IMG/VR virus record: IMGVR_UViG_3300006853_000031
Location: 1 to 39,377 of that record
Reading direction: 5' to 3' (one strand)
From: a virus
Length of the DNA stretch: 39,377 nucleotides
Shown: positions 1-39,377 of the stretch, piece by piece
Position numbering within the stretch: position 1 is the first letter of the stretch
How the letters are laid out: the number at the start of each line of letters is the position of its first letter
Position numbers and translations under genes: made by a program
The notes under the pieces: generated by a model
Told to the model about the DNA's origin: nothing
Databases searched by the model: none
What the model saw: the letters and a program-made list of their open reading frames with translations, nothing else

Positions 1-1
1 T

Positions 2-469
2 AAGCCAAAGGGCGCGCTCGCGCCGGCTACCGCTGGGGATCTGTACGGGGTTAGCGCGGCCTTGCGCGCACAGTCGTACTATCTCGGGTTCGGTGCCACC
101 CGCACCGAGCAGATCGCCAATCATTACAAGGCGCTCTCCGCCGCCGTCCACGCTCAGTATGTCGCCCTAAACGAGCCCATGCCCGGCTCGGCCGCCACGT
201 TCAAGACGGTCGTCGGCAAAGTTCTCGGCTCGATCGTACCCCTCAAGGCTTCGACCCTGCACCGGGGCGACCGTGGACCCGAGGTTAAGGCCTGGCAGAT
301 GGTGCTTAACCAGCTCGGCGCACACCTTGCGTGCGACGGCATCTTCGGTCCCGCAACCGAGACCGCCACGGTTCTCTTCCAGGGCGAGCACGGGCTGACG
401 CTCGACGGCCTGGTCGGAAATAAGACGCGGGCCGCCGCCAGCGCGGCATTGAAGCGGGTGAAACCATGA
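2..469 (+). CDS. Lysin C-terminal part with peptidoglycan-binding domain (5' partial)
   Basis: The reading frame is open to the left edge (first whole codon at base 2), so the N-terminal part, presumably including the catalytic domain, lies outside the window. The visible 155 residues begin with a helical stretch around the motif RAQSYYLGFG, a segment I associate with phage and bacterial cell-wall hydrolases. They end in a PG_binding_1 domain at about residues 88-150 of the visible part, with the hallmark pieces LHRGDRGPEVKAWQ, CDGIFGPATE, FQ and DGLVGNKT. Such domains anchor endolysins to peptidoglycan in the periplasm. The gene overlaps the next, membrane-protein gene by ATGA, giving a lysin-holin order. 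A second lysin with a related C-terminal domain lies at 38046-38948. The binding domain is certain; the enzymatic type is unknown because it is cut off. Confidence 0.8.
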   Translation, partial: KPKGALAPATAGDLYGVSAALRAQSYYLGFGATRTEQIANHYKALSAAVHAQYVALNEPMPGSAATFKTVVGKVLGSIVPLKASTLHRGDRGPEVKAWQMVLNQLGAHLACDGIFGPATETATVLFQGEHGLTLDGLVGNKTRAAASAALKRVKP

Positions 470-774
470 AGCACAAGCTAAAAAAGTCTCTCAGGCGCGC
501 TCTCCCCTACCTCTGGTACGGCTTTCTCGCCTTCGGGTTCGTCTTCACGACGGCAAGTATCGTCGTCAAAGACAACCCCACCCTGCTCGACGTCTTCCTC
601 GGCTTCGTTTGGGGGTCGGTGCTCACCCTTGAGTTCGCCGGCTACTTCCATCGCCGCGACCTAAACACCGCGATCGGCATAATCAACGCATACGCCGCGC
701 TTGCCGCGTTTGCACTCGAGCAAAACCGCGGTGTCGAGCCGGAACCGGACTTAGATCCGGCCGAGATGCACTGA
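466..774 (+). CDS. Two-helix membrane protein, holin-like
   Basis: 102 residues. A strongly basic N-terminus (MKHKLKKSLRR) precedes two hydrophobic segments, at about residues 13-33 (LPYLWYGFLAFGFVFTTASI) and 41-60 (VFLGFVWGSVLTLEFAGYF), a possible weak third around 68-83, and an acidic tail (EPEPDLDPAEMH). Size, two helices, charged ends and position directly after a lysin (ATGA overlap at 466-469) fit a class II-type holin or other lysis membrane protein. No family signature is recognised, so the role rests on topology and context. The start is fixed by the overlap with the lysin stop. A holin would permeabilise the inner membrane at the end of infection. Confidence 0.6.
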   Translation: MKHKLKKSLRRALPYLWYGFLAFGFVFTTASIVVKDNPTLLDVFLGFVWGSVLTLEFAGYFHRRDLNTAIGIINAYAALAAFALEQNRGVEPEPDLDPAEMH

Positions 775-782
775 GGCTGGTC

Positions 783-875
783 GTGTTCGACGTCGGTCTG
801 GCTATTGCCCTGATCGTATTTGCCATGTGGGCCGTCTGGTTCATGTGCAACCGCGACTATCATGACCACGGTTGA
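783..875 (+). CDS. 30-residue single-helix membrane peptide
   Basis: A GTG start at 783 follows GAGG at about 6-nt spacing and opens a 30-residue frame. Almost all of it is one transmembrane helix (GLAIALIVFAMWAVWFMC), followed by a short polar, His/Asp-rich tail. It begins 8 nt after the holin-like gene and overlaps the next micro-gene by 14 nt. Helix plus ribosome-binding site plus tight packing argue for a real gene. It could be a lysis regulator (antiholin-like), a minimal spanin partner or an unrelated membrane peptide. No homologue is recognised. Confidence 0.5.
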   Translation: MFDVGLAIALIVFAMWAVWFMCNRDYHDHG

Positions 876-975
876 TTCCAGCGTGGACCTATTCTGGGTA
901 TTGCTTGGCTGGTTGCTTGCCGCCCTATTCGTTTTTGGCTGGGGTGACGAAGATTTGAACGGAAAGGACAAATGA
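862..975 (+). CDS. 37-residue single-helix membrane peptide
   Basis: An ATG at 862 lies inside the preceding micro-gene in another frame, and the stop overlaps the next ATG (972) by ATGA. The product has a short polar N-terminus (MTTVDSSVD), one aromatic-rich helix (LFWVLLGWLLAALFVFGW) and a charged tail (GDEDLNGKDK). No Shine-Dalgarno precedes the ATG, so translation probably depends on coupling to the 783-875 gene. The nested pair of tiny membrane peptides behind a lysin and a holin-like gene resembles compact lysis cassettes, but the sequence does not prove that role. Confidence 0.5.
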   Translation: MTTVDSSVDLFWVLLGWLLAALFVFGWGDEDLNGKDK

Positions 976-1361
976 AACGCTATCAATACAGGGATTGGCT
1001 GGTCGAGAACGAAAACGGCACCGTGCGCGCGGTCGGACCCAACGGAGTGGCACTTTATAGTGATGATGCGGGCGTGTGGATCGACCACGAGGTCCCGAGT
1101 AGCGAGTTCGAGGATACATTCGTCCTCGAAAGGGTGGCCATGCCGACCGAATGGTTCGTCGCCGCCCTCCGCGCCAACGGTTACAAGGTAACGCCGCCAC
1201 GCAAGCCTGATTTCGGCGGCATCTCGATCGTCGATCCGCCCGTTCCGGTGGTCAAAACCCGCCAGGAGCTTATTCAGGACGCCGGTAAGTACCTTGCATC
1301 CCAAGATCCACTGCTCCCAACCAAGCGTCCCCGCAGTAAGACCAAGACGAGGAAGTCGTAA
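972..1361 (+). CDS. Hypothetical protein, 129 aa
   Basis: Function not recognised. The product is soluble. The first 75 residues look mixed alpha/beta (MKRYQYRDWLVENENGTVRA and an acidic DDAGVWIDHEVPSSEFEDTF stretch). The C-terminal 15 residues are very basic (TKRPRSKTKTRKS), which may contact nucleic acid. It is joined to its neighbours by ATGA at 972-975 and by TAATG at 1359-1363, so it belongs to one translationally coupled string. There is no signal peptide or membrane segment. Confidence 0.6.
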   Translation: MKRYQYRDWLVENENGTVRAVGPNGVALYSDDAGVWIDHEVPSSEFEDTFVLERVAMPTEWFVAALRANGYKVTPPRKPDFGGISIVDPPVPVVKTRQELIQDAGKYLASQDPLLPTKRPRSKTKTRKS

Positions 1362-1582
1362 TGGCCGATCGGACCTCGGCGGCGTTGTTTGGGCTCATGT
1401 TCGACGAGCTCGCCAAGCATTGTGAAGAATCCTGGGTTGTCGATCTCGCACAGAGTCTTTGGGATGAGACCTGGAAGTACGATTTCAACCAGTATCAAAT
1501 GTACTGTGATGATTCTCTGATAAAGCTCGGCTTTGCAAGCCGCGACAAATCAGGAGTCGTCTATCGGAGATACAAGAAATGA
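1361..1582 (+). CDS. Hypothetical protein, 73 aa
   Basis: A small soluble protein with no recognised family. The start at 1361 shares its A with the upstream TAA (TAATG). The stop overlaps the next ATG (ATGA at 1579-1582). The sequence is rich in aromatic and acidic residues (FDELAKHCEESW, WDETWKYDFNQYQMY) and ends in a basic patch (YRRYKK). The double overlap is the main evidence that it is translated. Confidence 0.55.
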   Translation: MADRTSAALFGLMFDELAKHCEESWVVDLAQSLWDETWKYDFNQYQMYCDDSLIKLGFASRDKSGVVYRRYKK

Positions 1583-1989
1583 TCGGCCTCAAAGACTACG
1601 ACCCGAAGGGTACGCCAGAGCAGGAAGCCGCTTTCGAAGAGTGGTACCTAAAACCCGAGGCGTCGGAAGGCTTCTGCCGTAAGACCGCCTTCATCCGTGG
1701 GTGGGAAGCCGCCGTGTTCGAGATGGGCCGCGAGCTAGACCGCCTACGTGCCGATAATAGGGCCCTTCGCGACGTAGCCCGTATGCCCGCCATCGGCGAT
1801 ACAAACGAATGGGAGGGCTTTATGGACGCCCTGGCGGCCGAGATTGAAGCCTTCGGGGCTGAGACCGCTGCGCTACACTACGCCTCGGCGGTGGCCAACT
1901 GGGATGAAGCAATGCGCCAGCGTGATCTGGCCGTGGCAAAGAACGACGGGTCCACCGATGTTGAAATCGACGTCGAAATCGAAGGGTGA
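1579..1989 (+). CDS. Hypothetical protein, 136 aa, predicted helical
   Basis: No family recognised. The middle is a predicted amphipathic helix or short coiled coil (FEMGRELDRLRADNRALRDV, about residues 49-68). A second helical region follows (EGFMDALAAEIEAFGAETAA), and the C-terminus is acidic (STDVEIDVEIEG). The start overlaps the upstream stop by ATGA. A helical, acidic, phage-sized product would suit a regulator or virion accessory protein, but nothing decides it. Confidence 0.55.
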   Translation: MIGLKDYDPKGTPEQEAAFEEWYLKPEASEGFCRKTAFIRGWEAAVFEMGRELDRLRADNRALRDVARMPAIGDTNEWEGFMDALAAEIEAFGAETAALHYASAVANWDEAMRQRDLAVAKNDGSTDVEIDVEIEG

Positions 1990-2041
1990 CCTTCCGCCGT
2001 TAAGGTTTCGGGCCCCGGGGGCCTGCAAGATCAAACGCGAG

Positions 2042-2827
2042 ATGAATTTGGGTCACGGCCCCTGGATTGATCTACACATCGACCAGGGCAGGGAGTACGA
2101 ATTCTTCCCCTGCAGTTCGCGACCCGGGTACAGCGGTTACTTACCGGGCGAGTGGGTCTTCGTTGGGGTAGGAATTGAATACGCATCCTCTAGGGTCTTA
2201 GCCGGCGAAGTCCCCCGTATCCACGCCGAACTCGTCGACCTAATGGGTGCCAAGCCCCCGCAGCGGGGCGTCTGCGAGATCTGCGGTAGCCGCGACCGCG
2301 TCGAGTCGGGTCCTTGGATCTGCGACGTCTACGTCGACCTTAATATCACCGACGCCAATCTCTGCTTCAACTGCGCCAATTATGAGCCGGTTGGGGTAAC
2401 GGGGCCAAAGGTGCGGGACGCCCGGCTTACCTCCAAAGAGTCCGCAAAGCGCAGCAAGCAAGCCAAGAAGGTGGCCAAGCTTAAGGAGTTCGGGTTCTTG
2501 GCCATGGTCGAGAAGCCCGTTACCATCGGCTTTGCCCGGCTCGGGGTTACATACGTGATCAAGCCCGGCGATTTTGTCGAGTTCCGTCGGACGGACAACG
2601 GGACCGGGTGGCAAATCCACAATGTTCCAAAGCACGATTCTAGATGGCGGCTGGACATCGTCACCATGACCGACCCGGCCTGTATCCTGTGGATGCACAA
2701 GGAGCTACGACGGATTAGGCGCCTTACGCGCGAAGCGGAGGCCCTGACGCAGGTTAAAGCCGTTACCAAGCTCAAGACGGAACAGCAAAACCGGTTTAAG
2801 TACATTTTCGACGAGTTGGAGGATTGA
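2042..2827 (+). CDS. Zinc-ribbon-containing hypothetical protein, 261 aa
   Basis: Five cysteines are placed like a zinc ribbon: C78-x2-C81 (CEIC) and C108-x2-C111 (CFNC), with C94 between. The rest is soluble, with a basic helical C-terminus (LWMHKELRRIRRLTREAEAL). The frame is open further upstream to about 1844, but that part overlaps the 1579-1989 gene in another frame and has an odd Arg/Pro/Thr-rich composition, so I place the start at ATG 2042 (MNLGHGPWIDLH). A 52-nt gap then separates it from the gene before; this gap holds only a short GC palindrome (GGCCCCGGGGGCC). A nucleic-acid-related role is a guess from the zinc ribbon and basic tail. Confidence 0.6.
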   Translation: MNLGHGPWIDLHIDQGREYEFFPCSSRPGYSGYLPGEWVFVGVGIEYASSRVLAGEVPRIHAELVDLMGAKPPQRGVCEICGSRDRVESGPWICDVYVDLNITDANLCFNCANYEPVGVTGPKVRDARLTSKESAKRSKQAKKVAKLKEFGFLAMVEKPVTIGFARLGVTYVIKPGDFVEFRRTDNGTGWQIHNVPKHDSRWRLDIVTMTDPACILWMHKELRRIRRLTREAEALTQVKAVTKLKTEQQNRFKYIFDELED

Positions 2828-2830
2828 AGG

Positions 2831-3412
2831 ATGAGCAATTGGCATGCCGATTTGAGGGCCGTACCGACACGAAATGGGCGACTTGGCGATCATGTATGGG
2901 TGTTTGAATCGCCAGACTACCATTCAGTGCGTGTTTACACGCCGGCCGATGCCGACGACCGGCCCTTGGTCGATGAATCTGCCGCCAGAGGCATGCTGGC
3001 TCTATACCTTGGCGAGGCCAGTATGTGCCTGGTTCCGAAGGGGTGTTTGATCGAATCAATCAATCGCAACATCGACGCCCGGTACGTTATTGTGCGGCAA
3101 TGTTCTTACGAACGTGCCAAGACGATGACCAAGATGGACAAATACATCGGTCAAATCGTAGCTACGTCTGTCGAACTACCCAAGCAAGACCCGTACGCCG
3201 GCTCGCGCGACTCCGATTACATTCCTTTGGACAGGGCAAACAAAGCTCTTAGTTATGTGGTCTGCGCGGTTCAATTTCTAGATCGATCCGTAACCGGTAA
3301 TAATGCCAATGCTCCGGTCGCCCCGCCCGGGGAAAGCCTGCGCGATTGTGCCCGCGAGATCCGTAAACTTCTCCCCGAACTCGAGCGACTTTGCGCCCGG
3401 GTGGATAAATGA
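2831..3412 (+). CDS. Hypothetical protein, 193 aa
   Basis: Function not recognised. A good ribosome-binding site (GGAGG about 9 nt upstream) supports ATG 2831. The N-terminal half looks beta-rich (GDHVWVFESPDYHSVRVYTP). The C-terminal third is helical and charged (SLRDCAREIRKLLPELERL). No membrane segment or signal is present. The gene ends in an ATGA overlap with the next one. Confidence 0.55.
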   Translation: MSNWHADLRAVPTRNGRLGDHVWVFESPDYHSVRVYTPADADDRPLVDESAARGMLALYLGEASMCLVPKGCLIESINRNIDARYVIVRQCSYERAKTMTKMDKYIGQIVATSVELPKQDPYAGSRDSDYIPLDRANKALSYVVCAVQFLDRSVTGNNANAPVAPPGESLRDCAREIRKLLPELERLCARVDK

Positions 3413-3645
3413 GCGTCCAGGAACCCTACAAGCGCTACATCGTCTTCGCCTACAGCCAATACTATCCGGGCGGTGGTCTGAGCGACATCGTAAACAATTC
3501 CGATACGCTCGAAGAGGCCTTCGACGCCGCACGGCAGGCCCAACGGACCGATGATTACGTTGAGATCTTCGACTGCTTTGAACGCAGTTCGGTTGACTGG
3601 GAGATGGTCGACGGGCTACCGAAGATGCGCGGATACGACCGATGA
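3409..3645 (+). CDS. Hypothetical protein, 78 aa
   Basis: A small acidic protein of the type YKRYIVFAYSQYYPGGGLSDI followed by SDTLEEAFDAARQ and YVEIFDCFER. The beta-strand, helix, beta-strand order resembles small phage proteins of unknown function that carry a short alpha/beta fold. It overlaps both neighbours by ATGA (3409-3412 and 3642-3645), directly before the SLOG-family gene, so the two are probably made together. Confidence 0.55.
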   Translation: MSVQEPYKRYIVFAYSQYYPGGGLSDIVNNSDTLEEAFDAARQAQRTDDYVEIFDCFERSSVDWEMVDGLPKMRGYDR

Positions 3646-4049
3646 GGGTGATCGTTTGTGGAGGTCGTGACTGGCCGGACGTTTCGTCGGTGGTATTCGA
3701 GCTCGAACGCCTTGCATTCAATTACGCATACGCGCTCATAATCGTCCACGGCGCCTGCCCAACGGGCGTGGATAAGCACGCAAGCGATTGGGTAAAGAAG
3801 ATTACCGCCGAGCGGCGAAACAACCGGCTCATTCCCGTCGTCAAAGAGGAACCCCATCCCGCCGATTGGGCGACCCACGGTCGTAAGGCCGGCCCAATCC
3901 GTAATCAAGCGATGGCCGACGCGGGTGCCGACCTATGCTTGGCCTTTTGGGATGGCACCTCGAAGGGCACCCAGGACATGTTTACCCGCGCAGTTAGATC
4001 CGGCATCCCGGTCAAGATATTTCCATACAAGTTGCCCAGAACCGCGTAA
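3642..4049 (+). CDS. SLOG-family (DUF2493/YspA-like) nucleotide-binding protein
   Basis: 135 residues with the full motif set of the DUF2493 branch of the SLOG superfamily (Rossmann-like, related to LOG and DprA folds). These are an N-terminal strand and VCGGRDW (residues 5-11), VHGACPTGVD (35-44), AGPIRNQAM (83-91) and the glycine turn GTSKGTQDM (105-113). SLOG proteins bind nucleotides or nucleotide-derived signals; many sit in conflict or stress systems, and phage copies are common but uncharacterised. The gene is translationally coupled to the 78-residue gene upstream and meets the - strand lipoprotein gene tail to tail 16 nt later. A role in nucleotide signalling or counter-defence is inference only. 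Confidence 0.85.
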   Translation: MRVIVCGGRDWPDVSSVVFELERLAFNYAYALIIVHGACPTGVDKHASDWVKKITAERRNNRLIPVVKEEPHPADWATHGRKAGPIRNQAMADAGADLCLAFWDGTSKGTQDMFTRAVRSGIPVKIFPYKLPRTA

Positions 4050-4064
4050 GCGCCGCCTCGTCCT

Positions 4065-4517
4065 CTATCCGGGGACGCATATGGCCTTGTAAGTGCCGTA
4101 TGCGCGATGACAAATATATCCGGTTTCGCAATCGCCGTCTTCGTGACAGCGTTTGCCGGCCCCGGCTCGGGCGCCTTCTTGTAGGGAATTGCCCATTGTC
4201 TCAAATGGATTTTCGGTTCGGGGTGCGTAAGAACGGCTTGAGCCGGTGTACCCGTAGGGTGCTCTCCCACAACCGACCGTAATGGACCACCAGGTCACCG
4301 GCCCGGGTAATAGGTCTCCGAAGATGCCGCCGCTGTGCTGGTCCTCGTTTATGACGTAGTAGGGGCCGTTGCAGACCTCGCCGGCTTCGGCCAGGCAGGC
4401 GCCACGGTCCGTTTTGCATTTGACCCTATATCCGGATCCCCCCTCTGGGGTGGATATCCGCGATGTGCCGCCGCAGGCGACCAAAACCAGCGAAATCAGG
4501 CAAACAGCAAGTTTCAT
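4065..4517 (-). CDS. Cysteine-rich secreted lipoprotein (cargo gene)
   Basis: From ATG 4517 the product has 150 residues and begins with a lipoprotein signal (MKLAVCLISLVLVACGG, lipobox LVAC with lipidated Cys15). ATG 4535 would add six residues; the frame runs open to 4793, but an N-terminus before the signal makes no sense. The mature part has a C34...C41...C49-NGPYYVIN section like small envelope lipoproteins. It ends in a disulfide-type motif C124HEDGDC130ETGYIC136...C147, the 'C..D.DC..G..C' pattern abundant in myxobacterial secreted proteins. It is the only - strand gene in the left 20 kb and ends 16 nt from the SLOG gene. It looks like host-derived cargo (surface modification or superinfection exclusion possible). 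No convincing promoter was found upstream. Confidence 0.7.
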   Translation of the reverse strand: MKLAVCLISLVLVACGGTSRISTPEGGSGYRVKCKTDRGACLAEAGEVCNGPYYVINEDQHSGGIFGDLLPGPVTWWSITVGCGRAPYGYTGSSRSYAPRTENPFETMGNSLQEGARAGAGKRCHEDGDCETGYICHRAYGTYKAICVPG

Positions 4518-4617
4518 TCCATTACGCTTAATCATCGGCTTGGGCTTGTCTAGGGAACCCACGCTTGCCGGCATGGTCCCATAGGTCCAAAGTCCGCTCT
4601 GGCTGTAATCCACAAGA

Positions 4618-4860
4618 TTGCAGTCGCAATACGTGCCTGAGACGGATTTCGTCGAACTTACGCTATCCCGGCCCTGCCGAGCCTTTCGGGTAAAGGAAAA
4701 AACCCACCTCAACGACCACCCACCCCACACGGTGAAGGTCGGAATGGGCGGCTGTGTCGCAATCCGCAGGGATCCAAACGGCGGTTTCGACATCCACGGC
4801 GAGGACGGACAGTCCTACTGGGTAGCAGACGCGAACATTCAATGGGGAAAGAAGGCGTGA
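4618..4860 (+). CDS. Hypothetical protein, about 80 aa
   Basis: Small soluble protein, probably one beta-rich domain (HTVKVGMGGCVAIRRD, GGFDIHGEDGQSYWVA). The first possible start is TTG 4618; GTG 4633 (VPETDFVEL) is an alternative, and neither has a clear ribosome-binding site, so the N-terminus is uncertain. It is the first gene of the string leading to the portal and is divergent from the lipoprotein gene across about 100 nt. Those 100 nt show no good promoter in either direction. Confidence 0.5.
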   Translation: MQSQYVPETDFVELTLSRPCRAFRVKEKTHLNDHPPHTVKVGMGGCVAIRRDPNGGFDIHGEDGQSYWVADANIQWGKKA

Positions 4861-5078
4861 GTGACGTAGAAGTCTCGCAGATCGATGCGCTGCTTAAGGT
4901 GGCTAAGAAGCACCGATACCGCGTCGGAAGCGTACATGTAGGCCCATCTGGCGTAACCCTTGAGGGGTTGGTGCCGCTGGCGCCCGATGTCGAAGAAACC
5001 GACCTAGTCGAACGCGATGCCGACCGCCGTCGCCAAGCCGAGAAAGCGGGTGAAGATCGCCGCTTGCTTAACCTATGA
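4842..5078 (+). CDS. Hypothetical protein upstream of portal, 73-78 aa
   Basis: Two starts are possible. ATG 4842 lies inside the previous gene. GTG 4857 overlaps the previous stop as GTGA and follows a purine run (GGGGAAAGAAGG), so I find GTG 4857 at least as likely. The product starts VSDVEVSQIDALLKVAKKH, has a short beta section and ends in a charged helix (ERDADRRRQAEKAGEDRR). It overlaps the portal gene by ATGA at 5075-5078. Small genes here often encode terminase small subunits or head accessory proteins, but no signature is visible. Confidence 0.5.
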   Translation: MGKEGVSDVEVSQIDALLKVAKKHRYRVGSVHVGPSGVTLEGLVPLAPDVEETDLVERDADRRRQAEKAGEDRRLLNL

Positions 5079-7072
5079 GAGACCAAGCAAGCTGGGATAA
5101 GAGTTCGGTTAAATGGTGGCTTGAGGAAGATCCCGCGGATTCGCTGTGGTCCACCCTCAAGCGTATCCGAGACCGTCAATCGTGGAGACTACGCTCGGAC
5201 GACCTTTCGCTGCGTCTATACGCCGATTGTAAGTACGTTGGCTACCGCAGCAACGACGGTACCTACGAAAGCGAAGACATTCTCCAGTCGCGCCAGGGCG
5301 AAAATGTCATTCGTGCGATCGTCCGCACCCTGCATTCCAAGGTATGCCGGCACCGTCCGCGCCCAGTAATTCTTACGGATGGTGCATCGTGGACGGAGAA
5401 GCATCGCGCCGAGCTCCTAGATATTTGGGTAAATGGTAAGCTTGCTGAGATTCGGGCCGATTGGGACATCTTCCCAATGGCGATCCTACAGGCCCTTATC
5501 CTTGGCACGGGGATTGTAAGGTCATATGGCGACCCCGAAAAGGGCGCCTGGCTTGAAGTAATTCCAGCCTACGAAGTTTTCGTGGACGATGGCGATGCTC
5601 GTTATGGCACGCCCCGTTCGATTTACTTCGTCCGTGTGGTCGACCGCGATGTGCTCGCCGCAACATTTCCAGATGCCGAAGAGATAATCCTCAAGGCCGA
5701 CCCGGCCAGTGCCCAGAAGGAATGGGGCGACGCACTTGGTCGATGGGATGACGATCTGGACAATAATCGCATTCTTTGCGTCGAAGCGATCCACCTCCCA
5801 TCGAGCAAAAATTCCGATGACGGCGACCGTACGATGGCAGTACAGGGTGGCGTCATCTTCCGCGAGAAGTGGAAGCGTGATCATTTCCCATGTGCCTTTA
5901 TCCATGGCGAGCGCCGGCCGATGGGGTTCTGGGGTATCGGTATAGGCGAAGACCTTGCCGGCGCGCAGCTCGAGCACAACCGCACGATTGCATCCCGCCA
6001 AGAGATGATCCGACTTCTGTCGGTGCCGTTCTGGTTGGTTGAGCGCGGTTCCAAGGTAGTTAAGTCTCATATCTCGAACCTGATCGGCCGCATCGTCGAG
6101 TATTCGGGTAACAAACCCGAGCTCGTCACACCCCAGGCAGTTCCCGCAGAGTTGTGGCGCCATGCGGAGACAGTCAAGAAGGGCATGTTTGAAGCCCGCG
6201 GCGTCTCCCAGCTAACCGCACAGGCAATCAAGCCCGCCGGCCTTAATTCCGGTCGCGCCCTTCGTACCTACACCGACCTTGAGTCCGAACTCCTGGTCGA
6301 TCTCATCCGTAGCTACGAGCGACTGGTTCTCGACTGTGCCCATCTGCTCATCGAAGAGCAAGAGGAGCTGGGCAAGGAATATGCCGACCAGGCCGTAACC
6401 GTCATCGGACGCGGCAAAATCGATCGGATTTCGTGGAAGGACGCCAATATGCCGTCCGACTCGTTCCGTATCCAGATCGTCCCCGCATCCTCGCTTTCGG
6501 CGACGGTGTCGGGTCGCATCGAAGACATCTTCGACCTGCGGGACCTGGGCGCGATCACGGATCCCGAAGAAATCCGCGACCTGCTCGATCTGCCCGACCT
6601 TAAGCGCCACAAGCGTAAGTCGATGGCACATCGCGAGCTACTCGAAATGGTCATCGAGAAGAAGATCCTCGGCGAGGGTATATGGGTACAGCCCGAGCCC
6701 TTCTGGGACCTTGAGCTCGCCATGAAGCTTGGTCTGCAGAACCTACTCGAGGCGCAGCTTTACGAAGATGCCCCGTCCGACCGCCTTGAGCTACTCGCCG
6801 AATGGACGGCGATGTGTGAAAAGATGATTCGGGACCCATACGGCACGACCGAGGCCAATACGGGCCAGCTACCCCCGCCGGAAGCGGTACCACCGGCCCT
6901 CCCTCCTGGACCCGAAGCAATGGCCCCAGGCGGCGCCCTAATGCCGCCCGAGGCACTCCCGGGCATGCCACCCCAACCACTTCCCACCGACGTCCTAGCC
7001 GGCACCGGGGCGCCCCCCGTGGCCCCCGCAGGTCCTCCAACACTACCCCCCAATCCAACCGGGTTGGGTTGA
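5075..7072 (+). CDS. Portal protein
   Basis: 665 residues, the right size for a podovirus-type portal. Recognisable features are the N-terminal wing helices with aromatic and charged residues (residues 1-130), the GTGIVRSYGDPEKGAWLEV segment (144-162) that resembles portal 'tolG' strands, and the conserved core GFWGIGIGEDLAGAQLEHNR (284-303). After the core comes the clip/stem helix RGVSQLTAQAIKPAGLNSG (375-393) followed by ALRTYTDLESELL. The last 60 residues (about 605-665) are Pro/Gly/Ala-rich and probably disordered. The portal forms the dodecameric ring at the capsid vertex through which DNA is packaged and ejected. It is followed by scaffold and capsid genes, the usual order. The terminase gene that normally precedes it is not in the window. 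Confidence 0.9.
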   Translation: MRDQASWDKSSVKWWLEEDPADSLWSTLKRIRDRQSWRLRSDDLSLRLYADCKYVGYRSNDGTYESEDILQSRQGENVIRAIVRTLHSKVCRHRPRPVILTDGASWTEKHRAELLDIWVNGKLAEIRADWDIFPMAILQALILGTGIVRSYGDPEKGAWLEVIPAYEVFVDDGDARYGTPRSIYFVRVVDRDVLAATFPDAEEIILKADPASAQKEWGDALGRWDDDLDNNRILCVEAIHLPSSKNSDDGDRTMAVQGGVIFREKWKRDHFPCAFIHGERRPMGFWGIGIGEDLAGAQLEHNRTIASRQEMIRLLSVPFWLVERGSKVVKSHISNLIGRIVEYSGNKPELVTPQAVPAELWRHAETVKKGMFEARGVSQLTAQAIKPAGLNSGRALRTYTDLESELLVDLIRSYERLVLDCAHLLIEEQEELGKEYADQAVTVIGRGKIDRISWKDANMPSDSFRIQIVPASSLSATVSGRIEDIFDLRDLGAITDPEEIRDLLDLPDLKRHKRKSMAHRELLEMVIEKKILGEGIWVQPEPFWDLELAMKLGLQNLLEAQLYEDAPSDRLELLAEWTAMCEKMIRDPYGTTEANTGQLPPPEAVPPALPPGPEAMAPGGALMPPEALPGMPPQPLPTDVLAGTGAPPVAPAGPPTLPPNPTGLG

Positions 7073-7086
7073 TCCAGTAGAACCAT

Positions 7087-8277
7087 ATGTCAGCACGTTC
7101 AGACCTCATCAACGCGGCCGCAACCGTCCTTTCCAACCCCACCCCCACGCCGGCGCCGTCCGATGCAGTGGAATCGGGTAAGCCGCCCACCGAAACGGGC
7201 CTTATGGGTGCCGTGGCCGCCGACCTTCAACACGAACCCGAAGCGGATGCCACCCGGGTGACGGAAGAGGAAGCCGAGGGAACGGAACCGGCCGAAGGGA
7301 CGACCGAAGCCACGGCGGAGCCCGAAAAGGCACCCGAACCGGCCAAGCCCGAGCCCGAGAAGCCGGCCAAGCCCAAGTTTGATGCGAAGGGTTATGCCAA
7401 CCAACACGCCGCCCTAACCCGGCGCATGAAGGCCGTAGAGGCAGCCGAACGTAAGGTAACCGAGATTATCGGCCTCAAAGAAGCCGAGTTTATGTCCCGG
7501 GAAGAGAAGATCGCCGCCCTGGAGAAGCTCGACGAGCTCGACGAGATGGCCCTGATCAAGCTTGCGGCCGAACGCCGCGGTAAGTCGGCCAATGACATCC
7601 TGCGGGCAGCCCTGTGGCAGCAAGCCGGTTATAAGCAGGAACAGAAGACCGAAGGCCAAGACGATACGGCCGAACTTGACCCTAAGATCTTGAAACTTAT
7701 CAAGGCTTCGGAAGACAAGCTCAAGGCATTTGAGGATGAGGTTAAGGCCGCCCGCAAGGAAGCCTCCGAAGCCAAAGAAAAGCTTACCGAGCGCGAACGC
7801 CGGGAGCTCGAGTACGAGGACAACGCGATCCTTCATACGATAGCCCAGACCGCCCTCAACCTGGTCAACGAGAAAGCGGACAAGTTCCCATACATCGCCG
7901 CCGAGAAGCCCGAGAAGATCGTTGAGAAGTACCTAGAGGTTGCCAACGAACAGGCCCGGCTTGGGTATGACCCCGACCCCGAGGCAATCCTTGAACATCT
8001 AGACGTTCTCCACGAGCAAGAGTTCAACTCTAGGTACGAGCGCTTGCAGCCGCACCTATCTAAGACCAAATCTGCACCTGAGGCGACAACTGCCGCCCCT
8101 CCGCCGGCACCCCCGGTGAGTAAGAGTCCCGAGTCTCTTCAAAAAAGCTCGAGCGGGCCGAAAGCCATTACCAATGCGCTTACCGCCCAAACGGGGCCAG
8201 GAACCTCGGGCAAACGTCTCCGCGATCGGGACCTGATTAACGACGCTGGGGATTTCCTGAAGTCGAAAGGCTTCTAA
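7087..8277 (+). CDS. Capsid scaffolding protein
   Basis: 396 residues, mostly charged and helical. An acidic, Pro/Glu/Ala-rich N-terminal third (TEEEAEGTEPAEGTTEATAE, then PEKPAKPK) is followed by a long coiled-coil region (about residues 130-260, e.g. EEKIAALEKLDELDEMALIK and KLKAFEDEVKAARKEASEAK). The tail is basic and low in complexity (KSPESLQKSSSGPK). Composition and position between portal and major capsid gene are typical of scaffolds, which template the procapsid and then leave. No protease motif is seen. The start is ATG 7087, 14 nt after the portal stop, with only a weak ribosome-binding site. Confidence 0.8.
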   Translation: MSARSDLINAAATVLSNPTPTPAPSDAVESGKPPTETGLMGAVAADLQHEPEADATRVTEEEAEGTEPAEGTTEATAEPEKAPEPAKPEPEKPAKPKFDAKGYANQHAALTRRMKAVEAAERKVTEIIGLKEAEFMSREEKIAALEKLDELDEMALIKLAAERRGKSANDILRAALWQQAGYKQEQKTEGQDDTAELDPKILKLIKASEDKLKAFEDEVKAARKEASEAKEKLTERERRELEYEDNAILHTIAQTALNLVNEKADKFPYIAAEKPEKIVEKYLEVANEQARLGYDPDPEAILEHLDVLHEQEFNSRYERLQPHLSKTKSAPEATTAAPPPAPPVSKSPESLQKSSSGPKAITNALTAQTGPGTSGKRLRDRDLINDAGDFLKSKGF

Positions 8278-8424
8278 AACGACACTCGGTCCGCCTAAGG
8301 GACCTTAAATACTTAGGCAATCCCCGGACTCCGGGAGCCGCCAAACGCGCAAGCGGACCTTAACCACGCGCGAAAACCGTCTCCTAGTGCCTAGCCCAGG
8401 GCCCAAAACAGGGCGTGTCCAGGA
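8278..8424 (+). promoter_or_regulatory. Structured leader of the major capsid gene
   Basis: A 147-nt non-coding gap, unusual in a genome where genes overlap. It holds a hairpin GCCTAAG (8293-8299)/CTTAGGC (8312-8318) with a 12-nt loop, a second hairpin CCCGG (8323-8327)/CCGGG (8331-8335) and a weaker CCGC/GCGG stem (8338-8356). The 9-mer GGACCTTAA occurs twice (8300-8308, 8355-8363). AGGA directly abuts ATG 8425. No bacterial -35/-10 pair was found. Likely roles are mRNA stabilisation or processing for strong capsid expression, or an unrecognised phage promoter or partial terminator. Confidence 0.5.
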
Positions 8425-9654
8425 ATGTCTAGTTTCAGTATGTCCACGGCCGTCGAGCTGCTTAAGCGGCTTTATCCGAATGGCCTAGAGGAAATGCTCT
8501 ACAAGAAGGTCCCCACGTACGGCGTGCTGGGGAAGATGAAGGACTTCCGAGCCGAGGGTGAGTTCCTCGTGTGGAAGTATTCAACCGGCGGTGGCGCTTC
8601 CAGCGTCTTCGCAAACGCACAGGCCAACAAGGGTGCGGCTTCGTTTAAGCGTCCGTTCATCACCCGTACGAAGGAATACGCCTTGGCGTCCCTCGACGGT
8701 GAGTTCATGGAAGCTTCGCAGGGCCGTCCGAATGCGGTTGCCAGCGGCTTCAAAGTCGCGATGGACGACGCGCTTTATAACATCTCCCGTTCGGTGGGCT
8801 TCCAGCTCTTCCGCAACGGCGGTGGCGCACGTGGCCGCTTGCTTTCAAGCGCCTCGGGTACCGGTACCGTAACCGTAACCCTTACCTCGGACAGCTCGAT
8901 GCAGGGCTTCGAGCGCGGGATGTGGATCCAGTCGGCTTCGACCGACGGCACCAGCGGCTCGGTAAACCCGGGCAAGGCGATGATCACGGCCGTCAACCGT
9001 GTAGCCAAGACGCTGACCACCTCGGCGGCGTGGAACACCCTGATCCCGGCGATTGCGGACAGTGACTACCTGTTCCGCGACGGCGACTTCGGAAACGTCA
9101 TCAAGGGCTTTGAAGCATGGTGCCCAAGCACCGCTCCGACCGGTGGTGACTCGTTCTTCGGTGTCGACCGCAGCGCAGACCCCGACCGTCTAGCGGGTAT
9201 CCGTTACGACGCCTCGGCGGGTGGAACCATCCAAGAAATCTTGGTGGCCGCTTCGGCGCTTGCCTACGACTTCGGAAAAGACCCCGACCTCGTGGTGCTT
9301 AACCCCTTGGACATGGCCAACCTGATCAACCAGGTTGGCAGCAAGTCCGAGATTCAAATCCCGACCGACAAGCCGGCAATCGGCTTTAAGGGTCTGTCCC
9401 TGTACGGCGCAGCCGGAACGCTCTCGATCATGAGCGACCCGTGTTGCCCCCGTTACAAGGCCTGGATGCTTACCCAGGACACCTGGGAAATCTGGTCGAT
9501 CGGCGACGTGCCGAAGGTGCTTAACCGCGACGGTCAAGAGACCCTCCGCGAGGCGAACGCAGACGCGGACGAACTCCGTGTGGGTGGATACCTCCAGATG
9601 GTTTGCACCGACCCAGGCGCAAACGTCAACATCACCCTGCCGTCGGCAGCCTAA
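8425..9654 (+). CDS. Major capsid protein (HK97-fold type)
   Basis: 409 residues. Recognised by order (portal, scaffold, capsid), size and sequence style. An N-terminal helix LLKRLYPNGLEEMLYKKVPT (residues 9-28) precedes the E-loop-like region FLVWKYSTGGGASSVFANAQ (about 48-67). A spine-helix-like segment GFKVAMDDALYNISRSVGFQ follows (about 108-127). The C-terminal half is an A-domain-like beta/alpha region containing DPDLVVLNPLDMANLINQVG and ending ADADELRVGGYLQMVCTDPG. It forms the icosahedral shell. A second ATG at 8440 (MSTAVELL) is possible but lacks a better ribosome-binding site. The 147-nt structured leader and the downstream terminator suggest a highly expressed unit. Confidence 0.88.
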   Translation: MSSFSMSTAVELLKRLYPNGLEEMLYKKVPTYGVLGKMKDFRAEGEFLVWKYSTGGGASSVFANAQANKGAASFKRPFITRTKEYALASLDGEFMEASQGRPNAVASGFKVAMDDALYNISRSVGFQLFRNGGGARGRLLSSASGTGTVTVTLTSDSSMQGFERGMWIQSASTDGTSGSVNPGKAMITAVNRVAKTLTTSAAWNTLIPAIADSDYLFRDGDFGNVIKGFEAWCPSTAPTGGDSFFGVDRSADPDRLAGIRYDASAGGTIQEILVAASALAYDFGKDPDLVVLNPLDMANLINQVGSKSEIQIPTDKPAIGFKGLSLYGAAGTLSIMSDPCCPRYKAWMLTQDTWEIWSIGDVPKVLNRDGQETLREANADADELRVGGYLQMVCTDPGANVNITLPSAA

Positions 9655-9674
9655 TAGGACTTTAGAGGACTAAC

Positions 9675-10202
9675 ATGACTGCTTATAGCGAACTTGCACA
9701 ACGCGCACGCGCGGCAAACCACGACGTTACCGACCCGTCCGCTACCGTAACCGGTAAGGATGTCGCAGAACGAGCCCTCGTACGTACCCCGTACCAGGTC
9801 GACACAGTGGCGGAAGGCGCAGCGGCCGACGTCATCGGCGAAAAGACCGTAGTTGCCGTTCCGGCATCGCAGTTCCCCAACGGGGCAGAGGTCGTAGAGA
9901 TCCAGTTCCGTTCGGACACGGCGATTACGGAAAGCACCTCGGTTTACGCGACCGACACCTTCACCAGCCGCGACTCGCTCGGCGTAAGTAACCTTACGGC
10001 GGCGACCCTTACGACCAATACCGTGGCGAACGCCGGAATCGGAACGACCGTGGCGCACAAGAAGTACGCAGCGACGCTTTCGGTCACCCTGGCGAACCGC
10101 GTTGTTCCGGCTGACGGAACCCTGACGCTTACCCGCGCCAAGGCTTCGACCGGCACGCAGCTTCCGGACTGTCACTACACGGTCATTCTCAAGGCTCTGT
10201 AA
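9675..10202 (+). CDS. Probable capsid accessory/decoration protein
   Basis: 175 residues, beta-rich and Thr/Val/Ala-rich (AATLTTNTVANAGIGTTVAH, ATLSVTLANRVVPADGTLTL), with a short helical N-terminus (SELAQRARAANHDV). It lies 20 nt after the capsid gene and before a strong terminator, so it should be made in amounts similar to the capsid protein, as decoration or cement proteins are. No named family was recognised; a minor head or fibre protein is the alternative. No signal or membrane segment. Confidence 0.6.
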   Translation: MTAYSELAQRARAANHDVTDPSATVTGKDVAERALVRTPYQVDTVAEGAAADVIGEKTVVAVPASQFPNGAEVVEIQFRSDTAITESTSVYATDTFTSRDSLGVSNLTAATLTTNTVANAGIGTTVAHKKYAATLSVTLANRVVPADGTLTLTRAKASTGTQLPDCHYTVILKAL

Positions 10203-10210
10203 TCCATAAC

Positions 10211-10235
10211 CAGGGGGTCTTCGGACCCCCGCTTC
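10211..10235 (+). terminator. Strong UUCG-tetraloop terminator after capsid genes
   Basis: Perfect 7-bp stem GGGGGTC (10213-10219)/GACCCCC (10224-10230) closed by the loop TTCG, i.e. the extra-stable C(UUCG)G tetraloop, followed by a short pyrimidine tract GCTTCCTT. It sits directly after the capsid/accessory pair. The U tract is weak, so it may act as a partial terminator and as a 3' barrier that protects the capsid mRNA from exonucleases. Confidence 0.85.
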
Positions 10236-10250
10236 CTTACCTGTGTAAGG
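10235..10250 (+). terminator. Second hairpin in tandem with the terminator
   Basis: CCTTAC (10235-10240)/GTAAGG (10245-10250), a perfect 6-bp stem with loop CTGT, starting in the pyrimidine tract of the first hairpin. It may back up termination or form an alternative structure. The remaining bases to the next start (10251-10292) contain an AGAGGA purine run but no recognisable promoter. Confidence 0.5.
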
Positions 10251-10292
10251 ACCAACAAGGGTCCCCGAAAAGAGAGGACCGAATAGGCCACC

Positions 10293-10673
10293 ATGGCGGA
10301 ACGTAACTTTGATTTTATGGAAACGATCGGGCGTAAGAAGCGCCTGGTCTCGGGTAGCTGGGCGCCGAACGGTGGCTCCACGCTCGTTGCGGCAGACACC
10401 TACGGCTACGGCTTCACCGTCGCCTGGACGTCGACCGGATTGTTCACGATCACCTTCGCGAACACCTACCGTCGGCTTCAGTCGGTAACGGTTTCGTTGC
10501 AGCTTGCCTCCGGCGACGACAAGTACCTCCAAGTTGGAACGTACACCGCCGCATCGCGGACCCTGACGGTCCGTGTATGGGACGCTTCTGGCGCCGCAGT
10601 TGCAGACGTCGCAGCCGACGCCAACAACCGCATTCACTTCTCCTGCGTCTTCGACGACTCCTTCCAGGCGTAA
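10293..10673 (+). CDS. Small beta-rich virion protein candidate, 126 aa
   Basis: After a polar N-terminus (MAERNFDFMETIGRKKRLVS), the protein looks like one beta-sandwich with alternating strands (YGYGFTVAWTSTGLFTITFA, RRLQSVTVSLQLASGDDKYL, TLTVRVWDASG). Gene context (between capsid and adaptor) suggests a head decoration, cement or head-fibre protein. No family was recognised. ATG 10293 follows a purine-rich AGAGGA stretch about 15-20 nt upstream, a rather distant ribosome-binding site. Confidence 0.55.
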   Translation: MAERNFDFMETIGRKKRLVSGSWAPNGGSTLVAADTYGYGFTVAWTSTGLFTITFANTYRRLQSVTVSLQLASGDDKYLQVGTYTAASRTLTVRVWDASGAAVADVAADANNRIHFSCVFDDSFQA

Positions 10674-10678
10674 TCTAG

Positions 10679-10939
10679 ATGGCTTTGCTTTCTAGAGAAA
10701 AACCGGAACCGGAAGAGAAGCCGGATACCGATCAAGCCGACGAAGGTACTTCGTACGACGCACTTGCCGACGAGCTCGGGGACATCCTCGGGCTCGATTC
10801 GGACAAAGCAATGCGCCTGCGCGACGTGATCTGCAGCCTTGCCCGCGAAGAGATGGAAGGCGGCTCGGACGAAGAAGAACCGGCGGAAGAAAAGAAACCG
10901 TCGGGTATCGCGATTCTGATGAAGAGGGGGGCGCCGTAA
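10679..10939 (+). CDS. Small acidic protein, 86 aa
   Basis: Very acidic and Glu/Asp/Lys-rich (KPEPEEKPDTDQADEGTS, EEMEGGSDEEEPAEEKKPSG) with a central helix (YDALADELGDILGLDSDKAM). No family recognised. The start codon sits at the edge of a TCTAGA...TCTAGA inverted repeat (10674-10679/10691-10696) and has no Shine-Dalgarno, so initiation may depend on ribosomes finishing the gene 5 nt upstream. Position suggests a head-completion or chaperone-like helper, unproven. Confidence 0.5.
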   Translation: MALLSREKPEPEEKPDTDQADEGTSYDALADELGDILGLDSDKAMRLRDVICSLAREEMEGGSDEEEPAEEKKPSGIAILMKRGAP

Positions 10940-10955
10940 CCCCTCCTGAGGTTAC
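10936..10955 (+). promoter_or_regulatory. Hairpin hiding the adaptor gene's Shine-Dalgarno
   Basis: GTAACC (10936-10941)/GGTTAC (10950-10955) forms a 6-bp stem with an 8-nt loop. It buries the GAGG (10948-10951) that lies 7 nt before the GTG start at 10959. The stop codon of the previous gene (TAA 10937-10939) lies in the 5' arm. A ribosome ending the upstream gene would open the stem, so this is a likely translational-coupling switch. Confidence 0.45.
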
Positions 10956-10958
10956 GTA

Positions 10959-11657
10959 GTGGCCTATTCCCGCGCACAGCTCAAACAACAGATCCGACAG
11001 CGCTGCGACCTTGAAAATACTTTTTTCGAGGGGGACGTAGAGCTCGAGGGCCATATAAATGACAGTGCGGCGGTCCTCCACGACCTGCTAATCTCGGCCG
11101 CCAACACGAACTACGCGATCGAGCGAGCAACGTTCTCGACCGTAGCCGGCACCTCGACCTACACGATTCCGACGTCGAACTTCTACCGCCTCGTGCGGAT
11201 GGGTTGGGCGATCGACGATCTCGAGTATCCGCTTTCGCCGTTTGAGGAAGCGGACGTAATCATTCAGTCGGCATCGGCTGGACAGGGATGGGGACCGGGA
11301 TGTCTACCGCGCTATGAGCTCTCACTCAGTGCCGATTCGATATGGCGCATTCGGTTCGATCCGCCACCCGATACGGTCACCACCATAAACCTCGTCTACC
11401 ATACGGTTCCACCGACGTATGACGACGATGCCGACCCGGTATCAATCCCGTTTGCGGATTACATCGTCGTAGAGTCGTGCATCCGTATCAAGGATAAGGA
11501 AGACCGCGACACGGGACGCATGGAACGCGAGCGCGCGATGATCCAACGTCGCATCGAGGACTGGGGTGCAACGTTCGACCGTGCCAACCCGCATCGTACG
11601 ATCGATGCGCCGCAGCCGTGGCGTACGGCCAACTATCGCACGGGGAGACTGTTCTAA
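10959..11657 (+). CDS. Head-tail adaptor (SU10-adaptor / gp4-like)
   Basis: 232 residues starting at GTG. The N-terminal helices AYSRAQLKQQIRQRCDLEN and ELEGHINDSAAVLHDLL (residues 2-45) followed by a beta domain with TSTYTIPTSNFYRLVRMGWA and a late helical segment RIKDKEDRDTGRMERERAMI match the general plan of short-tail phage adaptor proteins. These form a ring under the portal. The start is chosen because GAGG lies 7 nt upstream. It comes after the capsid genes and before the tail hub, as expected. Family assignment is by pattern, not alignment. Confidence 0.7.
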   Translation: MAYSRAQLKQQIRQRCDLENTFFEGDVELEGHINDSAAVLHDLLISAANTNYAIERATFSTVAGTSTYTIPTSNFYRLVRMGWAIDDLEYPLSPFEEADVIIQSASAGQGWGPGCLPRYELSLSADSIWRIRFDPPPDTVTTINLVYHTVPPTYDDDADPVSIPFADYIVVESCIRIKDKEDRDTGRMERERAMIQRRIEDWGATFDRANPHRTIDAPQPWRTANYRTGRLF

Positions 11658-11660
11658 CCC

Positions 11661-12071
11661 ATGGCTAGTGGTGCAACCGGCCACCAGCATGGTTTGAAGC
11701 GTCCGCCGCTACGGACGGTGCGCAGCGTAGCCCTGGACGACGAAGCCGCGACCAAGAACAACGACGCGGTTTCCGACGCAATCGGCGATATACCGACCAC
11801 GTATTATACCGAAGGTCAGTTGCTGTCTGGATCTACCGACGCGGACATCAGAAAGAAGGTCGTAACCTTCACCGCTAGCACGTTGGATCAAACCCTCGCT
11901 CACCGGTTGGGTGGTGAGTGCAAGGCTGCGATCGTCGGACTCTTGACGACCGCTGGAACGTTTCCGGTCGTAGTCCAGGCCGCGGTCGTGGCACCTAAAA
12001 CATCCGACAAGTTCATAAGGCTTGTGGCCAACGCCGAGTGCGTCGCAACTATATGGTGCTGGCGACCATGA
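11661..12071 (+). CDS. Hypothetical virion protein between adaptor and tail hub, 136 aa
   Basis: No family recognised. The N-terminus is basic (GLKRPPLRTVRSVAL), then there is a polar linker. The C-terminal half is a small beta domain (AAIVGLLTTAGTFPVVVQAA, FIRLVANAECVATIWC) that reads like a bacteriophage surface or tail appendage domain. Its stop overlaps ATG 12068 of the large tail gene (ATGA), so the two are co-translated and probably partners. Confidence 0.55.
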   Translation: MASGATGHQHGLKRPPLRTVRSVALDDEAATKNNDAVSDAIGDIPTTYYTEGQLLSGSTDADIRKKVVTFTASTLDQTLAHRLGGECKAAIVGLLTTAGTFPVVVQAAVVAPKTSDKFIRLVANAECVATIWCWRP

Positions 12072-15000
12072 ACGACGTGCAGTGGTCAGAAATTGAACTG
12101 CCAATTGGCGGGCACGACGAAGGCGTAGACAAACGCATTCTACCGCCCGGCAAGTTCGTTTCCGTTATAAACGGCGACTACGTCAAACCGGGTACGATCC
12201 GCAAGCGCCCAGGCATCCGTCGTCGTGTAAGTTCATTCGCAAACGATTTCCCGAAGGGCGACCGCCTGGCGCGTTGGCGTAATCAGATCTTCGTATTCGA
12301 TCCGGAAGATTCCGTTGCGGTCCACCAGATTAACGAGATCAACGGTGACTATCCGCAGCTTCCGCCGGGCGGAATGCCGCCTATCCCCACGGCGACGGTG
12401 CGGGCTACTACGGTTAACAATGACCTAACGCGGGATGTCTTCGCCGATGTAGCGGTTACAACCAATGGCTTCCTAGTTTACGGCATACTTGGGCGCCCCG
12501 GCTCGGGTGGCGGCAAGGCCGGTGCATCTGTCCGCGTAGTCGAGGTTTCGAGCGGGTCGGTCGTACTTGAAGAACAAATCCTTCTTGGAAATAACAACGC
12601 AGGTTATGTACGAGCCGCCGCAAGTGGTGATATGGTTCTGGTAACCTGGAGCGGAAGCATAGTCGCCGTTAATAACGAAATCCGTGGCATCATAGTCGAC
12701 TGTACGACCGAAGTTCCTACCCTAATCGGCGCTGGTACTATCCCCAAGACCGCAGAAGTCTTGGTATCGGACGTTAGCGACGGCTGGCTCGCGCACGATT
12801 CTGTCGGGCTTACGGTTACGACGAGTCGCTGGGCCCTTGTGTACCGGCAGGCGGGTACGGACGACCTGAAACTTGTACAGGTCACCTATTCCGGAGGGTT
12901 TTCGTTTGCAAGTACCACGGTCGATACTGCGGACGTTACGCATCTTTCCGTAATCGTCGCCGCCGACGGCCAAGATATCGTAGTCAGTTGGGCGCGATTG
13001 TTAGTTGGTCCTGCCGGTGTAAGAATTTTCCGGTATGCGGTTTTCGACGAAGCCACCCTGGCTACGGTTCTAGCCAAGACCATCTGGCATTCTACGACGC
13101 TTACAACGGTACTTGCCACGGCAATTGGCAAGTTTCAGAACGGTTCGACCGACGATTACACCCTCTTTGCCTCTTATACACGCGGCGGGTCTGTCTCTCC
13201 GCCCGATTCAACTCCGATTACGGCGTGGTGTCAGGCCACCCGCTCCGGTATGTCCGGGACGCCTCGACAGAAACGGCGAATCTACATAACCGGTAAGCCT
13301 TGGGTGCAGGGGAACCGGCAGCACATCTGGACAGCTACCGAACACGGCGTTGCAACGACCGGGGGTAAATCTTACACCCAGGTTCTTATCTCGGTTCCGA
13401 ATTATCCGGAACGGATGTACCGAGCGAGCGAATTGCCCGGTGCCACGATCGAAACAACCGGGTTCCCACAGGCAGCGGCTCCGCCATTCATCCAAAGCAC
13501 GGGGCTGCAACTGTGCCAGCCCGCTTCGTATGCCTTGATCGACGGTACATATCATACCTGCCAGCACGTCATTTATGTGCCTCTGGAAGTGCGAGTCGGC
13601 CCGGTCGACTGTCAGGTTCGTTACGACCATCTGGGCCGCTACAGCAACGTCGAGTTCGGCGGTTCGACCTATTGCACGGGCGGTGTTGTAACCGAATGGG
13701 ACGGGGCGAAGCTGCGCGAAGTAGGCACCGTCCATGCATCCATTCTCTTTGGACTTGTAAGTGCCCTTGGCGGTTCATTCGCCGATACGGGCAATTACTC
13801 ATACCTAGTGGTTTATGAATACATCGATGCCCAGACCCAACGGCACCGGTTTCTGAAGAGCAACGTTTTGACCGTAAACGTTGCGAATGCAACGGACAAA
13901 GTCGAGCTGCGATTTGAACCATTGACTCTGACGCGAGCCCAGCGCTACGGCGCCCAGAATGCCGAGGAACTCGGTAAGGTCTATATGACCATTTATCGTG
14001 CCCGCGAGGCAACTGGTAACCTGTTTCAGCGTCTGTTCCAGTATTCCGAGACTCCGACTGCCCTGGTTAACGATCCGACGTCTTTGAACTACCTGACCTA
14101 CACGGACACCGGGGAGGACAACGTCGACAACGAAGTCCTTTTCACCGAAAGCGGCGAGTTTCAAAACGACATGCCCTACGGTGGGGCGACCGCGATATGC
14201 GTTCACAAGGACCGGCTGTGGCTGGCCGGTGGTATGGACCCCGAAATCGTCTGGTACAGCAAGCCCCGGGTAGACGGATTGCCCGCCGAGTTCTCCCTGG
14301 CCTTTACCTTCCGCATCCCAGGCGAAGAAGTCGTAGCGCTAGGGTCCCTGGAAGGCGCCCTAATCGTCTTTTGCAGCCGGGGTATCTATGCCATAGACGG
14401 CGACGGTCCCGACGTTACAGGACAAGGTAGGCCCTTTGACGTGCCACGTAAGATCAACGCCGACTCGGCGTGTATCGGCCCGCGCGCGGTTATCGAAATA
14501 CCCCAGGGGTTAATATTCCAAACCCGCAACGGACTCTACCTGATCGACCGTAAGCAAAACATCAATTACATCGGCGAACCCATAAAGGACACGATGCTCC
14601 TTTACCCGATCGTCCGGGGGGTGGCCAACGAATCCCGTCGCGGGGAGGTCATGTTTGCCCTTAATGATAGCGCCGGGACGGCGGGCACGGTGGCCGTCTA
14701 CAACTACCTCCAGGGCATGTGGAGCCTCTGGAACCACAAGAAGCGGGATTCGGACGGTATACTCAACGACCCGACCCCCTGGTCGGACATTTCGGCTTGG
14801 CTGGACCGCGAGGTCGTATATCTGGCCCAGAATGGCTGTCTGTATGAGCAACAGGCGGCGGCGAACGTACATAGCGACGACCTGCTGTTCTATGGCCTGG
14901 ACGTCGAAACCGGTTGGATCAGCTTTGGTCGTCTTCAGGGATACAAGATGGTACGCAAGGCCGGGGTTTTGCTCGAGCGGTTTGGGGCACACGGTCTGAC

Positions 15001-15274
15001 GCTCGGCCTGAAGTACAGCTACCAGGAGACTGGGGGTTCTACCCTGGTTTGGCCGGAAGTTCGCATTACAGACATTGGGGCGGTTGAGTGGCTTCGGGTT
15101 ACGGTACCCCGTAAGAAAACCCCGGCAATAAGGCTCAGACTGACCGAAACCTCTCCGCAGGCACTAGAAATCGGCCAGGACATGGATACGCCCGGATTTG
15201 CGATCGATGGGTTCGCATTCCAGATCGGCATGATACCTGGCTTGAACCGGTTGCCGGCATCACAATCGGGATAA
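12068..15274 (+). CDS. Large tail hub/nozzle protein (P22 gp10 or T7 gp12-like)
   Basis: 1068 residues from ATG 12068, chosen because it overlaps the previous stop by ATGA; the in-frame ATG 12038 would overlap coding sequence. The N-terminus holds the motif NGDYVKPGTIRKRPGIRRR (about residues 36-54), which resembles the 'variable residues, G, then RPG' opening of short-tail nozzle and stabilisation proteins. The body has many beta-strand pairs that suggest a propeller. The C-terminus closes with PGFAIDGFAFQIGMIPGLNR, as in P22 gp10-type proteins. It follows the adaptor, as a nozzle should. No enzymatic motif. Confident as a tail structural protein, less so about the exact homologue. Confidence 0.75.
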   Translation: MNDVQWSEIELPIGGHDEGVDKRILPPGKFVSVINGDYVKPGTIRKRPGIRRRVSSFANDFPKGDRLARWRNQIFVFDPEDSVAVHQINEINGDYPQLPPGGMPPIPTATVRATTVNNDLTRDVFADVAVTTNGFLVYGILGRPGSGGGKAGASVRVVEVSSGSVVLEEQILLGNNNAGYVRAAASGDMVLVTWSGSIVAVNNEIRGIIVDCTTEVPTLIGAGTIPKTAEVLVSDVSDGWLAHDSVGLTVTTSRWALVYRQAGTDDLKLVQVTYSGGFSFASTTVDTADVTHLSVIVAADGQDIVVSWARLLVGPAGVRIFRYAVFDEATLATVLAKTIWHSTTLTTVLATAIGKFQNGSTDDYTLFASYTRGGSVSPPDSTPITAWCQATRSGMSGTPRQKRRIYITGKPWVQGNRQHIWTATEHGVATTGGKSYTQVLISVPNYPERMYRASELPGATIETTGFPQAAAPPFIQSTGLQLCQPASYALIDGTYHTCQHVIYVPLEVRVGPVDCQVRYDHLGRYSNVEFGGSTYCTGGVVTEWDGAKLREVGTVHASILFGLVSALGGSFADTGNYSYLVVYEYIDAQTQRHRFLKSNVLTVNVANATDKVELRFEPLTLTRAQRYGAQNAEELGKVYMTIYRAREATGNLFQRLFQYSETPTALVNDPTSLNYLTYTDTGEDNVDNEVLFTESGEFQNDMPYGGATAICVHKDRLWLAGGMDPEIVWYSKPRVDGLPAEFSLAFTFRIPGEEVVALGSLEGALIVFCSRGIYAIDGDGPDVTGQGRPFDVPRKINADSACIGPRAVIEIPQGLIFQTRNGLYLIDRKQNINYIGEPIKDTMLLYPIVRGVANESRRGEVMFALNDSAGTAGTVAVYNYLQGMWSLWNHKKRDSDGILNDPTPWSDISAWLDREVVYLAQNGCLYEQQAAANVHSDDLLFYGLDVETGWISFGRLQGYKMVRKAGVLLERFGAHGLTLGLKYSYQETGGSTLVWPEVRITDIGAVEWLRVTVPRKKTPAIRLRLTETSPQALEIGQDMDTPGFAIDGFAFQIGMIPGLNRLPASQSG

Positions 15275-15278
15275 CTCA

Positions 15279-17258
15279 ATGGCTTTCACTTGGGATGATA
15301 CAAAGGTTGACGATCTCGTTCTCGGTACTAACCAGTATGAGGCGAAGAGTCACCAGCTCGATACGGCACGGGCCGATCAGGAACGCCAGTTAGGGCTGGA
15401 TAGTCGTAATCAGCAGCTTGGCTTGGGGCAGACCCTTCAGAACCAAATTGCAGGGAAGGGGCCAAGTGTCGCGCAGACCCAGATGGCCCAGGGTGCCCGT
15501 ACGGCCATGGCGGCGGCTGCGTCCGGACGCGGTACCAACCAGGCCCTTGCACAGCGCAATGCGGCCGACATCGCAACCCAGACCAACGCCCAGGCGGCGC
15601 AACTTAGAGCCGGCGAGCAGATCGCCGCACAGAAGCAGTACTCGGACCTCATCCAAGCCCAGCGGATGCAGGACCTACTTGCCCGCGGCTACTCCGTCGA
15701 TGAGGCCAAGGCGCAGTTGGCATACTACGGCCAACTCCAGGCGGCACAATTGAAAGCCGGATCGGAAAACGCCGCAAACGCTCAGAGGGGCGTCGGCGCA
15801 ATTGCAACTATGGCCGGTGGACTCATTCCTTCGGACATTACTTATAAGGAGGATATCGAGCCGGTAGGTACTGGCCTGCGACCCGGGCCGGCCCGTGCGT
15901 CAATGCTCGAAAGTCGCGGTACGCCCGGGATTACGACCGGCGGTGGAATGCAAACGCTCCAAATGTCGAATCCGCGTGGAGATTATTACGGACAGGGTGA
16001 CTTCGCCCCCGAGCAGCCCTACCCAAATTCGCCTGCACCAAGCGGTCCGAGAGGACCTTCCGCCGGACAGAAGGTAGGACTTGGCCTAATGGGGTTCGGG
16101 GCCGGACTCAGCGGAAACAGTTCGGCATATAATGCCGCGCTCTCGAAAATCCAAGAGCAACAAGCATCGTCACAAAATCCGTACACCGCCGACCAGGATG
16201 GAGCCAAGGCCGACCGTAATTCCGGACCGGGGTTGGGCGGTGGTTTGATGGCGTTTGGCAGCCAACTTTCGGACAAGACGACAAAGGCAGAAATCCAGGA
16301 CCTGCGTAAAGAGAATTCCCTACTCAAGCGCGCGATGCCCGGCGTAGCCCAGATGGCACCGGCCGGCACGGCCCCGCTATCCCCCGAACAGCGCGCGGAA
16401 GGTGAGTCCCAGTTTCAACAGTACGAACGCAAGTCGCCCGCGATTGCAAACGAGATCTTTACCACGACGATCCCCCCGCTCGACCAGACACAGAATCGCC
16501 CCGAGGTACATAAGGCCGCGGCGGCCGACTATGCCCTGCGTCTCGCACAGTTCCAAAAGAACTTCCAGGACAGCCAACGCGATCTCAAGGCCATCCAGGC
16601 CGCGCGCCAAATCGAAGCCGACCGCATCGGTACCCAGAGCGCCCCACCGATCGAAGAAGTCGTAATGAGCGACGTTAATGCCAAGCAGGTCGAAAGCGAC
16701 GAGCGTATGAAGACGGATATGCGTCCGCTACTTGACTCAATCAAGGCGCGCGGGCGTGAGATGCGCGGGGAAGTATCGCCCGGTTCAACCGCAAGCTACG
16801 GCGGGCCGGCGTCTTCGTCGACTGCATCATTTCCGCTCACTGAGCAAGCCGCCGAAATCCCGGCCTACAAGTTCCGTTACAAGGAGCCCTACGCACAGCA
16901 ATACGGCGAAGGCCCGCGCGTGGGCGTGATGGCACAGGACCTCGAACGGGTACCGGCAACGGCACCGACGGTACAAACGGGTCCTGACGGGCTAAAGCGT
17001 GTCGATGCGGGCCAGCTCACCATGACCAACACGGCGATGATTTCGGACCTTGCACGCCGGCTCGGCGAGTTCGAAAAGATGGCCGCACTGAAGGAGAAGG
17101 GTGCGTCCAAAGCCAAGCCGAAGGATAAGGCAACTGACCAAGACATCATCGATGCGATACGTGCATTGAAGAGCGAGATGCCGCGTCCCGAGGCGGCACA
17201 GTTCGGACCACCGGCGAACGATGTCGGTTCCGACGTACGCATGAAGCGGGCTTACTAA
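15279..17258 (+). CDS. Internal virion protein with S74-type chaperone region
   Basis: 659 residues. The N-terminal 180 residues are Ala/Gln-rich helix (QGARTAMAAAASGRGTNQAL, QAAQLRAGEQIAAQKQYSDL), typical of DNA-ejection proteins. Residues 473-600 have the signature of peptidase S74/intramolecular chaperones: SDERMKTDM (473-481), IPAYKFRYKEP (527-537), RVGVMAQDLERVP (547-559), a VD and TNTAMISDLARRL. In this family the Ser and the Lys five residues later (S473, K478) form the self-cleavage dyad. Four more SDxxxK motifs occur at 185, 331, 464 and 651. S74 regions usually end tail fibres; here one sits between the tail hub and the ejection proteins. It probably helps trimerise or mature an internal protein. 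Confidence 0.75.
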   Translation: MAFTWDDTKVDDLVLGTNQYEAKSHQLDTARADQERQLGLDSRNQQLGLGQTLQNQIAGKGPSVAQTQMAQGARTAMAAAASGRGTNQALAQRNAADIATQTNAQAAQLRAGEQIAAQKQYSDLIQAQRMQDLLARGYSVDEAKAQLAYYGQLQAAQLKAGSENAANAQRGVGAIATMAGGLIPSDITYKEDIEPVGTGLRPGPARASMLESRGTPGITTGGGMQTLQMSNPRGDYYGQGDFAPEQPYPNSPAPSGPRGPSAGQKVGLGLMGFGAGLSGNSSAYNAALSKIQEQQASSQNPYTADQDGAKADRNSGPGLGGGLMAFGSQLSDKTTKAEIQDLRKENSLLKRAMPGVAQMAPAGTAPLSPEQRAEGESQFQQYERKSPAIANEIFTTTIPPLDQTQNRPEVHKAAAADYALRLAQFQKNFQDSQRDLKAIQAARQIEADRIGTQSAPPIEEVVMSDVNAKQVESDERMKTDMRPLLDSIKARGREMRGEVSPGSTASYGGPASSSTASFPLTEQAAEIPAYKFRYKEPYAQQYGEGPRVGVMAQDLERVPATAPTVQTGPDGLKRVDAGQLTMTNTAMISDLARRLGEFEKMAALKEKGASKAKPKDKATDQDIIDAIRALKSEMPRPEAAQFGPPANDVGSDVRMKRAY

Positions 17259-17273
17259 AGCCCAGAAGGGAGC

Positions 17274-19310
17274 ATGGCGTTTATCCCCAATCCCAACGGC
17301 ACGTTTCAAGTAACGGATGCCGATGGCAATGAAATAGCAAACGATGTACCGCCGGAATGGGTTCCGTCGGATGTAATATCGCAACTTGCCTCAGCGGGTC
17401 GCACGGTCGCCCAAGCTGCACCCGAACCACCGCCGGAGCCCGCGCCGAGTCTGTATAATCCGGTTAGCCCACCGGTCATACCAGAACCAGAATCACCCGA
17501 GCTGGCATCTAATCCGCCGCAAGCCGCTTCGCCGTTCAAGCTAGACGTACGCCCGCTCCCACCTCGCAACGCTAGCGACCTGCCGCAAATTACGAGCGTT
17601 GAAGGCGGAGATCAACCGTTGTTTAGTGGTGCTCCGTCTTCGGCTGGTTCGCAAAAAATGCCGAAGTGGGCCGAGCAAAGATTCAACAATCCTAACCCAT
17701 ACGGCGTAGAGGTTACTCAACCGAGTGCACCGGCTGCACCGCCGACTGTCTCGGGTAAGATGGGTGCACAAGTCGGAGCCGGAGGGCCGGACTTGGCGTC
17801 GGAGATGCATCGCGACGTCGTAAATGAGGCGCTGACCGGTCGGAACGTCTACTCGCCGGGACGAAAGGAAGGCGACGTACTTCAAAGCTTCTCGGTCGAA
17901 CGCCAACGCCCATTACCAGAAGACGTCAAGCTCGGGCAGGCGATGGCGTATCAGAATGCGATCGATACGGCGCGTACCAATGCCGCGGCCCTGTCGGACG
18001 CACAGACACAACTTGCGCTTGGGTATGAGAAACAGCGCGATGCAGCCAAGAAACAACTCGACGATATCAAACTTCTCGACGACCGGCGCGATGCGGCGCT
18101 TAAGCCGAAGATCGATGCGATCGATAAGCAATCCGAGGCAATTCGTACCTTCAAGATCGACCCCGACGCTTACTGGCGAAAGAAAGGTGCATTTGGAACG
18201 ATGCTGACCCGGATTGGGCTTGCACTTGGTGCATTTGGTTCGGCGCTGACCGGTACACCGGATACTGTTGCACAGATGATTCGCGGTGAAATGGACGACG
18301 AGATGACGGCCCAAAAGTCCGAACTCGACGCCATGAAATCGTCGACCGAAGCGGCGACGAACACGCTGGCCCAGATGCGCCAGATGTACCTATCGCCCGA
18401 GGCCTCTGAGCATGCTACCCGCGCGTTGCTTATGGAAAGTATGGCGGCGGAAACCCGTCGGCTCGCAGCCGAAATGGGCAGTGCCGACGCGCTGGCGAAG
18501 GGCGAAGAGATCGCGGCCAAGTTCAGTCTCGATGCCGCCGATTGGAGATCAAAGGCAGCACAGCTCGAAGGTGGCGCCCTGCGCGAACTCTTCAAGCACC
18601 AAACTGCACTGGCCGGTGGCATGGTCCACATCGGGCCTCGGAACAAAGCCGAACAATTGATGGTCTTCAAGAAGGTTGGAGACGTGTGGGGAATCAGTAC
18701 GGCACAGGCCGTAAACCTCTGGGCAGATCCGAACGCCAGCATGCCTGCAACGAAAGAAGAGGCGGCAATGCGTCAGCAGGCCCAGAAGCTGCAGTTCCAA
18801 GTAAATCAGACTTCGCTAAGAGATCCCGAAACTGGGCTCAGACTTTATGCACCGAACAAGGAGCGCGCCGACAAGTGGGCGATCGGATTTCCGGCTCTAG
18901 TTGAGATGAAGCGGAACCTTATAGAGATCAAAGAGATCTATAAGAAGGACCCAACTGGTATCTCCGCTGGTTACAACACTAAGCTGAGAGGACAGATCTC
19001 GGCGAAGGTCTCAAACGCGCTCTCAAACGCGAAAAACGCAATCGTTGGCGATGCCATTCAGAAGGAAGAAGCAGAGCGCCTTTCTTCCATGACCGGTAAA
19101 TCGGCCACGGACTTCATTAACTTTGTTAACGAAGAGGCGCAGTGGAACGAAGGTATCAATCTCATCGACCAGCGCATCCGCGATATTCGCGCCCAGCTTA
19201 GAACCGAAGACGACGCCTATGCGGTTCCGGTGGGGCCTCCGCCGGGCGAAAAACAATTCAAAATCCCCGCGGGCGCCGTACCGGTAAAGCCGGCACCTAA
19301 GCCAGAATAA
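17274..19310 (+). CDS. Internal virion (ejection) protein, 678 aa
   Basis: Starts at ATG 17274 behind AAGGGAGC. A short beta start (FQVTDADGNEIANDVPPEW) leads into a Pro/Glu-rich linker (about residues 45-100). Then comes a long coiled coil (about 235-300, with KKQLDDIKLLDDRRDAALKP) and a Gly-rich apolar helix KGAFGTMLTRIGLALGAFGS (305-324) that could insert into membrane. A mostly helical C-terminal half follows (MAAETRRLAAEMGSADALA). Long helical proteins with apolar stretches directly after the tail hub are characteristic of podovirus proteins ejected with DNA to form a trans-envelope channel. No lytic transglycosylase motif was found. Confidence 0.65.
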   Translation: MAFIPNPNGTFQVTDADGNEIANDVPPEWVPSDVISQLASAGRTVAQAAPEPPPEPAPSLYNPVSPPVIPEPESPELASNPPQAASPFKLDVRPLPPRNASDLPQITSVEGGDQPLFSGAPSSAGSQKMPKWAEQRFNNPNPYGVEVTQPSAPAAPPTVSGKMGAQVGAGGPDLASEMHRDVVNEALTGRNVYSPGRKEGDVLQSFSVERQRPLPEDVKLGQAMAYQNAIDTARTNAAALSDAQTQLALGYEKQRDAAKKQLDDIKLLDDRRDAALKPKIDAIDKQSEAIRTFKIDPDAYWRKKGAFGTMLTRIGLALGAFGSALTGTPDTVAQMIRGEMDDEMTAQKSELDAMKSSTEAATNTLAQMRQMYLSPEASEHATRALLMESMAAETRRLAAEMGSADALAKGEEIAAKFSLDAADWRSKAAQLEGGALRELFKHQTALAGGMVHIGPRNKAEQLMVFKKVGDVWGISTAQAVNLWADPNASMPATKEEAAMRQQAQKLQFQVNQTSLRDPETGLRLYAPNKERADKWAIGFPALVEMKRNLIEIKEIYKKDPTGISAGYNTKLRGQISAKVSNALSNAKNAIVGDAIQKEEAERLSSMTGKSATDFINFVNEEAQWNEGINLIDQRIRDIRAQLRTEDDAYAVPVGPPPGEKQFKIPAGAVPVKPAPKPE

Positions 19311-19311
19311 T

Positions 19312-21804
19312 ATGGCGGAACCGATTATCCCGCTAAAGGTCTACGATCCGAACGGCGTAGAGATACCCGAAGACCAAATCTCGACCCACCTAAGCCAGGG
19401 TACGGCGCGGTTTCAAAAAGATTCGATCGTTCCGATGATGGCCCCCGATGGGACCATCTGGAAGGTACCTTCCCAAAGCGCACAAGAGGCGTTGGATAGC
19501 GGCGAAGGCTGGTTGCCGGCTTCGGTTGAGACCCAGCGTGCGCGGGCCCTACACGAAGCAGCCGAAGAACACCCAATTCTCGCGGGCATTGCAGCCGGTG
19601 CGACCCAGGCCGCCGACGTAGGCACGTTCGGACAAACGAGCGTAGCGCGCGCCGTAGTCGCCCCCCAGATGGCACGGGACATCGAAGTCCTCAAAGAGGA
19701 AATGCCGGTATCGACCGCCATTGGTACGGTCGGCGGTGCGTTGATCGGTGGTGGTGCGGGTGGGGCGACCGGTCGAGCGGTTAAAGGGCTCGCCGAACTT
19801 ACCGGGGCAGCCAAATTTATCCCAGGTCTTGATACCCTAGTAACGGGTGCCGCCGGTGAGACCGGCCTGCTTACGCGCGCGGGCGCATCCGCAACCAAAT
19901 ACGGCGTAACGGGTGCCGCCGAAAGCGGGTTCTATAGCGCCGCCGAAGAAACCGCACGACAGGTACGTGGACTCGGTCCCGACCACAGTCTTTCGGTTGA
20001 AAAGATCCTTGCCGCGGGTGGCGAAGGTGCGGCAATTGGCGGCGCATTCGGGGGCATCCTAGGCGGCGCTGGTCGTATGAGCGTGGACGTCGCGGCCGCG
20101 CATATGAGTCCGAACATACTCGCCCTGAAGGCCGCGGGTATGACCCAGGCCCAGATCAAGACGATCGTCAAGAACAACCCGCCCGAGATCGTCGACTCGA
20201 TCGTCCGTACGATTAAGGAAGAGCCCGGGATCATCAAACCGTTTAACACGGTAAAGGAATCGGCCGAAGCGGCGGTTGCGGCACGGGAACGGGTGGGCAA
20301 GCAGATCGGCTCGCTCATCAAACAGATCGACGAAACGGGCTACAAGCCCGATACAACCAAGATCAAGGCCGACGTCCAAGAACTAATCGACGGCCTGCGC
20401 GCCAAAAACATCAAAGCCGATACCAAGATCGCCCGTAAGCTTGAGGACTGGCAGACCGACCTGGAGTCAAAAACCACTCTTTCGGACTTACATGGCTTCC
20501 GCCAGCGGTTCGATAACGAAATCCAGGCCGTCTGGAATAAGAAGAAAGACAAGGCGATCGACACCGCGTACAAGAAGTTCCGAGGGATCCTAGAGACCGG
20601 CACCGACGGGAAGGGTGGTATTGAAGGGATTGTAGACGATGCGGTCAACCGGGCTGCCTTGGCGGGCGATACTCCCCTTGCGACCAACTATCTCGCACTT
20701 AAGCAGAAGTACTTCGGTCTGAATAAGGCCGCGACCGATCTCAAAGAAAGTGCCGCCGCCACGGCCGTCAAGGATGCCCTGGGTACGGGCGATCTCCTAA
20801 GGGTGGGAATAGGCACCGGTACGGCCGCCCTACACGGCCTAGGAGGGCTTATGTCGGCCGGGGTGGGGTTGGCCACCGACCTGGCCTGGAGGGCCGTTAA
20901 AAGCCGTAATACGGCCGCCCTGCTGGTCCGCGCGGCCGAGTCCGTAAAAGGCGGGGTAGACGCCACCACCGGCAAGATTGCCAACTCGGTCGGCCAGACC
21001 CTCACCACCGGCGCCTCCCAGCTCGTCCAGAAGGTCCCGACGGCCACGGGTAAGATCATAACCAGATACCAACAGAGCAGCGACACGGCGCAGCAAATCC
21101 GGGCCAACCCCGAACTAGCCGTATCCAAGGCCGCTCAGGTGGTTAGACCCCTAACCGTGCTCGACCCCAACCTAGGCCGGGCGGCGGGTAAAACGGTCGC
21201 GGACGACCTGAAATGGCTTTCCGATAAACTTCCACCCCCTGGTACTAACTCGGTCTTTTCGACCAAGGCCATGGGGTTGGGTGCGTCCGGCGGTAAGGGC
21301 AAGAAGGGTAAGGGGAAGGAGAAGGGTATAGACACGTTGGCCAATACCGCCACCCCGGCTCGCGTGAGCATAACCGCTGCGTCAAAGTTCACTCGCGCCG
21401 AAAGCGCATTGAGGGACCCGGTGGGCGCACTTAAGAACGTAAATAGCAAGGGTATTCTTGGCCCAGAGACCGCGGAGGTATTCCAGGTCCGCCGTCCGGC
21501 ACTGCAGGAGCAGGTACGGAACGAGATGGGTGCAAAGATCGCGGATATGGCCGAGCGGGGGCTTAAACCGTCGCGCGTGTCGCGGATCCAGATGTCGCTG
21601 ATTTCGGGTGCACCGCTCGATTCGACAATGGAGCCGGCCTTCATCAAGAGTGTCCAAGGCTTTTGGGCCAAAGAGCGCGAGAAGGTTGCACAGGCCCCGC
21701 AGACACCGCCGAGGCGTGAGACATCGAAACGGACGCGCGACCGGGCTCGTAGTCAATTGAGTGCCGGTGATGCAGTTGAAGACGATTCGGGGGAGATTGG
21801 TTGA
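19312..21804 (+). CDS. Internal virion (ejection) protein with apolar Gly/Ala helices, 830 aa
   Basis: An N-terminal module (PLKVYDPNGVEIPEDQISTH, then TIWKVPSQSAQEALDSGEGW) resembles the start of the 17274-19310 product and looks like a shared docking motif. Several Gly/Ala-rich apolar segments follow (AIGTVGGALIGGGAGGATG about 136-154; GEGAAIGGAFGGILGGAG about 239-256; LHGLGGLMSAGVGLATDL about 507-524), suited to membrane insertion. Long charged coiled coils separate them (e.g. KIKADVQELIDGLRAKNIKA), and the C-terminus is basic (RRETSKRTRDRARSQLS). The features fit a pore or channel protein ejected at infection. Its stop overlaps the next ATG (TGATG at 21802-21806). Confidence 0.65.
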   Translation: MAEPIIPLKVYDPNGVEIPEDQISTHLSQGTARFQKDSIVPMMAPDGTIWKVPSQSAQEALDSGEGWLPASVETQRARALHEAAEEHPILAGIAAGATQAADVGTFGQTSVARAVVAPQMARDIEVLKEEMPVSTAIGTVGGALIGGGAGGATGRAVKGLAELTGAAKFIPGLDTLVTGAAGETGLLTRAGASATKYGVTGAAESGFYSAAEETARQVRGLGPDHSLSVEKILAAGGEGAAIGGAFGGILGGAGRMSVDVAAAHMSPNILALKAAGMTQAQIKTIVKNNPPEIVDSIVRTIKEEPGIIKPFNTVKESAEAAVAARERVGKQIGSLIKQIDETGYKPDTTKIKADVQELIDGLRAKNIKADTKIARKLEDWQTDLESKTTLSDLHGFRQRFDNEIQAVWNKKKDKAIDTAYKKFRGILETGTDGKGGIEGIVDDAVNRAALAGDTPLATNYLALKQKYFGLNKAATDLKESAAATAVKDALGTGDLLRVGIGTGTAALHGLGGLMSAGVGLATDLAWRAVKSRNTAALLVRAAESVKGGVDATTGKIANSVGQTLTTGASQLVQKVPTATGKIITRYQQSSDTAQQIRANPELAVSKAAQVVRPLTVLDPNLGRAAGKTVADDLKWLSDKLPPPGTNSVFSTKAMGLGASGGKGKKGKGKEKGIDTLANTATPARVSITAASKFTRAESALRDPVGALKNVNSKGILGPETAEVFQVRRPALQEQVRNEMGAKIADMAERGLKPSRVSRIQMSLISGAPLDSTMEPAFIKSVQGFWAKEREKVAQAPQTPPRRETSKRTRDRARSQLSAGDAVEDDSGEIG

Positions 21805-21983
21805 TGTCCGAGTACAAGGTAAGCGGAAAACTCGGAAGCGGTGCCAGATACAAACACCTGGTCGCCGCCTTGAAGAAGAAGGGCGCGAAGAATCCTGGGG
21901 CGCTCGCTGGATATATTGGGCGCAAGCGTTGGGGGAATAAACGCATGGCTAAGATGGCTGCGGCCGGTCGGAAGGAAGGCTAA
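21804..21983 (+). CDS. Small very basic protein, 59 aa
   Basis: Starts at ATG 21804, overlapping the upstream stop (TGATG); a TTG three bases earlier is less likely. The sequence runs YKVSGKLGSGARYKHLVAAL then KKKGAKNPGALAGYIGRKRW and ends in MAKMAAAGRKEG, a pattern I know from many phage genomes as an unnamed small basic protein, possibly DNA-binding or packaged. The 3' end overlaps the end of the convergent HNH gene by about 35 nt. Together with the 50-residue basic protein at 22518-22670 it may once have formed an uninterrupted pair. Confidence 0.65.
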   Translation: MSEYKVSGKLGSGARYKHLVAALKKKGAKNPGALAGYIGRKRWGNKRMAKMAAAGRKEG

Positions 21984-22461
21984 TGTACCGACCTGTCTTC
22001 GGGTCTCTTCTGTTGGCATTGTGATGTTGCCGATGACAACGACAGCACAAAGTTTCCAAGTTCTCGAGCCGGTTATCGTACCGATCTTCGTTCTTATGAT
22101 GAACCTGAAGTTTCTTCACAGAACCACATCTTTCGCAGTTAGACTTTTTAAGTCTTCTGTAGGTTTGGATTCCTCCCCTCCATCCGGAATTGTTTTTTCC
22201 GACTCCGAATTTGCCCTTTCTTTCGCGCATTTGTCTCTCAGCAAGGCATTTGCGAGAACAGGTAACTCTGCTCAGAACGCCACATACCGGAACTTCGAAA
22301 GCGGTAGAACATTCGGGACAGATCAGAATCTGGCGATTCTTGTTCTTTCCGGCGACGGTTGCCAAACAGACGCAACGCCTAGAACAGAACTTACCCGGTC
22401 CGCCGGCTCCCTTTCGCCGGGAAAATTCTTTTCCGCATCGATTACACACATGCTTAATCAT
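21949..22461 (-). CDS. HNH homing-type endonuclease with zinc fingers
   Basis: 170 residues from ATG 22461 (MIKHVCNRCG). ATGs at 22470, 22491 and 22506 extend it slightly; none has a clear ribosome-binding site. Two treble-clef-like zinc fingers, C6-x2-C9...C26-x3-C30 and C48-x2-C51...C68-x3-C72, are followed by an HNH nuclease core. The core has C109-x2-C112, H121-H122, DNRLENLETLC with N130, and CRCHRQHH (C140, C142, H146, H147). These proteins cut DNA at or near the empty allele and spread by homing. It is on the opposite strand, visibly richer in A+T than its neighbours, and wedged between two small basic-protein genes, all signs of recent insertion. Confidence 0.9.
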   Translation of the reverse strand: MIKHVCNRCGKEFSRRKGAGGPGKFCSRRCVCLATVAGKNKNRQILICPECSTAFEVPVCGVLSRVTCSRKCLAERQMRERKGKFGVGKNNSGWRGGIQTYRRLKKSNCERCGSVKKLQVHHKNEDRYDNRLENLETLCCRCHRQHHNANRRDPKTGRYISLPSDRPQPS

Positions 22462-22517
22462 CGTGGCCATTTTTGGCCATTTAACCAGCATTCTTTGGTC
22501 TGGCAAGGGGGCCTGTA

Positions 22518-22670
22518 ATGCCCCTTATCAAGTCCGCCAAAAAGTCGGCCGTATCGGCCAATATTCGTACGGAAATGTCCGCGGGAAAACCGCAGCGTCA
22601 GGCAGTGGCAATCGCCCTTAGCGTCGCCAGAAAAGCGAAGAAAGGCAAGGTGCGGGGGAAAAAGAAGTAA
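22518..22670 (+). CDS. Small basic protein of DUF6496-like type, 50 aa
   Basis: Too short for many gene finders but clearly coding. It starts MPLIKSAKKSAVSANIRTEM, has the conserved core AGKPQRQAVAIALSVARKA and a Lys-rich tail KKGKVRGKKK. I recognise the pattern of the widespread 40-70-residue phage and bacterial family (DUF6496-type), whose function is unknown but whose positive charge suggests nucleic-acid contact. The stop TAA shares its last A with the next ATG (22670). The HNH gene ends upstream of it on the other strand. Confidence 0.75.
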   Translation: MPLIKSAKKSAVSANIRTEMSAGKPQRQAVAIALSVARKAKKGKVRGKKK

Positions 22671-23074
22671 TGAGCTCAGCAGTAGAAGTAAAAGCACAAG
22701 CGGTACGTGCGCCCACGAGCGACGGTACCAACCCGTCGACCGTACGACGTTACACCCTCGATCTTGCCGCACGCAGCGATGCGGTGCCGGTCGCATGGCA
22801 GGGCCAGTACGTAACCATAAAGGCCATCGGGGCCGACTGTTACTGGTTTTTCTCACATGTCTCGACGGCGTTGCCGGATGCTTCAACCGCGAAGGGTAAC
22901 GATGGTAACCCCAGTGCCGCCATGGGATGGCTGCTTCGCGATGGTGAGGTTATGGACGTACTCGTACCCCGTGCACCACGTGCGCCAAGTACAAACGACA
23001 CCATTTACTTCGCACGCGACGGCTCGGCGGATGATGCATCGGTGTGGATGCGGCTGTCTAGCGGGGATGCATGA
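22670..23074 (+). CDS. Hypothetical virion protein, 134 aa
   Basis: Beta-rich (VAWQGQYVTIKAIGADCYWF, MDVLVPRAPRAPSTNDTIYF, DDASVWMRLSSG), no family recognised. The fold looks like small tail or head appendage proteins that bracket fibre genes, here immediately before a lectin-like protein and a tail spike. Joined to its neighbours by TAATG at 22668-22672 and ATGA at 23071-23074. Confidence 0.55.
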   Translation: MSSAVEVKAQAVRAPTSDGTNPSTVRRYTLDLAARSDAVPVAWQGQYVTIKAIGADCYWFFSHVSTALPDASTAKGNDGNPSAAMGWLLRDGEVMDVLVPRAPRAPSTNDTIYFARDGSADDASVWMRLSSGDA

Positions 23075-23829
23075 TCCATCGGCGCGGTGGTAGCGAGGGG
23101 ATTCCGGCGGGTATTACGGCACATGCGCCGGTCATAATTCCAAATCCGTTGGATCTCGGCGGTCTTGTTGTGTGGTTGGTTGCGAGCGACGCAACCGGCG
23201 GCGGTACCTACACTTGGCCGAATCGCGGAACTCTGGGTAACTGGACGCAGTCGACTGCAGGTAACCAACCCGCAACTCCGGTCAGTTGGCAGGGCCAACA
23301 AGCCGTAACATTCACTTATCCTGCGGCCGATGCGACCAAAGATTGGTTGGACGGTCCGAGTTTGGCCGCTCTTACTGCCGGACATGCCTACGTTGTAATG
23401 CAAAAGGACGCAGATCCATCAACAGCCGGCGATGGGGTTGGCGGACTGTGGCTAATCGGTACGGATGCACTGGCCTCGCATGTCCCGTTTTCGGACGGTA
23501 CGATCTTTGACGATTTCGGGTCTACCGCACGAAAAGCAACCGTTAATCCAACTGCTTCGTTGGCGTCCCCGTGTATTTACGAAACGATTTCTACATCGAG
23601 CGAATGGACAAACTTTTTAAACGGTGGGCAACTATTTACAACTGGAACCAATACCGTCGCATTCAGTGCAACCCCCAGAATCGGGGCCGATGCCACCGGG
23701 AACAACGTTGGTATGTCTGGTAAGATTGGAGAGGTAATTGTCTTCGACCACAAGCTGACAAACCCACAACGCAGTGGCGTACTCCAGTACCTTTCCAACA
23801 AATACACAATTTCGGTAACACTTCCGTAA
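23071..23829 (+). CDS. LamG/concanavalin-like lectin domain protein
   Basis: 252 residues. The pattern of a LamG-type jelly roll is visible. A first strand DLGGLVVWLVASDATGG precedes PNRGTLGNWTQS, and SWQGQQAVTFTYPAADATKD follows. The characteristic ending is GKIGEVIVFDHKLTNPQRSG and LQYLSNKYT, the 'E.iiydraLs..er..l..yL..ky' signature. Such domains bind carbohydrate and are common on phage fibres. Adjacent to the tail spike gene (TAATG at 23827-23831), so it probably forms part of the host-recognition apparatus. No enzymatic residues are evident. Confidence 0.8.
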   Translation: MIHRRGGSEGIPAGITAHAPVIIPNPLDLGGLVVWLVASDATGGGTYTWPNRGTLGNWTQSTAGNQPATPVSWQGQQAVTFTYPAADATKDWLDGPSLAALTAGHAYVVMQKDADPSTAGDGVGGLWLIGTDALASHVPFSDGTIFDDFGSTARKATVNPTASLASPCIYETISTSSEWTNFLNGGQLFTTGTNTVAFSATPRIGADATGNNVGMSGKIGEVIVFDHKLTNPQRSGVLQYLSNKYTISVTLP

Positions 23830-26291
23830 TGACTAGCCCCATCCTAAAATCCCTTCTCGGTCACTCGTCGCTGACGAGCGCCTACGTCGCAGTTGATCGA
23901 GATGGTAACATCGTTCTAGTCAACGAGGATGGAACTACTTCGGCGACCCTGGGCGTCGGTCTGACCGGGCGGCTTGCAAACCAGTTACGCGACGAACTCG
24001 GTCAGGACAACGAGATTCGGTTTCTTCGAGGATTTGCTACCGACGGAGACGGCGGCGAAGGGGATTTTCGATGGAGCAACACTCCCGTTGCTGACGACGG
24101 TGGTACAGTTCTCAATGACGCAGGGTTTGGCTCTTCTTCGGCAGGATGGAGACGCATCTACTCCGGGCCGCTCAATGTTAAGTGGTTTGGGGCCAAGGGC
24201 GACGGCGTAACCGACGATAGCGCCGCCATACAACGTGCGGTCGACTCGGCCCAGAACGCCAACCAATTCTCGGGAGCGGCCGGTACTGGTGTATACACCA
24301 TGCAGGACGTTTTTCTTCCTAAGGGCGTTTACAAAATCAACACGTGCATCGACAAGCCGTCATACATCGGATTGATCGGCGAAAGCCAGTGTTCGTTAAA
24401 GGGTAATAACGCATCGACCGATATTCTTCGCATCGGCAGCGGCTATAACAAAATCCAAAACATCATATTCGCAGGAGGCCGGCGAGCGATTGTAATCGGA
24501 GGATTTAGTGCTCATTACGGTACAAATCTTGGAGACGGGTCCTTGGATCTTTACGGAGGAACCATCGATAACTGTTTCTTTAGGTACCAGTCCGGGCCGT
24601 CAATTGCGAAGGATTCGTCGACCGACCATCGGGCCGGTGCCCAAACGTTCGTATGTTCGAACTTCGGATTCGAGGGTTGTACCTTATTCTACGGTGGCTT
24701 TGACGGGTTCTTCTTCGACAATGGTCGAATTATCGCCGATGCAACCACACTTCCGGTGCTATTTGACAGCGGCGCTACGATGGGTGTTTTTGTAAATGGG
24801 GGCGGAGTTCTAAGCGTATCCCATATCACAGGAGTCGGCTTGGCTAGCGGGCAAGCGTGGCTTGAGGGCTCGGGGATTATCCGTACTCAAGACTTTCGAC
24901 GCGGAGAGGATCCTCTAGTAATCTACCGGGTTCGAACTACTGGAATGTCTTACCTGGGAGAGCCTTTGCCAATTGACCCGGGAATCCTGGCACAGCTCTA
25001 TAGCGATACTGACGTATTCGTTAATACGAGCAAAAATCTGATCGAAATCTACGACGACTTTCCGGACATCATTTCAATCCGTCGCCCGGTGCCAATCAAT
25101 TTCAACTTCGGAGGAGGGCGTCTTTATTTCACATTTGCCGACGAAGCGAGAGTTTGGATAGACTCGGTAAGTTGTCCGGCCTCTGAGTGGCGAATGTCCC
25201 AGGGCGAAGGACTTCAGTACGAATTCGACGGAAAGACCGGTGTATTCCGATTCTACACGAGTAATAATCCTACAACTGCCGGAACGGACGTAACAGACAT
25301 CGTCCGCGCATTGTCCATGCCAACTCCGGGACAGAGTTCTGAGGGATTGCCAAATCTTTTCATTCCAAACGGGACCGGAGGAACTACCGGGTTGGAGATT
25401 GACCCGTCGGTCGGGTTTGGCAGCGTATTTGCAACTGGAGTTTTTACGAATGATACGTCGTTGGGTTACACAACCCGAAAATATACCTCGACTGAGGTTG
25501 GGGCAACCGGAAATTTCGGTGCCGCGCTGCGATATGATGCCTCTGTAGGGTGGAGCGATGGAGTAACCTTCGCTGGATATGCCGCCGGGATTTACACCTT
25601 TAGTATATTCGTAAAGGCCAATTTCTCAGGTCGCCTACGGCTGTCGCGTGATTATGCTGCTGCCATGACCGCAGTTCGCGAGTTCGACGGCTCCGCTTCT
25701 GCACAAGAGTGGCAGCGCCTGAGTTTCCCGTTTTGGCACGACGGTAGTAACCGAAATTTGCAATTGTCTTGCGGCGGCATGCCTGGCACCGCAGGTACGG
25801 CCGGATTTGTAATTATGGCACTGCCCATGATCAATGTTGGGCCACAACCGGCCGCGTACGTCCTGCCGGGGCTAACAATTGCGGACGGGGGCGCGGCGAA
25901 CGACATACACCGTCTCGGTCCGTCAGACAACTACGGACGTTCGATGCGAGGCCTGGCAATCCATACCGCAAGCAGCGGAGCCGCGCAGAACATAGCAACC
26001 GTAACCCTGCCGCGGAACGGTACCTACTCGCTCGAAGCGACTTTTCACGCTCGCAAGGCGGACGGCACTGCACACTTCAACGGCGTACGTAGAGCGGTAT
26101 TCAAACGCGAGGGTGGTACAACGACTCAATTGGGAACAACGGAGACCTTGGGGTCCGATCAGGCAGACGTAGGAGCGGCGGCATACGCGGCAACCATTGA
26201 TAATTCGACCAATACAATTCGGTTTCGCGAAACCGGGGACTCGGGCTCGGTCTGGGAAGTCGACTGGAAAATGTCGATCAAGGTGACGTAA
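23829..26291 (+). CDS. Tail spike with pectate-lyase-type beta-helix
   Basis: 820 residues. The N-terminal 110 residues are probably the virion anchor. The motif VKWFGAKGDGVTDDSAAIQR (117-136) is the classic start of Pectate_lyase_3/tailspike beta-helices, followed by FLPKGVYKIN and repeated short strands up to about residue 370 (e.g. YIGLIGESQCSLKGNNASTD). The last 300 residues are likely trimeric carbohydrate-binding sandwiches (LRLSRDYAAAM, EVDWKMSIKV). Such spikes bind and often hydrolyse surface polysaccharide. The catalytic residues cannot be identified by eye, so lyase versus hydrolase is open. It defines the host-receptor region of the window. Confidence 0.85.
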   Translation: MTSPILKSLLGHSSLTSAYVAVDRDGNIVLVNEDGTTSATLGVGLTGRLANQLRDELGQDNEIRFLRGFATDGDGGEGDFRWSNTPVADDGGTVLNDAGFGSSSAGWRRIYSGPLNVKWFGAKGDGVTDDSAAIQRAVDSAQNANQFSGAAGTGVYTMQDVFLPKGVYKINTCIDKPSYIGLIGESQCSLKGNNASTDILRIGSGYNKIQNIIFAGGRRAIVIGGFSAHYGTNLGDGSLDLYGGTIDNCFFRYQSGPSIAKDSSTDHRAGAQTFVCSNFGFEGCTLFYGGFDGFFFDNGRIIADATTLPVLFDSGATMGVFVNGGGVLSVSHITGVGLASGQAWLEGSGIIRTQDFRRGEDPLVIYRVRTTGMSYLGEPLPIDPGILAQLYSDTDVFVNTSKNLIEIYDDFPDIISIRRPVPINFNFGGGRLYFTFADEARVWIDSVSCPASEWRMSQGEGLQYEFDGKTGVFRFYTSNNPTTAGTDVTDIVRALSMPTPGQSSEGLPNLFIPNGTGGTTGLEIDPSVGFGSVFATGVFTNDTSLGYTTRKYTSTEVGATGNFGAALRYDASVGWSDGVTFAGYAAGIYTFSIFVKANFSGRLRLSRDYAAAMTAVREFDGSASAQEWQRLSFPFWHDGSNRNLQLSCGGMPGTAGTAGFVIMALPMINVGPQPAAYVLPGLTIADGGAANDIHRLGPSDNYGRSMRGLAIHTASSGAAQNIATVTLPRNGTYSLEATFHARKADGTAHFNGVRRAVFKREGGTTTQLGTTETLGSDQADVGAAAYAATIDNSTNTIRFRETGDSGSVWEVDWKMSIKVT

Positions 26292-27482
26292 ATGAGTAAC
26301 AACGGAGTTTGGGCGACCGCAGATACGGTCAACGGCTTGACTGGACCGGCGCTGCATTTGTCATCGGTCTCAGTCGAAACCTTGACATCTGCCGCAAATC
26401 AGACGTTGATTTACAATGTCAACGGCACTCTAGTTCTCCAGGCTGAAAATGGGGTTAGAGTTACCGACGGGACCATCCCGGTCTTTTCAATTGCATACAA
26501 TAGCGGGATTAACGCCTTTGAGATTACCGGTCAATCGGGAGCCCCCGCTAGGTTTCAAGCAGTTGGCGGACAGACGACGCATCTAACTTCGGACGACAAT
26601 GGGAGTTTTTTGGATGCTACCGGAACTGGAGTGTGTTCTATCCGTACTACGGACTCGCTTCTTGACCGAATCAAAGTCTGGAACGGTTCTACCAACGGCG
26701 CGGCAATCTCGATTGGTCTGCAAACTAACAACGATTCGGAATCGGAAGCCGCCGCCGGGCTAACTGGACCCGTCCTCAATATTACTACGATCAGTGCCGG
26801 TTCCCTTACGAGCGTCGCCAGCCAGGCGACCATCCATAACTCGTCTGGAGTTCTTACTGCCCAGGGGCATGCTGGCTTCAAGGCGATTGTCAATACTACT
26901 CAGTTAATAAGCGCCGACTCGACCACAGTAACACTGGGCGTCGCAGCCGGTCAAATGCAGATCGACAACGGCGGCGGGCTTCTATGGGACCAGGGTGTTA
27001 CTGCGCCGCATCTGCGGCAGAACTCTCGAACCTCCGACGCGGCCACCAACTCCCTTACGGTTCAGGCCCAATCGGCATTCGCCGGTTCGACGGGCACAAA
27101 CCGCGACGGAGGACACGCAATCCTGCGCGGCGGCGCCAAGGACGGCGCGGGTGTCGATGGTTCGGCCCAACTCAAGAACGGGGCTGGTACATTACTCATC
27201 GAAGCGGCCGACGGTTCGAAACTTGGATTCTACGGCGTTACGGCCGTCGTACGACCCACTGCCTACACCCAAACCTACTCAACCGCCAGCCGTACACACG
27301 CTGCGTATACATCGGATCCTGAAAGCAGTGCCTATACCGGCGCGGCCGACGGCGAGGCGAAGCTCGTCGACCTGAATGCCCTCCGCGTCGCCTACGAGAA
27401 CCTTCGGGTCGCATACGAATCGACCTCCCAGGTCCTTAACCAACTTTTGGACGACCTCCAGGCCAATGGGTTGCTCCAGTGA
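26292..27482 (+). CDS. Phage fibre protein with duplicated N-terminal domain and coiled-coil end
   Basis: 396 residues. Residues 15-58 and 156-199 are a duplicated unit (GLTGPALHLSSVSVETLTSA versus GLTGPVLNITTISAGSLTSV). The C-terminus has a distinctive block, GFYGVTAVVRPTAYTQTYST then SSAYTGAADGEAKLVDLNAL, ending in the heptad helix RVAYENLRVAYESTSQVLNQ. I know this block as the trimerising end of many phage head or tail fibres. Its start lies directly after the spike stop. Function: structural fibre or receptor appendage. Confidence 0.75.
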   Translation: MSNNGVWATADTVNGLTGPALHLSSVSVETLTSAANQTLIYNVNGTLVLQAENGVRVTDGTIPVFSIAYNSGINAFEITGQSGAPARFQAVGGQTTHLTSDDNGSFLDATGTGVCSIRTTDSLLDRIKVWNGSTNGAAISIGLQTNNDSESEAAAGLTGPVLNITTISAGSLTSVASQATIHNSSGVLTAQGHAGFKAIVNTTQLISADSTTVTLGVAAGQMQIDNGGGLLWDQGVTAPHLRQNSRTSDAATNSLTVQAQSAFAGSTGTNRDGGHAILRGGAKDGAGVDGSAQLKNGAGTLLIEAADGSKLGFYGVTAVVRPTAYTQTYSTASRTHAAYTSDPESSAYTGAADGEAKLVDLNALRVAYENLRVAYESTSQVLNQLLDDLQANGLLQ

Positions 27483-27709
27483 TCAAGCCCACGAGCGATC
27501 TCCTAATGCGCCTCAAGCCCGACCGCCTAAGCCCCAACAAGCCCCCGGCGGTGCTCGTCCTAAACGACCGCCTGGCCATCGTCAAACATCTTCGCGAGTC
27601 AATCCAGGCATCCTGGCCCAACGATAACCCCCTAGACCCAAACATGATGGCCGCGGCGGTACTTGCGTTCGCCGACCGCTTGGAAAGGGACATAAGAGAG
27701 GCCGGCTGA
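27479..27709 (+). CDS. Hypothetical protein, 76 aa
   Basis: GTG start overlapping the previous stop (GTGA at 27479-27482). The product is soluble and helical after a short basic start (LMRLKPDRLSPNK). The core is LNDRLAIVKHLRESIQASWP followed by MMAAAVLAFADRLERDI. Not recognised. Tight coupling to the fibre gene suggests a chaperone or a small virion subunit. Confidence 0.5.
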   Translation: MIKPTSDLLMRLKPDRLSPNKPPAVLVLNDRLAIVKHLRESIQASWPNDNPLDPNMMAAAVLAFADRLERDIREAG

Positions 27710-27716
27710 GCCGCTT

Positions 27717-28037
27717 ATGTCCATAAAGTACGTCTACTCCAACCCCCAACCGCCCGAAACGCTTACGGTAAACGTAACCCCGGGTGCAGGCGGGTTGAAT
27801 CTATCGACGGTTACGGGCGTATCCTTCTCGGTTCGTACCCCCGATACCAACGCCGACGTAACCTGGACAGCCGGGATCATATCCCAGACTGCAACCACCC
27901 TGCAGGCGCGTCATACTTTCAACAGCGGCACGAGCGGCGAAGCCGTAACCCCCGGTACTTACCGGGTTATGGTCCTACTTGCGGTACCGGGTGGGACCAA
28001 GCGCGCCGGCCCGGCGTTTTTTGATGTTTACCTTTGA
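27717..28037 (+). CDS. Small beta-sandwich virion protein, 106 aa
   Basis: Beta-rich with alternating strands (PPETLTVNVTPGAGGLNLST, VSFSVRTPDTNADVTWTAGI, TYRVMVLLAVPGGTKRAGPA) and an overall Ig/BppU-like look. No catalytic features. It precedes another virion-type gene after a short gap and is probably a neck, fibre or decoration subunit. Start ATG 27717, 7 nt after the previous stop. Confidence 0.55.
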   Translation: MSIKYVYSNPQPPETLTVNVTPGAGGLNLSTVTGVSFSVRTPDTNADVTWTAGIISQTATTLQARHTFNSGTSGEAVTPGTYRVMVLLAVPGGTKRAGPAFFDVYL

Positions 28038-28047
28038 GGGCTAAGTC

Positions 28048-28872
28048 TTGAGTGATAATATCCAGGCACAGGCTGTAACTACCCCCGGCGTCACTTTCGC
28101 TAGCGACGACCTGGCGGGGGTCCAACACCCGCGCGTTAAAATCGAAATCGGTGCCGACGGGACTGCAACGGACGTTTCCGAGACCAACCCGGTACCCGTC
28201 CGTCTAAACGACGGCTCGGCCAACCTCAATATCGCCTCGCTCGACCTCGATTCGGGCGTCGGCACCGTCAACCGCGTCTCCGTGGGTATTGCGTTGCCCT
28301 CGGCGGGCGGCCCCGTTGCTGGTGGCACGGCAACCTTCCCGATTCGTATCGATCCTACGGGAACGACCTTCCAACCCGTACGCGGTATGACCGAACACGA
28401 CGAACCGGTCGTAGAAAATCCGTTTAGTGTCGCCTATCGTGCCAGCGCGAACGAACCAACCGCGGTCGACGCGGACGGCGACGTCGTTTACGCATGGGGC
28501 GACCGACAGGGTCGTGCCGTAGCAGTACTGAACTTCCCATCAAATGTCGCGGCGGCCGGTACCAATGGTCCCACCTCGGGCACCAAGGCTACCAGCGGTG
28601 ATACGGACGCAATTGCCACCCCGGGGGCCAGTCTATCAATATACGTAACCGGTATCTGCGTTACGAACTCAAACGCGACCGGTAATCAAGTCCAATTTAA
28701 GGACGGGGCCGGCGGTGTATCCGGTATCAATGCCTGGGTCACAAACAGCGCGCCGGTTCAAATGCAATACAACCCGCCATGGAAGCTTACGGCTAATACC
28801 GCGCTGGTTATAAACTGTTCGGGCGCACTGGCCAATACCATCTGGACCGTTCACTTCTTCGTGGCCCCATGA
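28048..28872 (+). CDS. Virion-associated protein of common phage family, 274 aa
   Basis: Starts at TTG 28048 (about 9 nt after GAGGG). The start SDNIQAQAVTTPGVTFASDD followed by VQHPRVKIEIGADGTATDVS is a pattern I associate with recurrent phage structural proteins. The remainder is beta-rich, with GASLSIYVTGICVTNSNATG and IWTVHFFVAP at the end. Probably a tail or head appendage. The enzymatic repertoire is nil by eye. It overlaps a 38-residue gene by ATGA. Confidence 0.65.
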   Translation: MSDNIQAQAVTTPGVTFASDDLAGVQHPRVKIEIGADGTATDVSETNPVPVRLNDGSANLNIASLDLDSGVGTVNRVSVGIALPSAGGPVAGGTATFPIRIDPTGTTFQPVRGMTEHDEPVVENPFSVAYRASANEPTAVDADGDVVYAWGDRQGRAVAVLNFPSNVAAAGTNGPTSGTKATSGDTDAIATPGASLSIYVTGICVTNSNATGNQVQFKDGAGGVSGINAWVTNSAPVQMQYNPPWKLTANTALVINCSGALANTIWTVHFFVAP

Positions 28873-28985
28873 TCCCCCAAATCTACTTCCTTTTTAACTT
28901 TCAGTTCGGTTATACCGATGAGGAATGTCTGGTTATCACGGCCGTAGTGGTCGACGACCTCGTCCTTAGTACCTCTACCTGCTAG
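28869..28985 (+). CDS. 38-aa small protein
   Basis: ATG 28869 overlaps the previous stop (ATGA). The product begins MIPQIYFLFNFQFGYTDEEC and ends in VITAVVVDDLVLSTSTC; it is hydrophobic but not a clean transmembrane helix. Position and overlap favour translation. Chance coding in an otherwise empty 110-nt gap cannot be excluded. Confidence 0.35.
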   Translation: MIPQIYFLFNFQFGYTDEECLVITAVVVDDLVLSTSTC

Positions 28986-28995
28986 GTTTACCCAC

Positions 28996-29187
28996 ATGGA
29001 TCTCCTTAAAGACACCAAATGGGTCCTCGGACTCGTTGGCCTCGTAATCGCCGGCATCTTCATGCTTGCCGCCCTTGGTAAAATGGACGCCCAGCTCGCC
29101 GTTGGGTCCGCCGTAAGCTTCGTTTCGGGCGTACTGGTCGCCTGGAAGCGCGGGGTTGCCCAGACCGACCCCCCGGATGGCGAATAA
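28996..29187 (+). CDS. Two-helix membrane protein, holin-like, 63 aa
   Basis: Two hydrophobic segments, at about residues 9-27 (VLGLVGLVIAGIFMLAALG) and 34-50 (LAVGSAVSFVSGVLVAW), separated by a short acidic turn, with a charged tail (KRGVAQTDPPDGE). This is holin-like topology, but the gene lies within the virion and fibre region, away from both lysins. It could be a holin, a second lysis component or an unrelated membrane protein. Confidence 0.5.
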   Translation: MDLLKDTKWVLGLVGLVIAGIFMLAALGKMDAQLAVGSAVSFVSGVLVAWKRGVAQTDPPDGE

Positions 29188-29255
29188 TCCGTCCAGGTTG
29201 CCCCACAATCGCTTTTCACCCGTCGGACGACCCCAGACCCCATCCGACCCCAAAC

Positions 29256-29269
29256 GCCCTTATAAGGGC
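29256..29269. repeat. 14-bp perfect palindrome before lipoprotein gene
   Basis: GCCCTTATAAGGGC, a perfect inverted repeat with a TATA centre, 15 nt before the lipoprotein ATG in the 97-nt gap 29188-29284. It could be an operator or a short hairpin masking the start. No -35 box or ribosome-binding site is evident around it. Confidence 0.35.
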
Positions 29270-29284
29270 ACGTAGCGCCTTCCC

Positions 29285-29728
29285 ATGAAACTTAAGCCCC
29301 TTACCGCCCTCGTACTCGCCGTTTCGCTCGCCCTTACCCCCGGATGTATGGTCCTCGGCGGGGCCAAAGACCCTTCCAGCGCCCAGCAGGCCGCCCACGT
29401 TGCCTTTGGATTCGCCAAGGCCGGACTCGAGTACCTCGAAGAGGAAACCGCCACCTGGATTGGGTCAATGCCGGACCCCACCCCCGAAGATCTTGAAAAG
29501 GCCGCCGAGCAGGTACAGCGCCTGCGTCGGGCCAAGACCTCACTCGAGCTCGCCGAGCCGTATGTAACCGGAGAAAAGGAAGGCGAAGCGACGCTCAAGA
29601 CTTACATCGCGGATGCGGCCGAGGCGCTCATCTTGGTTGCCAACGAGCTCAAGTCGCATGGGGTAAAAATTCCTACGGCGATATTGACTGGTTTGAAGCT
29701 CGCCAAGTCCTATGCGTCCGAAGCCTAG
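29285..29728 (+). CDS. Phage lipoprotein, 147 aa
   Basis: Signal peptide MKLKPLTALVLAVSLALTPG with lipobox LTPGC, so Cys21 is probably lipidated and the protein is envelope-bound. The mature part is helical (AAHVAFGFAKAGLEYLEEET, LEKAAEQVQRLRRAKTSLEL, DAAEALILVANELKSHGV). An outer-membrane spanin subunit or another surface-exclusion lipoprotein are possibilities; the length is above the usual small o-spanins. It lies directly before a small membrane protein at 29736. No ribosome-binding site stands out upstream. Confidence 0.65.
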   Translation: MKLKPLTALVLAVSLALTPGCMVLGGAKDPSSAQQAAHVAFGFAKAGLEYLEEETATWIGSMPDPTPEDLEKAAEQVQRLRRAKTSLELAEPYVTGEKEGEATLKTYIADAAEALILVANELKSHGVKIPTAILTGLKLAKSYASEA

Positions 29729-29735
29729 AGGCGAT

Positions 29736-29906
29736 ATGTGGGCACTAGTTGGAGCATTATTGTCGGCACTAGTTGAGCTGGCAAAATTTCTTGCTCAAAA
29801 GAACCAGAAACCGGCTCAAAAGTCGACCGTTCCACCGGTAGACCGCGCGGGCCAAGAGCTCGAAGCCGCCCGTAAACGCGCCGCGGAAAAGCACAAACTG
29901 AACTAA
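29736..29906 (+). CDS. Small membrane protein with charged tail, 56 aa
   Basis: I prefer ATG 29736 (MWALVGALLSALVELAKFL), which has AGAGG about 7 nt upstream, over the in-frame ATG 29712, which lies inside the lipoprotein gene. One helix (residues 2-20) is followed by a Lys/Gln/Pro-rich segment and a charged helix (QELEAARKRAAEKHKLN). The topology resembles a minimal i-spanin, and the preceding gene encodes a lipoprotein, so the two could work together across the envelope. This is inference. Confidence 0.5.
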   Translation: MWALVGALLSALVELAKFLAQKNQKPAQKSTVPPVDRAGQELEAARKRAAEKHKLN

Positions 29907-29907
29907 A

Positions 29908-30831
29908 ATGGCGGACGAACGGAAGAAGAAATCTACTGTTCTACCCCCCGAGAAAGAGAAACAGTTCAGAGCCTTCTACGCAGATCAAGCAAAGCGCTGG
30001 GACCTAGACCCAAACCCGGACGATCCAAGACACCATTACGACTATCGAGCGGCATGGTTGGCCGGTTCAAAGCCAGATGAAACCGGACATTGGCCTTCTG
30101 AGTTCAAATCGCCAGATCATCCCAACCGGTACCTACCAATTGGACCAGGCGGAGAAATGACAGACACTAAAACCGGCAAACCGGCCGAAAAGAAGCACGC
30201 CGCCCTCCTAGCCCAGCTCCACGCACTCCAGGCGCAGAAGATGGCCGAGATGTCCGCGGCCAGTGCCGCACCCGGTGCCGCATACGCACCCCTGCTCAAC
30301 GCGATCCGCAGCCGTACGTCGGCCCCCGTAACACCCAAAAGCGCCGCAGAAGCCGCCGAGCAAGGCCGTAAATGGCAAGAATCACGTGCTCGTGAGGCGG
30401 CGGAAGACTGGCAAAAACAGCGGGCGCAAGAAGCCCACGAAGATTACTCGTTCATGCCAGAGGGCATGCGAAAACCGGAGTATCTTCTTGAGCTTAAGCG
30501 CCGCGGCGTAGTCCCGGCCGCAGCCCCCGTCGGTAAGACGCCTTACAAGATGGCGCCCGAGATGGTCATTCGTTCGACCGATACGACCGACGCCAACATC
30601 GATCCCCTGCGCGAACACCCGATCCAATACTTCCCTACGCGGGAGTACCCCGGCATGACCGGCACGTACCGGGACCCGAACGCGGACGTACTCGTCGAGC
30701 CGCCAGTTCTGGACGACGTCGAACGTCGGAATCTGATCGAGGACGAACTACGCCAGCGTAAGTGGGAACGTCGCTGGCTGCCAGAATTTGGTTCTGCGCA
30801 GGAAGCCAAGCAGCCCGTTTACAAGATCTAG
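29908..30831 (+). CDS. Phage protein with conserved N-terminal FRAFYADQA/PDDPRHHYDYR module, 307 aa
   Basis: Residues 20-75 contain FRAFYADQAKRW, DPNPDDPRHHYDYRAAWLAG and GHWPSEFKSPDHPNRY, a module I know from many podovirus genomes of unknown function. It is probably virion-linked. The middle is Ala/Glu-rich helix (QGRKWQESRAREAAEDWQKQ), and the C-terminus contains YFPTREYPGMTGTYRDPNAD and ends in a charged helix. Start ATG 29908, one base after the previous stop. It meets the - strand coiled-coil gene tail to tail 10 nt later. Confidence 0.65.
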   Translation: MADERKKKSTVLPPEKEKQFRAFYADQAKRWDLDPNPDDPRHHYDYRAAWLAGSKPDETGHWPSEFKSPDHPNRYLPIGPGGEMTDTKTGKPAEKKHAALLAQLHALQAQKMAEMSAASAAPGAAYAPLLNAIRSRTSAPVTPKSAAEAAEQGRKWQESRAREAAEDWQKQRAQEAHEDYSFMPEGMRKPEYLLELKRRGVVPAAAPVGKTPYKMAPEMVIRSTDTTDANIDPLREHPIQYFPTREYPGMTGTYRDPNADVLVEPPVLDDVERRNLIEDELRQRKWERRWLPEFGSAQEAKQPVYKI

Positions 30832-30841
30832 CTTCGCCGGG

Positions 30842-31558
30842 TTAAAGGCACGGGCACATCGGGTCGCCCGGCGGACAAGTACACGGCTTAACTCCCCAAT
30901 TCCTCGGCCCAATCTGACGGCGGGTATCGTCGCTATCCTTTTTCGCCTGATTCAACCGGTTGGAGATGTCGGCACGGTCGGCGGCGTTTGGCGTTGTTTC
31001 GAGTTGATACTCAAGATCGCGCACCTTGCGGTTCTTTTCGTTGAGTTCACGCTTGAGTCGGTCGCGCTCGGCCTGAACCGCCTGCGTCTGTGACGTAAGA
31101 TTTGCGGCTTCGGCGGTCATACGGCTCGACGCCCGGGACCACAATAGTCCGCCCCCGACGGCGAACACGAACAAACACCCGACGGCGAACGCGGCGATAC
31201 GCTTAAGCTTTCGCTTGGTTCCGTCGTTGGTTACCTCGGCAATGCGCTCTTCGTGGGCTAGCTCGGCGGCAAGCTTTTCCATGTGGGTGCGGTGCTGAAA
31301 CTCGCGGCGGACCTTTTCGATCTGGGCGTTCTTGATGCCTTCGAGCCGGGCTTCCTCGCCCAGTTGCCGGAACTTCTCGAGCCGTCGGGCTTTATCCCGT
31401 TCGATCTCGGCTTCCTCGGCCTGGCGCTCGCGGGCTTCTTGTCTTTCGATTTCGGCCTGTTCCAGGGCGACTGCCGCCGCCTGCTCCTCGGCGATGCGCT
31501 CCTTTTCAATACGCATCAGCTCCTCGATTGAGAAAACCACCGAACTTTCCTTAGTCAT
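30842..31558 (-). CDS. Host-like coiled-coil membrane protein (moron candidate)
   Basis: 238 residues. The N-terminus MTKESSVVFSIEELMRIEKE leads into a long coiled coil rich in Glu/Arg/Ala (about 15-110). A single transmembrane helix follows (IAAFAVGCLFVFAVGGGLLW, 121-140). A second coiled coil (150-212) precedes a short cysteine tail CTCPPGDPMCPC (226-237). I recall proteins with the same 'ESSVxFSxxELM' start, coiled coil, helix and CxCxxGDPxCxC end in myxobacterial genomes; function unknown. It is on the opposite strand, with its own promoter and a strong ribosome-binding site (AAAGGA at 31570-31565, 6 nt before ATG). That suggests a cellular gene expressed from the phage independently of late transcription. 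Confidence 0.75.
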   Translation of the reverse strand: MTKESSVVFSIEELMRIEKERIAEEQAAAVALEQAEIERQEARERQAEEAEIERDKARRLEKFRQLGEEARLEGIKNAQIEKVRREFQHRTHMEKLAAELAHEERIAEVTNDGTKRKLKRIAAFAVGCLFVFAVGGGLLWSRASSRMTAEAANLTSQTQAVQAERDRLKRELNEKNRKVRDLEYQLETTPNAADRADISNRLNQAKKDSDDTRRQIGPRNWGVKPCTCPPGDPMCPCL

Positions 31559-31580
31559 TTACGATCCTTTCGCAAAATTA

Positions 31581-31609
31581 GGGATAAACACGGCGGGTAA
31601 GCGTGTCAA
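31581..31609 (-). promoter_or_regulatory. Sigma70-type promoter for the coiled-coil gene
   Basis: On the - strand, a perfect -35 TTGACA (31609-31604) and a weaker -10 TATCCC (31586-31581) are separated by 17 nt. Transcription would start near 31574, giving a short leader with AAAGGA before ATG 31558. Perfect -35 boxes are rare in this window. Confidence 0.6.
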
Positions 31610-31657
31610 CCCGAATTAGGCATCGTAACCAAGACAGGGCAATTTCCTTAAGGCCCG

Positions 31658-31663
31658 TATACT
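31658..31663 (+). promoter_or_regulatory. Possible -10 box giving a near-leaderless mRNA
   Basis: TATACT (5 of 6 to TATAAT) ends 9 nt before the ATG at 31673; a start 7 nt downstream would leave only about 3 nt of leader. No good -35 lies 16-18 nt upstream. The rest of the 114-nt divergent gap contains the - strand promoter and nothing else recognised. Confidence 0.3.
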
Positions 31664-31672
31664 AAGACCCCG

Positions 31673-32008
31673 ATGGCAGCGATTACGGTAGGCCGCGTAC
31701 TTTCGTATCTAACCGATTCGATCCGCACCGTCTCACAGGCAGGGACGGCGGCTCGTACGTCGGTCGCCGCATCTGTTTCCGATACGCTGCTTGTAGCGGC
31801 CAACGCATCGCGACAGGCGCTTATTATCTACAACCAATCAGACTCTCCCCTCTACGTAGGCTACGGGGTCTCGGCCGTTTCGACGTCAAGCTTCACCCTA
31901 ATCGTCTCGGCTAACGCCGAAAAGGAGTTGCCCGGCGGATTTACCGGTCAGATTCGGGGTATCTGGACCGTGGCCACCGGCAATGCGCGGATTACGGAGA
32001 TTTCCTAA
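31673..32008 (+). CDS. Small virion protein, paralogue of next gene's C-terminal domain, 111 aa
   Basis: One beta domain of about 90 residues: SVAASVSDTLLVAANASRQA, IIYNQSDSPLYVGYG, ELPGGFTGQIRGIWTVATGN, ending ARITEIS. The C-terminal domain of the next gene (147-231) repeats the pattern (LLAANTSRKMASVAN, ELPKPVYTGRIDGIWTAASG, ARVTET). The two genes are joined by TAATG at 32006-32010. The domain looks like a small sandwich that decorates phage heads or fibres. Confidence 0.65.
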   Translation: MAAITVGRVLSYLTDSIRTVSQAGTAARTSVAASVSDTLLVAANASRQALIIYNQSDSPLYVGYGVSAVSTSSFTLIVSANAEKELPGGFTGQIRGIWTVATGNARITEIS

Positions 32009-32703
32009 TGTCGCAGATCTTCGTAAGCCAGAACAATTCGACGACTACGCCGCTTGGCGCGGGGGCTTCCTTCGTCGGGGACGCGGACATTCTTACGTCC
32101 TACCAGGAAGTCGATATCAACCTTGGTGGGTCACCGTCGGTCGCACCTGCAACCTTATATTTCGAGTTTTCGCCAGATGGCACTTGTTGGGACGTGTCGG
32201 TTCCTATTACGCTGACAGGGCCGGTAATGCCGCCCGTCATCCTGCGCACAGTACTTCCCTATTTCCGTCTTCGGTACATAAACGGCGCCACCCCTCTTAC
32301 AGAACTACGGTTGACAGTCGTGTACCATCGGGAAAGCGCAATTCGGCTTACCCGGTTCTTGAATCAACCCATCGACGCGAACGAACCGGTCGAGATTGTT
32401 CGGGTGGCATCCGGCTCGGTTGACGAGATTCGCCCTGCGACCGCGGTAGTAACAAGCGTGTCGGCCAGCGCGAGTAGCGTACAGCTTCTGGCTGCGAACA
32501 CTAGCCGTAAGATGGCTTCGGTGGCGAACGATAGCGCCACGGCAACCTTATACGTTAAACTGGGTACTACGGCGTCCGCGTCTGACTACACGGTAAAGAT
32601 GGTCCCGGGTGCATACTTTGAGCTTCCAAAGCCGGTTTACACCGGGCGCATCGATGGAATTTGGACCGCGGCCTCGGGCGCGGCGCGGGTTACGGAGACC
32701 TAA
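32008..32703 (+). CDS. Two-domain virion protein with paralogous C-terminal domain, 231 aa
   Basis: The N-terminal half (residues 1-125) is a separate beta domain (TLYFEFSPDGTCWDVSVPIT, YFRLRYINGATPLTELRLTV). Residues 147-231 are homologous to the whole previous gene product. This is a domain shuffled or duplicated within the virus. Likely role: tail fibre, neck or decoration. The stop is followed immediately by TTG of the next gene. Confidence 0.65.
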   Translation: MSQIFVSQNNSTTTPLGAGASFVGDADILTSYQEVDINLGGSPSVAPATLYFEFSPDGTCWDVSVPITLTGPVMPPVILRTVLPYFRLRYINGATPLTELRLTVVYHRESAIRLTRFLNQPIDANEPVEIVRVASGSVDEIRPATAVVTSVSASASSVQLLAANTSRKMASVANDSATATLYVKLGTTASASDYTVKMVPGAYFELPKPVYTGRIDGIWTAASGAARVTET

Positions 32704-33696
32704 TTGCCGCTTTACATCCCCATTCCACTGGGTACCGCCGGGGTCGAAAACGGATACGACACGCGGACCACCTCGACCATATCATTCGACGATGGAACGA
32801 GGACCTTTTCGATTGCCCCGACTGGGACGGATTTTACATTCTATTCGGGCGGATTGCCCTTTACTAGCACCGGAGACTCGGTCGTCATTCCGGACGCCGA
32901 AGGAATTCACTTCTTCTATTTCGATACATCCGGGGATCTGGTTACGACCCAGACCTTCTCCGAAGCAATTCTAACTACCTACGCCTACACCGGAGCCGTC
33001 TATTGGGACGCGACCAATAACATTTCGCTACTGGTGGCAGAAGAGAGACACGGGCGCGAAATTCAGGGCGCATTGCATGTATATTTGCACAATACCCAAC
33101 ATACCAAATGGCAAGATGGATTCGCGCCCAATGGCGTAACTGCGGATGGTAGCGGGGACCTTAATTCTCATATTCAGATCGGAGTCGACACCGGGATTAT
33201 GTGGGACGAGGATATAAAACACTCGTTTGCAGCCGGAACCTCACCACTTACGGCACCATTCTTGTATCGCTCGGGGGCGGCCGGTGACTGGAGAAAAGTA
33301 GCCAGCACCGGATTCGTTGCTACTACCACGGGCTCCGGAAGGGCCGCCTACAACCAATTCACAGGGGCTACCTGGCAGCTAACCGAAGTCACCAACAACC
33401 AGTTCTGTCTGATGCATCTGGTGGTTCTCAATTCCATCTCTGCACCGTTCTATGCTTGGGTTGTAGGACAGACCGATTATCCAACCATAACCGCGGCTCG
33501 ATCAGGGGCCAACGTCGAACTTCAGAACTTAAAACTCAATGGTTTAGGGTCATTACGAAACTTCGCACATGAGTTTCTGTTTGTCGCATCTTTCATAGTT
33601 CAGACCTCAAATTCCTACCTTAATACGCCGAAAAGTCGAATCCGTACCACGGATTTGGGAGAATCCTTTATCGACTGGCGATTGGAGCTCTTGTAA
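32704..33696 (+). CDS. Virion/fibre protein, 330 aa
   Basis: TTG start with no gap after the previous stop. Sequence hallmarks are STISFDDGTRTFSIAPTGTD, FTFYSGGLPF, VVIPDAEGIHFFYFDTSGDL and TTYAYTGAVYWD in the N-terminal third, a pattern I recognise from phage structural proteins with a common beta domain. The rest is a beta/Gly-rich body with WQDGFAPNGVTADGSG and a terminal TTDLGESFIDWRLELL. No catalytic site is evident; receptor or fibre function is inferred. Confidence 0.65.
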   Translation: MPLYIPIPLGTAGVENGYDTRTTSTISFDDGTRTFSIAPTGTDFTFYSGGLPFTSTGDSVVIPDAEGIHFFYFDTSGDLVTTQTFSEAILTTYAYTGAVYWDATNNISLLVAEERHGREIQGALHVYLHNTQHTKWQDGFAPNGVTADGSGDLNSHIQIGVDTGIMWDEDIKHSFAAGTSPLTAPFLYRSGAAGDWRKVASTGFVATTTGSGRAAYNQFTGATWQLTEVTNNQFCLMHLVVLNSISAPFYAWVVGQTDYPTITAARSGANVELQNLKLNGLGSLRNFAHEFLFVASFIVQTSNSYLNTPKSRIRTTDLGESFIDWRLELL

Positions 33697-33947
33697 TGCC
33701 GGCCGATGCAGCTAGGCTCGGAGCCGCGATTCTGTCTGCGCTGGATAATTACTCGATTAACCATCCGGCGGAAAGGGCCCCGATGGCCCAGGCGATTGCC
33801 GACGCCGTCGTCATCGAGGCGACCCAGGGATTTGTATATCCGGTCGGGTCCTTGTATATTTCAGAAAACCCCACATCCCCTGACATAGTGCTCGGCTATG
33901 GCACGTGGGTGGCTATCCCGGGGAACTTTTACCTAACGAGCAAATAG
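33696..33947 (+). CDS. Short tail-collar-like protein, 83 aa
   Basis: Helical N-terminus (AARLGAAILSALDN...), then YPVGSLYISENPTSPDIVLG followed by YGTWVAIPGNF. The latter matches the 'PVGSIYIS...NP...G.GTW' opening of phage tail-collar or fibre tip domains. Usually a larger glycine-rich domain follows, but here the frame ends after a few residues. It may be a truncated fibre tip or a naturally short family. Joined to the upstream gene by TAATG. Confidence 0.6.
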   Translation: MPADAARLGAAILSALDNYSINHPAERAPMAQAIADAVVIEATQGFVYPVGSLYISENPTSPDIVLGYGTWVAIPGNFYLTSK

Positions 33948-33955
33948 GAAGGAGC

Positions 33956-34417
33956 ATGTCAAATATCGTTTTTAACGCAGCGAAAGGTCGGGTCGTCGAG
34001 CTTTATAACAGGGTAGAAAGCAACGACCCCTCCGCATCGGCTCTGATTCTCGTACCGATTGAAACTTCAGGGCTCGAGTCGGACGCCACCCTGATCGACA
34101 AGGACGATCTGGCTGCCGTTCTGAGCGGGACCACCAACGAACAGACCACGATGGGTCGCAAGACTCTGACGGAAACGGAATTGGCGGCACTACCGGCACC
34201 GGACGATACCAACGACCGATATGAGGTATCGCTTCCGACCGTTACTTGGACGGCCGCAACCGGCAACGCGATCAGCAAGATCTTGGTTTGCTACGACGCG
34301 GATACCGGCGCGGGAACCGATTCAAACATCATCCCGCTTACCATGTTCGACGCCGTGGTTACCCCAGACGGCAACGACATCCAGCTTACGACCGGCGTCT
34401 TCTTCCGAGCGTCATAA
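33956..34417 (+). CDS. Common phage virion protein, 153 aa
   Basis: ATG 33956 is chosen because GGAAGGAG lies just upstream; the frame runs open to 33905 but that part overlaps the preceding gene. The pattern NIVFNAAKGRVVELYNRVES, then SALILVPIETSGLESD, LTETELAALPAPDDTNDRYE, LPTVTWTAATGNAISKILVC and IIPLTMFDAVVTPDGNDIQL is one I know from a frequently seen phage structural family. It ends in VFFRAS. Probably part of the head or tail exterior. The stop overlaps the next ATG. Confidence 0.72.
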   Translation: MSNIVFNAAKGRVVELYNRVESNDPSASALILVPIETSGLESDATLIDKDDLAAVLSGTTNEQTTMGRKTLTETELAALPAPDDTNDRYEVSLPTVTWTAATGNAISKILVCYDADTGAGTDSNIIPLTMFDAVVTPDGNDIQLTTGVFFRAS

Positions 34418-35403
34418 TGGCCTGGACTCTCCCCGATAAGGGCGAGGGCGACAATGATATCCAATCAATCCTCTTCCAAGAGGACTTGGAGATATTGGTC
34501 GCCGGCATTTCCGGCAGCGACTGCGTGCTCTCGGGTCTCGCCGTAACGGGCGGTGCCGACATGACGCCGGCCGTCGCCAAGGGGGCGGTACTGAGCAACG
34601 GGGTCCTATTTGCCGTTGCTGCCGCGGACGTTACGATCGGTACCGCCGACGCCACGAATCCGCGTATCGATCTAATCGTCGTCAACGGCTCGGGCGCTCT
34701 CGCGGTTCGCGCCGGGACCGCGGCTGCTGCACCCAAGCCACCCGCCCGCACGGCAAACGACGTCGTGATCGCGAGCGTCTATGTGCCCGCCAACGACACC
34801 GCAATCGCGACGAGTCAAATCTTCGATCGCCGCGTCATGCGCGGTGGTAGCGCTGTAACCAATATTTACTCAACTACGACCGCCGAAACGACGAACAACA
34901 CCGCCGCGGCCATCGACATTCTCAACAAGTCCGCCTCGGGGGTCGTTATCCCCAGCGGGCTATTCCTTGCCGGCCGGATACTCCGCGTCCGCATCGGTGG
35001 AAACTACCTCTTCAACAGCGGCACTCCCACCCTCACGCTGACCGTGAGCTACGGAGGAACGACGATGTTCGCGGACACGTCCGTCGCCGCAGTTGCTGAC
35101 GCAGATCGCGGCGCTTGGATGCTCGACTTTTTGCTCGTCGCGCAGGGAAACAGCGATCAGGCCTTGTCTGGAGTGCTCTGGTTACAACCCGTGGAAGTCG
35201 CGAAGACCGCGCCGACCACCGGCGGCCCTGGCGACCTCGCGTTCACGAACACATCGAACCGTCTCGGCACGGTGAACTTCGCCGGTTCCGCCGCGGTCGA
35301 CTCGGACGCGGCCAACCGCACGCTTCGCGTTCAATTCACCATGAACGTTGCCAACGCAGCGAACGAAATCGTCGTTGAGGGCGCAACCGTCGAGCTACTC
35401 TAA
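34417..35403 (+). CDS. Common phage virion protein, 328 aa (tail/fibre type)
   Basis: Start at ATG 34417 (TAATG with previous gene). The long upstream in-frame extension to 34246 is Arg/Gly-rich noise over the previous gene. The N-terminus AWTLPDKGEGDNDIQSILFQ, then GADMTPAVAKGAVLSNGVLF, TADATNPRIDLIVVNGSGA, AAAPKPPARTANDVVIASVY and VPANDTAIATSQIFDRRVMR are hallmark pieces of a phage virion family I recognise. The C-terminal half is a beta sandwich (LRVRIGGNYLFNSGTPTLTL). No enzymatic motif. Probably a fibre, appendage or tail-tip component. Confidence 0.72.
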   Translation: MAWTLPDKGEGDNDIQSILFQEDLEILVAGISGSDCVLSGLAVTGGADMTPAVAKGAVLSNGVLFAVAAADVTIGTADATNPRIDLIVVNGSGALAVRAGTAAAAPKPPARTANDVVIASVYVPANDTAIATSQIFDRRVMRGGSAVTNIYSTTTAETTNNTAAAIDILNKSASGVVIPSGLFLAGRILRVRIGGNYLFNSGTPTLTLTVSYGGTTMFADTSVAAVADADRGAWMLDFLLVAQGNSDQALSGVLWLQPVEVAKTAPTTGGPGDLAFTNTSNRLGTVNFAGSAAVDSDAANRTLRVQFTMNVANAANEIVVEGATVELL

Positions 35404-36293
35404 TGCGCGGGCTGGTGATCGGTTCGTCGGTAAGCTTCGTCGGCGACGCCGCGATCGGGGCATCCGACTCGGGTGCCTTTAGCCAGTCCTACGGCATAGC
35501 AACCGAAACCGATACCGCCCTTGCCCTTTCAATCCGAAAAATTGCGGCAACGGGGGTTGCAGCCGAAACCAACTCCGCCCTAGCCAGAACGGTAGTTAAG
35601 ATTTGTTTGGTCGGGGTTGCGGTCGAAACAGACGCTGCCCTGGCGAGAGCGATAATAAAGATTGTGTCGATCGGGACTGCCACCGAGACAAACACCGCCC
35701 TAGCGCCAGTAGTTAACGGGGGACATCCGATTGGTGTTGCCGTCGAAACCGACACTGCGCTGGCACGGCCGGTCGTAAAGTTCGTTCCAGTTGCGATTGC
35801 CACCGAGAGCGATACTGCGATTGCCCGAGCGGCGGTCAAACTAATCGTAACTAACCTGGCAGCGGAGACGGACCTCGCCTCCGCATTGACACGACTGAAA
35901 ATTGGTACAGTCGGGCAATCGAACGAAACCGACTCAGCTCTCTCGCTTTCCATAAGAAAGAACATAGGGGTTGGGTTTTCCACCGAGCTCGACTCCGCGT
36001 ACAGCAGATTTCAGCCGTTGGTGGGCAGGTCGAACGAAGTCGATTCTGCTTTTGCGCTTTCTGCCATAAAACTACTGGCGACCGGAGTTTCTACCGAGAC
36101 CGACGCAGCCTTCGCGCGCGCGATTACAAAACTCGCCGTAGTAGGCGTCGCACAGGAAACCGATACTGCACTAAGTCGCTTCATAGGGTCAATTCCAGTC
36201 GGATTGGCCACAGAATCAGATTTTTCAGTAACTGTCCCGATCAGACTAGAGCACGAACGGTTTAAGATATACATGTGGAGACGAACGGCCTAA
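35403..36293 (+). CDS. 20-residue-repeat virion protein, 296 aa
   Basis: After a short N-terminus (GLVIGSSVSFVGDAAIGASD), residues 31-279 are thirteen tandem repeats of about 20 aa. The consensus is G-V-A-x-E-T-D-T-A-L-A-R-x-x-x-K-x-x-x-V. Gly occurs at 31, 51, 71, 91, 111, 171, 191, 208, 228, 248 and 267. It ends in a basic tail (RLEHERFKIYMWRRTA). The alternating pattern suggests a fibrous or solenoid shaft. I know similar repeats from other phage proteins, but their structure is undefined to my knowledge. Its neighbours are virion genes, so it is probably an appendage. Confidence 0.75.
   Translation: MRGLVIGSSVSFVGDAAIGASDSGAFSQSYGIATETDTALALSIRKIAATGVAAETNSALARTVVKICLVGVAVETDAALARAIIKIVSIGTATETNTALAPVVNGGHPIGVAVETDTALARPVVKFVPVAIATESDTAIARAAVKLIVTNLAAETDLASALTRLKIGTVGQSNETDSALSLSIRKNIGVGFSTELDSAYSRFQPLVGRSNEVDSAFALSAIKLLATGVSTETDAAFARAITKLAVVGVAQETDTALSRFIGSIPVGLATESDFSVTVPIRLEHERFKIYMWRRTA
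35493..36239 (+). repeat. Thirteen 60-bp coding repeats
   Basis: Tandem repeat within the preceding gene. Eight of the first nine units are in exact 60-bp register; the ninth is 51 bp and the twelfth 57 bp, both multiples of three, so the frame is kept. DNA identity between units is low while ETD..A is conserved, so selection acts on the protein. Confidence 0.7.
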
Positions 36294-36294
36294 A

Positions 36295-36828
36295 ATGTCA
36301 GGACTTTTACTTGCCCTTCGCACTGCAACCGCGGTTCCGCTCGATCTGACAATATCACAAGAGGGTGTGGGCGGAGTTACGGGAAAATCTCCAACCGTGG
36401 CGATTCGCGATGCGTCTACCTTGAACAGTTTCCTAGACTTCAACAGCAATACGTTCAAAACGAGCGGTTGGGGTGAGAAATACCAGACCATGCAGGAGGT
36501 CGAGCGCGGCCACTATCAGAGAGCAGTCAATCTTTCGGCGGTTTCATCCCTGACCGCGGGTCAATTCCTGTCAATTGAATACCACGTCGACGACGGCGCT
36601 TCTGTGATCGGAGACGACGCGGATCTTATGCTCTTAATCGACTCGCTCCCCGGGACCCTCTCGCCGACCCAGAACCTGATGTTGCTCGAGATGTACGAAC
36701 TGCTCGGCCTAAATCCGGCCAAACCTCTTGTTGTCGGAACTACTTACCGACGGGTTCCGGCGACGGGCAATACGATTAACCAAGTGATATCCGAGAGCGG
36801 CGGGATTGTAACCGTTACCCGCACCTAA
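36295..36828 (+). CDS. Phage virion protein, 177 aa
   Basis: Start ATG 36295, one base after the previous stop. The recognised pattern is KSPTVAIRDASTLNSFLDFN, SNTFKTSGWGEKYQTMQEVE, SIEYHVDDGASVIGDDADLM and the C-terminal LSPTQNLMLLEMYELLGLNP, KPLVVGTTYRRVPATG. I know these elements from a repeated family in phages; the C-terminal part resembles neck or tail-tube domains. No catalytic residues. Confidence 0.7.
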   Translation: MSGLLLALRTATAVPLDLTISQEGVGGVTGKSPTVAIRDASTLNSFLDFNSNTFKTSGWGEKYQTMQEVERGHYQRAVNLSAVSSLTAGQFLSIEYHVDDGASVIGDDADLMLLIDSLPGTLSPTQNLMLLEMYELLGLNPAKPLVVGTTYRRVPATGNTINQVISESGGIVTVTRT

Positions 36829-36835
36829 GGGCGAC

Positions 36836-37309
36836 GTGGCAATTGTACCCTTAAGCGTCGCGACCGAGGGCGTAAGCTCCAGCATTCTAAACGATCTGGC
36901 ATGGCTGGGTTGGCTTTCTCCGGAGGTTGTAGCCGACTGCATACACCCCGAACTGGTCGTTCTGGCCGGTACCGAACGGTCCCTGACCACCTTTACCGAT
37001 CTGGTTCGGACGCCGAGCGTCTTTACAAGCGCCACCGCGGGGCTTGTCGTTGGGACGGCTGCAAGCATCGCCCTGGTCCCCCAAAGCGCATCTACGGCCA
37101 TCCTGGTGCCACTGGCCCCGGCTTCTAGGGCGATCTCCGTAACCGCGGGTTTGAACGTTAGTCTACAGAAGCCGACCGAATCGACCGTCGCACTTGAACC
37201 TACGACCGGAGTTTTACGTACACTGGCGTCGGGGGGAGGGGAGTCTTCGGCGGCCTTGGCAACCGATGCGGATACGGCGGTTGTTATAACCGTTCCAGAC
37301 GTCTGCTAA
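36836..37309 (+). CDS. Hypothetical virion protein, 157 aa
   Basis: GTG start 36836. The product is short on charge and rich in Ala/Val/Thr/Ser (TPSVFTSATAGLVVGTAAS, TAILVPLAPASRAISVTAGL) with DTAVVITVPDVC at the end, probably beta-rich. No family recognised. It is the last of the + strand virion string and ends next to the - strand gene (stops adjoin at 37309/37310), so transcription from the two sides converges here with no visible terminator. Confidence 0.5.
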   Translation: MAIVPLSVATEGVSSSILNDLAWLGWLSPEVVADCIHPELVVLAGTERSLTTFTDLVRTPSVFTSATAGLVVGTAASIALVPQSASTAILVPLAPASRAISVTAGLNVSLQKPTESTVALEPTTGVLRTLASGGGESSAALATDADTAVVITVPDVC

Positions 37310-37882
37310 TTATACTAGCTCTTTCCACTCGACAACGCGAAAACAGCCAAATGGACCAGATTTCTCAGGTCGGAAATCTCCTATTCCAACCTGCTCGCCA
37401 GCTTCGTTGAGCAGTTGATGAACCGTCTTTGGTTCAATAAGATTCTCGAAAATCTTGAGTTCGAATTCCGCCCGCCATTCGTCAAACCTGGGCCTATGCC
37501 GTAACACCCGACCTTTGGTAGCAGGGATTGTAACCGGTCTAGAATCGACCTCAAAATCCTTCTGGACTCGACCGTCTAGTTTCCGTAGTTTTACTGCGTC
37601 ATCTACGATCCGAACCGCGGCCGGGACAACATATTTCAGGCTTTTCCGAGACCCGCGTTGTTTGTGGGCCCCTCCGGCCGAAGCGATTGCTTTGGCGATT
37701 GAGTACCCGTTGAAGTACAGCCCGCCGTCTTGGTCCCTATAAGCGACCTTTTCGGCTTCTTCGCGAGGAACCCTCTGTTCAACCAATGTTGCGCGAGTTG
37801 TCCGCCCTGCCGCCGCTTCGTCACTAAATTTATGCATTAAATACGGGGATGTACCTTCGATCACTACTTTTACTGTTTTCAT
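37310..37882 (-). CDS. Conserved phage protein with GIGDFRP motif, probable nucleic-acid binder
   Basis: 190 residues from ATG 37882, chosen for GAGGA about 5 nt upstream (TGAGGACCACGATG). An in-frame extension to 38098 crosses the promoter and pentamer repeat and is noise. Landmarks are VKVVIEGTSPYLMHKFSDEA (4-23), EEAEKVAYRDQDGGLYFNGY (41-60), KQRGSRKSLKYVVPAAVRI (74-92), VDSRPVTIPATKGRVLRHRP (112-131) and the Gly-rich GIGDFRPEKSGPFGCFRVVE (166-185). I know the family from many phage genomes as uncharacterised. The ferredoxin-like opening strand and C-terminal glycine loop resemble RAMP/Cas7-type RNA-binding folds, and basic patches (RGSRKS, KGRVLRHRPR) would suit nucleic acid. That is inference. 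It has its own promoter and a 105-nt periodic leader. Confidence 0.75.
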   Translation of the reverse strand: MKTVKVVIEGTSPYLMHKFSDEAAAGRTTRATLVEQRVPREEAEKVAYRDQDGGLYFNGYSIAKAIASAGGAHKQRGSRKSLKYVVPAAVRIVDDAVKLRKLDGRVQKDFEVDSRPVTIPATKGRVLRHRPRFDEWRAEFELKIFENLIEPKTVHQLLNEAGEQVGIGDFRPEKSGPFGCFRVVEWKELV

Positions 37883-37886
37883 CGTG

Positions 37887-37991
37887 GTCCTCAGCCGAGC
37901 CATTCCTTGCTTTGCCGCGCCAAGCCCGACCTTGCCATACACGGCCAAACCAGACCTTGCATCGCCCCGCAGGGCCATGCCCAGCACAACT
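37887..37991 (-). repeat. 21-unit pentanucleotide (GGCNN-type) leader array
   Basis: Read on the - strand from 37991 to 37887, 21 consecutive pentamers all have G at position 2 (my hand count). Position 1 is G in 14, and position 3 is C in 14 and T in 5. Examples are GGCAT, GGCCC, TGCAA, GGTTT. The array starts at the predicted transcription start (about 37988) and its last unit, AGGAC, is the Shine-Dalgarno of the 37882 gene. It therefore fills the whole 5' leader. Read as codons it would give a 5-aa period (GMALR, GDARS, GLAVY...), but there is no start, so it acts as RNA or DNA. Confidence 0.8.
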
Positions 37992-37994
37992 ACT

Positions 37995-38022
37995 TTGATA
38001 AGACCTATGTTTGTTCTGTCAA
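37995..38022 (-). promoter_or_regulatory. Sigma70-type promoter for the 37882 gene
   Basis: On the - strand, a perfect -35 TTGACA (38022-38017), 16-nt spacer and -10 TATCAA (38000-37995; 4 of 6). It predicts transcription from about 37988, exactly where the pentamer array begins. It lies in the divergent gap next to the lysin gene, whose own promoter is not evident. Confidence 0.65.
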
Positions 38023-38045
38023 TCCCCGTAGCATACCCTTGGTAG

Positions 38046-38948
38046 GTGAACCGAAGAACCCTTTCTAGTCGCGCAATTGAACTATGTGGTGGTACCACGG
38101 GGTTTTCGATTTACGAGGATCCCGAGGGGTTCGGCCGCCTAACAACGGAAGGGCGATGGACCATGAAAGACGGTCACGGTCAGTACCTCTCCTGCTGCGA
38201 AGATCTTTTGTCTAGGCTGGCGCTCGAATGTGTCGACCTGAAGCAGAAGTGTCCTTGGGCCAACCGTAAAGACGGCGGAAATACTTGGCTTCCAGGTGAA
38301 AACTTAACCCGTGTAAAAAGATTCGCCGCCTACGCCTGGCGCGGCTACTGGCCGGGTTGTAGTTGGGACATCCGTATTGGCGACGGAGTCCAGGTTCTAA
38401 ACCGGTTCGGACCCCATAGTCTGATAGTAACCGAGATCTCCTACGACCCAAACGGCAACCCGGTAAGCTGTGATACGGCGAATTATGGCCAGTTCCATGC
38501 CGTAAATGGAAAGCCACCCGGACCGAGCTGCCGTCTATATATGTCTCAGACGGTTGCAAAGGACGCCCAGGGAAACTGGCGCATTGCGAACAACAAGATC
38601 ATTGGTCGCCTGGACCTATTAAAAATCCGCGAACACGAACTCGGCATCCCCGAAGAGCAGGACCTTGCCACCGTTCCGATGATTCCCGATATAGTTCCCC
38701 CGGGGGGCGACGGCGGTTCCGATGTCACCCGGGTGACGGAACCCGAAGTACGGTCGCTGAAGTTCTGTGTCCACGGCGATGACGTCAAGGTCTGGCAGGC
38801 GGTACTTAACCGAGACGGCGCCGGACTCAAGGTCGACGGGATTTACGGACAGAAGACGAAGAAGGCGACGCAGGCATGGCAGGCGTCACACGGGCTCGTA
38901 GCAGACGGTGTGGTCGGATCTAAGTCCCGATATGCGGCAGGGCTGTGA
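38046..38948 (+). CDS. Endolysin: Cys-peptidase-like N-terminus plus peptidoglycan-binding domain
   Basis: 300 residues. GTG 38046 is used because ATG 38163 would leave the catalytic Cys too near the N-terminus. The N-terminal domain has GHGQYLSCCEDLLSRLA (Cys50/Cys51), NTWLPGENLTRV (79-90), IRIGDGVQVLNRFGPHSLIV (109-128, His124) and a late DTANYGQF (143-150). That is the Cys...His...Asp/Asn layout of NlpC/P60- or CHAP-like amidases. A linker follows, then a PG_binding_1 domain at about 238-300 (HGDDVKVWQAVLN, VDGIYGQKTKKA, DGVVGSKS). It cuts peptidoglycan from the inside. The membrane protein behind it overlaps (TGATG). No secretion signal, so a holin is needed. Confidence 0.75.
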   Translation: MNRRTLSSRAIELCGGTTGFSIYEDPEGFGRLTTEGRWTMKDGHGQYLSCCEDLLSRLALECVDLKQKCPWANRKDGGNTWLPGENLTRVKRFAAYAWRGYWPGCSWDIRIGDGVQVLNRFGPHSLIVTEISYDPNGNPVSCDTANYGQFHAVNGKPPGPSCRLYMSQTVAKDAQGNWRIANNKIIGRLDLLKIREHELGIPEEQDLATVPMIPDIVPPGGDGGSDVTRVTEPEVRSLKFCVHGDDVKVWQAVLNRDGAGLKVDGIYGQKTKKATQAWQASHGLVADGVVGSKSRYAAGL

Positions 38949-39277
38949 TGGAACCAACAGCAACCGGCTTGATTGTCGCGGCCGTAATCGGATTGCTTAG
39001 CGGTGTAATATCGCTAGTTTTGTTGCCGATGCTGGCTTATATTCAGCGGCGACGAGATAAAGATTTTGACACCATCGTCCAAAAGGTGGATTCGCTTGAG
39101 AAGAAGGACGTGGCACACGATGTCGCCCTTACGGCACTTACCGGCAAGCTTGAAACTATCCAACTCATTCATGTCGAGCTACGCGAAATGCGTACTGCAA
39201 TGCTAAGCCGAGCAGAATTCGAACAGCGCTTCGCCGGCCTAGAGCGCGAGATCAGAGAGAGTCGGCGGAAAGACTGA
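38948..39277 (+). CDS. Membrane-anchored coiled-coil protein (lysis accessory), 109 aa
   Basis: ATG 38948 overlaps the lysin stop (TGATG); GTG 38945 would add one residue. One strong transmembrane helix (GLIVAAVIGLLSGVISLVLL, about residues 7-26) is followed by a basic stop-transfer (QRRRDKD) and a long coiled coil (FDTIVQKVDSLEKKDVAHDV, FEQRFAGLEREIRESRRK). Topology and position suit an i-spanin or XhlA-like lysis accessory. It could regulate or anchor the lysin, but the family is not identified. Confidence 0.6.
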   Translation: MEPTATGLIVAAVIGLLSGVISLVLLPMLAYIQRRRDKDFDTIVQKVDSLEKKDVAHDVALTALTGKLETIQLIHVELREMRTAMLSRAEFEQRFAGLEREIRESRRKD

Positions 39278-39377
39278 ACTCTTCGGGTTGGGGTACGGCC
39301 GATTCGCCAACTGCGATAATCTCCTGAGCAATTGCGAGCGGCCCAGAGTCACCGGCTTTCTGGGCCGTCCGCCACTT
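39252..39377 (-). CDS. C-terminal end of an unknown gene (partial at right edge)
   Basis: The - strand frame is open from the right edge for 41 codons and ends at TGA (39254-39252). The fragment contains KAGDSGPLAIAQEIIAVGES then AVPQPEEFSLSADSL. Its composition is protein-like, and the frame is convergent with the 38948-39277 gene, overlapping it by 26 nt. Function cannot be told from this piece. Confidence 0.5.
   Translation of the reverse strand, partial: KWRTAQKAGDSGPLAIAQEIIAVGESAVPQPEEFSLSADSL

What the first reader, a model, noticed from the sequence alone, without database searches (positions are those of the whole stretch)
37887..37991. 105-nt leader made of 21 G-anchored pentanucleotides, ending on the Shine-Dalgarno
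On the - strand, 21 consecutive 5-mers have G at position 2, with GGC preferred (GGCNN). The array begins at the transcription start predicted from a perfect TTGACA promoter and ends as AGGAC, the ribosome-binding site, so it is the complete 5' leader. The sequences of the units differ, so this is maintained periodicity and not recent slippage. A strict 5-nt period is what a protein filament with a 5-nt footprint per subunit would read; some phage single-strand annealing proteins bind with similar steps. Model: the encoded protein (or a partner) oligomerises on its own mRNA leader and closes the ribosome-binding site, giving self-limiting expression. I know of no named regulatory element of this type.
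Basis: partly seen in the sequence, partly recalled or inferred. Interest (0 to 1): 0.9.

Follow-up and report, generated by a model that had tools for sequence, protein, structure and literature searches.

The report
Phage VIPR guide RNA and protein
The 5-letter rhythm is a guide RNA (vrRNA) of a VIPR system, a recently described RNA-guided silencing system that phages use against rival phages; here the guide is also the leader of the message for its own CRISPR-like protein.

Summary
On the - strand, 21 consecutive G residues stand exactly 5 nt apart (37990 to 37890); 200 Markov-simulated windows gave runs of at most 13. The gene behind it (37310-37882, phrog_4652) is predicted with high confidence to have the Cas7/Csm3 (RAMP) fold. 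Its profile matches PDB 36pp, "SUSP1 Vipr protein" (E 2.7e-40). Searching IMG/VR for GGYNN x10 without using the protein gave 120 loci, and 85 of them encode this protein, against 0/120 and 0/120 for period-4 and period-7 controls. In Felix O1-like phages the NN letters are randomised between phages whose genes are about 95% identical at third positions, and block lengths are multiples of 5. This is the VIPR system of a 2026 preprint (PMC13142463): a Vipr RAMP plus vrRNAs of alternating GGY/NN that recognise DNA by a gapped code. The window is a new, minimal member: one long vrRNA, no adjacent accessory gene found, and a guide tract that forms the whole 5' leader and supplies the Shine-Dalgarno sequence. 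Self-repression is not the general function (39 of 69 loci have arrays only downstream) but is not excluded for this leader-fused form. No natural target was found.

The parts
37887..37991 (-). vrRNA guide tract: 21 pentamers (N)GYNN; NN letters 5'-3': TG TG AT CC GG GA AA CT TT CG AT AA CG TT GC AA AA AT TC TG AC
   Evidence: same architecture in 370 blocks of 105 loci
37310..37882 (-). vipr gene, 190 aa, phrog_4652; Cas7/Csm3-like RAMP
   Evidence: phrog_4652 1.1e-22; profile of family hits PDB 36pp SUSP1 Vipr, E 2.7e-40; AlphaFold pLDDT 93.6; Foldseek prob 1.00 to Csm3; VIA Z 12.3
37887..37891 (-). AGGAC: last pentamer of the array, also the likely Shine-Dalgarno, 4 nt before ATG
   Evidence: sequence; homologue N-termini align at this ATG
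38017..38022 (-). TTGACA, perfect -35 hexamer
   Evidence: not reported by the consensus scan because of the weak -10
37995..38000 (-). TATCAA, weak candidate -10, spacing 16
   Evidence: sequence; inferred

Best explanation
The array is the guide (vrRNA) of a VIPR system and the gene after it is vipr. Transcription from the TTGACA promoter would make an RNA whose first ~105 nt are 21 GGY/NN-type repeats. Vipr, a small Cas7-like protein, would assemble on the repeats with one subunit per pentamer, reading the constant GGY letters and leaving the NN letters free. The 42 NN letters would then recognise a DNA target of the form NNxNNxNN... (one skipped base), predicted here as TGnTGnATnCCnGGnGAnAAnCTnTTnCGnATnAAnCGnTTnGCnAAnAAnATnTCnTGnAC or its complement, and silence a competing phage or element. 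Shown here: the array, the family and predicted fold, the linkage, and in relatives the 5-nt phase lock and the hypervariable NN. Taken from PMC13142463: RNP formation, the 1-nt skip code, silencing and inter-phage targets. Inferred: that this copy is expressed and works the same way.
For: Family profile matches SUSP1 Vipr (PDB 36pp) at E 2.7e-40, and the window protein matches phiSUSP1 by tblastn, 25.7% over 96%. Predicted Cas7/Csm3 fold: pLDDT 93.6, best PDB hits all type III/VII Cas7 proteins. Protein-blind GGYNN x10 search: 85/120 loci encode the family, against 0/120 and 0/120 for periods 4 and 7. Position letters in 5998 units: G 89%, G 97%, C/T 91%, then two near-uniform. 244 of 253 arrays lie on the strand of vipr, and in wV8, VpaE1, SUSP2, LESphi2 (40 kb read) and 60 kb of LittleE arrays occur only beside vipr. 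In 12 Felix-like phages third codon positions are 94.5% identical, but NN identity (median 0.46-0.50) equals the random expectation of 0.50; 48 of 49 flank-to-flank lengths are multiples of 5; some blocks are shared whole. The published system matches in its main visible features.
Against: No target of this guide found: three 8-unit seeds in IMG/VR extended to at most 27 of 42, and no self-target. 21 units exceed the 9-16 published for the SUSP1 and P. fulva clades. There is no space for a 3' tail before the ATG and no unusual fold. No accessory gene was found beside vipr. Position 1 is T or A in 7 of 21 units. The only close sibling is identical, so NN hypervariability could not be tested in this exact lineage.
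Confidence: 0.92

Rival explanations
1. Autoregulatory leader: Vipr coats its own 5' leader, covers the Shine-Dalgarno in the last repeat and limits its own translation; this is the only role of the array.
For: Array begins near the predicted start of transcription and its last in-phase unit is the Shine-Dalgarno in the window and in L109 (GGAGC tttt ATG).
Against: 39 of 69 loci have arrays only downstream of vipr, and upstream arrays end 4-204 nt from the start codon. Several independent blocks per locus and randomised NN letters make no sense for an operator.
Confidence: 0.04
2. TRAP-like RNA sensor: a ring protein binds the repeats and controls a transcript, with the NN letters as neutral spacers.
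For: TRAP also reads about 5-nt-spaced NAG repeats (general knowledge); median block length is 14 units.
Against: Predicted fold is Cas7, not TRAP. NN letters diverge to random while third codon positions stay 94.5% identical, which neutral spacers would not do. Published work shows guide function.
Confidence: 0.01
3. Coding or slippage artefact: the array is part of a longer reading frame (37310-38098, 262 aa) or a microsatellite.
For: The array is open in the vipr frame.
Against: Homologues start at ATG 37882; arrays also lie downstream of the gene; units are mostly distinct, and period-4 and period-7 hits are simple repeats while period-5 hits are not.
Confidence: 0.01

Closest known systems
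VIPR systems (Viral Interference Programmable Repeat; Vipr protein + vrRNA), PMC13142463, including its single-vrRNA systems
   Same: RAMP protein of the same family; GGY/NN pentamer tract beside the gene on the same strand; phage-borne; hypervariable NN in relatives; single-vrRNA systems are mentioned in the preprint.
   Different: 21 repeats instead of 9-16; the tract is the whole predicted 5' leader and supplies the Shine-Dalgarno; no room for a structured 3' tail before the start codon; no accessory gene found next to vipr; target unknown; type (I-VII) not assigned because the typing data were not available.
SUSP1 Vipr (PDB 36pp; Felix O1-like phages)
   Same: Same protein family, phrog_4652; GGY/NN blocks.
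   Different: About 26% identity; SUSP1-like loci carry several ~100-nt vrRNAs with tails, and the downstream gene phrog_5926 in the relatives read here.
Class 1 CRISPR-Cas effector backbone (Csm3/Cas7)
   Same: Cas7 fold; filament on a guide RNA is the shared logic.
   Different: No CRISPR repeats or spacers; 5-nt instead of 6-nt period; sequence-specific GGY scaffold; non-contiguous guide.
TRAP/trp leader
   Same: Protein reading evenly spaced short RNA motifs about 5 nt apart.
   Different: Unrelated fold, ring instead of RAMP assembly; no guide function.

Membership tests
VIPR system | Vipr-family RAMP protein | tested here: met
   Profile to PDB 36pp E 2.7e-40; all 55 members in phrog_4652; phiSUSP1 tblastn hit
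VIPR system | Single RRM-type RAMP (Cas7-like) fold | tested here: met
   Predicted model pLDDT 93.6; Csm3 and type VII Cas7 best matches, Z up to 12.3
VIPR system | G-loop and thumb placed as in RAMPs | tested here: inconclusive
   Conserved G162/G166/R171/G179 and a strand pair at 111-133 fit, but residues were not mapped onto an RNP
VIPR system | Tract of alternating GGY/NN pentamers (at least 9) next to vipr | tested here: met
   21 in-phase units ending 4 nt before the vipr ATG
VIPR system | NN positions hypervariable between related phages | tested here: met
   Met in the Felix-like clade; not testable in the window's own lineage, whose one sibling is identical
VIPR system | Structured 3' tail on the vrRNA (reported for SUSP1 and P. 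fulva clades, not for all types) | tested here: inconclusive
   No space before the ATG; array plus start of gene folds no better than shuffles
VIPR system | vap accessory gene (typical, not defining) | tested here: inconclusive
   No same-strand gene with a family match beside vipr in window or sibling
VIPR system | Target matching the NN letters with 1-nt skip | tested here: inconclusive
   Three seeds in IMG/VR gave only chance matches
VIPR system | vrRNA expressed and bound by Vipr; silencing | not testable with these tools
   Shown for SUSP1 and P. fulva in PMC13142463 only
CRISPR-Cas class 1 | CRISPR array of identical direct repeats with spacers | tested here: not met
   No repeat array at the locus; units differ
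TRAP | TRAP fold | tested here: inconclusive
   Predicted fold matches Cas7 over residues 1-190 and no TRAP is among the listed matches; a direct comparison with TRAP was not made

The most novel reading that the evidence does not exclude
Leader-fused VIPR: the guide RNA is the complete 5' untranslated leader of the vipr message, and Vipr assembling on it closes the Shine-Dalgarno in the last repeat, so each transcript is either guide or message and the system balances protein against guide by itself.
Probability: 0.25. Interest if true: 0.65.

Novelty: new member of a known kind. Interest (0 to 1): 0.5.

Why it matters
VIPR is the first reported non-contiguous guide code and a proposed ancestor of CRISPR RAMPs. 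This window adds a very small version (one gene of 190 codons plus its own leader) from a phage lineage with no match to named phages at this locus. It lets one ask how short the machinery can be, whether a tail or an accessory gene is needed, and how guide and message share one transcript. The protein-blind array search shows that the array alone is a good detector for such systems.

Tried and rejected
Self-target or own-genome target with several pairing models (NN with target period 2-7, YNN, GYNN): nothing above shuffles or neighbours, and a Felix block searched in 17 phage records gave only itself. Target seeds for the window guide and for L109 in IMG/VR: chance only. Skip 0-3 comparison on 5.5 Mb held: skip 1 had the most blocks at E<0.1 (27 against 10, 16, 8) but none clear, so not claimed; an earlier run was spoiled by simple repeats from bacterial contigs. 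Rfam: no match at the locus. Pfam, NCBIfam, PADLOC: no family for Vipr apart from one weak Csm3 hit. Bacterial genomes by array pattern: mostly simple repeats, 4 of 10 diverse ones with the protein. Literature before the PDB lead: nothing. The composition table included some bacterial contigs and is replaced.

Full report
OBSERVATION. The 105 nt at 37887-37991 on the - strand do consist of 21 pentamers with G at position 2. The longest step-5 G run in 200 simulated windows was 13, and the array is unique in the window and in the 69-kb sibling contig L001/G001. The last unit AGGAC is the likely Shine-Dalgarno of ATG 37882. The -35 is a perfect TTGACA but the -10 is weak and the promoter scan does not call it.

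PROTEIN. The gene 37310-37882 belongs to phrog_4652, unknown function, without a Pfam family. A 55-member alignment gave an AlphaFold model of pLDDT 93.6 and pTM 0.87. All best matches in the PDB are Csm3, type VII Cas7, Cmr or Cas7-11 domains (Foldseek prob 1.00, E 3.6e-6; VIA Z 12.3 over 159 residues). A profile search of PDB sequences found entry 36pp, 'SUSP1 Vipr protein', at E 2.7e-40.

LINKAGE. Homologues at 25-59% identity carry GGY/NN arrays near the gene. Control patterns of period 4 and period 7 gave 0 of 120 each, and their hits were mostly simple repeats (1-3 distinct units for nearly all), whereas period-5 hits mostly have 7-9 distinct units out of 9. Arrays lie on the strand of the gene (244 of 253). 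Of 69 non-redundant loci, 11 have them upstream only, 39 downstream only and 19 on both sides. In wV8, VpaE1, SUSP2, LESphi2 (40 kb read) and LittleE (60 kb read) they occur only beside this gene.

CODE-LIKE VARIATION. Over 370 blocks and 5998 units the letters are G 89%, G 97%, C/T 91%, then two nearly uniform positions; median block length is 14 units, 66% of blocks have 9-16, 15% have 21 or more. In 12 distinct Felix O1-like phages the gene pair is 94.5% identical at third positions and the flanks 90-94%, yet NN identity at the best offset (median 0.46-0.50) equals that of random blocks (0.50); 3-5% of pairs share a whole block. 48 of 49 flank-to-flank lengths are multiples of 5. This pattern says that GGY is a scaffold and NN carries swappable information.

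KNOWN SYSTEM. A 2026 preprint (PMC13142463, bioRxiv 2026.04.26.720920) describes exactly this as VIPR: a phage-encoded RAMP with vrRNAs of 9-16 YNNGG repeats, NN letters pairing with double-stranded DNA with one skipped base, silencing of satellites and prophages, seven types, some with one vrRNA. My inferences up to one search were made before that paper was found, and they agree with it. The pairing models I tried blind did include the published one (NN, period 3).

THIS MEMBER. The window and its close relatives L002, L109 and L087 have a single upstream array; L073 has one upstream and one downstream. In the window and L109 the last in-phase repeat is the Shine-Dalgarno. The window has no same-strand neighbour with a family match, and its neighbours on the + strand belong to a run of virion and lysis genes, so vipr sits as a self-contained unit between them. 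A guide of 21 NN pairs predicts a 62-nt target; three 8-unit seeds found nothing beyond chance in IMG/VR. That is not evidence against targeting, since the real rival may not be in the collection.

MECHANISM. Most likely: promoter, guide-leader transcript, Vipr coating of the repeats, recognition of a gapped DNA target, transcriptional silencing of a competitor. Shown here: array, predicted fold, family, linkage, and in relatives phase lock and variability. From the preprint: RNP, code, silencing. Inferred: activity of this copy.

Noticed in passing
L008 1747-1799, 1880-1930, 3200-3245, 3338-3392 (Mycobacterium phage LittleE): Spacers between vrRNA blocks resemble tRNA minihelices (outer stem, 11-nt loop, T-arm with TTCGAGT or TTCGATT loop); for the first two the predicted fold shows it. 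Possible RNase P/Z processing of the array; not mentioned in the main text of the preprint.
   Followed up: partly
L006 2601-2924 (Gordonia phage UmaThurman gene 40): Annotated hypothetical gene overlaps the 34-unit GGY/NN array, so it is probably not a protein gene.
   Followed up: no
window 39303-39306: The window end joins two stretches that lie about 505 nt apart in the otherwise 100% identical sibling L001: a deletion or an assembly difference.
   Followed up: no
L009 2591-3031, L005 3582-4073, L008 2582-3148; L007 2847-3269, L006 2940-3362: Two small gene families of unknown function follow vipr directly or closely: phrog_5926 (gammaproteobacterial phages and a mycobacteriophage) and phrog_15946 (actinophages and others); candidates for vap genes.
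   Followed up: partly
L100 3396-3843 (reverse orientation): Seven blocks joined by the constant string GGCTAATG or close variants, with no other spacer.
   Followed up: no
L026, L060, L108, L112, L125: Very long arrays with scores of 50 to over 130 units, far beyond one published vrRNA; how they are divided is unknown.
   Followed up: no
L002 1877-2806 and 914-1858: In this relative the array lies directly behind a recT-like gene and a YqaJ-like exonuclease gene (names from the translated sequence, not tested).
   Followed up: no
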